64,000 nucleotides of DNA from Actinotalea soli (GTDB lineage Bacteria; Actinomycetota; Actinomycetes; Actinomycetales; Cellulomonadaceae), in assembly GCF_017565425.1 (NCBI RefSeq), contig NZ_JAGEMK010000001.1:558001-622000 (forward strand). Direction: 5' to 3'. Below, in pieces: positions 1 to 64,000 of the stretch. Each line of letters begins with the position of its first letter. Position 1 is the first letter of the stretch. Made by a program: the position numbers and the translations under genes. The notes beneath the pieces are model-generated. The model made no database searches. It was not told the DNA's origin and saw only the letters and a program-made list of their open reading frames with translations.

Positions 1-288
1 CGCGATCCCCCCGGCGATCGCCTCGGGCGGGACGTAGGCGAGCTCGAGGCCGTCGACCTCGACCTCGAGCAGCCCGGCCTCCGGCAGCACCCGCAGCACC
101 TCGGTCTGCAGGTACGAGCCCTCCTCGTCGACCGTGGGCACCTTGTCGACTCGGTCCTGGGCACCGGGCCAGAGGAGGACCAGGCCCAGGACTGTGACGA
201 GCAGGGCAGGGACCACCGCGAGGGTGAGCACGAGCCGCACCCGAGGGGTCGCCCGGGGAGCGGGTCCGTGCGTGTGGCCGTGGCTCAT
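1..288 (-). CDS. YibE/F family membrane protein, N-terminal part
   Basis: The left edge of the window cuts this gene after 96 codons. The visible part begins MSHGHTHG, a His-rich cytoplasmic tail, followed by one clear hydrophobic segment at about residues 20-42 and then a soluble stretch starting VDKVPTVDEEG. This order resembles actinobacterial YibE/F proteins, multi-pass membrane proteins of unknown transport role, but only the N-terminus can be seen. The ATG at 286-288 lies 35 nt downstream of the glyS stop, so the two may be cotranscribed. The assignment rests on overall resemblance, not on a catalytic motif. Confidence 0.6.
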   Translation of the reverse strand, partial: MSHGHTHGPAPRATPRVRLVLTLAVVPALLVTVLGLVLLWPGAQDRVDKVPTVDEEGSYLQTEVLRVLPEAGLLEVEVDGLELAYVPPEAIAGGIA

Positions 289-323
289 CGGCGTCCCCTC
301 ACCCGGACCGGAACGTGCGGGGG

Positions 324-1712
324 TCAGGCGCCCAGCAGCCGAGCACCCAGGTAGGCCGCGACCTGGTCGAGGGCGACCCGCTCCTGGGACATGGTGTCCC
401 GCGAACGGATCGTGACGGCCTGGTCCTCGAGGCTGACGAAGTCGACCGTCACGCAGAACGGCGTGCCGATCTCGTCCTGGCGCCGGTAGCGACGCCCGAT
501 GGCTCCCGCGTCGTCGAAGTCGACGTTCCAGGCCTTGCGCAGCTCGGCCGCGAGGTTGCGGGCCACGGGCGACAGGTCCTCGTGGCGCGAGAGGGGCAGC
601 ACCGCTGCCTTGACCGGCGCCAGGCGGGGGTCCAGCCGCAGCACGGTGCGCTTGTCCACCCCGCCCTTGGCGTTGGGCGCCTCGTCCTCGGCGTAGGCCT
701 CGCACAGGAAGGCCATCAGCGAACGGGTCAGGCCGGCTGCCGGCTCGATGACGTAGGGGACCCAGCGCTCGTTCTTGGCCTGGTCGAAGTAGGACAGGTC
801 CTGGCCAGAGTGCTCGCTGTGCGTCTTGAGGTCGAAGTCGGTGCGGTTCGCGATGCCCTCGAGCTCGCCCCACTCGCTGCCGGTGAAGCCGAAGCGGTAC
901 TCGATGTCGACCGTGCGGGTCGAGTAGTGCGAGAGCTTCTCGGCCGGGTGCTCGTAGAGCCGCAGGTTGTCGCGGGACAGGCCGAGGTCGACGTACCAGT
1001 CCGTCCGCGCGTCGATCCAGTACTGGTGCCACTCCGCGTCGGTCCCGGGCTCGACGAAGAACTCCATCTCCATCTGCTCGAACTCGCGCGTGCGGAAGAT
1101 GAAGTTGCCCGGGGTGATCTCGTTCCGGAAGGACTTGCCGATCTGCCCGATGCCGAAGGGTGGCTTGCGGCGCGCGGTGGTCATCACGTTGGCGAAGTTC
1201 ACGAAGATGCCCTGGGCCGTCTCGGGGCGCAGGTAGTGCAGGCCCGACTCGTCCTCGACGGGTCCGAGGTGCGTCTTGAGCATCATGTTGAAGTCCCGGG
1301 GCTCGGTCCACTGCCCGCGGGTGCCGCAGTTGGGGCACGCGATGTCCCCCAGGCCGTTTTCAGGGGCGCGCCCCTTCTTCTCCTCGAACTCCTCGAGCAT
1401 CTGGTCCTCGCGGAACCGCTTGTGGCAGCTGAGGCACTCGGTGAGCGGGTCGGTGAACACGCCGACGTGGCCCGAGGCGACCCAGACCTGGCGCGGCAGG
1501 ATCACCGAGGAGTCCAGACCGACGATGTCATCACGGCTGGTCACCATCGAGCGCCACCACTGCCGCTTGATGTTCTCCTTGAGCTCGACGCCCAGGGGGC
1601 CGTAGTCCCATGCCGAGCGGGTTCCGCCGTAGATCTCCCCCGACGGGAACACGAACCCCCGGCGCTTGGCGAGGTTGGTCACGGCGTCGAGGCGGGACGA
1701 GCTGGCGGCCAC
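324..1712 (-). CDS. glyS: Glycyl-tRNA synthetase, alpha2 type
   Basis: Class II aminoacyl-tRNA synthetase that charges tRNA-Gly in the cytoplasm. The protein is 462 residues, the usual size for the single-chain dimeric form of actinobacteria. It starts [20 protein letters not shown] and contains the class II motif 2 region [20 protein letters not shown] and the motif 3 region GLTRSLMAF near residue 325. A zinc-type Cys pair set (CLSCHKR then CPNCG) is present in the N-terminal half. I chose the GTG at 1712 because AGGAG lies 7 nt upstream; the longer open frame to 1790 adds a non-homologous, Pro/Arg-rich stretch. No T-box fits in the 140 nt between this start and znuA. Confidence 0.96.
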
Positions 1713-1824
1713 GGGATCACTCCTGGTGTCGGCGGGTCCGCACGTGGCTCGTGCGGACGGGACTCCTGGCGCGCCGGGGCGCGCAGGCATCAGGTCAGGC
1801 TACCTGCGTCCGGGCTACCAGCGT

Positions 1825-1854
1825 TTGACAACGGTTATCACGACTCCTGAGAAT
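1825..1854 (+). promoter_or_regulatory. Promoter of the znu operon, apparently leaderless
   Basis: A consensus -35 hexamer TTGACA (1825-1830) and a -10-like GAGAAT (1849-1854) are separated by 18 nt. Transcription would then begin at about 1861-1862, on the ATG used as the znuA start. Both elements are overlapped by the two Zur-type palindromes, the expected arrangement for repression by zinc-loaded Zur. Confidence 0.5.
1826..1840. promoter_or_regulatory. Zur-type operator, upstream copy
   Basis: The 15-mer TGACAACGGTTATCA is an imperfect inverted repeat matching the actinobacterial Zur consensus TGAAAATGATTTTCA at 11 of 15 positions. It overlaps the -35 hexamer. It is centred 22 bp, about two helical turns, from a second copy, and a zur gene closes the operon downstream. 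Confidence 0.6.
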
Positions 1855-1862
1855 GATCCTCA
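1848..1862. promoter_or_regulatory. Zur-type operator, downstream copy
   Basis: The 15-mer TGAGAATGATCCTCA matches the Zur consensus TGAAAATGATTTTCA at all but three positions and keeps the TGA/TCA ends. It covers the -10 element and the predicted transcription start. This is the better of the two boxes and the likely primary site. Confidence 0.7.
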
Positions 1863-2992
1863 TGCCCCCCCAGCGTCGCTCCTCCCTGCCCCGATCCGTC
1901 CACGGCCGCCGCGCCGCCGTCGTCGGGGCCGCCGTGGCCGGGGCCCTCGCCCTCACCGCGTGCGGGGGCAGCACCGAGGCCCCCGCCGCGCAGGAGGAGA
2001 CGGACGCGACCCTCACGGTCCTCGCCTCGTTCTACCCGCTCCAGTACGTGGCCGAGCAGATCGGCGGGGACGCGGTCGAGGTGCTCAGCGCGACGCCGCC
2101 CGGGATCGACCCGCACGACCTCGAGCTGTCCCCGCGTCAGGTCCGCGAGATCGGGGACGCGGACGTCGTGGCGTACCTGTCGGGCTTCCAGCCCTCGGTG
2201 GACGAGGCGATCGCCGCCCGCGAGCCCGCGCTGGTCCTCGACGCGGCCACCACCGAGGCCGTGGCCGCCCACATGGAGCCCGCGGAGGAGCACGCCGAGG
2301 CGGAGGTCCATGAGGAGGACGACCACGCCCACGAGGACGAGCACGCCGACGACGACCATGCCCACGACGGCGAGGACGACCACGCCCACGACGGCCACGC
2401 TCACGAGGGCGAGGACGACCACGCCCACGAGGACGACCACGCCGAGGACGACGGGCACGACCACGACCACGAGCACGGCGAGGACCCGCACTTCTGGCTC
2501 GACCCGACCCTGCTCGCGGCCGTCGGCCAGGACCTCGCGGACCTCTTGGGCGAGGCGCGACCCGAGCTCGCCGAGGAGTTCGCGGAGCGGGCTGACGCCC
2601 TCGAGCGCGACCTGACCGACCTCGACACCGTCATGGCCGACGGGCTCGCCCAGTGCGACCGTGACGTCATCGTCGCGGCCCACGAGGCCTACGGCTTCCT
2701 GGCCGAGCGCTACGGCCTCGAGCAGGTCGGGATCTCGGGGCTGGACCCTGAGTCCGAGCCCTCCCCTGCCCGCCTGCGTGCGATCCGCGCCGTCGTCGAG
2801 GAGCACGGCGTGACGACGATCTTCACCGAGAGCCTGGTCAACCCGAAGGTGGCCGAGACCCTCGCCGCGGACCTCGGGATCGAGACCGACGTCCTGGACC
2901 CGGTCGAGAGCCAGGTCGACGACGCCACGGATTACCGTGGGGCCATGGAGAACAACCTCGAGGCACTGCGCACAGGCCTCGGCTGCGCATGA
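1862..2992 (+). CDS. znuA: Zinc ABC transporter, substrate-binding lipoprotein
   Basis: Extracellular zinc-binding component of a cluster A-I (ZnuA/TroA) importer. A signal peptide ends in the lipobox LTAC, so Cys34 would be lipidated. The fold follows, with metal-binding context at DPHDLELS, a long His/Asp/Glu-rich loop at about residues 140-208 and the DPHFWLDP motif. Such a charged His loop is typical of zinc-specific rather than manganese-specific members. The ATG at 1862 is preferred over the in-frame ATG at 1853 because the promoter predicts an mRNA that begins there; no ribosome-binding site is visible for either. The stop overlaps znuC by 4 nt. Two Zur boxes at the promoter predict repression in zinc-replete cells. 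Confidence 0.93.
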   Translation: MPPQRRSSLPRSVHGRRAAVVGAAVAGALALTACGGSTEAPAAQEETDATLTVLASFYPLQYVAEQIGGDAVEVLSATPPGIDPHDLELSPRQVREIGDADVVAYLSGFQPSVDEAIAAREPALVLDAATTEAVAAHMEPAEEHAEAEVHEEDDHAHEDEHADDDHAHDGEDDHAHDGHAHEGEDDHAHEDDHAEDDGHDHDHEHGEDPHFWLDPTLLAAVGQDLADLLGEARPELAEEFAERADALERDLTDLDTVMADGLAQCDRDVIVAAHEAYGFLAERYGLEQVGISGLDPESEPSPARLRAIRAVVEEHGVTTIFTESLVNPKVAETLAADLGIETDVLDPVESQVDDATDYRGAMENNLEALRTGLGCA

Positions 2993-3771
2993 CCGCTGCC
3001 GTCCTCGCCCGCGACCTGGAGGTGAGCCTCGGCGGCGCGACGATCCTGCACGGGGTCGACCTCACCGTGGACCACGGTGAGGTCGTCGGCCTCCTCGGAG
3101 CCAACGGGTCGGGCAAGTCGACCCTGATCCGCGCCCTGGTCGGGGTCGTCCCGCGCGAGCGAGGCACCGTCGAGCTGCTCGGCAAGCCGCTCGGACGGTC
3201 GGTGGCCTGGCAGAGGATCGGCTACGTCCCCCAGCGGACCACGGCCGCGACCGGCGTGCCCTCCACGGCGGCCGAGGTCGTGATGTCCGGGACCATCCAC
3301 GGCCGGCGTCTGCTGCCCCCGCGCGACGCCCGCTCCCGCGCCCAGGCCGCTCTCGAGGGCGTCGGGCTGGCTGACCGGGCCGACGACGCCGTGCGCGACC
3401 TGTCCGGCGGGCAGCAGCAGCGGGTGCTCATCGCCCGCGCCCTGGTGCGCCGGCCCGAGCTGCTCGTCCTCGACGAGCCCGTCGCCGGGGTCGACCTGCC
3501 GAGCCAGGACGCTTTCGCCGGGGCGCTGCGCGATCTCTCCGACCGTGGCACGACGATCCTGGTGGTGCTGCACGAGCTCGGGGCCCTCACGCCCCTCGTG
3601 CAGCGAGCCGTGGTGCTCCGGCACGGTTCCGTCGTGCACGACGGTGCGCCGCCTCCGGCTCGCGGCGAGCACGCCGGGGCCGACCACGACCACATCCACC
3701 CCCACGCCGGGGACCGCGACCAGACCGACGAGACCCACGGGCTCGCCCCGTCGGTCCGGTGGAGGCCGTGA
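2989..3771 (+). CDS. znuC: Zinc ABC transporter, ATP-binding protein
   Basis: ATPase of the zinc importer, 260 residues. Walker A GANGSGKST is near residue 36, the Q-loop lies in GYVPQR, the signature is LSGGQQQR and Walker B is LLVLDEP, so it should be active. The C-terminal tail is unusual: about 35 residues rich in His and Asp (HDHIHPHAGD) follow the core and could bind zinc on the cytoplasmic side. The start overlaps the znuA stop (ATGA) and the stop overlaps the znuB start, indicating translational coupling. Confidence 0.94.
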   Translation: MTAAVLARDLEVSLGGATILHGVDLTVDHGEVVGLLGANGSGKSTLIRALVGVVPRERGTVELLGKPLGRSVAWQRIGYVPQRTTAATGVPSTAAEVVMSGTIHGRRLLPPRDARSRAQAALEGVGLADRADDAVRDLSGGQQQRVLIARALVRRPELLVLDEPVAGVDLPSQDAFAGALRDLSDRGTTILVVLHELGALTPLVQRAVVLRHGSVVHDGAPPPARGEHAGADHDHIHPHAGDRDQTDETHGLAPSVRWRP

Positions 3772-4682
3772 TGGTCGACGAGGTGGCCGGGATGCTGGCC
3801 GACCCCCTCATGCAGCGCGCCCTGATCGCGGCTCTCCTGGTCGGGCTGGCGGCACCGGTGATCGGGACCTACCTGGTCCAGCGCCGACTCTCCCTCCTGG
3901 GGGACGGCATCGGGCACGTCGCCCTCACGGGGGTGGCCATCGGATGGCTCGTGGGCAACGTGATGGGACTCACCGAGAGCGACGCCCTGGCCGTCCCGGG
4001 AGCAGTCGTCGCAGCCATCATCGGCGCCGTCGCGATCGAGCTGGTGCGGGAGCGCGGCCGTACGAGCGGCGACGTCGCCCTGGCCCTGCTCTTCTACGGC
4101 GGCATCGCCGGCGGTGTGCTGATCATCTCCCAGGCCGGCGGGACCAGCGCCAACCTCATGGCCTACCTCTTCGGGTCCATCTCGACCGTGACCACTGGGG
4201 ACGTGTGGCTGACCGTCGTGCTCTCGGCCCTGGTGCTGCTCGTTGGGGTCGGGCTGCGGACCGCGCTGTTCGCCATCTGCCACGACGAGGAGTTCGCCCG
4301 CGCCGCGGGCCTGCCGGTCCGAGCGCTCAACATCACCATCGCCGTGATCGCGGCCCTGACGGTCACCGTGGCCATGAGGGTGGTGGGGCTGCTCCTGGTG
4401 AGCGCACTCATGATCGTGCCCGTCGCGGTCGCGCAGCTCGTGACCTCCTCGTTCCGCCGTACGATGGCTACAGCCATGGGGCTGGGCGTCGTGGTCTGCG
4501 TGAGCGGGCTGTCGATCACCTACTGGCAGGATGTCTCTCCGGGGGCCATGATCGTGGTCCTCGCGATCGCGGTGTACGCCGTGGTCGCGGTCGGCGGGAG
4601 CCTGATCGGGGTGATGCGCCGCCGCAGCCCCCACGACCCGCACCCGCAGGTCGCGGACGACGTCCACCTCGCCCCGCGGTGA
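3771..4682 (+). CDS. znuB: Zinc ABC transporter, permease
   Basis: Integral membrane permease of the ABC-3 family, 303 residues with about eight hydrophobic segments. Family landmarks are visible: an N-terminal GTYLVQRRLSLLGDGIGHVAL segment and the coupling region around FARAAGLPVRALN. The ATG at 3771 shares one base with the znuC stop and has GGAGG 5 nt upstream, so it is preferred over the in-frame ATG at 3759. It should form the membrane channel with ZnuC for zinc delivered by ZnuA. Confidence 0.93.
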   Translation: MVDEVAGMLADPLMQRALIAALLVGLAAPVIGTYLVQRRLSLLGDGIGHVALTGVAIGWLVGNVMGLTESDALAVPGAVVAAIIGAVAIELVRERGRTSGDVALALLFYGGIAGGVLIISQAGGTSANLMAYLFGSISTVTTGDVWLTVVLSALVLLVGVGLRTALFAICHDEEFARAAGLPVRALNITIAVIAALTVTVAMRVVGLLLVSALMIVPVAVAQLVTSSFRRTMATAMGLGVVVCVSGLSITYWQDVSPGAMIVVLAIAVYAVVAVGGSLIGVMRRRSPHDPHPQVADDVHLAPR

Positions 4683-4721
4683 GGCTCATCGCGTCGGACC
4701 GGTGATCAGCACAGGAGGACG

Positions 4722-5117
4722 ATGATGCAGCGCATGACCCGTCAACGGTCGGCCGTGACGGAGCTGCTCGCCGATGTCGAGGACTTCCGCAGTGCGCAGC
4801 AGCTCCACGAGCTCCTCCGCGGGCAGGGCAACGGCATCGGGCTCGCCACCGTGTACCGGACGCTGCAGTCCCTCGCCGACGGCGGCGAGGTCGACGTGCT
4901 GCGCACCGGTGACGGCGAGGCGCTCTACCGGCGGTGCGAGCGCCGCGAGCACCACCACCACCTCGTGTGCCGCCGCTGCGGGGCGACCGTCGAGATCGAC
5001 GGACCGACGGTCGAGACCTGGGCCGCCCAGGTGGGCGCCGCTCACGGCTTCACCGAGATCGAGCACACCATCGAGCTCACGGGGACCTGCGCGCGCTGCG
5101 CCGCCGAGGGGCCCTGA
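4722..5117 (+). CDS. zur: Fur-family zinc uptake regulator
   Basis: Winged-helix repressor of 131 residues. It has the Fur DNA-recognition helix region ATVYRTLQSL, the HHHHLVCRRCG metal and dimerisation segment with CxxC, and a second CxxC near the C-terminus (CARCA), the structural zinc site. Its place at the end of a zinc transporter operon argues for Zur rather than Fur or PerR. AGGAGG lies just upstream of the paired ATGs at 4722 and 4725; either could be the start. It probably binds the two palindromes before znuA, making the operon autoregulated. Confidence 0.9.
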   Translation: MMQRMTRQRSAVTELLADVEDFRSAQQLHELLRGQGNGIGLATVYRTLQSLADGGEVDVLRTGDGEALYRRCERREHHHHLVCRRCGATVEIDGPTVETWAAQVGAAHGFTEIEHTIELTGTCARCAAEGP

Positions 5118-5642
5118 GTGCCGGCGTGGATCCGGGAGGGTCCGTTCGCCCTGGTCTACGGGTTCCTCCTGGTCGTGGTCTTCTGCCGGGCGCAGGGCAC
5201 CTACTGGCTGGGCCGTGCCATCGCCGCCGGAGCCCTCCGGTCACGGTGGTCCGCCGCGATGTCCGGACCGCGCATGACGCGGGCCGTGGACGCCATCGAC
5301 CGGTGGGGTCTGCCGGTCATCCCGCTCTCCTTCCTGACGGTGGGCTTCCAGACCACCGTCAACGCGGCCGCGGGCTTCCTGCGGATCCGCTGGGTGCGCT
5401 ACACGGTCGCGATGGTGCCCGGATGCCTGGCCTGGGCCCTCATCTACACCGTGGGCGGCCTCGCTGCCTTCGAGGCGGGCGCCGCCCTCCTCGCCCGCTC
5501 ACCCTGGGCCCTGGCCGTCGGGGTGCTCCTCGTCCTTCTGGTGGGCGCTGCGCTCGTGCTGCGGCACCGTCGATCCCGGGAGCTGCGCGACGAGGTCGAG
5601 GAGCTGAGCGCGCCCAGCCCGGTGCCACCAGCGGCCCCGTGA
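5118..5642 (+). CDS. DedA/VTT-family membrane protein
   Basis: A 174-residue membrane protein with about four hydrophobic segments. The middle part (IPLSFLTVGFQTTVNAAAGF, then RWVRYTVAMVPGCLAW) resembles the VTT/DedA domain, which in other bacteria takes part in lipid carrier recycling and membrane homeostasis. The GTG start follows the zur stop with no gap, so it may be read through from the zinc operon. A Ser/Pro-rich tail faces uppS across 17 nt in convergent orientation. The exact substrate cannot be inferred. Confidence 0.75.
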   Translation: MPAWIREGPFALVYGFLLVVVFCRAQGTYWLGRAIAAGALRSRWSAAMSGPRMTRAVDAIDRWGLPVIPLSFLTVGFQTTVNAAAGFLRIRWVRYTVAMVPGCLAWALIYTVGGLAAFEAGAALLARSPWALAVGVLLVLLVGAALVLRHRRSRELRDEVEELSAPSPVPPAAP

Positions 5643-5659
5643 CGGCGAGCAGCTGAGGC

Positions 5660-6487
5660 TCAGCGGCTCGCGCGGTCGACCGCCCCGCCGTACCGGCGGT
5701 CCCGGCGAGCGTAGGTCTCGACCGCGCGCCACAGGTGGCGCCGGTCGACGTCCGGCCAGTACTCCTCGAGGAAGACCAGCTCGGCGTACGCGGCCTGCCA
5801 GATCATGAAGTTCGAGATGCGCTGCTCGCCCGAGGTGCGCATGAAGAGGTCGACGTCCGGCAGGTCGGGCTCGTCGAGGTGCCGCGCGATGGCTCGCTCG
5901 TCGACCCGCTCGGCCGAGAGACGGCCGGCGGCGACCTCACGGGCGATCTCCCGTGCGGCGTCGGCGATCTCGGCGCGGCCCCCGTAGTTGACGCACATGG
6001 TCAGGGTGCACACGTCGTTGTCGCGCGTGAGGTCCTCGGCGGTCTCGAGCTCGTTGATGACCGACCGCCACAGGCGAGGCCGACGACCTGCCCAGCGCAC
6101 CCGGACGCCCCACGCGTGCATGGTGTCCCGCTGACGTCGTAGCACGTCACGGTTGAACCCCATGAGGAAGCGGACCTCCTCGGGGGACCTGGACCAGTTC
6201 TCGGTCGAGAAGGCGTAGGCCGAGACGTGCCGGACCCCGATCTCGATCGCCCCGGCGACCACGTCCAGCAGCGCGGCCTCACCTGCGGCATGGCCCTCGG
6301 TCCGGGGCAGCCCCCGGGCGTTGGCCCACCGGCCGTTGCCGTCCATCACGATCGCCACGTGCTGAGGGACCAGCTCGCGCGGCACGTCGGGCGGCGTCTC
6401 CCCCGACGGGTGCGGTGGGGGTGGGACGACCACGTGGGGCTCGGCAGCGCCACGCCCCGCGGCCCTGCCTCGTCGCCGCTCGGCCAT
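5660..6487 (-). CDS. uppS: Isoprenyl diphosphate synthase (undecaprenyl type)
   Basis: cis-Prenyltransferase that builds the polyprenyl carrier lipid for cell-wall synthesis from FPP and IPP. The catalytic P-loop [11 protein letters not shown] (with the essential Asp) lies near residue 50, followed by [22 protein letters not shown] and [19 protein letters not shown], the last carrying the IPP-binding Arg residues. The product is 275 residues, with a short basic N-terminal extension normal for actinobacteria. The ATG shares one base with the recO stop. The longer open frame to 6745 is only readthrough into recO in another frame. Confidence 0.95.
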
Positions 6488-7218
6488 CAGACCCTCTCCA
6501 CCATGCGCAGGGAGCGCAGGCCGCGCTCGAGATGGAACTGCAGGAAGGCCGCGACCAGGCCGTTGCCCTCCCGACGGTGCCTCTCGTCGCTCGCGTCGGC
6601 GACCTCCCAGGTCCCGCTCAGCAGAGCAGCCAGGAGCACGAGGGTCTCGGGGGCGGGCGAGGCCGCTCCCGGCGGTCGGCAGGCCGAGCAGACCGCCCCG
6701 CCCGATCCCACCGCGAAGGAGCGGTGCGGGCCCTCGGCCCCGCACCGAGCGCAGTCGATGAAGGACGGCGCCCAGCCCGCCACCGCGAGGGCGCGCAGCA
6801 GGTAGGCGTCCAGCACGAGCCCGGCGGCGTGCTCACGCCCCGCCAGGGACCGCAGGGCCGAGGCGAGCAGGACGAACTGCTGCACCGACGGCTCGTGCTC
6901 GGCCTCGACCAACCGGTCGGCGGTCTCGAGCATGGCCGCCCCGGCCGTGTACAGCCCGTAGTCCCGGCCGATCACCTGAGCGAAGGAACCCAGGGTCTCG
7001 ACCTGCGTCACGACGTCGAGACTGCGACCGGTGTAGAGCTGGACGTCGATCAGCATGAAGGGTTCGAGCCGCGAGCCGAAGCGCGACGACGTCCGCCGCA
7101 CGCCCTTGCCGACCGCACGCACCTTCCCGTGGTGACGGGTCAGGAGGGTGACGATGCGGTCGGCCTCGCCCAGCTTCTGGGCGCGGAGCACGACGGCCTC
7201 GTCTCGGTACAGGCTCAC
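6487..7218 (-). CDS. recO: DNA repair protein RecO
   Basis: Recombination mediator that helps load RecA with RecR. The 243-residue protein has an N-terminal OB fold beginning [22 protein letters not shown], a helical middle, and a zinc-finger segment CARCGAEG...CSACR at about residues 158-184. The start is GTG at 7218. It forms a tight pair with uppS, an arrangement common in actinobacteria, and lies 43 nt downstream of leuA, so it may share the leuA transcript. Confidence 0.93.
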
Positions 7219-7261
7219 CCGAGCATCATCCCTCCCCGAGGGCCACCGTGGTGGGAGGCGC

Positions 7262-9185
<1,924 letters not shown>

Positions 9186-9192
9186 GGCAGAC

Positions 9193-9198
9193 ACTCTA
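9193..9198 (-). promoter_or_regulatory. -10 element of the leuA leader transcript
   Basis: TAGAGT on the minus strand places the transcription start at about 9185, the first base of the leader peptide GTG. No good -35 is visible. The same -10 sequence precedes the regulator gene at 26138. Confidence 0.5.
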
Positions 9199-9244
9199 GC
9201 GCCTCGCCCCGGGATCTGGCCCCCGCCGTCTCAGCACAGGCGTC

Positions 9245-10738
9245 TCACCACAGGCTCGGGAAGACCCCCCAGTAGGCCAGCGAGAGCAGCAGCAGGACCG
9301 AGCCGACGACGGTGCCGGCCAGGGTCCACTCCCCCGCGAGCGTCTGCGCGGCGGACTCCGAGCCCCGCCGTCGGCCGTCGAGGATCCGGTAGATCAGCAC
9401 CACGCCGGCCACCACGGTCGCGATCCCCAGCATCCGCAGCCCGAGCCAGCCGCCCTGCACCACGAAGGTGCTCGACCGGTAGTTCTGGGCCATGTTGGCG
9501 ACGACCAGCAGGTACGCGACCAGCGCGAGGAAGGTGATCACCGACCCCGCCCCCATGGCCACCAGCGGGCCGAGCACGCCGTCGGCGAGGGTCCGACCGC
9601 GTCGACCGCGCAGCCGCCGGACCAGCCACGCCAGGGGACCGGTCAGGAGGGCCAGGAGCGACAGCACGAGGGCGGCGACGATGAGGTCCCCCTCGGCGTA
9701 CCACCGCGGCCTCTCGACCGGCTCGGCCAGGAACCGCTGGTAGGGCTCCGCCCCCGCGACCTTGGGTGCGGCGTCCGCCGAGGCCGGCAGGGCCTGGACC
9801 CAGGCGCTGAGATCCCGTGCGAAGTCCGGGAGCAGCTCGCCGTCGACCCGGATGCCGTGGTCGGCACCCTCGTAGTAGCGCACCGTCCAGGCGTCGTTGT
9901 CGGCGACCTCGAGGTCCTCGATCAGCTCGAGAGCCCCCTGGACGGTCGGCATGGCCGCGTCCCCCGTGCCGTAGACCATCAGCACGGGCTGGCGCATCCG
10001 CTGCTGGAAGGGCGTGACGTCGAACCGCCCGTACTCGAAGCCACCCCCGGGGAAGTCCATCCCGACGAAGCGCGGGATGGACCGCAGCAGCTCGACGGGC
10101 ACGCCCGTCTCACGCAGGTAGGAGTCGACCGCGAAGGCAGCCTGCTGGCGCGGGGGCACCACGGGGGCGGCGACGAGGACCACGAAGGAGACCGCGGGGT
10201 TGTCGGCGGCCATGACGGGCACGATCCACCCGCCTTCACTCTCCCCGTAGACGCCGACCCGGGCCGGGTCCACCCCGGGCAGGTCGCGCAGGATCGTGAC
10301 GCTGCGCAGGTAGTCGTTGGCCATCGCGGTGTAGTCGCGGTCCCGCGTGGTGTACGTGTCCAGGCGCTTGTTGGGCACCATCGCGACGACCCCCGAGGAG
10401 GCCAGTGCCTCCGCCTGGGCGAGGAAGGCCCGCTCGTAGCGCCCGGTGCCGGCGCCGTGCACGAAGACCACCCCCGGCCGCAGGCCCGGGGCGCCGAGCG
10501 GCTCGCTGACCCTCGCCTCGACCTCGACCCCGGAGAGCTCGACCGAGACGATCGAGGTCGCGACCTCGTAGGTGCCGACGGGCTGCGTGCCCTCGGAGCC
10601 GCCGATGGTGGTGTCGGCGCCCTCGACGTCGACGGTCTCGGTCATCGGGACCGGGTCCCAGCCCGGCCCTGACACGGCGCCGAGGAGCCCGAGCACCACG
10701 ACGGCGACCGCGCTGGACAGAGCGATCCGGTAGCGCAC
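9245..10738 (-). CDS. Membrane-anchored alpha/beta hydrolase
   Basis: A 497-residue protein with an N-terminal signal anchor (residues 5-24), an extracytoplasmic alpha/beta hydrolase domain (about 85-320) and a C-terminal membrane region of four hydrophobic segments (about 348-490). The likely triad is visible: nucleophile Ser167 in YGESEGG, Asp in GTGDAAMP and His in EGADHGIR, with an oxyanion motif VHGAGTG. It resembles dienelactone-hydrolase or prolyl-peptidase-like esterases, but the substrate is unknown. Fusion of the hydrolase to a multi-pass C-terminal membrane domain is uncommon. The GTG start lies 58 nt downstream of era. Confidence 0.75.
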   Translation of the reverse strand: MRYRIALSSAVAVVVLGLLGAVSGPGWDPVPMTETVDVEGADTTIGGSEGTQPVGTYEVATSIVSVELSGVEVEARVSEPLGAPGLRPGVVFVHGAGTGRYERAFLAQAEALASSGVVAMVPNKRLDTYTTRDRDYTAMANDYLRSVTILRDLPGVDPARVGVYGESEGGWIVPVMAADNPAVSFVVLVAAPVVPPRQQAAFAVDSYLRETGVPVELLRSIPRFVGMDFPGGGFEYGRFDVTPFQQRMRQPVLMVYGTGDAAMPTVQGALELIEDLEVADNDAWTVRYYEGADHGIRVDGELLPDFARDLSAWVQALPASADAAPKVAGAEPYQRFLAEPVERPRWYAEGDLIVAALVLSLLALLTGPLAWLVRRLRGRRGRTLADGVLGPLVAMGAGSVITFLALVAYLLVVANMAQNYRSSTFVVQGGWLGLRMLGIATVVAGVVLIYRILDGRRRGSESAAQTLAGEWTLAGTVVGSVLLLLSLAYWGVFPSLW

Positions 10739-10796
10739 CCCGGGAGTCTAGTCAGTCACCCGAGCAGGACCGCCCCCTCGACCGGACCCGGGGCCC

Positions 10797-11732
10797 TCAG
10801 AACCCCAGGCGCCGCAGCTGCTTGGGGTCGCGCTGCCAGTCCTTGGCGATCTTGACGTGCAGGTCGAGGTAGACCTTGGCGCCGAGGAGGGCCTCGATCC
10901 CCCGCCGCGCCTGGCTGCCGACCTCACGGAGCCTCGACCCGGCCTTGCCGATGATGATCGCCTTCTGGCTGTCCCGCTCGACGAAGAGGTGCACGCGGAC
11001 GTCGAGGAAGGGCGGCGAGCCGTCGGAGCCGTCCCGGCCCTCGCGCGGGGTGATCTCGTCGACGACGACGGCCAGGGAGTGGGGCAGCTCGTCGCGCACC
11101 CCCTCGAGGGCGGCCTCGCGGACCAGCTCGGCCACCATCACGGCCTCGGGCTCGTCCGTGAGCTCGCCGTCGGGGTACAGCGCCGGCCCCGGCGGCAGGT
11201 GCCCGACGAGGACGTCGACCAGCGTGTCGACCTGGTAGCCGCCGACCGCGCTGACCGGCACGATGTCTGCCCACTCGCCGAGCTCGGCGATCGCCATGAG
11301 GTGCTCGGCCAGGCGCCCCTTGGGGACCAGGTCGGACTTGGTCGCGACCGCCACCACGGGGGTCGCCGCACGGCTCTCGGCCAGGGCGGTCAGCTGCTGG
11401 GCGATGTAGCGGTCCCCCGGCCCGACGCGCTGGTCGGAGGGGAGGCAGAACACCACGGCGTCGACCTCGCTCAGGGTGTCGCGCACCAGGTCGTTGAGCC
11501 GCTCGCCGAGCAGGGTCCGCGGACGGTGCAGCCCGGGGGTGTCGACGAGGACCACCTGCGCGTCGGGGCGGTGCACGATGCCTCGCACGACGTGCCGCGT
11601 CGTCTGCGGCCGGCCCGAGGTGATCGCGACCTTCTGCCCGACGATCGCGTTCGTCAGCGTGGACTTGCCCGCGTTGGGGCGGCCGACGACGCAGACGAAG
11701 CCGGAGCGGAACGGTGGGGGCGTGCCCGTCAT
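10797..11732 (-). CDS. era: GTPase Era
   Basis: Ribosome-assembly GTPase that binds the 3' end of 16S rRNA. In its 311 residues the G motifs are complete: G1 GRPNAGKST near residue 17, G3 DTPGLH, G4 TKSD and G5 around SAVGG. A KH RNA-binding domain follows (RDSQKAIIIGKAGSRLREVG). It is downstream of phoH and ybeY, the usual cluster for 16S maturation; the CorC-like membrane gene often found between ybeY and era in actinobacteria is absent here. Confidence 0.96.
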   Translation of the reverse strand: MTGTPPPFRSGFVCVVGRPNAGKSTLTNAIVGQKVAITSGRPQTTRHVVRGIVHRPDAQVVLVDTPGLHRPRTLLGERLNDLVRDTLSEVDAVVFCLPSDQRVGPGDRYIAQQLTALAESRAATPVVAVATKSDLVPKGRLAEHLMAIAELGEWADIVPVSAVGGYQVDTLVDVLVGHLPPGPALYPDGELTDEPEAVMVAELVREAALEGVRDELPHSLAVVVDEITPREGRDGSDGSPPFLDVRVHLFVERDSQKAIIIGKAGSRLREVGSQARRGIEALLGAKVYLDLHVKIAKDWQRDPKQLRRLGF

Positions 11733-11790
11733 CAGAGGGCTCCTCGGGGGTCTGGTGGTGGTGTACGCGTGGGGGCGGGGCGGCCCGCGG

Positions 11791-12243
11791 TCATCGCCCG
11801 GCGAGGAAGGTCAGCAGGAGCTGGCGCTGCAGCGCGAACATCTCCTTCTCCTCCTCGGGCTCCGCGTGGTCGTAGCCGAGCAGGTGCAGGATGCCGTGGG
11901 TGGTCAGGAGCAGGAGCTCCTCGGCGGTCGAGTGACCCGCGGCGCGGGCCTGGGCGGCCGCGACCTCCGGGCACAGCACGACGTCGCCGAGCAGGCCGGC
12001 GGGGGTCGGGTCGCCGTCCGTCCCGGGGCGCAGCTCGTCCATCGGGAACGAGAGCACGTCCGTGGGGCCGGGCTCGTCCATCCACTGCACGTGGAGCTCG
12101 GTCATGACCTCGGTGCCGACCAGCAGGATCGAGAGCTCGGTCTGCGGGTGCACGTGCATCGCGTCCAGGACGTGCCGACCCAGGGCGGCGAACTCGGCCT
12201 CGTCGACCGCGAACCCTGACTCGTTGTTGACCTCGATGCTCAT
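11791..12243 (-). CDS. ybeY: Endoribonuclease/rRNA maturation factor YbeY
   Basis: Zinc-dependent RNase for 16S rRNA 3'-end maturation and ribosome quality control. The 150-residue product carries the metal motif [11 protein letters not shown] near residue 115 with all three His residues. It starts [10 protein letters not shown] at ATG 12243, overlapping the phoH-like stop by 4 nt; the longer frame to 12282 lies inside the phoH-like gene. Confidence 0.95.
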
Positions 12244-13262
12244 CGCGCCCTCCCTGGTCCTGACGCACGCTGCTCGTCCCACGTCGCGTAGGCGTCGATG
12301 ATGTCGCCGACCAGGCGGTGGCGGACCACGTCAGCCGAGGTCAGGCGGCAGAACTCGACGTCCTCGACCGTGCCGAGGATGTCCTCGACGACCCGGAGCC
12401 CCGAGATGGTCCCGCCCGGCAGGTCGACCTGCGTGACGTCCCCGGTGACCACCATGGTCGAGCCGAAGCCGAGGCGGGTCAGGAACATCTTCATCTGCTC
12501 GGTCGAGGTGTTCTGAGCCTCGTCGAGGATGATGAAGGCGTCGTTGAGCGTGCGGCCGCGCATGTACGCCAGCGGGGCCACCTCGACCGTCCCCGCCTCC
12601 ATGAGACGAGGGATCGAGTCCGGGTCGACCATGTCGTGCAGGGCGTCGTAGAGGGGTCTCAGGTACGGGTCGATCTTGTCGCTCAGGCTCCCCGGCAGGA
12701 AGCCGAGCCGCTCACCGGCCTCGACGGCCGGCCGGGTCAGCACGATCCGGTTCACCTGCTTGGCCTGGAGCGCCTGCACCGCCTTGGCCATCGCGAGGTA
12801 CGTCTTGCCGGTGCCGGCCGGACCGATGCCGAAGGTCACCGTGTGCCGGTCGATCGCGTCGACGTACGCCTTCTGCCCGACGGTCTTGGGGCGGATGGTC
12901 CGCCCGCGGCTCGACAAGATGTTCTGGGTGAGCACCTCGGCCGGGCTGCTCGCCGTCGCCGCGGTGAGCATCGCGACCGAACGCTCCACGACGTCGGCCG
13001 AGAGCTGGGTACCGCTCGTGGCCACCTCGAGGAGCTCGTCCAGGAGCCGGGCCACGAGGGCGACCTCGGCGGGAGGGCCGTCGAGGGTGATCTCGTCCCC
13101 CCGGGCGTGGACCCTCACGGACGGGAAGCCCCGCTCGACGGCCCGCAGCACCTCGTCGCCCGGGCCGAGGAGGGCGACCGCAGGCAGGTGGGAGGGCACC
13201 ACGATGCGGTGCTCGACGCGGGTGCGGGCGGCCGGGCGTCGCGCTGCTGATCCCTCGCTCAC
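12240..13262 (-). CDS. PhoH-like ATPase
   Basis: Cytoplasmic P-loop ATPase of the PhoH family, 340 residues. Walker [10 protein letters not shown] lies near residue 147 and Walker [10 protein letters not shown] near 245. An N-terminal domain of about 120 residues of the type found in PhoH paired with YbeY precedes it. PhoH-like proteins are thought to act in RNA metabolism together with YbeY, and the 4-nt overlaps on both sides (HIT gene and ybeY) support joint expression. Start is GTG. Confidence 0.92.
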
Positions 13263-13627
13263 GCGTTGATCCGTCCGAGCTCGACGCCACCGAGCACGTG
13301 CGCGTGGACGTGGAAGACCGACTGCCCGGCGCTCGGACCGGTGTTGAACACGAGCCTGAACTGACCGCTGGACTCGTCCGAGGCGACCTGCTCGGCCAGG
13401 GAGACCACCTGGGCCAGCAGCGCGGGGTCGGCCGCGGCGAGCTGGGCGACGTCGGCGTGGTGGTCTCGTGGCACCACCAGGACGTGCAGGGGAGCCTGCG
13501 GGTCGATGTCCCGGAACGCGACAGCCGCCGAGCTCTGGGCCACGACCGTCGCCGGGACGGCCCCCGCCACGATCCGGCAGAACAGGCAGTCCGGGGCGGT
13601 GAGCGGGGCGCTCTCGTTCGACGACAT
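13259..13627 (-). CDS. HIT-family nucleotide hydrolase
   Basis: A 122-residue histidine-triad protein of the Hint type. The catalytic motif HVHAHVLGG is at the C-terminus, and CLFCRIVAG near residue 14 is the typical N-terminal zinc-type Cys pair. Family members hydrolyse purine nucleoside phosphoramidates. The ATG at 13627 fits the family length; the much longer open frame upstream is a shadow of the opposite-strand lipoprotein gene. It is the first gene of the HIT-phoH-ybeY-era set. Confidence 0.93.
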   Translation of the reverse strand: MSSNESAPLTAPDCLFCRIVAGAVPATVVAQSSAAVAFRDIDPQAPLHVLVVPRDHHADVAQLAAADPALLAQVVSLAEQVASDESSGQFRLVFNTGPSAGQSVFHVHAHVLGGVELGRINA

Positions 13628-13715
13628 GCCGCCAGGGTAGTGCCCTGGCCCGACGTGGGCCTGCGACGATGGCGACCTACCACCTCCGGCCGCGGCCGGG
13701 AGAACGGAGGCTGAC

Positions 13716-14249
13716 GTGGCTCCTGCCCGGCCCCGCGCGCTGCGTGCCCTGGTGACCGGCGGGGCCGTGGTGCTGCTGCTGGCCGCCTGCCAGACGGGCT
13801 CGGAGGAGGTCGCCCCCTCCGAGCCCGTCCCCCCGACGGCCACCGAGGAGCCGGCCCAGAGCCCCGACCCGACCCCCGAGCCGAGCGGGTCCGCGCCGGA
13901 GCCGAGCGCCGAGGAGGGCGCGAACACCCTCACCAACGGCGACAACTCGATCCTCGAACCGGCCCCGGGCGCGGTCCTGACCGGTCCCGACGTGACCGTG
14001 AGCGGCGAGGGGACCGCCTTCGAGGCGAACCTCAACTACCACGTGCTCCGGACCGGCACCGAGGAGGTCGTCGGCGAGATCGGCTACACCATGGCCGGGG
14101 CCAACGGCGAGATCGGGCCCTGGGAGATCGCGCTGACCCTCGACCCAGGCACCTACACCGTGCAGGTGTGGGAGCCGAACGCCTCCGACGGCGAGGGCGA
14201 GGCCGGCCCCTTCATCAACCTGGTCGAGGTCACGTTCACCGTGGAGTGA
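13716..14249 (+). CDS. Lipoprotein with Gmad2 immunoglobulin-like domain
   Basis: A 177-residue exported protein. The signal peptide ends in LLAAC (lipidated Cys near residue 25), followed by a Pro/Glu/Ser-rich linker to about residue 75 and a beta domain with the pattern ILEPAPGAVLTGPDVTVSGEG, matching the Gmad2 domain first described in sporulation proteins. In non-sporulating actinobacteria the role is unknown; a cell-surface binding or structural function is plausible. Start is GTG with GGAGG upstream. It converges on rsmE with a 6-nt gap. Confidence 0.8.
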   Translation: MAPARPRALRALVTGGAVVLLLAACQTGSEEVAPSEPVPPTATEEPAQSPDPTPEPSGSAPEPSAEEGANTLTNGDNSILEPAPGAVLTGPDVTVSGEGTAFEANLNYHVLRTGTEEVVGEIGYTMAGANGEIGPWEIALTLDPGTYTVQVWEPNASDGEGEAGPFINLVEVTFTVE

Positions 14250-14255
14250 CCGCGC

Positions 14256-15020
14256 TCAGGTCCACCGGCCCAACCGCTGCGCGAGCACCGCGACCGCCAC
14301 GGGCCCTGCGGTCGAGCTGCGCAGCACGTGCGGGCCCAGACGGACGATCCGAGCCCCGGCCTCGCCCAGGGACGAGACCTCTCGCTCGCTGATCCCGCCC
14401 TCGGGACCCACGACCACGAGCACCCGCGCACCCCTGACCGAGGGCAGCGGAACCTCTGCGACGGGCACCGAGCCCGCCTGGTCCAGCACGAGGGCGGCAC
14501 CGCCCTCGGCGACGACCTCTCTCACGAGCCGGAGGAGGCCCGGACCGTCCTGGGCGGGGACGAGGTCGGGGACCCGCGCCCGGCGGGACTGCTTGGCCGC
14601 GGCCCGCAGGCACGCGGCCCAGCGCGCGCGGTTCTTCGCCACGCGGTCCCCCCGCCAGACGACGATCGAGCGGTCGGCCTGCCACGGCACCACGGCGTCG
14701 ACACCGATCTCGGTCGCGGACTCGACGGCCATCTCGTCCCGCTGCCCCTTCGCGAGGGCCTGGACCAGGACGAGGCGGACCTCGGGGGCCGGTTCGACGA
14801 CCCGCTCGACCACGTCGAGCTCGAGCTCCCCCGCCGCCACGGCGCGGATCTGACAACGCAGCCGGACCCCGGCGCCGTCGACCACGTCGATCCGCTCGCC
14901 CGGCCCACGCCGCTGCACGACCCCGGCGTGACGCCCCTCGGTCCCGCACAGCAGGTACGTCGAGCCTGCGGCGTACTCGTCCAGGCTCCCCGGCTCGTCG
15001 AGGAAGACCGGTGCGCTCAC
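14256..15020 (-). CDS. rsmE: 16S rRNA (uracil-1498-N3)-methyltransferase
   Basis: SPOUT-class methyltransferase that modifies m3U1498 of 16S rRNA. It has an N-terminal PUA-like domain and the C-terminal knot with VVVGPEGGISEREV and LRLGPHVLRSSTA-type segments that bind S-adenosylmethionine (here RLGPHVLRSSTAG). At 254 residues the length is typical. The GTG start overlaps the dnaJ stop by 4 nt, so it belongs to the heat-shock operon hrcA-dnaJ-rsmE. Confidence 0.94.
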   Translation of the reverse strand: MSAPVFLDEPGSLDEYAAGSTYLLCGTEGRHAGVVQRRGPGERIDVVDGAGVRLRCQIRAVAAGELELDVVERVVEPAPEVRLVLVQALAKGQRDEMAVESATEIGVDAVVPWQADRSIVVWRGDRVAKNRARWAACLRAAAKQSRRARVPDLVPAQDGPGLLRLVREVVAEGGAALVLDQAGSVPVAEVPLPSVRGARVLVVVGPEGGISEREVSSLGEAGARIVRLGPHVLRSSTAGPVAVAVLAQRLGRWT

Positions 15021-16156
15021 CGGCCCGCGAGCCTGTCGCGCAGCTTGGAGAACACCCCCGGGTGGGCCGGCGACAGCCGTGAGGCCGGCCGCTCCTCGTC
15101 GCGCAGCGCGGCGAGCTCTCGCAGCAGCCGCTCCTGCTCGGCGTCCAGACCGGTCGGCACCTGGACGTCGACGTGCACGTGCAGGTCACCGCGACCGCCG
15201 ACGTGCAGGTGACCCACGCCGAGGCCGCGCTCGACGATGACCTGGTCGGGCTGCGTCCCCGGGCGCACGTCGATGTCCCGTGAACCGTCCAGGGTCTCGA
15301 GCTGGACGACCGTGCCGAGGGCGGCGGCGGTCATCGGGATCTCGAGGGTGCAGTGCAGGTCGTCGCCACGGCGCACGAAGGTCTCGTGCCGCTTCTCGCG
15401 GATCTCGAGGTACACGTCACCGGCCGGTCCACCTGCGGGGCCGACCTCGCCCTGCCCGGTGAGCTTGATGCGGGTACCCGTGTCGACCCCGGCCGGGACG
15501 TCCACGCTCAGGGTGCGACGGCTGCGCACCCGCCCCTCCCCCGAGCACTCGGTGCAGGGCTCAGGGATGACCGTGCCGAAGCCGTGGCACGCGGCGCACG
15601 GGCTCGAGGTCATCACCTGCCCGAGGAAGGAGCGTGCGACGCGCTGCACCACGCCACGGCCGCCGCACACGTCGCAGGTGCGCGGCGAGGTGCCCGGTCG
15701 GCAGCAGCTGCCCTGGCACGTCGAGCAGAGCACCGCCGTGTCCACCGGGACCTCACGGTGGGCACCGAAGGCGGCCTCACGCAGCTCGATCTCGAGACGG
15801 ACGAGGGCGTCCTGACCGCGCCGCGCGCGCGGGACGGGTCCACGCTGGCCGCCGCCGCCCTGACCCCCGCCGAAGAAGGTCTCGAAGATGTCCTGGAAGC
15901 CGAACCCGGCGCCGAAGCCCGGGTCTCCCCCGCCGCCGGGGGCCGAGGGGTCGACCCCACGGTCGTACATCTGGCGCTTCTCGGGGTTCGACAGCACCTC
16001 GTAGGCCCGGGACACGTCCTTGAAGCGGTCCTCGGCCCCCTCGCCGGTGGCGACGTCGGGGTGAAGCTCGCGGGCGAGCCGTCGGTAGGCCTTCTTGATC
16101 TGCTCGGGGGTCGCGTCGGGGCTCACGCCGAGGACCTCGTAGTAGTTGCTGCTCAC
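15017..16156 (-). CDS. dnaJ: Chaperone DnaJ (HrcA-linked paralogue)
   Basis: Hsp40 co-chaperone, 379 residues. The J domain has HPD at about residues 32-34, followed by a Gly/Phe-rich region (GAGFGFQDIFETFFGGG), four zinc-finger repeats and the C-terminal substrate domain. The first repeat reads CSTCQGSCCRPG: the conserved Gly after the second Cys pair is replaced by Cys, while the other three repeats are canonical. Linkage to hrcA identifies it as the DnaJ2-type copy of actinobacteria. Start is GTG; the gap to hrcA is 39 nt. Expression should follow HrcA control through CIRCE. Confidence 0.95.
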   Translation of the reverse strand: MSSNYYEVLGVSPDATPEQIKKAYRRLARELHPDVATGEGAEDRFKDVSRAYEVLSNPEKRQMYDRGVDPSAPGGGGDPGFGAGFGFQDIFETFFGGGQGGGGQRGPVPRARRGQDALVRLEIELREAAFGAHREVPVDTAVLCSTCQGSCCRPGTSPRTCDVCGGRGVVQRVARSFLGQVMTSSPCAACHGFGTVIPEPCTECSGEGRVRSRRTLSVDVPAGVDTGTRIKLTGQGEVGPAGGPAGDVYLEIREKRHETFVRRGDDLHCTLEIPMTAAALGTVVQLETLDGSRDIDVRPGTQPDQVIVERGLGVGHLHVGGRGDLHVHVDVQVPTGLDAEQERLLRELAALRDEERPASRLSPAHPGVFSKLRDRLAGR

Positions 16157-16195
16157 GTGTCGCTCTCTGCTGGGTTCGGGCTGCTGGGGTGCGGG

Positions 16196-17215
16196 TCAGC
16201 CCGCGAGGATCCTGGACAGGTACCGGGCCACGGCGCGGACCGAGGCGATGGTCCCCGCGTAGTCCATGCGCGTGGGCCCGAGGGAGCCGATGCGGGCCAG
16301 GGCCTCGCCGTCCCCCCCGTAGCCGGTCGCCACGAAGGAGGTCTCGGCCAGGCCGGCGTGCTGGTTCTCGTGGCCGATGCGCACCGTGACCCCCGCCGTG
16401 TCCTCGGCCATCTCGGTCAGCAGACGCAGCAGGACCACCTGCTCCTCGAGCGCCTCCAGCACGGGCCGGATGGTCTGGCTGAAGTCGGTGCCGCTGCGGG
16501 CCAGGTGCGAGGCGCCCGCCATGACGACGCGCTCCTCGGTCGCCTCGGCGAGCGTGTCCTCCACGACCCTGACCACCCGGTGGACCAGTGGGCGGTCCTC
16601 GGCCACGAAGGCGAGGGCCATCTGCTCGAGGGGCTCGGGGAGGTCCACGAGACGACGCCCGGCCACCGCGGCGTTGAGCCTGGCGCGCAGCTCGGGGACC
16701 ACGTGCTCGGCGATCGGTGCGTCGAGCTCGAGGGTTCGCTGCTCGACCCGGCCGGTGTCGGTGATGATGACGACGAGCAGCCGGGTGTCCCCGACGGGGA
16801 CGAGCTCGAGGTGTCGCAGGGCCGAGCGCCGCAACGAGGGGTACTGCACGACGGCGACCTGCTGGGTCAGCTGCGAGAGCAGGCGCACCGAGCGGTCGAC
16901 GACGTCGTCGAGGTCGACCGCGTCCGCGAGGAACTGCTGGATCGCACGGCGCTCGGGCGAGGACAGGGGCTTGATGGTGGACAGCCGGTCCACGAACATC
17001 CGGTAGCCCTTGTCGGTGGGCACCCGTCCTGCCGAGGTGTGCGGCTGGGCGATGAACCCGGCCTCCTCGAGGGCAGCCATGTCGTTGCGGATCGTGGCGG
17101 GCGAGACGCCCAGGGCGTGCCGTTCGACGAGGACCCGGGAGCCGACCGGCTCCTGGGTCTGCACGTAGTCCTCGACGATGGCGCGCAGCACGTCGAGCCT
17201 GCGGTCGTCGCTCAT
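16196..17215 (-). CDS. hrcA: Heat-inducible transcription repressor HrcA
   Basis: Repressor of class I heat-shock genes, 339 residues. The N-terminal winged helix includes [16 protein letters not shown]-like residues ([20 protein letters not shown]), followed by [18 protein letters not shown], the HrcA signature, and then the inserted and GAF-like dimerisation regions. The ATG at 17215 gives the family N-terminus [17 protein letters not shown]; the open frame extending to 17326 would cross the CIRCE operator and is rejected. It is autoregulated through the CIRCE at 17320. Confidence 0.96.
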
Positions 17216-17319
17216 GGCACCTCCCGTCCTGCCGTCGTGGTAGCCCTTCCCCGCCCCTGGGTCAGGTGACCGGCGGGGTCGGGCGGCGCTCGTGCCCGAG
17301 CTGCGGGCATGATCAGGGC

Positions 17320-17346
17320 ATGGCACTCGCCGACCCGGAGTGCTAA
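17320..17346. promoter_or_regulatory. CIRCE operator of hrcA-dnaJ
   Basis: An inverted repeat with the exact 9-nt spacer of CIRCE. On the plus strand the left arm ATGGCACTC differs from TTAGCACTC at two positions and the right arm GAGTGCTAA is perfect. A -10-like TAGGAT (17346-17351, minus strand) abuts it, so the operator would cover the transcription start of hrcA. Confidence 0.9.
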
Positions 17347-17385
17347 TCCTACGACGGCAGGACCGGAAGGCCCAGGTCGCGGCCC

Positions 17386-17559
17386 TCAGGCGGCGGGCAC
17401 CATGTGCTCACGCACGGCCGAGACGAGCTCGGGGGTGATCGTCGTGATGCCGTGGTCGGCGGTCGCGTGCCGGCCGACCGCGCCGAGGATCTCGTCGTCG
17501 GCGCCGTGGAAGGTGGCCGTGCAGCCAGGCACGACGTCGCCGCAGCGGAAGGTCTTCAT
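17386..17559 (-). CDS. DUF1059 small protein
   Basis: A 57-residue protein starting [13 protein letters not shown], the typical beginning of DUF1059 proteins, which have two Cys residues near the N-terminus (Cys6 and Cys13 here) and a helical C-terminal half ([13 protein letters not shown]). Function is unknown; small size and paired Cys suggest metal or redox binding. GGAGG lies 5 nt before the ATG. It lies 94 nt downstream of the EAL gene in the same orientation. Confidence 0.8.
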
Positions 17560-17653
17560 GGTTCCTCCAGGGGGTGGACGGACCCGCGGGGTGCGGGGTC
17601 CGAGAGCGTGACGCGGGGATCCGCGACAGGACGACCGAGGCGCAGCAGGGAGG

Positions 17654-18856
17654 TCATCGAGCCACCTCGAGGCCAGCGCTCCGGCCACCGACGAGGTCGT
17701 CGACCAGGCCCGCGATGCTCACGGTGCCCAGCACCCTGCCTCGCGCGTCGGTGCAGACCACCGGGGCGTGCTGGAGCCCGGCCGGGCGGGCCATCGCCCG
17801 CGTCAGCACGTCGGCGGGCGCGGCGCTCGGCGCCACGACGAGTGCCGGCAGGCGGTGCAGGGTGCCGTCCGGGCCCGGGCCGACGACCGCCGTCGGTCGG
17901 CCACGCCCGTCGACGAGCACGTCCTCGTCCGCGCACGCCCCCGCCTCCCAGTCGACGGCGGCACGGACCCGTGCGGGACGGACCAGGGTCAGCACGTGGG
18001 CCCCGACGCGCGAGCGGGCGACCTGCTCGCGCAGGAAGGTCCGCGTGAGGTCGTCCAGGGCGGGCCAACCGGGGGCAGGGCGGCCCACGGCCCACCCCTG
18101 CACGAGGGGGACGCCGAGGTCGACGAGCTCGGCGAGCTCGGCTCGGGTCTCGACGCCCTCGGCGAGAAGCCAGGCGTCCATCTGCCCGCTGAGGTCCCCG
18201 AGCAGCCGCACGACGGTGCGACGGACCGGGTCGCGGTCGAGGCCGGTCACCAGGCTGCGGTCGAGCTTGACCACGTCGGGACGGAGGCTGAGCATCTGCG
18301 ACAACCCCGAGTAGCCGGTGCCCGCGTCGTCCATGGCGATGCGGCCGCCCAGCGCGCGGATCTCGGTCAGGACCTCCTCGAGGGCCGCGTCGTCCTCGGC
18401 CTCGACGTGCTCGGTGAGCTCCACGACCACCTCGTCCAGCCGGCCGTGGCCGCAGACCGCCTCGCGCACCACGGGGAGCGGCAGCAGGTGCGGCTCGACG
18501 TTCATCGTCCAGAACGTCGCCTGCGGTCGGTCGGCGACGAGCGCGTGCATCGCCCGGACCGTGCACGCCGTGAGCTCACCGTCCAGGCCGTGGCGACGAG
18601 CGGCGGCGAACCACACGTCGGGCGAGGCCGAGGGCGGGCCCGTGAAGCGGGAGAGGAGCTCGTACCCACCGACCCGGGCGTGGGCCACGTCGATGATCGG
18701 CTGGGCGACGACCGCCAGGCCCTCGCCGGCGAGCACGCGCTCGAGGGCGGGGCGCCAGCTCGGGTCGTCGAGACCCACGACCGGCCCCTTGCCGTCGACG
18801 TCGGGCGACACGCGGCCTCCAGAGATCAGGGGGTCCAGGCACCCCACTGGCATCAT
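17654..18856 (-). CDS. EAL-domain cyclic-di-GMP phosphodiesterase with C-terminal CBS-like region
   Basis: A 400-residue cytoplasmic protein without membrane segments. The EAL domain (about residues 35-260) shows the catalytic set in variant form: YELLSRF for EALLR, Asn in MNVEP, Glu in VVELTEH, the Asp pair in AMDDAGTGYSGL, Lys in VVKLDRS, Glu in LAEGVET and Gln in VQGWAVGRP. It could therefore hydrolyse c-di-GMP. The last 140 residues include VLGTVSIAGLVDDLV and resemble a CBS-pair regulatory module. A GGGGGAG ribosome-binding site precedes the paired ATGs at 18856/18853. It diverges from the DUF3097 gene across only 31 nt. No GGDEF domain is fused. Confidence 0.82.
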   Translation of the reverse strand: MMPVGCLDPLISGGRVSPDVDGKGPVVGLDDPSWRPALERVLAGEGLAVVAQPIIDVAHARVGGYELLSRFTGPPSASPDVWFAAARRHGLDGELTACTVRAMHALVADRPQATFWTMNVEPHLLPLPVVREAVCGHGRLDEVVVELTEHVEAEDDAALEEVLTEIRALGGRIAMDDAGTGYSGLSQMLSLRPDVVKLDRSLVTGLDRDPVRRTVVRLLGDLSGQMDAWLLAEGVETRAELAELVDLGVPLVQGWAVGRPAPGWPALDDLTRTFLREQVARSRVGAHVLTLVRPARVRAAVDWEAGACADEDVLVDGRGRPTAVVGPGPDGTLHRLPALVVAPSAAPADVLTRAMARPAGLQHAPVVCTDARGRVLGTVSIAGLVDDLVGGRSAGLEVAR

Positions 18857-18887
18857 CGACACTCCCCCCGGCCGAGATGAGGAGTTC

Positions 18888-19751
18888 GTGACCACTGACA
18901 GGTACGGCCGGGACGTCCTGGCCAGCCCGCGGGAGCCTCGCCGCCCCACCTCGAGGCCGGTGCCCGCCGAGACCGGACTGGTCGTCGAGGAGGTCACGAG
19001 CGGGTGGGTGGGTGCCGTGCTGCGCGTCGAGAAGTCCGGCGGCATGCACGTCGTCGTCCTGGAGGACCGGCACGCGCGGACCCGGACGTTCCCCCTCGGG
19101 CCCGGCTTCTGGGTCGAGGGCGCCCCCGTGGTGCTCACGGCACCCGCCGGACCGGCGGCTCCGTCGGCGCCCTCCCGGACCGCCTCGGGGTCGGTCGCGG
19201 TGCACGGCGCGAGGGCCCGCGTGGCCCGCGGTGGTCGGATCTGGGTCGAGGGGCGGCACGACGCCGAGCTCGTCGAACGGGTGTGGGGCGACGACCTGCG
19301 GCTCGAAGGGGTCGTGGTCGAGATGCTCGACGGGGTCGACGACCTCGCGGGGGCGGTGCGGGAGTTCGCCCCCGGCCCGGGCCGCCGCCTCGGCGTGCTG
19401 GTCGACCACCTGGTCCCCGGCAGCAAGGAGTCGCGGATCGCCGCCGACGCGATGCGGGTCGCCCGCCCGGACGCGCTGCTGGTGCTCGGCCATCCGTACG
19501 TCGACGTGTGGCAGGCCGTGCGTCCCGAACGCGTCGGGCTCACCTCCTGGCCGACCATCGACCGCGGCACCGAGTGGAAGCGCGGGATCCTCGACGAGCT
19601 CGGCTGGCCCGCGCAGAGCCAGGCCGACGTCGCGCGGGCCTGGCAGCGCATCCTGGGCACCGTGCGCGACTACCGCGACCTCGAGCCCACGCTGCTCGGC
19701 CGCGTCGAGGAGCTCATCGACTTCGTGACCGCAGACCCCCTCCCCACGTGA
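18888..19751 (+). CDS. DUF3097 family protein
   Basis: A 287-residue soluble protein, recognised as the actinobacterial DUF3097 family from its beginning VTTDRYGRDVLA and the conserved C-terminal half, which includes LGVLVDHLVPGSKESRIA, VLGHPYVDVWQAV and PTIDRGTEWKRGI. The acidic and basic motifs (DHLVPGSKE, GHPYVD) look enzymatic, and the region resembles Toprim-like or nuclease folds by eye, but no function is established. The GTG at 18888 has GAGGAG close upstream. It shares a 31-nt divergent promoter region with the EAL gene. Confidence 0.8.
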   Translation: MTTDRYGRDVLASPREPRRPTSRPVPAETGLVVEEVTSGWVGAVLRVEKSGGMHVVVLEDRHARTRTFPLGPGFWVEGAPVVLTAPAGPAAPSAPSRTASGSVAVHGARARVARGGRIWVEGRHDAELVERVWGDDLRLEGVVVEMLDGVDDLAGAVREFAPGPGRRLGVLVDHLVPGSKESRIAADAMRVARPDALLVLGHPYVDVWQAVRPERVGLTSWPTIDRGTEWKRGILDELGWPAQSQADVARAWQRILGTVRDYRDLEPTLLGRVEELIDFVTADPLPT

Positions 19752-19856
19752 TGACCCGTTTCGCTAGGGTGCGAGTGCCGCACGGCGCAGCGACCCCTGC
19801 TGCGGCGTGCAGGCTCTCGTCCGGTGCCCACCGGTCCGTACCGAAAGGCCTCTGCC

Positions 19857-20261
19857 ATGACTGATCCGAACACACCGCCGTACCCGCCCGGAGGGCCGAG
19901 CACGCCCCCGCCGGCAGGTCCGCACGGGGCTCCCGGGCTCTCCGACGCCGAGGTCCGCCAGTGGGCCGGGTTGGCTCACCTCGGAGGCATCCTGGGGTTC
20001 CTGCCCTCGCTCATCATCTGGCTCGTCTACAAGGACCGCAGCGGCTTCGTCGCCCAGGAGGCGAAGGCGGCCCTGAACTTCCAGATCACCCTGCTGATCG
20101 GCTACGTCGCGCTCAACGTCCTCGGCTGGATCATCCCGGGCGTCGGGCTGCTGGTCCCGGTGGTGTGGGTGGTGGGCATCATCTTCTCGGTGCTCGGCTA
20201 CCAGGCCGTCAACCGCGGCCAGGCCTACAAGTACCCCTTCTCCCTCGAGCTGGTGAAGTGA
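19857..20261 (+). CDS. DUF4870 membrane protein, copy 1
   Basis: A 134-residue protein: a Pro/Gly-rich cytoplasmic N-terminus (to about residue 35), a conserved segment VRQWAGLAHLGGILGFLPSL, and three hydrophobic helices ending in NRGQAYKYPFSLELVK. This is the DUF4870 (Tic20-like) fold of unknown function. The ATG at 19857 follows GAAAGG; the in-frame ATG at 19824 lacks a ribosome-binding site. A -10-like TAGGGT is at 19765-19770. The gene is followed after one base by a paralogue. Confidence 0.82.
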   Translation: MTDPNTPPYPPGGPSTPPPAGPHGAPGLSDAEVRQWAGLAHLGGILGFLPSLIIWLVYKDRSGFVAQEAKAALNFQITLLIGYVALNVLGWIIPGVGLLVPVVWVVGIIFSVLGYQAVNRGQAYKYPFSLELVK

Positions 20262-20262
20262 C

Positions 20263-20754
20263 ATGACGACCGACCCGTCCGCCCAGAACCCCGACCACGG
20301 CGACCAGCCGGGGAGCGCGACCCCGCCTCCGCCCGCGGCTGGAGCCACGCCTCCCCCGCAGGGCTACTCCGCGCCGGGGGCCTACCCGCCCCCGCCGCCG
20401 GCGGCCCCCTACTCGGGCGCCCAGCCGCTGCTGAGCGACTCCGACCAGCGCCTGTGGGCGACGCTGTCCCACGTGGGCGGCATCCTGTTCGGCTTCGTGC
20501 CGCCGCTGGTCATCTGGCTGATCTTCAAGGAGCGGGGCCGCTTCGTCGAGGAGCAGTCGAAGGAGGCGCTCAACTTCCAGATCACGCTGGCGATCGCCTA
20601 CGTGGTCGGCTGGGTCACCAGCCTGATCCTCATCGGCTTCGTGATCCTCGTGGCCGCAGCCCTCGCCGCGGTCATCTTCGGCATCCTCGCCGCGGTCGCC
20701 GCGAACCGGGGCGAGGCCTACCGGTACCCGTTCGCCCTGCGGCTGGTGAAGTGA
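20263..20754 (+). CDS. DUF4870 membrane protein, copy 2
   Basis: A tandem paralogue of the preceding gene, 163 residues. The N-terminus is a longer Pro/Gly/Ala/Tyr-rich tail (about 55 residues), then DQRLWATLSHVGGILFGFVPPLVIWLIF and two more hydrophobic segments, ending NRGEAYRYPFALRLVK like copy 1. The shared core with diverged tails points to local duplication. The two may form a heteromeric membrane complex; no function is known. Confidence 0.82.
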   Translation: MTTDPSAQNPDHGDQPGSATPPPPAAGATPPPQGYSAPGAYPPPPPAAPYSGAQPLLSDSDQRLWATLSHVGGILFGFVPPLVIWLIFKERGRFVEEQSKEALNFQITLAIAYVVGWVTSLILIGFVILVAAALAAVIFGILAAVAANRGEAYRYPFALRLVK

Positions 20755-20819
20755 CCTCGGCGCGACGAGGTTGACGGAGCCCGCTCGCAGCAGTCGGGCG
20801 GTGAGCTCCTCGCAGTGCC

Positions 20820-20852
20820 ACGGGAGGGTCGGCCACAGGTCGGCCCTCCCGT
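20820..20852. terminator. Bidirectional terminator-like hairpin
   Basis: Perfect 9-bp arms ACGGGAGGG and CCCTCCCGT with a 15-nt loop lie between the convergent DUF4870 pair and hemW. There is no T-run, which is usual for GC-rich actinobacteria. Confidence 0.6.
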
Positions 20853-20865
20853 CCTGCGTCGGGCC

Positions 20866-22107
20866 TCAGTCGGTCAGGGCCCGGACCACGGTGTCCGCGA
20901 GGAGGCGCCCCCGCCGGGTCAGGACCACCCGGCCCTGGAGGGCAGAGCGACCGTCGAGCAGCTCGTCCGCGACGAGACCGGCCACCGCGGTGCGTGCCCG
21001 CGCCGTGAGCGAGGCCACCGCGAGGCCCTCCCGGATCCTCGAGCCGAGCAAGGTCCGCTCGAGACCGACCTCCGCGGGGCCGAGGAGCTCTCTCCCGGCA
21101 GCCGGGCTGAGGCCGCCCTCCAGGCGCGACGCGTAGGCGCGCGGGTGCTTGACGTTCCACCAGCGCACCGCCCGCTCCCCTGCGCCGACGTGCGAGTGCG
21201 CGCCGGGACCGATCCCCCACCAGTCGGCACCCCGCCAGTACGCGAGGTTGTGCTGGCAGGCGTCAGCGGGGGTCCGGGCCCAGTTGCTGACCTCGTACCA
21301 GGCGAGGCCCGAGGCCTCGAGCAGGTCGTCGACGAGCTCGTACTTCGCGGCCTGGTCGTCGCCGTCGGGCAGGTCGAGCTCGCCCCGCCGGACCTGGACC
21401 GCCATCTTGGTGCCGGGCTCGACGACCAACGCGTAGGCCGACACGTGATCCACCCCGCAGGCGACGGCCGTCTCGACCGACCGGCGCCAGTCGTCGAGGG
21501 ACTCCCCCGGGGTGCCGTAGATCAGGTCGAGGGAGACGGCGAGACCTGCGTCCTGGGCCCACCGGACCGCCTCGGGTACCCGCGCAGGGTCGTGCGTCCG
21601 CTCGAGGGTCGCCAGGACGTGCGGGACGGCTGACTGCATGCCGAAGGACACCCGCGTGAACCCCGCCTCGGCGAGCCGGGCCAGCGAGCCAGGGGTGACC
21701 GAGTCAGGGTTCGCCTCGGTGGTGACCTCGGCCCCGCTCTCGAGCCCCCAGGTCCCCCGGACGTGGTCGAGCATGCGCACGAGGTCCTCGGTCGGCAGCA
21801 CCGTGGGTGTGCCGCCCCCCACGAAGACCGTGCCGACCTCACGCGAGCCCCGACCCACCGCCTCGAGGGTCCTCGCCGCGAGGTCGATCTCGCGCAGGGC
21901 GGTCTGGGCGTAGGCGAGCTGACTAGCACCACCCCCGAGCTCGCTCGCGGTGTAGGTGTTGAAGTCGCAGTAGCCGCACCGCACCGCGCAGAAGGGCACG
22001 TGCAGGTAGACGCCGAACCCCGGGACCTCAGGAGTCGCCTGGCCGACCCACCCGGGCAGGTGCCCGTCCGGCGGGGGCACCTCGCCGTCGGGCAGGGCGG
22101 GGGTCAC
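20866..22107 (-). CDS. hemW: Radical SAM heme chaperone HemW
   Basis: Radical SAM protein of 413 residues. The 4Fe-4S motif PFCAVRCGYCDF (CxxxCxxC) lies near residue 40, with GGGTPTVLP following; the C-terminal HemW domain includes CQHNLAYWRGADWWGIGPGAHSH. This class, formerly called oxygen-independent coproporphyrinogen oxidase-like, transfers heme to respiratory enzymes. Start is GTG at 22107, 37 nt downstream of lepA, a pairing common in actinobacteria. Confidence 0.93.
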   Translation of the reverse strand: MTPALPDGEVPPPDGHLPGWVGQATPEVPGFGVYLHVPFCAVRCGYCDFNTYTASELGGGASQLAYAQTALREIDLAARTLEAVGRGSREVGTVFVGGGTPTVLPTEDLVRMLDHVRGTWGLESGAEVTTEANPDSVTPGSLARLAEAGFTRVSFGMQSAVPHVLATLERTHDPARVPEAVRWAQDAGLAVSLDLIYGTPGESLDDWRRSVETAVACGVDHVSAYALVVEPGTKMAVQVRRGELDLPDGDDQAAKYELVDDLLEASGLAWYEVSNWARTPADACQHNLAYWRGADWWGIGPGAHSHVGAGERAVRWWNVKHPRAYASRLEGGLSPAAGRELLGPAEVGLERTLLGSRIREGLAVASLTARARTAVAGLVADELLDGRSALQGRVVLTRRGRLLADTVVRALTD

Positions 22108-22144
22108 GCGGCGACCCGGGGGGCGGCACCGCGGGGTCGGGTGC

Positions 22145-24028
22145 TCACTTCTTGGGCTTGTCCTTGCCGCCGCTGTCGTCGGAGGACAACGCAGCGATGA
22201 AGGCCTCCTGCGGCACGTCGACCCGGCCGATGGTCTTCATGCGCTTCTTGCCCTCCTTCTGCTTCTCCAGGAGCTTGCGCTTGCGGCTGATGTCTCCGCC
22301 GTAGCACTTGGCCAGGACGTCCTTGCGGATCGCGCGGATCGTCTCGCGCGCGATGACCCGGGAGCCCACGGCTGCCTGGATCGGGACCTCGAACTGCTGG
22401 CGCGGGATGAGGTCCTTGAGCTTGCCGGCCATCATCACCCCGTAGGCGTAGGCCTTCTCCTTGTGCACGATCGCGCTGAAGGCGTCGACCTGCTCACCCT
22501 GCAGCAGGATGTCGACCTTGACGAGGTCGGCGGCCTGCTCGCCGGCCGGTTCGTAGTCCAGCGAGGCGTAGCCGCGCGTCTTGGACTTGAGCTGGTCGAA
22601 GAAGTCGAAGACGATCTCGGCGAGGGGCAGCATGTACCGCATCTCGACCCGTTCCGCGGAGAGGTAGTCCATCCCCTGCAGGTCGCCCCGGCGGCTCTGG
22701 CACAGCTCCATGACGGCACCGATGAACTCGCTCGGCGCAAGGATCGTCGCCTTGACGACGGGCTCGCGGACCTCGCCGATCTTGCCCCCGGGGAACTCGC
22801 TCGGGTTGGTCACCGTGACGATCGAGCGGTCCTCCATCGTGACCTCGTAGACCACGTTGGGCGCCGTCGAGATCAGGTCGAGGTCGAACTCCCGCTCGAG
22901 CCGCTCACGGATGATCTCCAGGTGCAGCAGACCGAGGAACCCGACCCGGAAGCCGAAGCCCAGCGCGACCGACGTCTCGGGCTCGTAGGCGAGAGCGGCG
23001 TCGTTGAGCTTGAGCTTGTCGAGGGCGTCGCGCAGCACCGGGTAGTCGGACCCGTCGATCGGGTAGAGCCCCGAGAAGACCATCGGCCGAGGGTCGTGGT
23101 ACTCGGCCAGGGCCTGGTTCGCAGGCTTGCTCGCGTTGGTGACGGTGTCGCCCACCTTGGACTGCCGGACATCCTTGACGCCGGTGATCAGGTAGCCGAC
23201 CTCGCCGACGCCGAGCCCCTGGGTCCGGATCGCCTCGGGCGAGATGACGCCGATCTCGAGGAGCTCGTGGGTCGCCCGGGTGGACATCATGACGATCTTC
23301 TCGCGCGGGTTGAGCTGTCCGTCGACCACCCGGACGTAGGTGACCACGCCGCGGTACGTGTCGTAGACCGAGTCGAAGATCATCGCTCGGGCCGGAGCCT
23401 CGGCGTCGCCCACGGGCCCCGGGACGGTCGCGACGATGCGGTCCAGGAGCTCGGTCACGCCGGCGCCGGTCTTCCCCGAGACACGCAGGACGTCCGCGGG
23501 GTCCCCACCCACCAGACCGGCGATCTCCTCCGCGTACCGCTCGGGCTGGGCTGCCGGGAGGTCGATCTTGTTGAGCACCGGGATGATCGCGAGGTCGTTC
23601 TCCATCGCGAGGTAGAGGTTCGCCAGGGTCTGCGCCTCGATCCCCTGGGCGGCGTCGACCAGGAGGACGGCGCCCTCGCAGGCCGCCAGGGAGCGCGACA
23701 CCTCGTAGGTGAAGTCGACGTGGCCGGGCGTGTCGATCATGTTGAGCGCGTACGGCGTGGTGGTCCCGTCCTGCTCGACGGCCCACGGCATCCGGACGGC
23801 CTGGGACTTGATGGTGATGCCCCGCTCGCGCTCGATGTCCATCCGGTCGAGGTACTGGGCACGCATCGCACGCTGGTCCACCACCCCGGTCAGCTGGAGC
23901 ATCCGGTCGGCAAGGGTCGACTTGCCGTGGTCGATGTGGGCGATGATGCAGAAGTTGCGCAGCAGCGACGGCGGCGTGGCCGCGGGCTGGATGCGCGACG
24001 TCAGCTCGGTGCTCGGGATCGGGGACAA
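22145..24028 (-). CDS. lepA: Elongation factor 4 (LepA)
   Basis: Ribosome-dependent GTPase that back-translocates or remodels stalled ribosomes. G1 [14 protein letters not shown]3 DTPGHVDF and G4 NKIDLP are intact, as is the LepA-specific C-terminal domain ([16 protein letters not shown]). I place the start at TTG 24028, giving 627 residues, because GGAG lies 8 nt upstream and the family length is about 600-650; the open frame continues to 24175 without homology. The rare TTG start could limit expression, but the choice is uncertain by a few codons. Confidence 0.93.
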
Positions 24029-24322
24029 GCGATGGGCTCCGGGGATCGGGAGGGCACGAGGACAGGTCGCTCCATGGTCCCATGCCCCGGGACGGCACGG
24101 CCCCACACCTGCACCTTCAGGCACGGCGTGGCGACCCCGTGACGGCGGCGCTCCTGGGCGGACGTGGCCGTCCACGCGCTCAGACTGCTAGCATGTGAGA
24201 ACGCGTGTCCGCCCAGGTCGGCGGGCACTGATCCGGCCCCTCTCCGCGGGTGTCCCCACGCCCCAGTCCCGGAGCCGGACGCGCCCTCGACGACCTGTCC
24301 ATACGCACAAGAGAGTTCACAC

Positions 24323-24583
24323 GTGGCGAACATCAAGTCCCAGATCAAGCGGATCCGTACCAACGAGATCTCGCGACTGCGCAACAAGGCCGTGAAGTCC
24401 GAGCTCAAGACGCAGGTGCGCCGCGTCCGCGAGGCCGTCGCCGCCGGCGACAAGGAGGCAGCGGCCACGGCCCTGCGTTCCGCCTCGACCAAGCTCGACA
24501 AGGCCGCCAGCAAGGGCGTCATCCACGCCAACCAGGCCGCCAACCGCAAGTCGGCCCTGGCGAAGCAGGTCGCCTCGCTCTGA
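24323..24583 (+). CDS. rpsT: 30S ribosomal protein S20
   Basis: An 86-residue basic protein beginning [30 protein letters not shown]-type sequence, the classic S20 N-terminus that binds 16S rRNA. The GTG start is preceded by AAGAGAG. It diverges from lepA across 294 nt; a -10-like TAGCAT (24189-24194) could start its mRNA, giving a long leader. I see no other gene in that gap. A very strong hairpin follows the stop. Confidence 0.96.
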
Positions 24584-24607
24584 CCGGCCCGCGGGTCGAC
24601 CCGCACG

Positions 24608-24653
24608 CATGACGACGGCGCCGCTCCCTGAAGGGAGCGGCGCCGTCGTCATG
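24608..24653. terminator. Strong terminator of rpsT
   Basis: A perfect inverted repeat with 22-nt arms separated by only two bases (effective 4-nt loop TGAA), 25 nt after the rpsT stop. It is symmetrical and would work in both directions. Confidence 0.9.
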
Positions 24654-24725
24654 CTCAGGCCGTCGTCATGGACAGGCCGTCCGACCATCGATCAGCGACG
24701 TACCACCACGTCCGGAAGCGACGCC

Positions 24726-24754
24726 AGCGCTGGCTCCCCCTGCAGGCCAGCGCT
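24726..24754. terminator. Terminator-like hairpin behind the HTH/TPR regulator
   Basis: Arms AGCGCTGGC (24726-24734) and GCCAGCGCT (24746-24754) pair perfectly over 9 bp with an 11-nt loop, 29 nt after the regulator stop on the minus strand. Confidence 0.55.
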
Positions 24755-24782
24755 CACGTGCACCCGGACGAGGTGGCCCCGG

Positions 24783-26138
24783 TCACGCCTCCGAGCGGTG
24801 AGACCCGGCTGCCTTCGTGCTGGCCACCTGTCCTGGGGTGACGAGGGGGGTCGTCGTCGGCCGGATACCGACCTCGCGCAGCGCGGTCTCGTAGGCCTGG
24901 GCCGCGCCTGCGAGGTCGCCGTGGGCCAGGAGGCGGTCGCCCAGCGCGCGCCAGACCGAGGCCGACTCGCGGCCAGCTGACATCATGCCGAGCATGTCCG
25001 CCGCCCAGCGGTAGGCAGCATGGGCCTCGTCGAGAGAGCCCTGGGCGGCGAGGACGTCGCCCAGGAGGATGTGGCCGTTGCAGCGGTCCAGGGTGGCGGT
25101 CTCGTCGAGCCGTCCGAGCCCAGACCGCGCGAGGTCCTCGGCCGCGTCGATTTCCCCGAGAAGCAGACGGGCGCGCCCACTCTCGAAGTCGCATCGCGCG
25201 AGCTCCACCTCCGAGCCCACGAGGGCGAGGTTCGTCTGTGCGCGGCCGAGCTGCTCGAGGGCTGCCTCGGGCTCGGGGGCGTCCAGGCGCAGGAGCAACC
25301 ATGCGTAGTGCAGGCGAAGCCGTGGCACGTCGCGGCTGCTGGCTCCTTCGCTCAGGTAGGCGAGGGCTCGCTCGGTCAGCCGGCGCGCCTCGGCGAGGTC
25401 ACCACGCCCCTCGGCGACCAGCGAGGCGTTCCAGTAGATGCTGCCCCGGCCTCGCATCGTGCCCGCCTCGTCGGCGAGCCTGACCAGCTCGGCCGCCCGG
25501 TGCGCTGCGAAGAGCAGGTCACCCCGCTCGTAGTAGGACCACAGGATCGTCGAGGCGAGCCTCAGGTGCTCGTCCGTCCCGGCGACCCCGAGGGTCTCGA
25601 GCTCCTGGAGCACCTGCTCCCCGAGCTCGATGCTGTGCCCGAGGTCACCGGCTTCGTGGTACGCGGCGACGAGGCTGGTCGCGAGGGTGGCCGCCTCCGT
25701 CGCACGGCCCCTCAGCCGCGCCTCCTTGAGGAGCGGCTCGAGGACGTTGATCGACTCGTCGAGCTCACCCAGGGCCTCGTGGGCCTGGGCGAGGGCGTGC
25801 AGGGCCTCGGCGTGGTGCCTCGGCGCGATCGTCGAGAGGTCGAGGGCGAGGAGCCGGTCCCGTGCTTCTTCGGCGGCGCCGTTCGCGAGGGCCAGGCGTG
25901 CGAAACCGATCTCCAGACGGGCGCGCTCCTCGCTCGGAGCCTTGTCCCCGTGGCGCAGGTAGTCCGCCGTGGTGCCCAGCCGGTCGGCCAGGACCGCGAG
26001 GGCCGCGTCCGTCGGCATGCGACGTCCGGCCTCGATCAGCGAGATGTAGCTCGGAGAGAAGTCCTCACCCGCCAGGGCGGTCTGGGACATCCCGGCACGG
26101 GTGCGCTCGTCACGGAGTCGCTCGGAGAGTTCAGTCAC
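24783..26138 (-). CDS. XRE-HTH/TPR transcriptional regulator (RRNPP-like architecture)
   Basis: A 451-residue cytoplasmic protein. An XRE-type helix-turn-helix fills residues 3-60 (LSERLRDERTRAGMSQTALAG, then SPSYISLIEAGRRMPTDAALAVLADRLG). The remaining 370 residues are helical tandem repeats with TPR spacing, for example HAEALHALAQAHEALGELDES and DRCNGHILLGDVLAAQGSLDEA, ending in a short disordered tail. DNA-binding HTH plus a C-terminal TPR superhelix is the layout of RRNPP peptide receptors (PlcR, Rgg, PrgX) and of some actinobacterial regulators. The gene starts at GTG 26138, 8 nt after a -10 box, so the mRNA looks leaderless. Immediately upstream on the same strand is a 42-codon secreted-peptide gene, its candidate ligand source. 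Ligand and targets are inferred, not shown. Confidence 0.85.
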   Translation of the reverse strand: MTELSERLRDERTRAGMSQTALAGEDFSPSYISLIEAGRRMPTDAALAVLADRLGTTADYLRHGDKAPSEERARLEIGFARLALANGAAEEARDRLLALDLSTIAPRHHAEALHALAQAHEALGELDESINVLEPLLKEARLRGRATEAATLATSLVAAYHEAGDLGHSIELGEQVLQELETLGVAGTDEHLRLASTILWSYYERGDLLFAAHRAAELVRLADEAGTMRGRGSIYWNASLVAEGRGDLAEARRLTERALAYLSEGASSRDVPRLRLHYAWLLLRLDAPEPEAALEQLGRAQTNLALVGSEVELARCDFESGRARLLLGEIDAAEDLARSGLGRLDETATLDRCNGHILLGDVLAAQGSLDEAHAAYRWAADMLGMMSAGRESASVWRALGDRLLAHGDLAGAAQAYETALREVGIRPTTTPLVTPGQVASTKAAGSHRSEA

Positions 26139-26146
26139 AGTTGGTC

Positions 26147-26152
26147 ACTCTA
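26147..26152 (-). promoter_or_regulatory. -10 element of the regulator gene
   Basis: TAGAGT on the minus strand ends 8 nt before the GTG at 26138, predicting a leaderless transcript for the regulator independent of the peptide gene. No clear -35 is present. Confidence 0.5.
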
Positions 26153-26163
26153 GCCTTGACATC

Positions 26164-26179
26164 GCCCTCGCGGGAGGGC
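26164..26179. terminator. Hairpin between the peptide gene and the regulator
   Basis: GCCCTC and GAGGGC pair across a 4-nt loop, inside a GC-rich stretch 31 nt after the peptide stop. It could end or attenuate the peptide transcript before the regulator promoter. Confidence 0.4.
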
Positions 26180-26210
26180 CCCGGTCCCTCCGAACGGGTG
26201 AAATCTTCAA

Positions 26211-26339
26211 CTACTGCTTGCAGCAGCCGGTGCTGCCTATCGCGGTGACCGTGACGGCGTCACCAGGGACAGGCAGCCCGACGACGGCGAGACCCAGGGT
26301 CAGCAGGGCGGTCGAGACGATCTTCGTGGTGCGGTTCAT
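26211..26339 (-). CDS. Small secreted peptide precursor, candidate pheromone
   Basis: A 42-residue product read from ATG 26339 to TAG 26211. GAGGAG lies 5 nt upstream, one of the best ribosome-binding sites in the window. The start MNRTTK is basic, residues 7-22 are hydrophobic (IVSTALLTLGLAVVGL), and PVPGDA gives a plausible signal-peptidase site after Ala28. The mature part would be about 14 residues, VTVTAIGSTGCCKQ, with two adjacent Cys near the end. It lies 72 nt upstream of the XRE/TPR regulator on the same strand, as signalling-peptide genes often flank RRNPP receptors in Firmicutes. Alternatives are a small secreted antimicrobial or metal-binding peptide. The coding nature is supported by ribosome-binding site, signal sequence and placement; the role is inference. 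Confidence 0.65.
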   Translation of the reverse strand: MNRTTKIVSTALLTLGLAVVGLPVPGDAVTVTAIGSTGCCKQ

Positions 26340-26377
26340 GGAGGCTCCTCGGTAGGACGACGCGGTGTGTCACGACG

Positions 26378-26406
26378 ACTATGACAGGATTCCTCCGCGT
26401 TTGCAC
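26378..26406 (-). promoter_or_regulatory. Candidate promoter of the peptide gene
   Basis: CATAGT (26378-26383, minus strand) is a fair -10; 17 nt upstream the -35 position reads GTGCAA, far from consensus. A weak -35 with repeats just upstream is typical of an activator-dependent promoter. Start of transcription would be near 26371. Confidence 0.35.
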
Positions 26407-26418
26407 CCCCTCTGACCT

Positions 26419-26493
26419 GGCTTTTTGACGTGATCATGAGGGACTTTTGAGCATGAACACGCAGAGACCGGGGCAAAGCTTGCGGGTTTTCGA
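26419..26493. repeat. Three spaced direct repeats upstream of the peptide gene
   Basis: On the plus strand GGCTTTTTGA (26419-26428), GGACTTTTGA (26441-26450) and GGGTTTTCGA (26484-26493) share seven of ten positions. Starts are 22 and 43 bp apart, close to two and four helical turns, so the copies lie on the same face of the DNA. They are in an unusually AT-rich patch between holA and the peptide gene, upstream of the candidate promoter. They may be binding sites for the adjacent regulator. Apart from these, the 26340-26618 gap shows no gene. Confidence 0.45.
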
Positions 26494-26618
26494 GCGCGTT
26501 CAGAGACGAGGCTCACAGCATCAGATCTCGCCTGCGGCAGCGGGAGTCATTCCCTTCATGACCACCGCATCGCCTGAGTCGCCAGGATCTGCGCCTCACC
26601 CGCCGCGAGAGCTCGTGA

Positions 26619-27629
26619 TCAGCCGCGAGCGGCCTCGGCCACACGGAGCACCGCGCGCTCGACGGCGAAGACGGGATCCTTGCCAGCGCCCTTGACCTCG
26701 GCATCGGCCCGGGCGACCGCCGTGATCGCGGCGGCCAGGGACTCCGGTGTCCAGCCGACGAGCTCTCTGCGTGCCCGGTCGACCTGCCAGGGCGCCAGAC
26801 CCAGATCACGTGCGGGGTCGAGGCCACGTCCCCGCGCGGCCGCGACCTTCGCCAGGAGCCGGAGCTTCGCGGCGAGGGCTGCGACGACGGGGACGGGGTC
26901 AGAACCGGTGGCGAGGGCGTGCCGGAGGAGCGCGACCGCCTCGCCGGCCCGGCCCGAGGCCGCCGCGTCGGCAACCTTGAACCCGGTCGCCTCGACCCGG
27001 CCGCCGTAGTAGCGCGCCACCGTCTGCTCGGTGATCACACCGCTGGTGTCCGCCGCGAGCTGCTGGCAGGCCGCGGCGAGCTCGCGCAGGTCCGCGCCAC
27101 AGGCCTCGAGCAGTGCCCGCAGCCCCGAGGCATCGGCCCGTCGGCCCGCTCGGCGCAGCTCCGCCGTGGCGAAGGCGCTCTTGTCTGCCTCACGCTTGAT
27201 CGGGTCGCAGGCCACCACGAGCGCCCCCGCGGCCCGGATCGCGTCGAGGGCCTTCTTGCCCCGCACCCCACCTCCGTGGACGAGGACGAGGACCACGTCC
27301 TCCGCGGGTTCGGCGACGTAGTCGACGACGTCCGCGAGGGCGGCGTCGGTGCCGGCGTGCAGCTCCTCGACCACCACGACCCGGGGCTCGTCGAACAGGC
27401 TCGGGCTCACGACCGCACGGAGCCGACCGCCCTCGTAGCCGGCTGCCGAGACCCGGGTCACCTCGACCGCGGGGTCGGCCGCGCGCGCCTGGGCCAGCAC
27501 ACGGTCGACGGCCCTCTCCGCCAGGAGGGCCTCGGTCCCCGTGACGAGGACCACGGGGGCGGGGGTCACCTCGTCCCAGGGGATGCCCGAGCTCGTCGAG
27601 GGCGCACTGCGTCGCGGGGGACGTGCCAT
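26619..27629 (-). CDS. holA: DNA polymerase III subunit delta
   Basis: Clamp-loader subunit that opens the beta sliding clamp. The 336-residue protein has the HolA layout: an N-terminal RecA-like domain (VLVTGTEALLAERAVDRVL, then SLFDEPRVVVVEEL) and C-terminal helical domains (LREL AAACQQLAADT and LAAKLRLLAKVAAARG). The ATG at 27629 has GGGAGG upstream; the longer open frame runs into comEC. Location after comEC is the standard comEA-comEC-holA order. Confidence 0.93.
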   Translation of the reverse strand: MARPPRRSAPSTSSGIPWDEVTPAPVVLVTGTEALLAERAVDRVLAQARAADPAVEVTRVSAAGYEGGRLRAVVSPSLFDEPRVVVVEELHAGTDAALADVVDYVAEPAEDVVLVLVHGGGVRGKKALDAIRAAGALVVACDPIKREADKSAFATAELRRAGRRADASGLRALLEACGADLRELAAACQQLAADTSGVITEQTVARYYGGRVEATGFKVADAAASGRAGEAVALLRHALATGSDPVPVVAALAAKLRLLAKVAAARGRGLDPARDLGLAPWQVDRARRELVGWTPESLAAAITAVARADAEVKGAGKDPVFAVERAVLRVAEAARG

Positions 27630-27654
27630 GGCATCAGCCTCCCATGGACCACCG

Positions 27655-29217
27655 TCATGCCATGGTCCGGCGCCGCGCGGCCCTGAGGGCGGCCGCGAGA
27701 ACGCCCGCCGTGAGCACCGCGAGCAGGACGGCGCCGCCCGGCCCGGAGGGCCACGCGATCGTCGCGCCCGGGAGGTCGGCGGCAGCCCGCGCGACCCACG
27801 CGATCCAGCTCGCGGGGACGGCAGCCGCCTGGGCCAGCAGCGCACCGCATGACGGCGCCCAGGGCGCGACGAGGGTCGCCAGGACCCCCAGCAGCGTCGC
27901 GGGCACCAGGGCCGGGGTCGCCAGGAGGTTCGCCGGGACGGCGTAGGGCCCGACCACGGGCTCGAGCAGGACCAGGACCGGGGCGCACACCGCCTGGGCC
28001 GAGAGGGGGACGGCCAGGAGCATCCCTCGCGGGCGCCCGGCGTCCAGGGCCCGCACCAGGGCCGGGGCCAGCAGGACGATCGCCCCCGTCGCGAGCACCG
28101 AGAGGATGAACCCGTACGACCGCGCGAGCCAGGGGTCGAGCACGACCAGCACCACGACGACGGCGCCCAGGGCGGGAGCGGCGCGAGACGGCCGACCGAC
28201 CAGCAGCCCGACCAGGCCGAGCGAGCCCATCAGCCCGGCGCGCATCACGCTCGGCTGAGGGTGCACCAGCAGCACGAACCCCAGCATCGTGACCGCGGCG
28301 ACGACCACGCGGACGGACCGCGGCGCCCCGGACACCGCGAGCAGGGCCAGGACCGTGCTCGAGACGATCGCGAAGTGCGCCCCCGAGACTGCCGTGACGT
28401 GCGTCAGGCTCACCGTGCGCATGGCCGCGTCGAGGTCCTCCGGCACCTTGCGGGTATCGCCGATCGCGGTCCCGGGGACGAGCCCTCGGGCGTCAGGGGC
28501 CAGGTCGTCGCTGGCCTCGAGGAGGGCCTCACGCGCAGCGGCCACCCACCGCGCCGAGCCCTCAGGTGCGGCGAGGACCTCGGGCGGCCCCGTCGTGCTG
28601 AGGACGCCGAGGGTCGGCGCCCCTGGCTCGCCGCCTCGTAGTCGCCCGGCGACCCGGACCTGGGCCCCTCGCTCGGCCGCCTGCCAGCTCGGGTCACCGA
28701 TCACGACGACGCTCGCCGCCGCGCGTCCCGCCCGTCCCCGGACCGTGATGTGCTCGACGCGCAGGACCACACGGTACTGAGACGGTTCGACCTCGGTCTG
28801 CCAGGGGGACACGACCGGCACGGGCTCGGAGGCCACCCGACCGACCAGCGCGACGACCGCACGTTCCTCGAGCGACCGGGCGAGGTCGCCCGAGCCACGC
28901 AGGTGCGCCTGTGCTGCGACCGAGGAGAGGCAGCAGGCCACCGTGACGACGGCGAGCCAGATCGTCCACCCCGGCCGCCCCGGTGCGCACCGGTGCGTGC
29001 CCGGCCCGGTGCGGCGAGGCCGAGCTCGCCGACCGGCGCCTCGCCGTCCTCGGCGGTGCCCAGGGAGCAGCAGCGCCGCCCCCACGGCCGCGACGCAGGT
29101 CGCCACCACGCACGCGAGAAGCAGCACCCGCAGGGGCAGGGTCACCCCCACCACGCAGGTCAACCAGCCGGCGGCTGCGGCCGGCACCAGGCGGAGGTCG
29201 ACCCCTGTCGGCACCAT
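27655..29217 (-). CDS. comEC: ComEC/Rec2 DNA-uptake channel, lacking the hydrolase domain
   Basis: A 520-residue inner-membrane protein with about ten hydrophobic segments. It shows an N-terminal soluble (OB-like) region around residues 120-230 and the competence domain, with GLVPGTAIGD, HVTAVSGAHFAIV and PSVMRAGLMGSLGLVG motifs. Typical ComEC proteins are 700-800 residues and end in a metallo-beta-lactamase-like nuclease domain; here the gene ends after the membrane domain and holA follows at once. The ATG shares one base with the comEA stop. If functional it would move single-stranded DNA inward but need a separate nuclease. Confidence 0.9.
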   Translation of the reverse strand: MVPTGVDLRLVPAAAAGWLTCVVGVTLPLRVLLLACVVATCVAAVGAALLLPGHRRGRRGAGRRARPRRTGPGTHRCAPGRPGWTIWLAVVTVACCLSSVAAQAHLRGSGDLARSLEERAVVALVGRVASEPVPVVSPWQTEVEPSQYRVVLRVEHITVRGRAGRAAASVVVIGDPSWQAAERGAQVRVAGRLRGGEPGAPTLGVLSTTGPPEVLAAPEGSARWVAAAREALLEASDDLAPDARGLVPGTAIGDTRKVPEDLDAAMRTVSLTHVTAVSGAHFAIVSSTVLALLAVSGAPRSVRVVVAAVTMLGFVLLVHPQPSVMRAGLMGSLGLVGLLVGRPSRAAPALGAVVVVLVVLDPWLARSYGFILSVLATGAIVLLAPALVRALDAGRPRGMLLAVPLSAQAVCAPVLVLLEPVVGPYAVPANLLATPALVPATLLGVLATLVAPWAPSCGALLAQAAAVPASWIAWVARAAADLPGATIAWPSGPGGAVLLAVLTAGVLAAALRAARRRTMA

Positions 29218-30146
29218 CAGACGCGGACGAGATCACGGAGCCCGGCGAGCAGGGCCGGACCGATGCCGGTGACCTCCTGGAGCTCCTCGACCGAGGTGAA
29301 GGGTCCCCTCGAGCGGTGGTCCACGATGCGCTGGGCCAGCACCGGCCCGATCCCCGGCAGCTCCTCGAGCTCGGCCGCCCCGGCGGTGTTGAGGTCGACC
29401 AGCACTCCCCCGCCTCCGGCAGGACCCGCCGCCGAGGTCGTCCCCGGGCCGGCGTCGGGTCCCGCCGGAGGAGGCAGGGCCGCGGCCTCGGTGGCGTCGG
29501 GGACGTACACCTGCTCACCGTCGACCAGCACCTGGGCGAGGTTGACGGCCGCCAGCTCCGCCCCGGGGGTCGCACCCCCCACAGCCGTGATCGCGTCAGC
29601 CACCCGGGCGCCCTCGGAGAGCTCGACGATGCCAGGCGCCGCAACCTGTCCCGCGACGTGGACCACCACGACCGCGGCGCCGCCGTCCTCGTCCGTCCCG
29701 GGCCCACCGTCCTCCGTGGGGTCGCCGTCCACCGGCGCGGAGGCCCCGGGCTCGCCCGTCGCGGTCGTCGCCCCCGCTGTCGCGCCGTCCCCTGCCGCAC
29801 CCCCGTCGGGGCGCTCGCCCTCGTGGACCCAGGAGGTCGACGGGTCCTCGCCCAGCTCGACCGACGGTCCCGGCACGCGAGTCAGGGAACGCACCACGAC
29901 CAGGCCCGTGAGCAGCGCGAGCACCACCGCTGCTGCCAACGCGGCCGCGGCAGGGGTCCGCCACCGGGGCGGGCCGACCTCCTCGGGGCGCGGGTGGTCG
30001 AGCGGATGCCCGTGCGCGGCCGTGTAGGCCCCGACCGCGGCGGCCATGGCTCGCTCCCGGAGGTCCTCCCGCGGCCCCCTGTCGGCGTCCGCGAGCTCGA
30101 CGAGCCTCAGGTGCACCTCGTCACGGGAACCTCGGGGGTCGCTCAC
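29217..30146 (-). CDS. comEA: ComEA-like DNA receptor
   Basis: A 309-residue membrane-anchored protein: a cytoplasmic N-terminus of about 65 residues, one hydrophobic segment (AAAALAAAVVLALLTGLVVV), a Glu/Gly/Thr-rich linker, an SLBB domain (VVVHVAGQVAAPGIVEL to YVPD) and a C-terminal helix-hairpin-helix pair (VDLNTAGAAELEELPGIGP, then VTGIGPALLAGL). Binds double-stranded DNA outside the membrane for uptake by ComEC. Start is GTG. Pilus genes for competence are not in the window. Confidence 0.92.
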   Translation of the reverse strand: MSDPRGSRDEVHLRLVELADADRGPREDLRERAMAAAVGAYTAAHGHPLDHPRPEEVGPPRWRTPAAAALAAAVVLALLTGLVVVRSLTRVPGPSVELGEDPSTSWVHEGERPDGGAAGDGATAGATTATGEPGASAPVDGDPTEDGGPGTDEDGGAAVVVVHVAGQVAAPGIVELSEGARVADAITAVGGATPGAELAAVNLAQVLVDGEQVYVPDATEAAALPPPAGPDAGPGTTSAAGPAGGGGVLVDLNTAGAAELEELPGIGPVLAQRIVDHRSRGPFTSVEELQEVTGIGPALLAGLRDLVRV

Positions 30147-30252
30147 GGGTCGACGCTAGGTCCGCCGCAGCTCCTTTCCCTGGCCGGGACCGAGGCGGCT
30201 GTGGAGAGCAACGCCCGTCCCCGGGCTGTGCACGGACCGGTCCGTGCCGCCG

Positions 30253-31095
30253 CTACCCGTCGGAGAGCACGACAGCCAGCAGGCCAGGCCCGACGTGCGC
30301 GGCGAGCACCGCACTGACCTCGGCCACGTGCACCGCGCGCACGGCCGTGCCGCACAGGTCCTGCAACCTCTCGGCGGTCGCCGCTGCGAGGTCCGGCTGG
30401 CCGAGGTGGTGGACCGCGACGTCGCACCGACCTCGCCGGACGACCTCGGCCGCCGAGATCTCGACGATCCGGTCCCGGGCCCGCCCGCCGGTACGAGCCT
30501 TCTCGACCACCTCGATCGTGCCGGCCTCGACCCCGAGCACGGGACGCAGCCCGAGAACGGTGCCGAGCGCGGCGGCCATCGGGCCCAGGCGCCCGCCGCG
30601 GCGCAGGTGGTCGAGGGAGTCGACCGCGAAGAGCACCCGGCTCGTGGCGGCCCGGCGGCGCGCGGCCTGAGCCGCCGCAGCACCGTCCCCGCCCGCCTGG
30701 GCTGCCGCGAGGGCCGCGAACCCGAGCCCCATGCCGACCGTGCGGGAGTCGACCACGGTGACGGGGACGCCCGCGGTCTGCGCAGCGAGCTCGGCCGAGG
30801 TCACGGTCCCCGAGAGGGCACCGGAGATGTGCACCGAGATGATCTCCCGCGCCCCTCGCGCGGCGACGCGCGCGTAGACCCGGCTGAACGCCTCGGGCCC
30901 GGGTTGCGAGGTGGTCACCGTCCCACCCCGGCGCAGCGCCTCGACGAGGCTCGACGGGCTCAGGTCGACGCCCTCGAGGTAGGGGGTGCCGTCGATCACC
31001 ACCTGCAGGGGGACGACGACCACCTCCGCCGTCTCGAGGGCGAGGGCGGGCAGCGAGGCGGTCGAGTCCGTGACCACGGCCACCCGGCGGTCCAT
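30253..31095 (-). CDS. DegV-family fatty-acid-binding protein
   Basis: A 280-residue two-domain protein with the DegV start VAVVTDSTASLP, the TSQPGPEAF segment and HISGALSGTVTSAELAA, which contact the bound fatty acid. In Firmicutes, FakB proteins of this family hand fatty acids to FakA kinase; no FakA is in the window. The stop is 106 nt before comEA and the start lies 2 nt after the leuS stop, so it may be in the leuS-degV-comEA transcript. Confidence 0.9.
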   Translation of the reverse strand: MDRRVAVVTDSTASLPALALETAEVVVVPLQVVIDGTPYLEGVDLSPSSLVEALRRGGTVTTSQPGPEAFSRVYARVAARGAREIISVHISGALSGTVTSAELAAQTAGVPVTVVDSRTVGMGLGFAALAAAQAGGDGAAAAQAARRRAATSRVLFAVDSLDHLRRGGRLGPMAAALGTVLGLRPVLGVEAGTIEVVEKARTGGRARDRIVEISAAEVVRRGRCDVAVHHLGQPDLAAATAERLQDLCGTAVRAVHVAEVSAVLAAHVGPGLLAVVLSDG

Positions 31096-31097
31096 CG

Positions 31098-34031
31098 TCA
31101 GACCGGGACCACGTTGACGAGCTTGGGGGCCCGGACCACCACGGTGCGGATCTCTCGGCCGGCCAAGGACCGGAGGACACCCGGGGCGGCGAGGGCCAGC
31201 TCACGGAGCTCGTCCTCACCGATGCCCGGTGGCACCTCGAGCCGGTCCCGGACCTTGCCCTGGACCTGGACCACGCAGGTCACCGTCTCCTCGACGAGGT
31301 ACGCCGGGTCTGCCACCGGGTACGGGGCCCGCACCAGGCTCTCGGTGTTCCCGAGCCGTTCCCACAGCTCTTCGGCCACGTGCGGCGCGAACGGCGCCAC
31401 CAGCAGCACGATGACCTCGGCAGCGGCCCGGGGAACGCGCTCGAGGGAGGTGAGGTGGTTGTTGAGCACGATCAGCTTGGCGATGGCGGTGTTGAACCGC
31501 ATCGCGTCCATCTCGGTGCGGACCTCGTCGATGGTCCGGTGGACCAGCCGCAGGGTCGCGGCGTCGGGCTCGGCCTCGACCACGGTGAGGTCACCCGTGT
31601 CCTCGTCGACCACGTTGCGCCACAGGCGCTGCAGGAAGCGCTGGGAGCCGACGACCGCCCGCGTCTCCCACGGGCGGGACAGGTCCAGGGGACCCATCGA
31701 CATCTCGTAGACACGGAAGGTGTCCGCGCCGTAGGCCTCGTACATGTCGTCCGGGGTCACGACGTTCTTGAGCGACTTGCCCATCTTCCCGTACTCGCGT
31801 CGGACCTCCTGGCCCTGCCACAGGTACGTCACCGAGCCGTCCTCGGCCGTCCGTTCCTCGACCTCGTCGGCCGGGACGTACTGCCCGCGCGAGTCGACGA
31901 AGGCGTAGGCCTGGACGTAGCCCTGGTTGAACAGCCGGTGGAAGGGCTCGACGCTCGTGACGTGGCCGAGGTCGTGCAGGACCTTGTGCCAGAAACGCGC
32001 GTACAGCAGGTGCAGCACGGCGTGCTCGACGCCCCCGACGTACAGGTCGACGCCTCCGCTCGCCCCGACGGTCGCGTTGTGGTCGGGGCCCATCCAGTAC
32101 TGCTCGAGGGACGGGTCGACGACCATCTCGCGTCGGGACGGGTCGAGGTAGTTGAGGTAGTACCAGCAGGATCCTGCCCAGTTGGGCATCGTGTTGGTGT
32201 CACGGCGGTAGGTCCGTGGGCCGTCACCCAGGTCCAGGGTGACGTGGACCCAGTCCTCGTTGCGGCCCAGCGGGGGCTCGGGGTCCGAGTCGGCGTCCTC
32301 GGGCTCGAAGGTCCGAGGCGAGTAGTCGGGCACCTCGGGCAGGTCGACCGGGAGCATGGACTCCGGCAGCGCGATCGGCAGGTCGTGCTCGTCGTAGACG
32401 ATCGGGAACGGCTCGCCCCAGTAGCGCTGCCGGCTGAAGAGCCAGTCCCGCAGCCGGTAGGTGACCGTGCCCGTCCCTGCACCACGGCCCTCGAGCCAGG
32501 AGATGATCGTCGACTTCGCCGTCACGACGTCCATCCCGTCCAGCGAGATCTCGGCGTTGGCCGAGGCCACGACCACGCCGTCCCCGGTGTAGGCACCATC
32601 GGGCACCTCGGCGTCGGGTGCAGGGAGCACGGTGTGGACCACGGGCAGCTCGAAGGCCCGCGCGAAGGCGTGGTCGCGCTCGTCGCCGCCCGGGACGGCC
32701 ATGATCGCCCCGGTGCCGTAGCCCATCAGCACGTAGTCGGCCGTGAACACCGGGACGGCCGTGCCGGTGACCGGGTTGGTGGCCAGGTGGCCGGTGAACA
32801 CCCCGGTCTTGGAGGTCTCGGCCTGTCGCTCGACGGCCGTTCGTGCAGCTGCCTCGGTGCGATAGGCCGCGACCGCTTCCGCCGGGCTCGCATGCCCGCC
32901 GGTCCAGGAGTCCCGGGTGCCGTCGGGCCACGCCGCAGGGACCTCGTCGAGGAGCGGGTGCTCGGGGGCGACCACCATGAAGGTCGCGCCGAACAGCGTG
33001 TCCGGGCGCGTGGTGAAGACCTCGAGCTCACCTCCCCCGAGCACGTCGAAGACGACCTGGGCGCCCTCCGAGCGTCCGATCCAGTTGCGCTGCATCGCGC
33101 GGACCTTGTCGGGCCAGTCGATCAGGTCGAGGTCGTCCGCCAGCCGGTCGGCGTAGGCCGTGATCCGCATGTTCCACTGGCGCAGGCTGCGCCTGAACAC
33201 CGGGAAGTTGCCGCGCTCGGAGCGGCCGTCGACCGTGACCTCCTCGTTGGCGAGCACGGTGCCCAGGCCCGGGCACCAGTTCACCGGGGTCTCGGAGACG
33301 TAGGCGAGCCGCTGCGGGTCGATCACCCGGCGGCGCTCGACCTCGTCCAGCGCAGACCAGGGGCGGCCGTCGGGCGTCGGGCGTGTGCCGCTCTCGTACT
33401 GCGCGACGAGCTCGCTCACCGGACGGGCACGACCCGTGCCGCCGTCGGGGCGAACCGCCGCCTCGTCGTACCAGGAGCTGAAGACCTGCAGGAAGATCCA
33501 CTGGGTCCAGCGGACGTAGTCCGTGTCCGTGGTCGCGAAGGTGCGGCGGGGGTCGTGGGCCAGTCCCAGCCGGCGCAGCTGGCGGCGCATGTTGGCGATG
33601 TTCGCCTCGGTCGTGGTGCGGGGGTGCTGCCCGGTCTGCACCGCGTACTGCTCGGCAGGCAGGCCGAAGGCGTCGTAGCCCAGGGCATGCAGCACGTTGT
33701 CCCCGCACATCCGCCGGTGCCGCCCGACGACGTCGGTCGCGATGTACCCGAGGGGGTGACCGACGTGCAGTCCTGCGCCCGAGGGGTACGGGAACATGTC
33801 CATGAGGAAGTACGCCGGGGCGTCAGCGGAGGCACGCGCGCCGCCGCCGTCGCTCAGCTCTCCTGAGGGGTTCGGGGCGTGGAAGGTCCCCCGCTCGTCC
33901 CAGAGGTCCTGCCACCGCTGCTCGATCCTGCCCGCGAGCTCGGCGGTGTACCGGAACGGCGGGATCCCCGGCGCGCCCGAGGTGGGGCTGGTCGCGGCGG
34001 GGCTGGCGGTGGTGGAGTCCTGCGTGTGCAC
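31098..34031 (-). CDS. leuS: Leucyl-tRNA synthetase
   Basis: Class I synthetase of 977 residues. The HIGH-type motif is [16 protein letters not shown] near residue 80 and the KMSKS loop appears as KMGKS ([11 protein letters not shown]), a form common in actinobacteria. The CP1 editing domain includes the Thr-rich [15 protein letters not shown] segment, and the C-terminal domain ends in [13 protein letters not shown]. Start is GTG at 34031. The long opposite-strand open frame (31380-33866) is a GC-driven shadow. Confidence 0.96.
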
Positions 34032-34054
34032 CCGCCCAGGCTACCGGTGCGCCA

Positions 34055-34087
34055 AGGCCCGGCCGCACGTCGTGTGCGGCCGGGCCT
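34055..34087. terminator. Terminator after the desaturase gene
   Basis: Perfect 14-bp arms (AGGCCCGGCCGCAC and its complement) with a 5-nt loop, located between the desaturase stop (34121) and the leuS start (34031). It would separate the two leftward units. Confidence 0.8.
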
Positions 34088-34120
34088 GGGTGCTGGGTGA
34101 GGGCCCGGGTCGAGCCGCGG

Positions 34121-35206
34121 TCAGCGTGCCGAGCGGTACTCGAGGGTGAGCGGGCACTGGAACGGGTCACGCGCCGCCAGGCCGACCCTGTTGAGGTACT
34201 CGATGACGATGCCGTACGAACGGAGCATGGTCGTCTCGGTGTAGTGGATCCCCCGGCTCTGGCAGAACTCACGCACGATCGGTCGGACGTGGCGCAGGTG
34301 CGGTCGCGCCATGCTCGGGAAGAGGTGGTGCTCGATCTGGTAGTTCAGCCCGCCCATGAACTCCTCGACCATCCGACCGCCCGAGACGTTGCGGCTCATG
34401 AGGACCTGGCGACGCAGGAAGTCGATCTTCGCGTCGGGGGGCACGATCGGCATCCCCTTGTGGTTCGGCGCGAAGACCGCGCCCATGTAGAGGCCGAAGA
34501 GCCCGAGCTGCACACCGAGGAAGGCGAAGGCGAGGCCCACCGGCATGAACCAGAAGACCAGGGCCAGGTACCCGCCCAGACGCAGGGTCACGAACGCCAT
34601 CTCGACCGGGCGACGCTTGACCTCGCCCCGACCGAAGATCGTCTTGACCCCGGAGATGTGGAGGTTCAGGCCCTCGAGGAGCAGGAGCGGGAAGAAGAGC
34701 CACCCCTGGCGCTTCGCGAACCAGGCCTTGGCACCGGTACGAACCGCCGGGAGACCATCGGTGTGGAACACGAGCACCCCGTTGTCGATGTCCGGGTCGG
34801 CGTCGACCTGGTTCGGCTTGGCGTGGTGCCGGCTGTGCTTGTGCTGCCACCAGCCGTAGCTCATGCCCGCGTAGAGGTTGGCGATCACGAGGCTCGCCCA
34901 GTCGTTCCACCGACCCGAGGTGAAGATCTGCCGGTGCGCGGCGTCGTGCCCGAGGAACATCACCTGCCCGAGCACCAGGGCCATCGCTGCCGCGACCGCG
35001 AGCTGCCACCAGGAGTCTCCCAGCAGCACGACGGCTGCCACGAGTCCGGCGAGCGTGCCGGTCAGGACCACGAACCGGGTCCAGTAGTAGCCGTGGCGCC
35101 GGCGCATCAGGCCAGCATCACGGACCGTGCGGGTCAGCGCGGTGAACTCGCTGACCTGACGCTCGCGGGGGGTGGTCTCGGGTGGCGTGGCGGCGATGGC
35201 TTCCAT
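34121..35206 (-). CDS. Membrane fatty-acid desaturase
   Basis: Di-iron acyl desaturase of 361 residues. The three His boxes are clear: HDAAHRQ near residue 89, HSRHH near 125 and QIEHH near 293, with two pairs of hydrophobic segments between them. It belongs to the DesA/linoleoyl-type front-end or acyl-lipid group and would introduce double bases into membrane lipid acyl chains, using an electron donor not encoded nearby. A palindrome overlaps its likely promoter region (35276). Confidence 0.92.
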   Translation of the reverse strand: MEAIAATPPETTPRERQVSEFTALTRTVRDAGLMRRRHGYYWTRFVVLTGTLAGLVAAVVLLGDSWWQLAVAAAMALVLGQVMFLGHDAAHRQIFTSGRWNDWASLVIANLYAGMSYGWWQHKHSRHHAKPNQVDADPDIDNGVLVFHTDGLPAVRTGAKAWFAKRQGWLFFPLLLLEGLNLHISGVKTIFGRGEVKRRPVEMAFVTLRLGGYLALVFWFMPVGLAFAFLGVQLGLFGLYMGAVFAPNHKGMPIVPPDAKIDFLRRQVLMSRNVSGGRMVEEFMGGLNYQIEHHLFPSMARPHLRHVRPIVREFCQSRGIHYTETTMLRSYGIVIEYLNRVGLAARDPFQCPLTLEYRSAR

Positions 35207-35275
35207 GCGGTGCTTCCTGTCGGGTCCGGGAGAGGTGTGTCGCGAAGCCCGGGCGGCGCCGCTGTCGAACGAACC

Positions 35276-35287
35276 TACGCAAGCGTA
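35276..35287. promoter_or_regulatory. Palindrome upstream of the desaturase gene
   Basis: TACGC and GCGTA flank a 2-nt centre, about 70 bp upstream of the desaturase start and next to a -10-like TAGGTT on the minus strand. It could be an operator for a TetR-type lipid regulator; no regulator gene is adjacent. Confidence 0.35.
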
Positions 35288-35367
35288 ACCTGGGGCGCCG
35301 TCGAAAGCACCCGTTCGTGGGTCCGACGTGTCGAGCGGCGTCCGCGGGCCTCGCGGCCCCCCGGTGG

Positions 35368-36090
35368 TCAGCGGCTCAGGACGAGGAGCATCTCGACGGT
35401 CGCCGTCGGCTCGACGGTGACGAACCCCAGGTCAGGGGCCGTGAGGTCGAAGTCCTCGAGGGTCACGGCGATCTGGCCGGCGACCTCGACCTGGTCCTGT
35501 CCGGTCGGCTGGACCTCGAGCACCGCGGTCGCCGGTCGTGCCACTCCGTGGAACGTCAGCGTGCCGAGGGCCTCGACGGTGACCGACTCGGTGACGCCTT
35601 CGAGGGCCGACAGGTCCACCGGGTCGGTGACCTCGAAGGTGGCCTCCGGGTGCGTGGTCGTGTCCAGCGCGCGCCGGAAGTAGGCGTCCCGTGCCGACTC
35701 GTCGGTCACGATCGAGGCGACGTCGACCACCACCTCGGCCTCGAGCAGGCTGCCCTCCTCCAGGACCACGCCGCCGGTGACCTGGTCGGTCCGGCCGACG
35801 ACGGTCACCTGCTCCCCCGAGAGCACCTCCCCCAGCCGGTAGCCCGCCTCCGACCCGTCGACGACGGTCCAGGTGCCGTCGACCTCGTGGATCTCGTCGA
35901 CCTGCGGTGCCGCCGAGGCGGCCGGGTCGGGGGTGCTCAGGGCCAGGGGCTCGGCGGGGTCAGGGGCGAGGTAGCGCGCGTAGAGCCACGGGCCACCGGC
36001 GATCGCTCCGAGCGCGACCGTCACCGCGACCAGGGTCCGGATCAACCAGCGCCGGCGGTGCTCGGGGTGCAGGTCGGACTGCCCGCTCAC
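35368..36090 (-). CDS. Membrane-anchored YceI-family protein
   Basis: A 240-residue protein: a short basic N-terminus, one membrane anchor (LIRTLVAVTVALGAIAGGPW, residues about 16-36) and an outer YceI-like lipocalin domain with DGTWTVVDGSEAGYRLGEVL, FRRALDTTTHPEATFEV and FHGVARPATAVLEV. YceI domains bind polyisoprenoid or other amphiphilic molecules. I chose GTG 36090 because its GTGA overlaps the stop of a small upstream ORF with a strong ribosome-binding site; the open frame continues in-frame to GTG 36144, which has no such signal. Confidence 0.85.
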   Translation of the reverse strand: MSGQSDLHPEHRRRWLIRTLVAVTVALGAIAGGPWLYARYLAPDPAEPLALSTPDPAASAAPQVDEIHEVDGTWTVVDGSEAGYRLGEVLSGEQVTVVGRTDQVTGGVVLEEGSLLEAEVVVDVASIVTDESARDAYFRRALDTTTHPEATFEVTDPVDLSALEGVTESVTVEALGTLTFHGVARPATAVLEVQPTGQDQVEVAGQIAVTLEDFDLTAPDLGFVTVEPTATVEMLLVLSR

Positions 36091-36167
36091 GAGGTACGCC
36101 GTCCCGCCGGGCACGGGCTCACGCCCGCGGACGCAGGTCGGCACGGGACGGCAGGGGGCAGCCGCAC
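36087..36167 (-). CDS. Possible 26-residue upstream ORF coupled to the YceI gene
   Basis: GTG 36167 is preceded by GAGAGGAG at close spacing (4 nt after GAGGAG). The frame encodes a Pro/Arg/Cys-rich peptide (MRLPPAVPCRPASAGVSPCP then AGRRTS) and ends in a TGA that overlaps the YceI GTG by 4 nt. This geometry suggests translational coupling or a regulatory leader. The product has no signal peptide or known motif, so the peptide itself may not matter. Confidence 0.3.
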   Translation of the reverse strand: MRLPPAVPCRPASAGVSPCPAGRRTS

Positions 36168-36266
36168 GGCGCTCCTCTCACAGGCAGGGGGGGATCATGC
36201 GGGGACCACCGTACGCCGCCCGCGGCACCGCCCAGGCACGGACACGGCGGCGCCCCGCCAGCAGGA

Positions 36267-38045
36267 TCAGCGCGCGCCCCCAGGCAGCACCGAGGGCACC
36301 GGAGCGCCTGGCCACCGCACGGCGAAGCCGACGTCGGCCGAGGCGTCGGGGCGGACCTGCACCAGCCGGTAGTCGAGGACGCGGCGCTCCTCGAGGTCGA
36401 AGCGCAGGACGGTCATCTCGGCGACGCCGTTGAGCGGGCCCACGGTCGGCTGCCCGAGAGCCGCACCGGCAACGCTCGACCCGATGTACCGCACCCCCTG
36501 GCCGTAGCGGTACGGACCGATCCGGCGGTGCATGTGACCCGCCACGACGGCCGGGGCGCAGCCCTGCTCGAGGGTGGCTGCAGCCATGCCCGAGTCGTGG
36601 ACGAGCATCAGGTCGACGCCTGCCTCGTCCGCGCAGGCCACCTCCGCCAGGCGGGCGCTCACCCCGGCGACCGTCTCCTCGCCCGCGAGCGCGGTCCCCC
36701 CACCGATGCGCGTCGCGCGCGGGTCCTTGTCCCCCAGGATGCGAACCCCCGCGACGTCGACCACCGCACCGTCGAGCACCGTCATCCCGGCGGCGCGTCC
36801 CTGGGCCGAGGTCTCGTCGCTGTCGTGGTTGCCGTCGGCCACGACCGTGGTGACCCCGTCGGGGATGGCGTTGGCGAGAGCGGTGACGCAGTACGACTCG
36901 ACCGAGGTGCCGTTGACGGTGGTGTCCCCCCCGTTGAGCACGACGTCAGCCCCCGAGAGCTCGACCGCACGCCGGATCACCGGCGCCATGCCCACGTTGC
37001 AGTGCATGTCGGTGAGCAGGAGGAGGGTCACGACGCCCTCCTCCTCGGGAAGCAGGGGGCCCTCGTCGCCCTCGGACGGGTCCTCCTCCTCGGAGGAGGA
37101 CCCGTCCGAGGTGCCAGGCTCCTCCGCGTCCTCGGGTGCGGCACCGGCGCCGATGTCACGCACCGCCTGGCGCAGCCGGGCGAGCTCCGCGTCGGCCTCG
37201 GCCCGGGCCGCCCACGACTCCTCCAGGTTGGCCGTCGCGGTGGCGTAGAAGGTCTCGTTCTCACGGTAGGCGTCGACCACGACGCCGCCGTAGGTGTCGA
37301 TCACGCCGGCGAGCCGACCGGTGATCCGGGCGCCCTCGAGGGGGGTGTCGTCGAAGACTGCGGAGGCCTGGGGACCGCTCTGCGGGGCGGCGGGGAACGG
37401 CCCGCTCGCCGAGACGGTGCCGACCACCAGGAGGGCGACCACCGCACCCCCCGCGATGAGCGACCGGTGCGGTGCCGCCGCCGCGGCGAGCTCAGCCCTG
37501 CGGCGCTTCCCGAGACCGGAGCGGACGAGGACCACCGTGACGGTCACGGTGGTCGCCGCGAGCAAGGTTCGTCGCAGGGCGTCCACCGCCAGGGCCCGGA
37601 CAGCGACCTCGACGGTCGAGGCCGGGGAGCTGAAGAACTGGACGTAGCTCTCGAGGTCGCCCAGCAGGGCGTCCAGCGTGTCGACCCCCTGCAGCGCCGT
37701 GACCTCGCGGGGGATCTCCTGCACGACCACCCGCGCTCCGAGGGCGAACGGCATCGGCGAGTCGACGACCACGGTGCCGAGGGGGCCGAGGTCGAGGGTC
37801 ACGGCACGGTCGAGGGTGACCTCGTAGCGAGCCGTGTGGGGCCCGAGCCCGGCGTCGGCACGGGCGGTCGAGATCCCCCAGGCCGCCGACGGGATCAGCA
37901 CCGCCAGCACCACGAGGGCGCTGGTCGCCAGGCGTCGGGGCGACAGGCGCACCGGTCGTCCGGCCAGGACCGCGAGGCGCTCACGGACGGTCGGCCGCTC
38001 GGACGGGGTCGGCGGCTCGGGGGAAGACGTCGTCGTCGGGTGCAT
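36267..38045 (-). CDS. Membrane-anchored metallophosphoesterase
   Basis: A 592-residue protein with three hydrophobic segments: about residues 38-60, one near 165 (TLLAATTVTVTVVLV) and one near 195 (AGGAVVALLVVGTVSASG). The first loop is extracellular beta-rich sequence. After an acidic Glu/Asp/Ser linker, a calcineurin-like phosphoesterase domain follows with all metal motifs: LLTDMHCN, GGDTTVNG, DGNHDSD, LVHDSG and GHMHRR. It would hydrolyse phosphoesters outside the membrane; the substrate is unknown. The ATG at 38045 has GAGGAGG 9 nt upstream and is chosen over 38069. Confidence 0.85.
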   Translation of the reverse strand: MHPTTTSSPEPPTPSERPTVRERLAVLAGRPVRLSPRRLATSALVVLAVLIPSAAWGISTARADAGLGPHTARYEVTLDRAVTLDLGPLGTVVVDSPMPFALGARVVVQEIPREVTALQGVDTLDALLGDLESYVQFFSSPASTVEVAVRALAVDALRRTLLAATTVTVTVVLVRSGLGKRRRAELAAAAAPHRSLIAGGAVVALLVVGTVSASGPFPAAPQSGPQASAVFDDTPLEGARITGRLAGVIDTYGGVVVDAYRENETFYATATANLEESWAARAEADAELARLRQAVRDIGAGAAPEDAEEPGTSDGSSSEEEDPSEGDEGPLLPEEEGVVTLLLLTDMHCNVGMAPVIRRAVELSGADVVLNGGDTTVNGTSVESYCVTALANAIPDGVTTVVADGNHDSDETSAQGRAAGMTVLDGAVVDVAGVRILGDKDPRATRIGGGTALAGEETVAGVSARLAEVACADEAGVDLMLVHDSGMAAATLEQGCAPAVVAGHMHRRIGPYRYGQGVRYIGSSVAGAALGQPTVGPLNGVAEMTVLRFDLEERRVLDYRLVQVRPDASADVGFAVRWPGAPVPSVLPGGAR

Positions 38046-38098
38046 CAGCGGTCCTCCTCTCGCGTCCATCGGACACCTGGGTGCGCCTGCAGGGAGGC

Positions 38099-38119
38099 GT
38101 GTTCACCGTGAGCGAACAC
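38099..38119. promoter_or_regulatory. Inverted repeat in a divergent promoter region
   Basis: GTGTTC and GAACAC are separated by 9 nt, between the metallophosphoesterase gene (minus) and the antiporter gene (plus). Symmetry and location suggest an operator, but I cannot name a family. The rest of the 207-nt gap shows no gene. Confidence 0.35.
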
Positions 38120-38252
38120 CCCGACCGCGGCCGGAGCGCCCGGGCGCTCCCGCGACCCTAGGACCTCGTGCCGTGGTGAGCGAGACGTGCCCAGGGACAC
38201 GCGGAGGGCAGATGGGGGTGCGCACCGCACCCTCTCCCGCCAGGCTGTCCCC

Positions 38253-39341
38253 GTGACGACTCTTCTGCTGCTCGGCGGTCTGGTCCTGCTCGTCGTCGGG
38301 GGCGAGGTCCTCGTCCGCGGAGCGAGCGGCCTCGCGAGGTCCTTCGGGCTCTCTCCCCTCGTCGTGGGCCTCACCGTGGTCTCGTTCGCGACCTCGGCCC
38401 CCGAGCTCGCGGTGACCGTCCGTGCCAGCCTGAGCGGCAGCCCGGGCCTGGCCGTCGGGAACGTCGTCGGCTCGAACATCGCCAACGTGCTGCTGGTCCT
38501 GGGGGTCGCCGGGCTGATCCTCCCGCTCGCCGTGCGTCGTCCGGTGGTGCGGCGCGACGTCCCCGTGCTCATCGCCCTCTCGGTGCTCTTCCTCCTGCTG
38601 AGCCTGAACGGGACGATCTCCCGGCTCGACGGAGCGGTCCTCCTGGCCCTGCTCGTCGCGTACACCACGTGGGCCGTGCTGCGCAGCCGCCGCGGGCACG
38701 ACGAGCCCAGCACCGACCTCCCCCCCTCTGGTCCCCCGCCACGGTCTCTCGTCAGCGTGCTGCTCGTCGCTGTCGGCGTCGGCCTGCTGGTGGTGGGGGC
38801 GGCGTGGCTCGTGGACGGCGCCACCCGGGTCGCCACCAGCCTCGGCCTGAGCGAGATCGTCATCGGTCTGACGGTCGTGGCTGTCGGGACCTCCCTCCCC
38901 GAGCTCGCGACCTCGGTGATCGCAGCCATCCGCGGCGACGTCGAGATGGCGGTCGGCAACGCGGTCGGGAGCTGCATCTTCAACATCGGGGCCGTGATGG
39001 GCATGGCCGCGATCTTCTCCCCCGGAGGCGTGCCCATCGAGCCGAGCGCCGTGCGCTTCGACCTGCCGGTGCTCGTGGCGGTCGCCCTGGCCCTGCTGCC
39101 GATCGTCTTCACCGGGTTCACGGTCGAACGCTGGGAGGCGGGCCTGTTCCTCGCGCTCTACGCCGCGTACGTCCTCTACCTGCTGCTCGACTCGGCAGGT
39201 CACGACGCCCTGCCCGCCTACAGCTCGGTGATGATGCTGTTCGTCCTGCCGATCACAGCGCTCACGCTCGTGCTGCTGGCGACGTACGAGCTGGGTCTGC
39301 GGCGCGGCCGCCGCGAGTCGGGCTCGGTGGGCCCGAGCTGA
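38253..39341 (+). CDS. Calcium/sodium antiporter (CaCA family)
   Basis: A 362-residue membrane protein with an internal repeat. Each half carries the alpha motif: SFATSAPELAV then VVGSNIANVLLVLG, and VAVGTSLPELATS then AVGSCIFNIGAVMG. This is the signature of YrbG/CaCA exchangers that swap Na+ or H+ for Ca2+. A hydrophilic loop of about 25 residues separates the halves. I take GTG 38253, giving the normal N-terminus VTTLLLLGG; the in-frame ATG at 38187 would add an unusual basic tail. Confidence 0.93.
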   Translation: MTTLLLLGGLVLLVVGGEVLVRGASGLARSFGLSPLVVGLTVVSFATSAPELAVTVRASLSGSPGLAVGNVVGSNIANVLLVLGVAGLILPLAVRRPVVRRDVPVLIALSVLFLLLSLNGTISRLDGAVLLALLVAYTTWAVLRSRRGHDEPSTDLPPSGPPPRSLVSVLLVAVGVGLLVVGAAWLVDGATRVATSLGLSEIVIGLTVVAVGTSLPELATSVIAAIRGDVEMAVGNAVGSCIFNIGAVMGMAAIFSPGGVPIEPSAVRFDLPVLVAVALALLPIVFTGFTVERWEAGLFLALYAAYVLYLLLDSAGHDALPAYSSVMMLFVLPITALTLVLLATYELGLRRGRRESGSVGPS

Positions 39342-39416
39342 GCACCTCGGGCCCACGGCCGGAGGATCCCGCCTCGGCAGGGGCCCAGGACTCGCGGGAG
39401 TGCCCGGGAACGACTC

Positions 39417-39446
39417 AGGGCGCCCGACCACGTGGTCGGACGCCCT
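39417..39446. terminator. Bidirectional terminator between antiporter and tRNA-Ala
   Basis: A 30-nt near-perfect palindrome (AGGGCG-c-CCGACC-ACGT-GGTCGG-a-CGCCCT) follows the antiporter stop and lies just 3' of the leftward tRNA gene. Confidence 0.8.
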
Positions 39447-39454
39447 GTTCGCGG

Positions 39455-39527
39455 TGGAGCTGAGGGGACTCGAACCCCTGACCCCCTGCATGCCATGCAG
39501 GTGCGCTACCAGCTGCGCCACAGCCCC
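39455..39527 (-). tRNA. tRNA-Ala (anticodon GGC)
   Basis: A 73-nt cloverleaf on the minus strand. The acceptor stem GGGGCTG pairs with CAGCTCC apart from the usual loop-side pairs, the anticodon arm is CTGCA-TGGCATG-CAG type with GGC at the anticodon, and the T arm contains GGTTCGAGTCC. The discriminator is A and CCA is not encoded (CCG follows). GGC reads GCC, the main Ala codon of a high-GC genome. Confidence 0.97.
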
Positions 39528-39624
39528 GCTGCCCCGGAGGGCGAACTGCAGTCTAGGGGGAAGTCCGCGTGCATTTCCAATCGCGAGCCGCGACGTGACC
39601 CACGCCACGGAGCTGCCGCCGCGT

Positions 39625-40320
39625 TCAGGCCCGCAACGCGTCCTCGGCGCTGCTCGGCAGCTGGGCGCTCGCCGTCCCCTCGTTCCACTCGTCGGCCTGC
39701 ACCGAGGGGCCGAGGTCGTGCCCCTCCAGCCGCCAGGCGGGGCGCGCCTCGCCGGCCGAGGGCCGCAGGACGGCCCAGTGCGCGTTGTGGAGGCCGACGA
39801 GCCCCCGCCAGGCCACAGGGTCCAGCCCGAGCAGGGCCGTCAGACCGAGGGTGATCGCAGCACCGTGCGAGACGACGACGAGCGCCCCCGTCGGGGTCCG
39901 CGCCGCCTGGTCCGCGACGGCCTCGGCCATGCGCTCGGCGACCTGGGCCCTCGTCTCGGCCCCCGCGCGCTCGGGGTCCTGGCCCCGACGCCAGACGGCG
40001 TGCTCCTCGGGCCACCGCGCAGCGATCTCCTCGGAGGTGAGGCCCTCCCAGGCACCGAAGCCCCGCTCGCGCAGCCGCGGATCGGTCTCGACCTCGAGGC
40101 CGGCCAGCTCGCCGAGCGCTGCTCCGGTGGCAGCCGCTCGCCCGAGGTCCGAGGAGACGATCCGTACCGGCCGGTGCCGCACCTGGAGGGCCCGTGCAGC
40201 CTCACGGGCCTGCCACCGGCCGACCTCGTCGAGAGGGATGTCGACCTGGCCCTGCAGCCGCGCCTCCGCGTTGTACGCCGTGCGTCCGTGCCGCCAGAGC
40301 AGGACGGTGCCGGCGCTCAC
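39625..40320 (-). CDS. Histidine phosphatase family protein
   Basis: A 231-residue enzyme of the phosphoglycerate-mutase-like superfamily. The catalytic RHG motif is LLWRHGRTAYN near residue 10, RERGFGAWEGL follows and VVSHGAAI carries the second His. In actinobacteria this gene often follows rsfS and may act on sugar phosphates. The GTG at 40320 overlaps the rsfS stop by 4 nt; the longer open frame is out of context. Confidence 0.92.
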   Translation of the reverse strand: MSAGTVLLWRHGRTAYNAEARLQGQVDIPLDEVGRWQAREAARALQVRHRPVRIVSSDLGRAAATGAALGELAGLEVETDPRLRERGFGAWEGLTSEEIAARWPEEHAVWRRGQDPERAGAETRAQVAERMAEAVADQAARTPTGALVVVSHGAAITLGLTALLGLDPVAWRGLVGLHNAHWAVLRPSAGEARPAWRLEGHDLGPSVQADEWNEGTASAQLPSSAEDALRA

Positions 40321-40712
40321 TCCTGGGTCTCGGGGCCGCCGTCGCCGCCACGGGCATCGGCCGGGAGCTCGACGACCGGGCAGTCCGACCAGAGACGCTC
40401 GAGGGCGTAGTACACGCGGTCCTCGTCGTGCTGGACGTGGACGACGACGTCGCCGAAGTCGAGCAGGGCCCACCGGCCCTCGCGGACGCCCTCACGCCTG
40501 AGGGCCTTGACCCCCCGGGCATGCATGGCCTCCTCGATGGCCTCGGCGATCGCGACCACCTGCCGCTCGTTGGTGCCCGAGGCGATGAGGAAGACGTCGG
40601 TCAGGACGAGACGGTCGCTGACGTCGAGGGCGATGATCTCCTGGGCCTTGCGGTCCGAGGCGGCACGGGCGGCCTCGACCGCGAGGTCGAGGGCGTGGTC
40701 GGTGGCGGGCAC
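40317..40712 (-). CDS. rsfS: Ribosomal silencing factor RsfS
   Basis: A 131-residue protein that binds L14 and blocks subunit joining in slow growth. Family motifs IALDVSDRLVLTDVFLIASG and LLDFGDVVVHVQ are clear. The GTG at 40712 shares one base with the preceding stop (TAGTG arrangement on the minus strand). The cluster nadD-X-rsfS-phosphatase is standard for actinobacteria. Confidence 0.95.
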   Translation of the reverse strand: MPATDHALDLAVEAARAASDRKAQEIIALDVSDRLVLTDVFLIASGTNERQVVAIAEAIEEAMHARGVKALRREGVREGRWALLDFGDVVVHVQHDEDRVYYALERLWSDCPVVELPADARGGDGGPETQE

Positions 40713-42520
40713 TAGTCCCCAGCTTCGTGAGTAGGTGTGACGGTCATGGACTGCGCGGCGGGTTCCGTCGCGTCTGCGGGAGGCGGCTCGTTGACGACGA
40801 CCATGAAGATCAGCATCCCCAGGACGAAGGCGACGAGCACCAGCACGAGCATGTGCAGGAAGGTGTACGGGTGGGCCCGGGCGGGGGTCTCGGCAGGCTC
40901 CTCGTCGGGGACGCCGTCGCCCTCGGTCCCGCCGTGCACCGGGGCGCCGGCCCCGCTGCGCGCAGAGCCGGGCTCGCTCGGCACCGGGCTCCAGCCCGCG
41001 GGGGACCCCGCCTCGACCGCTCCCCACCGCGGGGTCGACGGGACGTCCGCGGCTGGTGAGGCGAGCCCGGAGCCCTGGGGCACCCCCGGAGCCTGGACCG
41101 TCCCCGCCGGGGCAGGCCCGCCGTGGGGCGCGCCCGGGCCGGGCTGGAGGGAGACCGTCGCGAACGCGGACCCGACGACCGGGGGCGCAGGGGTCGACGC
41201 ACGGGGAACGGGGGTCGGCTCCGCTGCCGAGGGCCTCGCCGTCGAGGTGCGCTGGGGTGCTGCGGAGGGTCGCCCTCGCGGGGCCTCGTGGCCTGCCCTG
41301 TCGGCGGCGTGCGACGCGGAGCCCCATGCGCTCGAGGACCACAGCGCGGAGGTCGGCGGGGTGTCGGGACGCGCCGGGGCTGCTGCGGTCTGGTCACCAC
41401 GGTGCGAGGCCGGCTCGGCCCGCCCCGCCGGAGCAGCACCACCCGGGGCTGCTGGACGTGCGCCCACGTCAGCGGTCGGGGCCGCCCGAGGAGCGGGGAC
41501 CTCGCGCGAGCTCCCCGGGCGCTGGGACACCGCATGCAGACCGCCGGCGGCTTCAGCGGCCTGACCGGTGGCGTGGCTCCCGGGAGCCGTCGAGGCGTCA
41601 CGGCCACGGCCCCCCTGCTGCGAGCCTGACCGGGCCTCGGCACGCTGGGGCTGAGCAGGCTGAGACTGAGCAGGCCGGGACTGAGCGGGCCGGGGCGGGG
41701 CCGAGGGCTCGGCCCGCCGAGACTCACCAGGCTGGGGCTGGGGCTGGGGCTGGGCGCGCTGGCTCTGCGCCCGCTGGGAGGCTGCCCGCTCGGCGCCGAG
41801 ACGCGCGGCCTCCTCGCGCTCAGCCTGTGCGCGGGCCGCCTGCGCCCGGACGGCGGCGGCCCGGGCCTGCGGGGAGAAGCTGGTCCGATCGGGCGCCTCG
41901 GGGTTCGGGCGCACGGCCGGGCCACCCCGGGCAGGAGTCGCCTGCTCGCTCTCCTCGCGCCCCGAGGCGGGCTGCACCTCGGACAACCGGCCTCCGGCGT
42001 CCACACGACGGATGCCACCCGTGGTCGCCGGGGGACGCACGACGGGCGAGGTCGGCCGCGGATCACGCACCGTCGTCGGCCCCTCGCCCATGGTTCGCGC
42101 GGCAGCGGGACCCGCCGGCGCCGAGGACTCCCGCAGGGCGCGCCGTGACGGTCGCGCCGACGGTGCCTGGGCGGGCGGGGTCGGAGCGCGCGGGGGCTGG
42201 ACTGCCGGGGTCGGAGCGGGCGGGGCCTGGACGGCCGGGGTCGGAGCCGGCGCGCTCCGGGTGGGCCGCTCGCCGCTGCGTCCCTCGGCATCGGGCGAGA
42301 CGGGTCCGGAGGCTCCGGCGTCAGCGGCGGCGGCCTGGGCGCGCTCGCGCAGCTCGCGCCGCGAGAGAGGACGTGAGGGGACGTCGGCCGCGGCGTTCTC
42401 GACCGATGACGCCGGCGTGCCCGCAGGATCGTTCTGCTGCTCGGCAGCGAGGCCGCGCAGGCGCTCCTGCTCCCGTCGACGGCGGCGCTCACCCCACTCC
42501 GTGGAGGACTGCTCAGACAT
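40712..42520 (-). CDS. Large disordered protein with C-terminal membrane anchor
   Basis: A protein of about 602 residues that I do not recognise. Residues 1-540 are low-complexity Ala/Pro/Gln/Arg/Ser-rich sequence, with an initial charged helix ([17 protein letters not shown]), a tandem APTPAVQxP block (42158-42247) and a [10 protein letters not shown] stretch. Only the end is ordered: one hydrophobic helix ([20 protein letters not shown]) and a short acidic tail. The charged N-terminus would stay in the cytoplasm. It overlaps nadD by 8 nt and rsfS by 1 nt, so it is tightly coupled to housekeeping genes. The ATG at 42520 has the better-spaced GAGG; ATG 42523 is the alternative. Confidence 0.75.
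42158..42247 (-). repeat. Three tandem 30-bp repeats in the disordered protein gene
   Basis: Three consecutive 30-bp units encode [20 protein letters not shown] and [10 protein letters not shown]. Such short in-frame repeats can change copy number between strains without breaking the frame. Confidence 0.7.
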
Positions 42521-43115
42521 CATGACCTCGATACAGACCGTGCTTGGCGATGTACTGGACCACGCCGTCGGGCACCAGGTACCAGACCGGCTCTCCCCGG
42601 CGCGCCCGTTCCCGGCAGTCCGTCGACGAGATCGCGAGGGCCGGGACCTCGAGCAGGCTCACGGCGTCCTCGGGCAGCCCGTCGAGGGACAGGGTGTGCC
42701 CGGGCCGCGTCACGGCCACGAGGTGCGCCATGGTCCAGAGCCGCTCGGCGTCCTTCCACGTGAGGATCTGCTCGATGGCGTCGGCCCCCGTGATGAAGAA
42801 GAGGTCCGCCTCGGGTCGCTCGGCCCGCAGGTCCGCGAGGGTGTCCACGGTGTACGTGAGCCCGGGACGGTCGACGTCGACCCTGCTCACGGTGAACCGG
42901 GGGTTGGACGCCGTCGCGATCACGGTCATGAGGTAGCGGTGCTCGGCAGGCGTGACCGAGGCGTGCTGCTTGAGGGAGGGACGCCCTGTCGGGACGAAGA
43001 CGACCTCGTCGAGGTCCAGACGGGCGGCGGCCTCGCTCGCGGCGACCAGGTGACCGTGGTGGACGGGGTCGAAGGTTCCACCCATCACCCCGATCCTGGG
43101 CCGGTGCTGAGTCAT
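42513..43115 (-). CDS. nadD: Nicotinate-nucleotide adenylyltransferase
   Basis: Adenylates nicotinate mononucleotide in NAD synthesis. The 200-residue product carries the nucleotidyltransferase motif [13 protein letters not shown] at residue 11 and [10 protein letters not shown] (the ISSTxxR motif with Cys at the usual Ile). [11 protein letters not shown] ends the family domain. ATG 43115; the stop lies inside the start region of the next gene. Confidence 0.95.
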
Positions 43116-43158
43116 GCCGCTGGTGTCCTCCAGGCCTCGTGGTTGGGAACGGCAGGTG

Positions 43159-43308
43159 TCAGTGGCGGGTGCCGACGCTGCGGAAGGCGTACGTGACCGC
43201 GAGCAGCGCCATCAGGGCACCGAAGGCCACGAGACCGAAGGCCTCGGGTGCCATGGGAAGGTGGTTCACGACCTCCGCCTCCTCTGCGGCGAGCAGGGCA
43301 GCGTGCAC
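43159..43308 (-). CDS. Small membrane protein of 49 residues
   Basis: GTG 43308 with AGGAGG 6 nt upstream starts [20 protein letters not shown], followed by one hydrophobic segment ([19 protein letters not shown]) and the end RSVGTRH. The good ribosome-binding site, single membrane helix and conserved-looking tail support a real gene. I recall similar hypothetical proteins between proA and nadD in Micrococcales. Function is unknown. The open frame continuing to 43404 has no start signal. Confidence 0.7.
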
Positions 43309-43429
43309 GTCGACCTCCTGATGATCGTTGTTCTCACCGCTGGCTGACGGCCGCAGCGGTCCGTCCAGTGTCGCACGTCTGGCGTAGCCGGGTCGTCGCG
43401 CCACGACGTCCGGACGGGTGACGAGAGCC

Positions 43430-44746
43430 TCAGGGACGGATGTGCCCGTCCCCGTGGACGACCCACTGGGTCGTGGTGAGCTCGGCCAGGCCCATCGGAC
43501 CGCGGGCGTGCATCTTCTGCGTCGAGATGCCGATCTCAGCCCCGAGGCCGAGCTGACCGCCGTCGGTGAAGCGGGTCGAGGCGTTGACCATCACCGCGGC
43601 CGAGTCCACCCCCGCGACGAACCGCTCCGAGGCTCCGAGGTCACCGGTCACGATGGCCTCGGTGTGACCTGAGGACCACGTCCTGATGTGCTCGAGCGCG
43701 GCATCGAGGTCGTCGACCACCCGCACGGCGATCTCCAGTGCCAGGTACTCGGTGGCCCAGTCCTCGTCCTGCGCCGCCAGCACCTCGACCCCGGCGGGGG
43801 CGAGGTCGACGGTGCGCTGGTCGCCGTGGAGCACGACCCCGGCCCCGGCGAGCGCGGCGAGGGCGCTGGGCAGGAACCCCGGGGCCGCGTCGGCGTGGAC
43901 CAGGAGCGTCTCGGCCGCGTTGCAGACGCCGACGCGCTGAGTCTTGGAGTTCATCAGGATGGGCAGGGCGACGGCCGGGTCGGCACTCGCGTCGACGTAG
44001 ACGTGGCAGTTGCCGACTCCGGTCTCGACCACCGGGACCCTCGCCTCGCGCACCACGGTCTGGATCAGCTGGGCCCCACCGCGGGGCACGAGCAGGTCGA
44101 CGAGCCCACGCGCGTGCATCAGGGCCACCGCACCGGCCCGCCCGTGCTCGTCGATCGACTGGACGCAGTCAGCCGGGAGCCCCGCAGTCTCGAGGGCCTC
44201 GCCGAGGACGCGCACGATCGCCGCGTTCGAGCCCGAGGCCGCCGACCCACCGCGCAGCACGGCCGCGTTGCCGCTCTTCAGGGCGAGGCCAGCCGCGTCG
44301 ACGGTGACGTTGGGCCGCGCCTCGTAGATCATCCCGACGACACCGAGGGGCACCCGGACCTGACGCAGCCGCAGGCCGTTGGGCAGGGTCGAGCCGCGCA
44401 CGACCTCCCCGACCGGGTCAGGGAGGGCCGCGAGCTCACGGAGGGCCTCGGCGATGTCCCGGAGGCGAGCGGGGTCGAGGGTGAGCCGGTCGAGCAGCCC
44501 GGGGGACACACCACGGGCGTGCCCGCGCTCGAGGTCGACCGCGTTGGCAGCGACGATCTCCTGGGTCCCGGCCACCAGGGCATCCGCCATCGCGTGCAGG
44601 GCGGCGTCCTTGTGCGCCCTGGACGCTCGGGCGAGGCTCCTGGCCGCGACCCGGGCGCGCTCGGCGACCTGCCTCACGGCCTGGGTCACCTCGGCCGGGA
44701 CCTCCACGGGGACCTCGTCGACAGGGGCAGCGGCTGCGGTGCTCAT
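43430..44746 (-). CDS. proA: Glutamate-5-semialdehyde dehydrogenase (gamma-glutamyl phosphate reductase)
   Basis: NADPH-dependent second step of proline synthesis, 438 residues. [17 protein letters not shown], the catalytic Cys in [13 protein letters not shown] and the C-terminal [19 protein letters not shown] are typical. The ATG at 44746 gives a short Ala/Pro/Glu extension ([17 protein letters not shown]) before the conserved start. It follows proB after 16 nt, so the pair is cotranscribed. Confidence 0.95.
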
Positions 44747-44762
44747 GGCCGAAGGATAGGCA

Positions 44763-45890
44763 CTACCGCCGCGTGGGGACGAGGACGAGGTCGTCCCGGT
44801 GGACCACCTCGCGGTCGTAGCCCACACCGAGACGGTCACGCAGCTCGTGGGTCGAGCTCCCGAGCAGCTCGGGGAGCTCCGCGGATCCGTACGAGACCAG
44901 CCCGCGGGCCACCACCGTCCCGGTGGTCGACACGAGCTCGACAGGGTCCCCCGCCTCGAAGTCGCCCTCGACGCCGGTCACCCCCGCGGGCAGCAGCGAG
45001 GTCCGGCGTTCGACGACCGCCGCGACCGCCCCGTCGTCGAGCACGAGGCGTCCCTCCGTGCGGGCCGCGTGGGCGAGCCAGAGCATGCGGCGAGAGCGCC
45101 GCCGCCCCGTGGCCCTGAACCAGGTGCCGACCTCGTCCCCGGCCAGGGCTCGCTCCGCCTGCGCCGCCGAGGTCAGCACGACGGGGATGCCCGAGCCCGT
45201 GGCGATCGCGACCGAGGCGAGCTTGGTCACCATCCCCCCCGTACCGACCGCGCTCCCCCGGGCGGTCACGGAGATCCCCTCGAGGTCCCCGGGGCCGTGG
45301 ACCTCGGCGATGCGTCGGGCACCGGGCCGGCTGGGCGGACCGTCGTAGAGCGCATCCACGTCCGTGAGCAGCACCATCGCGTCCGCGCGGACCAGGTGGG
45401 AGACGAGGGCCGCCAACCGGTCGTTGTCACCGAAGCGGATCTCGTCGGTGGCAACCGTGTCGTTCTCGTTCACCACCGGCACGACACCGAGGTCCAGCAA
45501 GGTCTCGAGGGCGCGCTGGGCGTTGCGGTAGTGCCCGCGCCGGATCGTGTCCTCGGCGGTCAGCAGGACCTGCCCGACCCGCAGGCCGTGCTCGGCGAAG
45601 GCCTCGGTGTAGCGAGCGACGAGGAGCCCTTGCCCGACCGAGGCCGCGGCCTGGGCCGTGGCGAGGTCCCGGGGCCGAGCAGCCATGCCCAGGGGCCCGA
45701 GCCCCGCCGCGATCGCCCCGGAGGTGACGAGGAGGACCTCCCCGCCCGCGGCGCGCCGCTGCGCGAGGACCTGGACCAGCCGACGCAGGGCGTCCTGGTC
45801 GAGCCGCCCGTCGTCCCCCGTGAGAGAGGACGAACCCACCTTGACGACCACACGACGGGCCTCGGCGAGGCCTGCTCGCCCCGAGATCAC
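44763..45890 (-). CDS. proB: Glutamate 5-kinase
   Basis: First step of proline synthesis; 375 residues comprising an amino-acid kinase domain ([47 protein letters not shown]) and a C-terminal PUA domain (about 280-370). Proline feedback sensitivity is expected in this class. GTG start overlaps the obg stop by 4 nt, giving an obg-proB-proA transcript. Confidence 0.96.
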
Positions 45891-47407
45891 GCGTCGTCCT
45901 CAGGGGAGGTCCAGTGACCCGACTCGCGCTCCGTCCACAGCTCGGCACGGGCGTCGGTCTTGGCGTCCATGCGCTCCTTGTACTCCTCGCGCCGGGCCGC
46001 ACGGGTCGGCCGACGGGTGTCCTCGAGGCGCAGGTCCGTGCCGCGAGGGCCACCCAGGAGCTCGGTGCCGGTGAGCATCGTGGGCTCCCAGTCGAAGACC
46101 ACGGCGTCGTCCCCCGCCCCGATGACGACCTCGGCCCCCGGGGTCGCGCCGGCCTTGAACAGCTTCTCCTCGACGCCCAGGCGGGCGAGGCGGTCCGCCA
46201 GGTACCCCACGGCCTCGTCGTTCGAGAACTGGGTCTGGCGCACCCAGCGCTCGGGCTTGGTGCCGAGGACCTGGAACCACACGCGGTCGCCGCTCTCGCG
46301 GCGTGTGACGGAGAACCCGGCGTCGTCGACGGCCTTGGGGCGCAGCACCACGCGGGTGGGGGTGCTGGGTGCGGCCGCCGCCCGCGCGGCGTCGACCATG
46401 GCGGCGAGGGCGAAGGTCAGCGGGCGAAGCCCTTCGTGGCTCGCTGCCGAGATCTCGAAGACCTGCAGGCCACGGGCTTCCAGCTCGGGCCGGACCATCT
46501 CGGCGAGCTCGCGCGCCTCCGGGACGTCCACCTTGTTGAGCACGACCATGCGCGGCCGCTCGGTCAGGGGTACCTCGCCCTGGACCTCGAGGTCCCCGGC
46601 GTAGGCGGCGAGCTCGGACTCGATCACGTCGAGGTCGCTCAACGGGTCCCGCCCGGGCTCGAGGGTCGCGCAGTCGAGGACGTGCACGAGGACGGCGCAG
46701 CGCTCGATGTGGCGAAGGAACTCCAGGCCCAGGCCCTTGCCCTCGCTCGCCCCGGGGATGAGCCCCGGCACGTCGGCCACCGTGAAGCGTGCGGAGCCGG
46801 CCTGCACGACGCCGAGGTTCGGCACGAGGGTGGTGAAGGGGTAGTCGGCGATCTTGGGGCGGGCCGCCGAGATGGCCGCGACCAGGCTCGACTTGCCCGC
46901 GCTCGGGTACCCGACCAGCGCCACGTCGGCGATCGTCTTGAGCTCGAGCACCACGTCCCGCGCCTCGCCGGGCTCGCCCAGGAGGGCGAAGCCGGGGGCC
47001 TTGCGTCGGGGAGAGGCGAGGCTCGCGTTGCCGAGCCCGCCACGGCCCCCCGCGGCGATCACGTACTGGCTGCCCGGGCCGACGAGGTCCGCCAGGACCG
47101 ACCCGTCCGTGGCCTTGACGACCGTGCCGTCCGGGACCGCGAGAACGAGGTCTCCCCCCATGCTCCCCTGGCGGTGGTCGCCCATGCCCTGGGTGCCGGA
47201 CGGGGCGTGCCGGTGCGGTGAGTGGTGGTACTCGAGGAGGGTCGTCACCTGGGGGTCGACCTCGAGGATCACGTCCCCCCCGTCCCCGCCGTTGCCACCG
47301 TCGGGCCCGGCGAGGGGCTTGAACTTCTCGCGACGGATGGAGGCACACCCGTGGCCGCCGTCACCGCCGGACGCGTGCAGGACGACGCGGTCGACGAACG
47401 TGGCCAC
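45887..47407 (-). CDS. obg: GTPase Obg/CgtA
   Basis: Large-subunit assembly GTPase, 506 residues. An N-terminal Gly-rich OBG fold ([18 protein letters not shown]) precedes the G domain with [10 protein letters not shown] near residue 168, DVPGLIPGA and NKVDVP, and the C-terminal OCT domain lies at about residues 350-425 with a charged tail. It follows rplU-rpmA, the conserved order. A strong terminator lies between rpmA and obg, so obg probably has its own promoter in the rpmA end region. Confidence 0.96.
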
Positions 47408-47466
47408 GGTGAGCTCCCTTCGTGGGGCCGGTCCCGCGAGGCGGGCCGGCGGTCAGTCTGCTGAGA

Positions 47467-47504
47467 CGACGAAGGGGCGCACCGTGCGGTGCGCCCCTTC
47501 GTCG
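47467..47504. terminator. Strong terminator after rplU-rpmA
   Basis: Perfect 18-nt arms (47467-47484 and 47487-47504) with a 2-nt centre, beginning 11 nt beyond the rpmA stop on the minus strand. It separates the ribosomal genes from obg. Confidence 0.9.
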
Positions 47505-47514
47505 ACGAGATGGG

Positions 47515-47772
47515 TCAGGCGTCGGCCGTCACGATGTCGATGACCTTGCGGCCACGACGCACACCGAACTGCACGGCACCCGGGGTGAGGGCGAACAGCG
47601 TGTCGTCGCCGCCACGCCCCACGTTCACGCCGGGGTGGAAGTGCGTGCCGCGCTGACGCACGATGATCTCGCCCGCGTTGACGAGCTGACCACCGAAACG
47701 CTTGACGCCGAGGCGCTGCGCGTTCGAGTCGCGACCGTTCCGCGAGGAGCTTGCGCCCTTCTTGTGTGCCAT
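47515..47772 (-). CDS. rpmA: 50S ribosomal protein L27
   Basis: An 85-residue protein beginning [28 protein letters not shown], the universal bacterial L27 start whose N-terminus reaches the peptidyl-transferase centre (given here in part). The Firmicutes-type cleavable N-terminal extension is absent. It follows rplU after 67 nt. Confidence 0.97.
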
Positions 47773-47839
47773 GGCTGACCTGCTTTCGTGCTGAGCGGGG
47801 AGGGAAGGAGATCGGGACCGGCGATGACCGCCGATCGCC

Positions 47840-48160
47840 TCACTTGATGCCGGTGACCTTCAGGCGGGTCAGCTTCTGACGGTGCCCCATGCGCTTGCGG
47901 TAGCCCGTCTTGTTCTTGTACTTGAGGATGTCGATCTTGGGGCCCTTCTCGGCCCGGACGATCTCGGCGGTGACCGTCACCTTGGCGAGGGCCGAGGCGT
48001 CGGAGGTCACCTTCTCCCCGTCAACGAGCAGGAGCGCGGGCAGCTGGACGGTCGAGCCGGCGTCACCGGACAGCCGGTCCACGACGACGACGTCGCCGAC
48101 CGACACCTTCTCCTGGCGGCCACCAGCCTTGACGATCGCGTACACCACGTTGCTGCTCAT
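47840..48160 (-). CDS. rplU: 50S ribosomal protein L21
   Basis: A 106-residue protein: [19 protein letters not shown] at the start and [19 protein letters not shown] at the end, the L21 signature. ATG 48160 is chosen by family length; the ribosome-binding site is weak. A good promoter lies 170 nt upstream, leaving a structured leader. Confidence 0.96.
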
Positions 48161-48324
48161 CTCTACTCGTACGGCGTTCTCACGTCTGATGACGTGCCCG
48201 GTCACTGCGCAGACACCCTGCCCGACCGGGCAGGTGCCCGGTCGAACCCAGCGCTGGTCGAACGAAGCCTCACAGGAGGCCCAGCACCCTGGGCACGTGA
48301 AACGGTACGCGCACGGCGCACCGA
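48161..48324 (-). ncRNA. Structured 5' leader of rplU-rpmA (candidate)
   Basis: The predicted promoter leaves a leader of about 164 nt containing several hairpins: GCCTC-ctgt-GAGGC and CCTGCCCG-GT-CGGGCAGG are both perfect. L21 leaders that sense free ribosomal protein are known in other phyla; here the conserved motif cannot be verified by eye. Confidence 0.35.
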
Positions 48325-48330
48325 CGTTCC

Positions 48331-48360
48331 AGAGTACGGAAGCCCGGGCCATCCGGTCAA
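48331..48360 (-). promoter_or_regulatory. Promoter of rplU-rpmA
   Basis: On the minus strand TTGACC (48355-48360) and TACTCT (48331-48336) are separated by 18 nt, one of the clearest sigma-70-type promoters in the window. It starts just beyond the rne stop. Confidence 0.65.
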
Positions 48361-48386
48361 ATGGACAGGACGGCCCGGCCCCACGA

Positions 48387-51300
48387 CTACGGGGTCGACC
48401 CCGACGGCTCCTCCGCGGCGACCTCGTCGGCGCTGCCGTGGTCGCCCTGCTCGACGGCTTCGATGCTCCGCACCGTCGCCTCGAGCTCGGCCTCGGCAGC
48501 CCGCGAGCCCTGGGCCGCGCCGTCGTGCTGGTCGGCGCTGCCCTCCTGGGTCTGAGCCGGGTCCTGGCCCTGCACCGGTTCGTGGTCGTGGTCGTGCGCG
48601 TGGGCCGCGGCCGCGGCGATCGTCGCGAGGGTCGCCTTGACGGCCTCGCGCGCCTCGGGGAGCACCGGGACGCTGACGGCCGCAGCAGGCTGCGACGCGC
48701 CCTTCTTGCGCCGGGACCGCTTCGACTCCCCGTCACCCTCGCCACCGCCCGAGGCCTGCTCCCCCGACCCCTTGGCCTCGACGGGCTCGTTCAGGACGTG
48801 GAAGCCGCGACCGTGGCAGTGCTCACAGGTCTCGCTGAAGGCCTCGACCAGCCCCTGGCCGACGCGCTTGCGGGTCATCTGGACGAGCCCGAGCGAGGTC
48901 ACCTCGGCGACCTGGTGCTTGGTCCGGTCCCGCCCGAGGCACTCGACCAGGCGCCGCAGCACCAGGTCACGGTTCGACTCGAGGACCATGTCGATGAAGT
49001 CGATCACGATGATCCCGCCGATGTCCCTCAGCCGGAGCTGACGCACGATCTCCTCGGCGGCCTCGAGGTTGTTGCGCGTGACGGTCTCCTCGAGGGTTCC
49101 GCCGGTCCCCGTGAACTTGCCCGTGTTGACGTCGACCACGGTCATCGCCTCGGTGCGGTCGATCACGAGCGACCCACCCGAGGGCAACCAGACCTTGCGG
49201 TCCATGCCCTTGGCGAGCTGCTCGTCGATCCGGTGCGCCGCGAAGACGTCGCCCTGCTCGGTCCACCGAGAGACGCGGTCGGCGAGGTCGGGGGCCATGG
49301 CACCCACGTAGTCGGAGATCGCCGTCCACGCCTCGTCCCCCTGGACGACCAGGGAGGTGAAGTCGTCGTTGAAGATGTCCCGCACCACACGGATCGCGAG
49401 GTCGGGCTCACCCTGCAGCAGCGCCGGCGCCGAGGCCGTCTTGGCCTTCTTCTCGATCGCGGCCCACTGGTCCTGCAGGCGCTGGACGTCGCGGCGGAGC
49501 TCCTCGTCCGAGGCGCCCTCGGCAGCGGTCCGCACGATCACGCCTGCGGCGTCCGGCACGATCTCCTTGAGCAGCTTCTTGAGACGAGCGCGCTCGTTCT
49601 CGGGGAGCTTGCGGGAGATCCCCGTCATACCGCCGCCCGGCACGTAGACCAGGTAGCGGCCGGCGAGGGTGATCTGCGAGGTCAGACGAGCACCCTTGTG
49701 GCCGATCGGGTCCTTGGTGACCTGGACCAGGACCGAGTCCCCCGACTTCAGGGCCTGCTCGATCCGGCGGGGCTGGCCCTCCATCCCGGCGGCGTCCCAG
49801 TTGACCTCACCGGCGTAGAGCACGGCGTTGCGTCCCTTGCCGACGTCGACGAACGCGGCCTCCATGCTGGGCAGCACGTTCTGCACCCGGCCGAGGTAGA
49901 CGTTCCCCGCCATCGAGGACTGCGCGTTCTGGGCCGAGCGAGACACGAAGTGCTCGACCAGGACGTCGTCCTCGAGCACCGCGATCTGCACCCGCCCGTT
50001 GCTCTCACGCACGACCATCGACCGCTCGACCGCCTCGCGCCGGGCCAGGAACTCGGCCTCGGTGAGCACCGCTCGACGACGACCCGCATCCCGGCCCTCA
50101 CGTCGGCGCTGCCGCTTGGCCTCGAGCCGCGTCGAGCCCTTGAGGGCCGTGACCTCGTCCGACGCCGTCCGTCCGGCCCGCGAACGAGAACGACCCGAGC
50201 CCCCTGCTCCGTTCGAGCCCGAGGTCGAGGTCGAGCCGGAGTCCTCGGCCTGCTCGCCCTTGCTCCGGCGCCGGCGGCGACGGCGACGGCTCGAGGAGCT
50301 GCCACCCTCGTTGTCGCCGTCCTCGCCGACGTCCCCGTCCTCGGAGGGTTCCTGGTCCTCGGCGTCCTCGGCGGCGTCCTCCGTGGAGGTCTCGGCCTGG
50401 GGGGCGCGACCGCGCCGTCCCCGACGTCCGCCCGTGGCACGGGCGGGCTCCTCCTCGCGCTCGGCGCCCGAGCCGTCGGTGCCGTCCTCGTCCTCGTCCT
50501 CGCGGTCCTCAGCGGACTCGGCCGCGCCCTTGCGGCGGCCTCGACCGCCGCGACGACGACGGCGGCGGCCACCGGCGCTGCCCTCGTCCTCCGACGCGCC
50601 CTGATCGGCGTCCTCGTCCTGCGACGCCGCCTCCGGGCGGGCGGACGGGCGGCTCGGCTCGGCCTCGGCGACCTCGTCCTCGTCGACCGGGCGCGGCGGG
50701 CCGGCGGGGGCCTGGGCACGGCGCCGGGGCCGGGCCGTGGGGTCCGGGGCCTGGAAGAGCAGGGCCGTGGCGGCCGGGCGTACCGGCTCGACGGCCGCGG
50801 TGGACTCCTCGTCGTCCTCGGCGGGCTCGTCCTCCTCGGCGGGGTCCACGGGCTTCTCGGGCTCCGCCGCCGGCTGGGGGCGTGAGCGACCGAGCTCGGC
50901 GAGCACGTCCAGGCGCTCGGACTCGGCGGACGTGGTGTCAGGTCCGGCCGTGGCCCGCGCGCCCCTGCTCCGACCGCGACGCGCACGAGGCGCCTCCTGG
51001 GAGGAGGGCGTCTCCTCCTCCGCGACAGGTGAGGACGGAGCGTCCGCGGCGGCCTCGCCGCGGTCCTCCTGCGGCTCGGCCTTGCGACGACGTGACCGCG
51101 AGGACCGACCGGTCGACGGCTCGTCCTTGGTGGACCCCGCCTGCGCGGCTGCCGGCTCGTCCTCGACGGGGACGTCCTGCGCCGGGGTCGACCCCGACGC
51201 AGAGCTGGCGGCGGGGGCCTGCGCCTTGGCGGTCGCGCGGCGACGACGGGGGGCCGCCGTGGGTGCGGGCTCGGGCGCCGCGGTGTCCGAGGCGGCGGTG

Positions 51301-51581
51301 GCCGCGTCCTCGTCGGAGCCGGTCGACAGGTCGAGGGCGTCCTGGTTCGCCGGCGCGTCGACCTTCTTCTTGGCCCGCGACCGCGGGGCGCGGGCCTTCT
51401 TGACCGGCTCGGACGTCGGCTGGGCAACGGCACCCGACTCCTGCGGCGGGACGGCGTCCTCGACCAGGGGGGCCGCGGTGACCGTCGTCGTCGGGGCCGA
51501 CGCGGCACGGCGTGCCCGGGTGCGGCGCACCGGGGCGGCGGGGTTCTCGGCCTCGGTGCCGGACGGGTTCTCTGTTGTCAC
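48387..51581 (-). CDS. rne: Ribonuclease E/G family protein
   Basis: Main single-strand endoribonuclease for mRNA decay and rRNA processing, 1064 residues. The first 510 or so are disordered, alternating acidic and Arg-rich blocks. The catalytic core follows (about 513-925): S1 region ([23 protein letters not shown]), 5'-sensor and the DNase I-like site with [11 protein letters not shown] and IIVIDFIDM Asp residues, and the zinc-link CEHCHGRG. A His/Ala/Glu-rich tail of 140 residues ends it. Placing the extension N-terminal rather than C-terminal is typical of actinobacterial RNase E. GTG 51581 has GGAG 7 nt upstream and is preferred to 51611. Confidence 0.93.
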
Positions 51582-51874
51582 GAGGATGCTCCAGGCCCGC
51601 TGGCTGTCCACACTCGCCGGCCCTCGGGCGGTTCAGTCGTCGTCGGGGGCGTCGTGCGCTCCCGCGACGGAAGTCGTCGGTGGCGTCCGGCCGAGCGGGC
51701 GGGTTGCACCTGCGCCTGCCTTGCCACCTGTGGGTGACGGCGGCGCCCGGTGAGCCTCGGACCGCGCTCGACGAAGATCGTCGTCGGCGGACGTGCCGGT
51801 GTGGCGACCCGTCCTGCCGCGGTCAGTATCGCACAGGGGCCCCCGACCGCCGCGCGACACGACGTCGGGATCGA

Positions 51875-51891
51875 GGTGACGTCACGTCACC
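51875..51891. promoter_or_regulatory. 17-bp palindrome upstream of cydA
   Basis: GGTGACGT-C-ACGTCACC is a perfect inverted repeat with 8-nt arms. Its GTGA/TCAC ends recall CRP/FNR half-sites, but the spacing is 7 rather than 6. It is centred about 20.5 bp upstream of the DevR-type box, two helical turns away. Confidence 0.5.
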
Positions 51892-51896
51892 AAAGA

Positions 51897-51910
51897 GGGA
51901 CCTAGGTCCC
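51897..51910. promoter_or_regulatory. DevR (DosR)-type box upstream of cydA
   Basis: GGGACCTAGGTCCC is a perfect 14-bp palindrome matching the DevR-box core GGGAC-N4-GTCCC known from mycobacteria. It is centred 42-43 bp upstream of the predicted cydA start of transcription, the position of a class II activator. A DevR-like regulator and a DosS-like kinase lie at the other end of this locus. Confidence 0.65.
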
Positions 51911-51933
51911 GGGCCGGGCACGTCGCCGCTTCC

Positions 51934-51939
51934 TACCGT
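51934..51939 (+). promoter_or_regulatory. -10 element of the cyd operon
   Basis: TACCGT predicts transcription from about 51946, leaving a 37-nt leader with GAGGAG before the cydA GTG. The -35 position is poor and is abutted by the DevR-type box, consistent with activation. Confidence 0.4.
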
Positions 51940-51982
51940 CGTCCTGCACCCCTGACGACCCACGGCCCTGCGAGGAGAACGC

Positions 51983-53461
51983 GTGGAAGCCCTCGAGCTG
52001 GCGCGATGGCAGTTCGGCATCACGACCGTCTACCACTTCATCTTCGTGCCGCTGACGATCGGCCTGGCGCCTCTCGTGGCGATCATGCAGACTGCCTGGT
52101 ACCGCACCGGGAACGAGCGCTGGCTGCGCCTGACCAAGTTCTTCGGCAAGCTCATGCTGATCAACTTCGCGATCGGCGTGGCCACCGGGATCGTCCAGGA
52201 GTTCCAGTTCGGCATGAACTGGAGCGAGTACTCACGGTTCGTGGGAGACGTGTTCGGGGCGCCCCTCGCGATGGAGGCCCTCGCTGCCTTCTTCGTCGAG
52301 TCGACGTTCCTCGGCCTCTGGATCTTCGGCTGGGACAAGCTGCCGAAGAAGATCCATCTCGGCTGCATCTGGGCCGTGGCGATCGCCACCAACCTCTCGG
52401 CCTACTTCATCCTCGCGGCGAACTCGTGGATGCAGCACCCCGTGGGGGCGATCTTCAACCTCGAGACCGGGCGCGCCGAGATGGTCGACATCGTCGCCGT
52501 GCTGACGAACTCGACCCTGCTGGCCGCCTTCCCGCACACCATCGCGGCAGCGTTCCTCACCGCGGGCACCTTCGTCGCCGGCATCGCCGCCTGGTGGATG
52601 GTGCGGCTGGTCCGCCGCGGGGACGCCGAGACCGCGAGGGACGTCTACCGGCCTGCCCTCGTGCTCGGCCTCGTCACCATGCTCGTCTCGGGCGGGGGTG
52701 TCGCGCTCAGCGGCGACCTCCAGGCGAAGCTGATGTTCCAGCAGCAGCCCATGAAGATGGCCGCGGCCGAGGGGCTGTGCGCCACCGAGGACGGTGCAGC
52801 CTTCTCGATCCTCACCCTCGGGGACCTGAGCAACGACTGCGACGGCGTGGTCCACCTCCTCGAGGTCCCCGGGCTCACCTCCTACCTGGCCAACGGCGAC
52901 TTCACCTCCACCGTGACGGGGGTCGAGGACCTCCAGGCACGGTACGAGGAGCAGTTCGGCGAGGGGATCGACTACTCCCCCAACCTGGCGGTGACCTACT
53001 GGAGCTTCCGGCTGATGATCGGCCTCGGGGCCGGCAGCGCCGCCCTCGCCCTCGCGGCCCTGTGGCTGGTCCGCCGAGGTCGGCTGACCGACAAGCCCTG
53101 GTTCGGTCGCCTCGGCCTCCTCGCCATCCCCACCCCCTTCCTCGCCTCCGCCTTCGGCTGGATCTTCACGGAGATGGGCCGCCAGCCGTGGGTGGTGCAC
53201 CCGAACCCCGACCCGTCCGGCGTCGACGGCGTCTGGATGCTGACCGCGCGCGGTGTGTCGACCTCGGTGGGGCCCGGTGCGGTGATCGGCTCGATGGTCG
53301 CCTTCACCCTGCTGTACGGGGTCCTCGCCGTCGTGTGGTTCCGTCTCATGAAGCGCTACGCCTCCGAGGGCGTCGCCGCGACGGAGAAGGACCCGAGCCC
53401 GGACGCACGGCGGGACGACCCCGACGACGCCTCCGACCGCCCGCTGTCCTTCGCGTACTGA
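51983..53461 (+). CDS. cydA: Cytochrome bd ubiquinol oxidase subunit I
   Basis: Heme-bearing subunit of the high-affinity terminal oxidase, 492 residues. The heme ligands are present: His18 (b595 side), His185 and Met398 (b558), with the Glu98/Glu106 proton pair (LAMEALAAFFVES) and GRQPW. The periplasmic loop is the short Q-loop form. After GRQPWVV the sequence reads HPNPDPSGVDGVW, less conserved than usual. GTG start with GAGGAG 6 nt upstream. First gene of cydABDC plus kinase; oxygen-limited growth would be its role. Confidence 0.95.
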   Translation: MEALELARWQFGITTVYHFIFVPLTIGLAPLVAIMQTAWYRTGNERWLRLTKFFGKLMLINFAIGVATGIVQEFQFGMNWSEYSRFVGDVFGAPLAMEALAAFFVESTFLGLWIFGWDKLPKKIHLGCIWAVAIATNLSAYFILAANSWMQHPVGAIFNLETGRAEMVDIVAVLTNSTLLAAFPHTIAAAFLTAGTFVAGIAAWWMVRLVRRGDAETARDVYRPALVLGLVTMLVSGGGVALSGDLQAKLMFQQQPMKMAAAEGLCATEDGAAFSILTLGDLSNDCDGVVHLLEVPGLTSYLANGDFTSTVTGVEDLQARYEEQFGEGIDYSPNLAVTYWSFRLMIGLGAGSAALALAALWLVRRGRLTDKPWFGRLGLLAIPTPFLASAFGWIFTEMGRQPWVVHPNPDPSGVDGVWMLTARGVSTSVGPGAVIGSMVAFTLLYGVLAVVWFRLMKRYASEGVAATEKDPSPDARRDDPDDASDRPLSFAY

Positions 53462-53472
53462 CAGGAGCCGAC

Positions 53473-54492
53473 ATGGACCTCCCCCTCATCTGGTTCCTGC
53501 TCATCGCCGTCCTGTGGACCGGCTACCTCGTGCTCGAGGGCTTCGACTTCGGCGTCGGCATGCTCATCCCCGTCCTGGGTCGCAAGGACAAGGACCGCCG
53601 CGTCCTGATCAACACGATCGGCCCCGTGTGGGACGGCAACGAGGTCTGGCTGCTCACCGCGGGCGGAGCGACCTTCGCGGCTTTTCCCGAGTGGTACGCC
53701 ACGATGTTCTCGGGGTTCTACATCCCGTTGCTGCTCATCCTCCTGGCGCTCATCGTCCGGGTGGTCGCCTTCGAGTGGCGCGGCAAGATCGACGACGACG
53801 GCTGGCGTGCCTGGGCCGACCGCGCGATCGTCTTCGGATCGGTGGTCCCCGCCATCCTCTGGGGCGTCGCCTTCGGGAACCTCGTGCGCGGGGTCCACCT
53901 CGACGCCGACCACCAGTACGTCGGGACCTTCTGGGACCTGCTCAACCCCTACGCGCTTCTCGGCGGAGCCACGACCTTCCTCATCTTCCTCACCCACGGT
54001 GCGGTGTTCGTCGCCCTCAAGACCGACGGCGACATCCGACGCGGCGCAGGGCGCCTGGCCTCCCGGCTCGCCGTCGCGACCCTGCTCGTCGCAGGCGGCT
54101 GGGCCGTGTGGACCCAGCTCGCCTACTCGACCGCGTGGACCTGGGGTGCCACCCTCGTCGCCGCCGTCGCCCTCGTCCGGCTGGTGGTGCTCACGCGCCA
54201 GGGCCGTGAGGGACGTGCCTTCGCCGCCTCGGCGGTCACCATCGTCGCGGCCGTCGTGCTGATCTTCGGCTCGATGTTCCCCGACGTCATGCCGGCGGTC
54301 GACCCGGCGAACTCCCTGAACATCCGCAACGCCTCGTCCACGGACTACACCCTGACGATCATGACCTGGGTCGCCGTGATCCTCACCCCGGTGGTGCTGC
54401 TCTACCAGGGCTGGACGTACTGGGTGTTCCGCAAGCGCATCAGCACCGCGCAGATCCCCGAGCACACCGGGCTCACCTTCCTGCGCAGGTGA
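53473..54492 (+). CDS. cydB: Cytochrome bd ubiquinol oxidase subunit II
   Basis: Membrane partner of CydA, 339 residues with about eight hydrophobic segments. LEGFDFGVGMLIPVL near residue 21, the WDGNEVWLLTAGGATFAAFPEWYA block and FGNLVRGV are standard CydB motifs. AGGAG lies 6 nt before ATG 53473, 11 nt after the cydA stop. Confidence 0.95.
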   Translation: MDLPLIWFLLIAVLWTGYLVLEGFDFGVGMLIPVLGRKDKDRRVLINTIGPVWDGNEVWLLTAGGATFAAFPEWYATMFSGFYIPLLLILLALIVRVVAFEWRGKIDDDGWRAWADRAIVFGSVVPAILWGVAFGNLVRGVHLDADHQYVGTFWDLLNPYALLGGATTFLIFLTHGAVFVALKTDGDIRRGAGRLASRLAVATLLVAGGWAVWTQLAYSTAWTWGATLVAAVALVRLVVLTRQGREGRAFAASAVTIVAAVVLIFGSMFPDVMPAVDPANSLNIRNASSTDYTLTIMTWVAVILTPVVLLYQGWTYWVFRKRISTAQIPEHTGLTFLRR

Positions 54493-56171
54493 AGCCCCTC
54501 GACCCGCGGCTGCTGCGCCGCGCCCGGGCGGCCCGCCACTACGTGCTGCTCACCGCGACCACCGGGGTGCTCACGGCCGCCCTCGTCGTGGCCCAGGCGC
54601 TGCTCCTGGCCCACGCCCTGGCCCCCGTGGTCACGCGCGAGGCCGACTGGCCCGACGTCGCGGGCACGGTCGGCTGGCTGGCCGCGGTCGTGGTCGCCCG
54701 CACCGCGGTGACCGCGGTCCAGGAGCGGTACGCCCACCGCGCAGCGACCCGCACCGTGGCCGAGCTGCGCGCCCAGGTCCTGACCCACGCCGCAGCTCTC
54801 GGACCCCGCTGGCTCGCGCAGGGACGGACCGCGACGGTGGCGACCCTGGCGACCCGAGGCCTCGACGACCTCGAGCCCTACCTGGTCCGCTACCTGCCAC
54901 AGCTCCTGCTCGCCGCGACCGTCACCCCCGCGGCCCTGGCCGTCGTGCTCGGGCTGGACTGGATCGCCGCGGTGACCATCGCCCTGACCGTGCCGCTGGT
55001 CCCCCTGTTCATGGCCCTCGTCGGCTGGCTCACCCAGGGCTACGCCCAGCGACGGCTCGCGACCATGCAGCGTCTCGGGGACCAGGTGCTGGACCTGCTC
55101 ACGGGCCTCCCGACGCTCCGCGCGCTGGGGCGCGAGCACGGCCCTGCGGCCCGAGTACGGGCCCTGGGCGACGCCCACCGTCGCGCCACGATGGGGACGC
55201 TGCGGGTCGCCTTCCTCTCCGGCATGGTGCTCGAGCTCCTGACGACCCTCGCCGTCGCGCTCGTCGCGGTCGGTGTCGGCTTCCGCCTCGTCTACGGGCA
55301 CCTCGACCTGACCACGGCCCTCGCCGTGATCGTGCTCGCCCCCGAGGTGTACCTGCCGCTGCGCCAGGTCGGCGCGCACTTCCACGCCTCGGCCGACGGC
55401 GTGGCTGCCGCGGAGCAGGCGTTCACGATCCTCGAGACCCCCGCACCGGCCCGCGGTCGCCTCGCCGCCCCCGACCTGCGCTCGGCCACCGTCCGGCTCG
55501 AAGGGGTCTGCGTCACCGCGCCCGACCGCGACCTGCTCGCCCCCGCGGGCCTCGACCTGGCCCTCGCCCCCGGCACGGTCACCGCCCTCGCCGGCCCGAA
55601 CGGCGTCGGCAAGTCGACCGCCGCCGCCGTCCTCCTGGGCCTGCTGGCCCCCACCGCGGGACGGGTCCGGGTCGCCGGGCTCGACCTGCGCGAGCTCGAC
55701 CCGGATTCGTGGTGGGCGCAGATCACCTGGGTGCCCCAGCGGCCCGTCCTCACCCCCGGCACGGTCGCCGAGCTCGTCGACGACGGGCGGCAGGTCCACC
55801 CCCACGCGCGGGACCGCGCCAGCCGCCTCACCGGCCTCGACGCGGTCGTGGCCCGGCTGGGCGCGGGCTGGGGCACCACGGTCGGCCAGGGGGGCTACGG
55901 CCTGAGCCTGGGCGAGCGCCAGCGCCTCGCCCTGACCAGGGCCTTGCTCGACCCCGCCCCGCTCGTGGTGCTCGACGAGCCGACCGCGCACCTGGACCAC
56001 GAGGGCGAGACCGTCGTGCTGCGCGCCGTGGAGCACCTGCGCGGCCAGGGCAGGACCGTCCTGCTCGTCGCGCACCGGCCCACCCTGCTGGCCTGCGCCG
56101 ACCACGTCGTCGAGGTCCGCGCCAGCGCCCTCGAGGGTGCCGACGCCGCTCCGGACGGGCCGCCGTCATGA
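54489..56171 (+). CDS. cydD: ABC exporter CydD (cytochrome bd assembly)
   Basis: Half of the heterodimeric CydDC transporter needed to assemble cytochrome bd, probably by moving thiols or heme. The 560-residue product has six hydrophobic segments and then an ATPase domain with Walker A GPNGVGKST, signature LSLGERQRL and Walker B LVVLDEPTAHLD. The signature LSLGE differs from LSGGE, a change also seen in other CydD-like proteins. The GTG start overlaps cydB by 4 nt. Confidence 0.93.
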   Translation: MKPLDPRLLRRARAARHYVLLTATTGVLTAALVVAQALLLAHALAPVVTREADWPDVAGTVGWLAAVVVARTAVTAVQERYAHRAATRTVAELRAQVLTHAAALGPRWLAQGRTATVATLATRGLDDLEPYLVRYLPQLLLAATVTPAALAVVLGLDWIAAVTIALTVPLVPLFMALVGWLTQGYAQRRLATMQRLGDQVLDLLTGLPTLRALGREHGPAARVRALGDAHRRATMGTLRVAFLSGMVLELLTTLAVALVAVGVGFRLVYGHLDLTTALAVIVLAPEVYLPLRQVGAHFHASADGVAAAEQAFTILETPAPARGRLAAPDLRSATVRLEGVCVTAPDRDLLAPAGLDLALAPGTVTALAGPNGVGKSTAAAVLLGLLAPTAGRVRVAGLDLRELDPDSWWAQITWVPQRPVLTPGTVAELVDDGRQVHPHARDRASRLTGLDAVVARLGAGWGTTVGQGGYGLSLGERQRLALTRALLDPAPLVVLDEPTAHLDHEGETVVLRAVEHLRGQGRTVLLVAHRPTLLACADHVVEVRASALEGADAAPDGPPS

Positions 56172-58005
56172 GCAGGCTCCGCGACCTGCGCACCGATCCG
56201 CTGGTCCGAGCCGTGCTGCTGCTCGACGTCTCCTGGCGGCGGGCGGCAGCAGCGGTGCTGGCCGGAGCCGGAGCCCTGGGCAGCGCCGTCGCCCTCGCCG
56301 CCGTCTCGGCCTGGCTGATCGCCCGCGCCTCAAAGATGCCACCGGCGATGGAGCTCTCGATCGCGGCGGTGGCCGTGCGCACCTTCGGGATCACCCGCGG
56401 GCTGCTGCGCTACCTCGAGCGCCTCGTCTCGCACGACCTCGCCCTGCGCGGCATGACGACCCTGCGCACCGAGCTGTACTCCCGGCTCGCCGCCGGGCGG
56501 ACCGAGGCCCTGGTCGGCGTGCGGCGCGGTGACCTCCTCACCCGTGTCGGGGGCGACGTCGACCGCGTCGGGGACGCCGTCGTGCGTGGTCTGCTCCCGG
56601 CAGCGGTCGCGGCGGTCGTCGGTGCGGGAAGCATCGTGCTCCTCGCGGCCTTCCTCCCGGCGGCGGCGGCCTGGCTCGCGCTGTGCCTCGTCGTCGCGAG
56701 CGTGCTGGCGCCCTGGCTCGCCACCCGGGCGGCCGCGCGGCTCGAGCGCGAGCAGGCCCAGGCCCGCGCCGAGATCGGCGCCCTGACCCTCGTGCTCCTC
56801 GACGGAGCCGGGGAGCTCGCCGTCTCGGGCCGTGCCGCCGCCGTGCACGAGGCGCTCGCGCGCGCCGAGGCGGACCTCGCCCGGGCGACCGACCGCGCCG
56901 CACGCCCCGCTGCCGCGGCCACCGCCGCCGGCCCCCTCAGCACCGGACTCGCCGTGCTCGGTGCCCTGGTGCTCGGCATCCACGCGACCACGGTGGGGAC
57001 ACTGACCCCGGTCGAGCTCGCCGTCGTGGTGCTCACCCCCCTGGCAGCCTTCGAGGCGGCGACCCTGCTCCCCGGAGCCGGGGTCCAGCTGCTGCGCTCG
57101 CGCCAGGCCGCGACGAGGATCCTCGAGCTCCTCGACGCCGCGGCTGGGCCGGACCGGCACGACCGGGGGCCGGGCCCTGGTGACGGCGGCCGGGCCCGCA
57201 CGGCACCACGCCCGGCCGCCGCTGCGGCCCTCGGGGCCGCGCCCGGTCCCGTCCCCGTTCCCGTCCTCGAGGCCCGGGGTCTGTCCTGCGGCTGGCCGGG
57301 CGGCCCTGCCCTGCTCCGCGGGGTCGACCTGCACCTCGAGCCCGGTCGCTCGGTCGTCCTCGTCGGCCCCAGCGGCGTCGGCAAGACCACCCTCCTGCTG
57401 ACCCTCGCCGGGCTCCTGCCACCCCTGGCGGGACAGGTGCTGCTCGACGGCCAGCCGCTGGTCGACCTGCCGGCCGGCCGGCGCTCGGCGAGCATCGCGA
57501 TGACCGGTGAGGACGCCCACGTCTTCGACACCACCGTGCTGGAGAACCTCCGGGTGGCCCGGGGCGGCGTGGACGAGACCACCGCCCGCGCAGCCCTGGA
57601 GCAGGTCGGCCTCGGGGCCTGGCTCGCACGGCTGCCCGCTGGTCTGGGCACCGTCCTGGGCACCGACGCCGCCCAGGTCTCCGGGGGCGAGCGCCGACGC
57701 CTGCTCGTGGCCCGGGCCCTCCTCGCCCCCGCTCCCCTGCTCCTGCTCGACGAGCCCACCGAGCACCTCGACCGCCAGGGGGCCACCCTGCTGGACGACC
57801 TCGTCGGACTGCGCGCGCCGCTCGTCCGGGACCGCGGCCTCCTCGTCGTGACGCACCGCCTCGCCGGGGTGGAGGCCGCCGACGAGGTGCTTCTGCTGGC
57901 CCCGGACGGCAGGATCAGCGCGCGGGGCGAGCACCGTGCGATGCTCTCCCGAGAGGACTCCGCGGCGTACCGGGCCGCGTGGCAGCACGAGAGGCAGGAA
58001 GTCCG

Positions 58006-58009
<4 letters not shown>
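56168..58009 (+). CDS. cydC: ABC exporter CydC (cytochrome bd assembly)
   Basis: Partner of CydD, 613 residues: six hydrophobic segments and a Pro/Ala linker (about residues 330-365), then the ATPase domain with GPSGVGKTT, VSGGERRRL and LLLLDEPTEHLD. ATG 56168 overlaps the cydD stop by 4 nt; the open frame upstream of it is a shadow of cydD. Confidence 0.93.
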
Positions 58010-59709
<1,700 letters not shown>

Positions 59710-59735
59710 GCCGACGGGCCCCGCGGTCCCCCGGC

Positions 59736-60416
59736 TCAGTCGGTCGCGTCCGAGCGCCAGGCGCTGCGCTTGTGCCCGGCCACCCACGCAGCCGCCTGGG
59801 TGCGTCGCTGCAGGCCCATCTTCGCGAGGAGCGAGGTGATGTGGTTCTTGACGGTCTTCTCGGCGACACCGAGCCGCTCGGCGATCTCCCGGTTGGACAT
59901 GCCCTCGCCGATGAGGTCCAGCACCTTGCGCTCGCTCGGGGTGAGCTCCTCGGTCGGGTCGTCATGCCCGGCACGACGTCGGGTGACGGTCCGCTCGTCG
60001 AGCAGGGTGCGCCCGGAGGCGACCGAACGGATCACGTCGGCGATCTCCGCGCCGCGCACGCTCTTGAGCACGTAGGCGGCGGCGCCGGCCTGCAGGGCTG
60101 CGGCGAGGGCGTCGTCGTCGTCGAAGGAGGTCAGGACGATGGCCCGGGTGTCGGGAAGGGTCTCGCGCAGAGAGGTCATGAGGTCGATGCCGGTACCGTC
60201 CGGCAGCTGCAGGTCGACGAGCATCACCTGAGGGCGGACGAGGTTGGCTCGGCGGATGCCCTCAGCCACCGAGCCTGCCTCCGCGACAACGCCCATGCCG
60301 TCGGTGCGGTCGATCACCTCCGCGATCCCGCGCCGTACGACCTCGTGGTCGTCGACGATCATCACGGCGATGTCTGCTGCGGGCCCGGACGCTGCGGGCG
60401 AGACGGTGGCTGCCAC
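59736..60416 (-). CDS. NarL/FixJ-family response regulator, DevR-like
   Basis: A 226-residue regulator: receiver domain with acidic pair VDDHEVVRRG, phosphorylation site Asp68 (VMLVDLQLPDG), switch Thr in VLTSFDD and Lys in YVLKS; LuxR-type HTH with LTPSERKVLDLIGEGMSNRE and AEKTVKNHITSLLAKMGL. It strongly resembles DevR/DosR, including RRTQAA after the HTH. It converges on the kinase gene with a 26-nt gap and follows mutM by 9 nt, so it may be in a different transcript from its partner. Start is GTG 60416. Confidence 0.9.
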   Translation of the reverse strand: MAATVSPAASGPAADIAVMIVDDHEVVRRGIAEVIDRTDGMGVVAEAGSVAEGIRRANLVRPQVMLVDLQLPDGTGIDLMTSLRETLPDTRAIVLTSFDDDDALAAALQAGAAAYVLKSVRGAEIADVIRSVASGRTLLDERTVTRRRAGHDDPTEELTPSERKVLDLIGEGMSNREIAERLGVAEKTVKNHITSLLAKMGLQRRTQAAAWVAGHKRSAWRSDATD

Positions 60417-60425
60417 AGGTCGATC

Positions 60426-61352
60426 CTAGGGAACTCGGGGCCTCGAGGGCACGCGCCGTGCCGTGCGCGGTCGAGGCTGGCACCCCGGACAGGTGAACGA
60501 CGAGCGGTTCATGAAGGCTTCACGGACCACCGGCCGACCGCAGCGCGGGCACGGTCGCCCGGCCTGGCCGTAGACCGCGAGGGACCGGTCGAAGTACCCC
60601 GAGGCCCCGTTCACGTTGACGTACAGGGCGTCGAAGCTGGTCCCGCCGGCCACCAGGGCCTCGCGCATGACCTCCTCGGCGGCGTCGAGCACGGTGACGA
60701 CCTGGGCCGGTCGCAGGGCGTCAGCAGGGCGCGCGTAGTGGGTCCGGGCCCGCCACAGGGCCTCGTCCGCGTAGATGTTGCCGATGCCCGAGACGAGCCC
60801 CTGGTCGAGCAGCACCCGCTTGATGTCGCTCCGCCGCCGCCGCACCGCTGCGACGAGGCCGGTGCGGTCGAGGTGCGGGTCGAGCAGGTCTCGGCTGATG
60901 TGCGCCACCGGGACCGGGACCGCGGCGAGCTCGCTCCCCCGTCCACCCGGGGCGCCGTCGGGGGTGGTCAGGAGCTCGGTGACCGCGAGGTGGCCGAAGG
61001 TCCGCTGGTCGACGAAGTCGAGCACCCGAGAGCCCTGGGGGCCCTCGAGGGTGAGCCGGGCGCGCAGGTGCGGGTGGTCGGGGCCCGGGGTGTCTCGCAC
61101 CAGGAGCTGGCCGCTCATGCCCAGGTGGGCCATGAGCGCCTCGCCCGAGTCGAGCAGGACCCACAGGTACTTGCCCCGCCGCACGGCCGCGGTGAGGGTC
61201 CGTCCACGCAGGGCCGCAGCGAAGTCGAGGGCCCCACCCTCGTGGCGGCGCACGGCCGACCCGCGCCTGACCTCGACCTCCTCGACCGCGCTGCCCAGGA
61301 CGTGACGGGCCAGACCATCCCGCACGGTCTCGACCTCGGGGAGCTCAGGCAC
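60426..61352 (-). CDS. mutM: Formamidopyrimidine-DNA glycosylase
   Basis: Excises 8-oxoguanine. The catalytic N-terminus [13 protein letters not shown] directly follows the initiator, which fixes GTG 61352 as the start (308 residues) because Pro2 is the nucleophile. The helix-two-turn-helix ([14 protein letters not shown]) and C-terminal zinc finger CPRCG...CPGC are intact. It overlaps rnc by 8 nt, the usual rnc-mutM pair. Confidence 0.95.
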
Positions 61353-61977
61353 CCTGCGCGAGGGCCTGGAGGGCACGGTAGGCCGCCGCGGCAGCCTCCT
61401 GCTCGGCGACCTTCTTGGATGGGCCGTTGCCGGTGCCGCGCACCTCGTCCGCGAGCACGATGCTCGCGGTGAACGTCCGTGCGTGGTCGGGGCCGTCGCC
61501 GTGGACCCGGTAGTCGGGGGACCCTAGCCCGAGGCGTGAGGCGAGCTCCTGGAGGGAGGTCTTCCAGTCCAGGCCCGCGCCGAGGTCGGCGGCGATCGCG
61601 AGGGTGGGGTCGACGAGCCTCTCGACCACCGTGCGCGCGACCTCGAGGCCGTGCGTCAGGTAGGTGGCACCGAGGATCGCCTCGAGGGTGTCGGAGAGGA
61701 TCGAGTCCTTGTCCCGTCCCCCGGTGGCGAGCTCCCCCTTGCCGAGGAGCAGGTACTCCCCCAGGCCGAGGTCGCGGGCGATCGCTGCGAGGGAGCGCTG
61801 CGAGACGGTCGCGGCCCGCATCTTGGCCAGCTCTCCCTCGGACAGCCCCGGGTGCCGCCGGTACAGCGCCTCGGTCACCACGAGCCCCAGCACCGTGTCG
61901 CCGAGGAACTCGAGGCGCTCGTTGGTGGGGATGCCGCCGGCCTCGTGGGCGAAGGAGCGGTGGGTCAGGGACAGCAC
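61345..61977 (-). CDS. rnc: Ribonuclease III, 5' end out of frame
   Basis: Double-strand-specific RNase. The intact frame holds [13 protein letters not shown], the signature [16 protein letters not shown], the catalytic [10 protein letters not shown] and a dsRNA-binding domain ([15 protein letters not shown] to the end). The expected N-terminus [12 protein letters not shown] is present at ATG 62045 but in another frame; a G/C homopolymer palindrome (61978-62015) lies between. One added base (or two removed) there would restore a 233-codon gene. The GTG at 61977 could start a protein missing the first helix, without a ribosome-binding site. I consider a sequence error or a real frameshift about equally likely. 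Confidence 0.88.
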
Positions 61978-62015
61978 GAGAAGCGGGGGGGGCCGGGGGG
62001 CCCCCCCCGCTTCTC
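61978..62015. repeat. G/C homopolymer palindrome breaking the rnc frame
   Basis: Arms of 15 nt, GAGAAGC followed by eight G and the exact complement, flank an 8-nt centre of CC and six G. It falls where RNase III usually has about ten non-repetitive residues. Such sequence is prone to slippage and to consensus error. Confidence 0.85.
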
Positions 62016-62083
62016 GGCAAGCTGAGCGGCAGGGTGCTCGGTCATCGACCGGTCACCTGCGTGAGGAGCACGACCGACAGCGG

Positions 62084-62281
62084 TCAGCGCGACTCGTGCT
62101 CGGTGCGCAGCGCCTCGGCGTACTGACGCCCCTTGTAGGCACCGCACGACGGGCAGGCCTGGTGGGGCCGCGTGTCGGCGGAGCACCGGGTGCAGGTCGT
62201 GAGGGTCGCGGCAGTCGTCTTCCACTGCGACCGACGCGCACGGGTGTTGCTGCGCGACATCTTGCGCTTCGGAACAGCCAC
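62084..62281 (-). CDS. rpmF: 50S ribosomal protein L32
   Basis: A 65-residue protein starting MAVPKRKMSRSNTRARRSQWK, with the zinc ribbon CTRC...CPSC; this is the zinc-containing (C+) form. Start is GTG. It lies 2 nt after the DUF177 stop, the conserved yceD-rpmF pair, and precedes rnc. Confidence 0.96.
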   Translation of the reverse strand: MAVPKRKMSRSNTRARRSQWKTTAATLTTCTRCSADTRPHQACPSCGAYKGRQYAEALRTEHESR

Positions 62282-62283
62282 GG

Positions 62284-62829
62284 CTAGCTCTCTTTCGTGT
62301 CGTCGAACAAGTGCTTCATCCGGTCGAGCTCAGCCCACCGGGGGTCCAGGATCTCGTGCTGGTGGTCCGCGTTCTCCGGGTCCGCCAGGCGTGCCCCGCA
62401 CTCGGAGCACAGACCTGGGCAGTCCGTCGAGCAGACCGGGCGGAACGGCAGTGCAGGCACCACGGCGTCCCGGACCACGGTCTCGGCGTCGATCAGGTCG
62501 CCGTCGAGCTCGCGGATCTCCTCCTCGTCGTCCCCGTCCTCGACCGCGACGCGAGCCCGCTCAGGATAGACGTACAGCTCCTGGATGCTGACGTCGATGC
62601 TCTCGACGACCTGCTCCAGGCAGCGTGCGCACTCCCCGACGGCCCGGCCACGGACGTGTCCGGAGACCAGGATCCCCTCCATGACGGACTCGAGCCTCAG
62701 GTCGAGGTCGAGGTCGTCACCGGCGGGGATGCCGATCACGGCGGTACCGAGATCCTCCGGCGCCTGCACCGTGCGGCGCACCTGTCGCATCGTCCCTGGT
62801 CGTCGGCCGAGATCGTGCGTGTCGAGCAC
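62284..62829 (-). CDS. DUF177 (YceD) protein
   Basis: A 181-residue protein with the family motifs RGRAVGECARCLEQV, acidic DGDLIDAETVVRDAVV and PVCSTDCPGLCSECG, a Cys cluster that may bind metal. YceD proteins are linked with 23S rRNA and L32 accumulation. GTG 62829 gives the longest frame; GTG or ATG at later positions (for example MRQVRRTV) would also fit. The 168 nt upstream hold no gene. Confidence 0.88.
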   Translation of the reverse strand: MLDTHDLGRRPGTMRQVRRTVQAPEDLGTAVIGIPAGDDLDLDLRLESVMEGILVSGHVRGRAVGECARCLEQVVESIDVSIQELYVYPERARVAVEDGDDEEEIRELDGDLIDAETVVRDAVVPALPFRPVCSTDCPGLCSECGARLADPENADHQHEILDPRWAELDRMKHLFDDTKES

Positions 62830-62997
62830 GAGGGGCGAACGAGGGTCGAGGGCGATCAGACGCTCCGCAGCATGGTCCGGGGTCGAGGGGTCTCGGTCCG
62901 CGCCGCGAGCGGCAGGACCAACGGGAGATGCTACGCCATGGCGGGGCCCCGCCCAAACAGGCGGCGTGCCGCGACGCGTGCGGTCTCCCGCCTGCCG

Positions 62998-63543
62998 TCA
63001 GGACGGTGAGTGCCGGGGGCGGTCCTCGGTCAGCCTGCCGGCCAGCTTGGCCCGGCCCGCCTGGACCTGGGTGACGACCTTGCCGAGGTCGATCTCGAAG
63101 TCCGCGAGACGACGGTCGCAGTAGTCGTCGGCCTCGCGGCGCATGCTCGCGGCCGTGCTCTCGGCCTCGGCCACGATCTCCCGGGCGCGGACCTCGGCCG
63201 CAGCGACCACCTGCTCGGTGCTGACGAGCTCCTCGGCCCGGCGGCGCGCGGCGGTCACGATCCCCTCGGCCTCGGCCCGCGCCTCGGTGAGGACCTGGTC
63301 CGCCCCGGCCAGGACCTCGTCGGCCTCGGTCAGCTGGGTGGGCAGCACGGCGTGGGCCTGGGCCAGCAGGTCCATGACCTCGGCGCGGTTGACCAGCACC
63401 GAGGAGGACATGGGCATGGCACGGGCCTGGGCGACGGCCTGCTCGAGGGCCTCGAGGATGCCGGTGAGCCCTTCGGACCGGACGGTCGGGGGGGCAGGCT
63501 CGGCGGGACCGCCGGGCCCCGACCCTGGTGCGCTTGGGTTCAT
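62998..63543 (-). CDS. Coiled-coil protein between coaD and DUF177
   Basis: A 181-residue soluble protein. A Pro/Gly-rich start is followed by a helical region from residue 27 to 170 with many Ala/Glu/Arg heptads (LTEARAEAEGIVTAARRRAEEL, shown in part), resembling DivIVA-like or ATP-synthase b-subunit-like coiled coils. A role in cell-wall growth is possible by analogy but unproven. ATG overlaps the coaD stop by 4 nt. It is a frequent neighbour of coaD in Micrococcales. Confidence 0.75.
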   Translation of the reverse strand: MNPSAPGSGPGGPAEPAPPTVRSEGLTGILEALEQAVAQARAMPMSSSVLVNRAEVMDLLAQAHAVLPTQLTEADEVLAGADQVLTEARAEAEGIVTAARRRAEELVSTEQVVAAAEVRAREIVAEAESTAASMRREADDYCDRRLADFEIDLGKVVTQVQAGRAKLAGRLTEDRPRHSPS

Positions 63544-64000
63544 CCTCGTGCTCCTTCGTCGTGGGCCCGTAGCCGGGCGCGGACCAGCTCGGCGACACCG
63601 GGCGGGACGAGGTCCTCGACCCGCCCGCCGTGCCGGGCGACGTCCTTGACCAGTGAGGAGGCGATGTGGGCGACGGCGCGGTCCGCCGGGACGAAGACCG
63701 TCTCGATCCCGGTCAGGTGCCGGTTCATCAGGGCCATCGGCAGCTCGGCGTCGTAGTCGGCCCCGCCACGCAGGCCCTTGAGCAGGGCCGTCGCGCCGAT
63801 CTCCTGGCAGAAGTCCACCAGGAGCCCCGGCACCACCTCGACCCGCGCTCCGGGGATCTCGGCGACGGCCGAGCGTGCCAGACCGACCCGGTCCTCGACG
63901 CTCAGCAGGGCGCTCTTGCTCGCGTTCCGCGCGACGCCCACGACCACCTCGTCGAAGAGCCTCGTCCCGCGGCGGACGACGTCGAGGTGCCCGAGGGTGA
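63540..64000 (-). CDS. coaD: Phosphopantetheine adenylyltransferase, 5' end cut by the window
   Basis: Coenzyme A synthesis enzyme. The visible 153 codons begin in TLGHLDVVRRGTRLFDEVVVGVARNASK, so only the first dozen residues (with the GSFDPxxxGH start) are outside. FCQEIGATALLKGLRGGADYDAEL and SSLVKDVARHGGRV are family motifs. It heads the coaD-coiled coil-DUF177-rpmF-rnc-mutM series. Confidence 0.94.
   Translation of the reverse strand, partial: TLGHLDVVRRGTRLFDEVVVGVARNASKSALLSVEDRVGLARSAVAEIPGARVEVVPGLLVDFCQEIGATALLKGLRGGADYDAELPMALMNRHLTGIETVFVPADRAVAHIASSLVKDVARHGGRVEDLVPPGVAELVRARLRAHDEGARG

Follow-up and report, generated by a model that had tools for sequence, protein, structure and literature searches.

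A conserved CC-tailed peptide gene beside an XRE-TPR regulator: a candidate actinobacterial variant of RRNPP-type signalling

RRNPP-type signalling has been described mainly in Firmicutes, where PlcR, Rgg and PrgX carry an XRE-type HTH. We asked whether a regulator with HTH and TPR domains and a short, secreted-looking ORF lying next to it in an actinobacterium, Actinotalea soli, are partners in a comparable circuit. The window, that is the whole 64,000-nucleotide stretch of DNA analysed, contains both genes together with three inverted repeats (Table 1).

The small gene and its neighbour

The sequence-only reading of this locus had described a GTG-started XRE-HTH and TPR protein of 451 residues, and this was confirmed by the ORF coordinates and by the Pfam matches HTH_31 (43.1 bits) and TPR_2 (42.9 bits, cut-off 27 for both); HTH_3 also scores above its Pfam cut-off in the N-terminal part. 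The 42-codon gene that it had placed upstream on the same strand, with a good ribosome-binding site, was found as described, with a gap of 72 nt between the peptide stop codon and the regulator GTG. As RRNPP criteria, PMC10075063 asks for adjacent genes that encode a receptor with a TPR domain and 250-500 aa and a propeptide with a Sec signal and 10-100 aa; it reports an RRNPP_detector survey that scanned Firmicutes and viruses, and describes the signals of Actinobacteria as typically enzyme-made small molecules. The size and TPR_2 match of the regulator fit the receptor range, and the adjacent 42-aa propeptide fits the size range of the precursors, its Sec signal having been called by a charge-plus-hydropathy rule and not by SignalP.

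Table 1. Coordinates of the features at the locus, in window positions.
Feature	Position	Strand	Remarks
XRE-HTH + TPR regulator (candidate intracellular receptor)	24783..26138	minus	451 aa, GTG start
42-codon gene, CC-tailed peptide MNRTTKIVSTALLTLGLAVVGLPVPGDAVTVTAIGSTGCCKQ (candidate pheromone precursor)	26211..26339	minus	conserved, under purifying selection, co-occurs with the regulator
Ribosome-binding site of the peptide gene, GAGGAG	26345..26350	minus	last base 5 nt before the ATG
O1, GTCA-N9-TGAC dyad	26144..26160	minus	22 nt before the regulator start
O2, GTCA-N9-TGAC dyad	26369..26385	minus	46 nt before the peptide start; strict form TGTCATAGTN5TGACA
O3, third dyad	26546..26562	minus	177 bp upstream of O2, between holA and the peptide gene
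Putative -10 of the peptide gene, CATAGT	26378..26383	minus	within O2; predicted from the sequence
Putative -10 of the regulator, TAGAGT	26147..26152	minus	within O1; predicted, with a similar box in most relatives

The pair is present in a single copy in the 3.63 Mb genome and is located between holA and rpsT (names read from the ORFs), a stretch in which no other evident gene was found. Directly upstream, at window positions 26619-30146, lie ORFs reading as comEA, comEC and holA; the listing of genome sites has no GTCA-N9-TGAC dyad near comEA (window position about 30146) and thus provides no evidence for competence control. No NCBIfam model matched the window peptide up to E 1, and its sole Pfam match, PGPGW (E 0.01, 15.8 bits), is below the cut-off of 23.3. 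No family above cut-off was obtained from Pfam, searched with the window peptide, or from NCBIfam, searched with this and five other peptides, among which the L165 peptide gave a sub-cut-off match to Phr_nterm (E 0.053).

The 42-codon ORF is a real gene. In 23 independent pairs of equal length and 75-99% DNA identity, the pooled dN/dS of the peptide gene is 0.26 (pS 0.23, pN 0.07), and pN is smaller than pS in 22 of them; a near-neutral ratio, which the earlier reading had named as refuting its proposal, did not occur, the value being 0.26 and not near 1. An alignment of 24 peptides, with five from other genera, shows no variation at M1, G38, C39 and C40, and the best-conserved part is the C-terminal tail, usually GSTGCC[KR]x with variants, behind a signal-like N-terminus.

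The peptide and the regulator are also found in the same genomes. Regulator matches at E <= 1e-10 occur in 31 of 99 genomes, the host's own included, and in 19/19 of the genus. The peptide profile A1, from which L026 was excluded, gave 24 matches at E <= 2.8e-11 in these 99 genomes and the next only at 4.1e-5, the weak matches past this gap falling within longer open frames. Among the 61 genomes of the family, the 24 that are A1-positive (19 of the genus together with G023, G033, G037, G047 and G054) are exactly the regulator-bearing ones, while the remaining 37 have neither peptide nor regulator at the thresholds used; in G010 the regulator is interrupted by a contig end. At the order level, A1 missed the CC peptides of G074, G075, G077, G091 and G093, which were revealed by adjacency.

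Pairing across relatives and the types of tail

We examined the neighbourhood of the regulator in three sets of relatives. In the first (L003-L032, 30 loci), a CC-tailed signal-like ORF lies upstream on the same strand in 25 loci and is divergent in four (L027-L030); none was found in L032, whose regulator has 28% identity. The second set consists of 79 titled loci (from the best 80 of 101 matches, headed by Actinotalea sp. C106), which come from Actinotalea, Cellulomonas, Pengzhenrongella, Jiangella, Longispora, one Streptomyces and several MAGs. A CC ORF was found by rule within 600 nt upstream in 76/79, against 0/77, 0/77, 2/76 and 0/75 in same-sized control windows, and in the same ORFs the dipeptides GG (43/79) and CR (42/79) are also frequent, the other 18 tried being present in 0-14. 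The three misses were recovered by inspection: L140, the same locus as L029, has a divergent ORF with a longer tail, and in L136 and L138 the CC ORF is downstream and convergent.

The largest set comprises 166 regulator loci, with the C-terminal fragments L177 and L178 excluded and L148-L164 read separately. An adjacent signal-like ORF with CC in its last 15 residues, with a ribosome-binding site required and a distance of at most about 500 nt on either side, is present in 120/166, compared to 0/163, 0/156 and 0/166 in controls. Since certain genomes enter the 166 twice, under different handles, we also counted 86 representatives at 80% identity, 53 of which have the CC-tailed ORF. Any adjacent signal-like ORF was found in 142/166 (controls 9/163, 5/156 and 3/166). 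With windows made slightly wider and the misses read less strictly, the 166 loci were labelled as 127 CC (121 by rule and 6 relaxed), 11 WP, 9 AGP, 1 other and 18 without a recognisable peptide, at least one of these last, L199, having just 238 nt upstream. The coupling of the peptide with the HTH-TPR protein is therefore well supported: the proposed pairing is borne out and is broader than had been guessed from the one locus, and homologous loci are not devoid of the small ORF, a conserved one adjoining the regulator. We reject the explanation that a chance ORF happens to lie beside an ordinary regulator, for which no supporting point was found and whose probability is negligible given the adjacency (120/166 versus zero in controls), the dN/dS and the co-occurrence of peptide and regulator.

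The regulator itself extends further. Searches of the phylum and the class found it in 17/396, 14/27 and 96/394 genomes at their respective thresholds, a part of which was fetched; the last figure is for the profile at E <= 1e-40 in sampled genomes of the window's class, where the pairing was examined in part. Relatives with 32-35% identity occur in 15 plasmid records. In the four plasmid loci opened, a CC-tailed ORF lies downstream in L142 and divergently in L144, and no such ORF was found near the regulators of L143 and L145. On the Streptomyces plasmid of L142 (4518-5025), two ORFs follow the regulator, next to a gene for a BTAD-domain regulator: the CC-tailed one, annotated as hypothetical, and another small one that looks secreted. 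Among phages and viruses, a single phage record matched part of the regulator and a single viral contig matched just its residues 8-55; no CC-tailed signal-like ORF was found in these stretches.

The pair is found in tandem, divergent and convergent order, and not all tails contain cysteine. In a second regulator clade (G233 and its kin, of another class), the adjacent peptide has 28-34 aa and ends in FPWPK, YPWPK, NWPHH or NWPKH. In the f21 group, 9/10 loci have a divergent precursor of 37-58 aa that contains an AGP core and lacks CC. Four loci (L185, L189, L191 and L200) have two different CC precursors flanking one regulator, an upstream one of 40 aa and a downstream one of 53-54 aa ending in GGSxxCC; L180, a relative of these, has an upstream peptide identical to that of Jiangella ureilytica L135. 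Two single loci also drew attention. In L245, a regulator of the CC group has a divergent peptide ending in AGPWGYPI instead of CC, which may be a natural ligand change, and L159 has a divergent 32-aa precursor ending in PWPHCC, where both tail types are joined.

When 86 regulators were placed in a quick maximum-likelihood tree (SH-aLRT support only, 29/83 inner branches open), a branch with a support of 100 separated 13 rows (9 WP, 1 AGP and 3 without a peptide) from the other 73 (59 CC, 1 other and 13 without). AGP and 'other' are single rows each, and the meaningful split is hence that of CC versus the rest. On the labelled rows, three changes of peptide type and nine of gene order are needed. 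The tail type thus tracks the regulator clade, as it would for a ligand and its receptor, and the two genes have been inherited together through repeated rearrangement, which argues for a partner relation and against a role that depends on position alone, for example that of a leader ORF.

Cysteine-sensing leader ORFs have been described in mycobacteria, and in the window's relatives a short ORF immediately 5' of the regulator, with Cys codons towards its end, would suit a cis-acting attenuator of this kind. Nevertheless, the ORF that lies upstream on the same strand in the window is divergent or convergent in many relatives, it has a signal-like N-terminus and is under purifying selection as a peptide, and the regulator has a putative promoter of its own. 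The leader explanation, which is extremely unlikely, was dropped on the grounds of the gene order.

Conserved dyads at the two putative promoters

Dyads overlap the putative promoters of both genes. The putative -10 box of the regulator is only 8 nt before the GTG, and the transcript is therefore perhaps leaderless; a scan for consensus sigma-70 promoters and terminators called nothing, neither putative -10 box included. In 30 loci there are 63 exact dyads with spacer 9 and 0-6 with other spacers from 3 to 18, and the 25 counted at spacer 19 arise from O1 in combination with the GTGAC start. In 68 tandem-order loci (out of 70, since the peptides of L065 and L107 fail the strict rule), spacer 9 gave 163 dyads, spacer 8 gave 22 and the others tested (4-15) gave 0-9. 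O1, O2 and O3 are exact in 58, 50 and 54 of these loci, all three in 29, and an exact dyad is missing in 10, 18 and 14, respectively. The distance between O2 and O3 is 163-166 bp in 22/36 relatives with both (range 142-203). The 700 nt upstream of the 70 loci contain 168 dyads, compared to a mean of 0.35 and a maximum of 2 after shuffling within 50-nt blocks, and control stretches contain 0 (70 stretches within genes) and 1 (66 downstream stretches).

On the genome scale, TGTCAN9TGACA is present in 18/19 genomes of the genus, each time at the peptide promoter; six genomes have one extra site and none has more than one. The bare GTCA-N9-TGAC, with 72 sites in the genome, is common and so cannot by itself name targets. 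Within the window, 0.78 matches to the strict pattern with up to 3 mismatches are expected by chance, and the weight of the dyads comes from their conservation. Their position and conservation suggest that they are bound by the regulator. Among the distant relatives of the 30-locus set, beyond the Cellulomonadaceae-type loci, only L030 showed several dyads: in this locus, which has 37% identity and a divergent CC peptide, three exact copies of GTCA-N9-TGAC lie upstream of the regulator. In L210-L219 and L165-L168, inverted repeats containing TTAA, read by eye, seem to lie between the divergent genes, which suggests that other clades may use clade-specific operators.

No recurrent second target was found with the strict dyad over the 19 genus genomes or with the TGTCATAGT form (<=1 mismatch) over 13 genus and 6 other genomes. 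The looser dyad gave none noticed by eye among the matches listed for 13 genus genomes, and these matches resemble coding sequence. Weaker targets beyond the pair may still exist. The lack of a second target, the main point of doubt about the signalling circuit proposed below, could mean that other sites are degenerate, that the regulator has protein targets as well or that the peptide is itself the effector.

In this last case, the peptide would be antimicrobial, or metal- or redox-active through its Cys-Cys, and the TPR protein would be its dedicated regulator, sensing a protein, a metabolite, a metal or thiol stress. Such a regulator would be expected to have its strict dyad nearly confined to the locus, as is the case here, and a conserved vicinal Cys pair could, as is generally known, bind metal. 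However, there is no immunity, export or modification gene between holA and rpsT, and another regulator clade keeps the pair with Cys-free tails (FPWPK, NWPHH), the tail type following the regulator clade in the way of a ligand. We consider an effector unlikely. The dyads over both promoters, together with a short hydrophobic ORF adjoining an XRE protein, could also belong to a toxin-antitoxin-like pair of a small hydrophobic toxin and an XRE antitoxin or repressor. This is very unlikely, as conservation peaks in the C-terminal tail, behind an N-terminus that resembles a signal, the regulator contains nine TPR-like pairs, the gene orientation varies and the genome has one copy of the pair; among the loci listed, 12 have an rpsT-like ORF adjoining the regulator.

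The candidate receptor and its relation to known systems

An AF2 model of the regulator (mean pLDDT 88.3, pTM 0.75), made with 41 sequences kept of the 49 first proposed (alignment A4), has HTH helices followed by nine helix pairs, and residues 429-451 are disordered. In Foldseek, generic TPR superhelices rank first and PlcR-PapR7-DNA (3u3w) is at rank 47 (TMt 0.58). A sequence profile search of the PDB matched PlcR over residues 3-183 (E 4.7e-7), behind designed and eukaryotic TPRs, which head the list instead of RRNPP receptors, and no RRNPP family is among the NCBIfam matches of the regulator. In TPR proteins, the groove is lined by the A-helix face. We looked for charged or aromatic positions that are >=80% conserved in the CC clade and at which the majority residue of the WP/AGP clade differs, with L248 excluded from the comparison, and found R205, D207, W236, R269, R273, R390 and W396. 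Five of these (R205, W236, R273, R390 and W396) are in TPR A-helices, two are in loops and none is in a B helix; position 396, Trp in the CC clade, is mostly Tyr in the WP/AGP clade. The genome encodes five OppA-type (SBP_bac_5) proteins, and since SBP_bac_5 is also present in 11/14 control genomes, the presence of an importer is weak evidence.

We consider it probable that the pair forms an autoregulated, RRNPP-like peptide pheromone circuit with an intracellular receptor. The circuit that we infer, from export, maturation and import to ligand binding, the sign of regulation and a downstream output, would operate as follows. The 42-residue precursor would be exported by Sec and cleaved by signal peptidase, and the signal would be a short C-terminal Cys-Cys piece, perhaps further trimmed or oxidised; the Cys-Cys may be disulfide-bonded or modified. 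The mature peptide would return through an oligopeptide ABC importer and bind in the groove of the regulator's TPR superhelix, thus presumably serving as the ligand of the regulator and acting between cells, by analogy with the RRNPP systems. The HTH would occupy the dyads lying over the promoter of the peptide gene (O2) and over that of the regulator (O1), with O3, further upstream, permitting looping, and peptide binding would alter DNA binding and so switch the expression of both genes. From the position of the operators, our guess is repression relieved by the peptide.

RRNPP systems (Rap, Rgg, NprR, PlcR and PrgX) have the same adjacent TPR receptor and Sec-signal propeptide; the regulator shares the XRE-type HTH of PlcR, Rgg and PrgX, and autoregulation is likely here too. 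The pair differs from them in its actinobacterial host, in the nine TPR-like pairs, in having no RRNPP NCBIfam match, in the Cys-Cys or WP tails and in that only the pair itself was seen as a target. In PlcR-PapR, an HTH and TPR protein is likewise encoded next to a small exported peptide, and PlcR is among the matches of the profile. However, PlcR is shorter (a 293-residue chain, compared to 451 aa), PapR is encoded downstream of it and the PlcR regulon is large, whereas no second target was seen here. PrgX is a repressor with more than one operator near a pheromone-controlled promoter and with looping, which resembles the several putative operators of our locus; the operators of pCF10, a plasmid, control conjugation genes and cCF10 derives from a lipoprotein signal peptide, whereas the present pair is chromosomal and its peptide has its own gene. 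NsdA is a TPR regulatory protein of actinobacteria, and its family (NF053720) matches weakly, all the scores seen being below the 75-bit cut-off (31.3 bits for the window regulator and 59.3 for L165).

A literature search found no actinobacterial XRE-TPR/peptide system, with subscription papers and preprints, which may describe one, outside its scope; the available parts of PMC10075063, PMC13220807 and PMC4748050 describe none. In summary, the pair makes a strong candidate for a form of RRNPP-type signalling that is new and widespread among actinobacteria. We are evenly divided on a wider proposal, that of an Actinomycetota-wide superfamily of peptide quorum-sensing systems, separate from the Firmicutes families, in which HTH-TPR receptors would be matched with dedicated Sec-exported pheromones of at least two ligand classes (Cys-Cys and Trp-Pro tails), receptor residues switching with the class. 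Perhaps the Cys-Cys tails function as a vicinal disulfide, or their signal is gated by redox state or by metal. The numerous natural pairs are material for studies of ligand-receptor specificity. The actinobacterial phylum is known for its antibiotics, and the circuit, if true, would add a layer of signalling in an antibiotic-producing phylum, for which synthetic peptides would be ready tools. The Cys-Cys tail would then be an unusual pheromone chemistry, possibly reporting the redox or metal state besides cell density.
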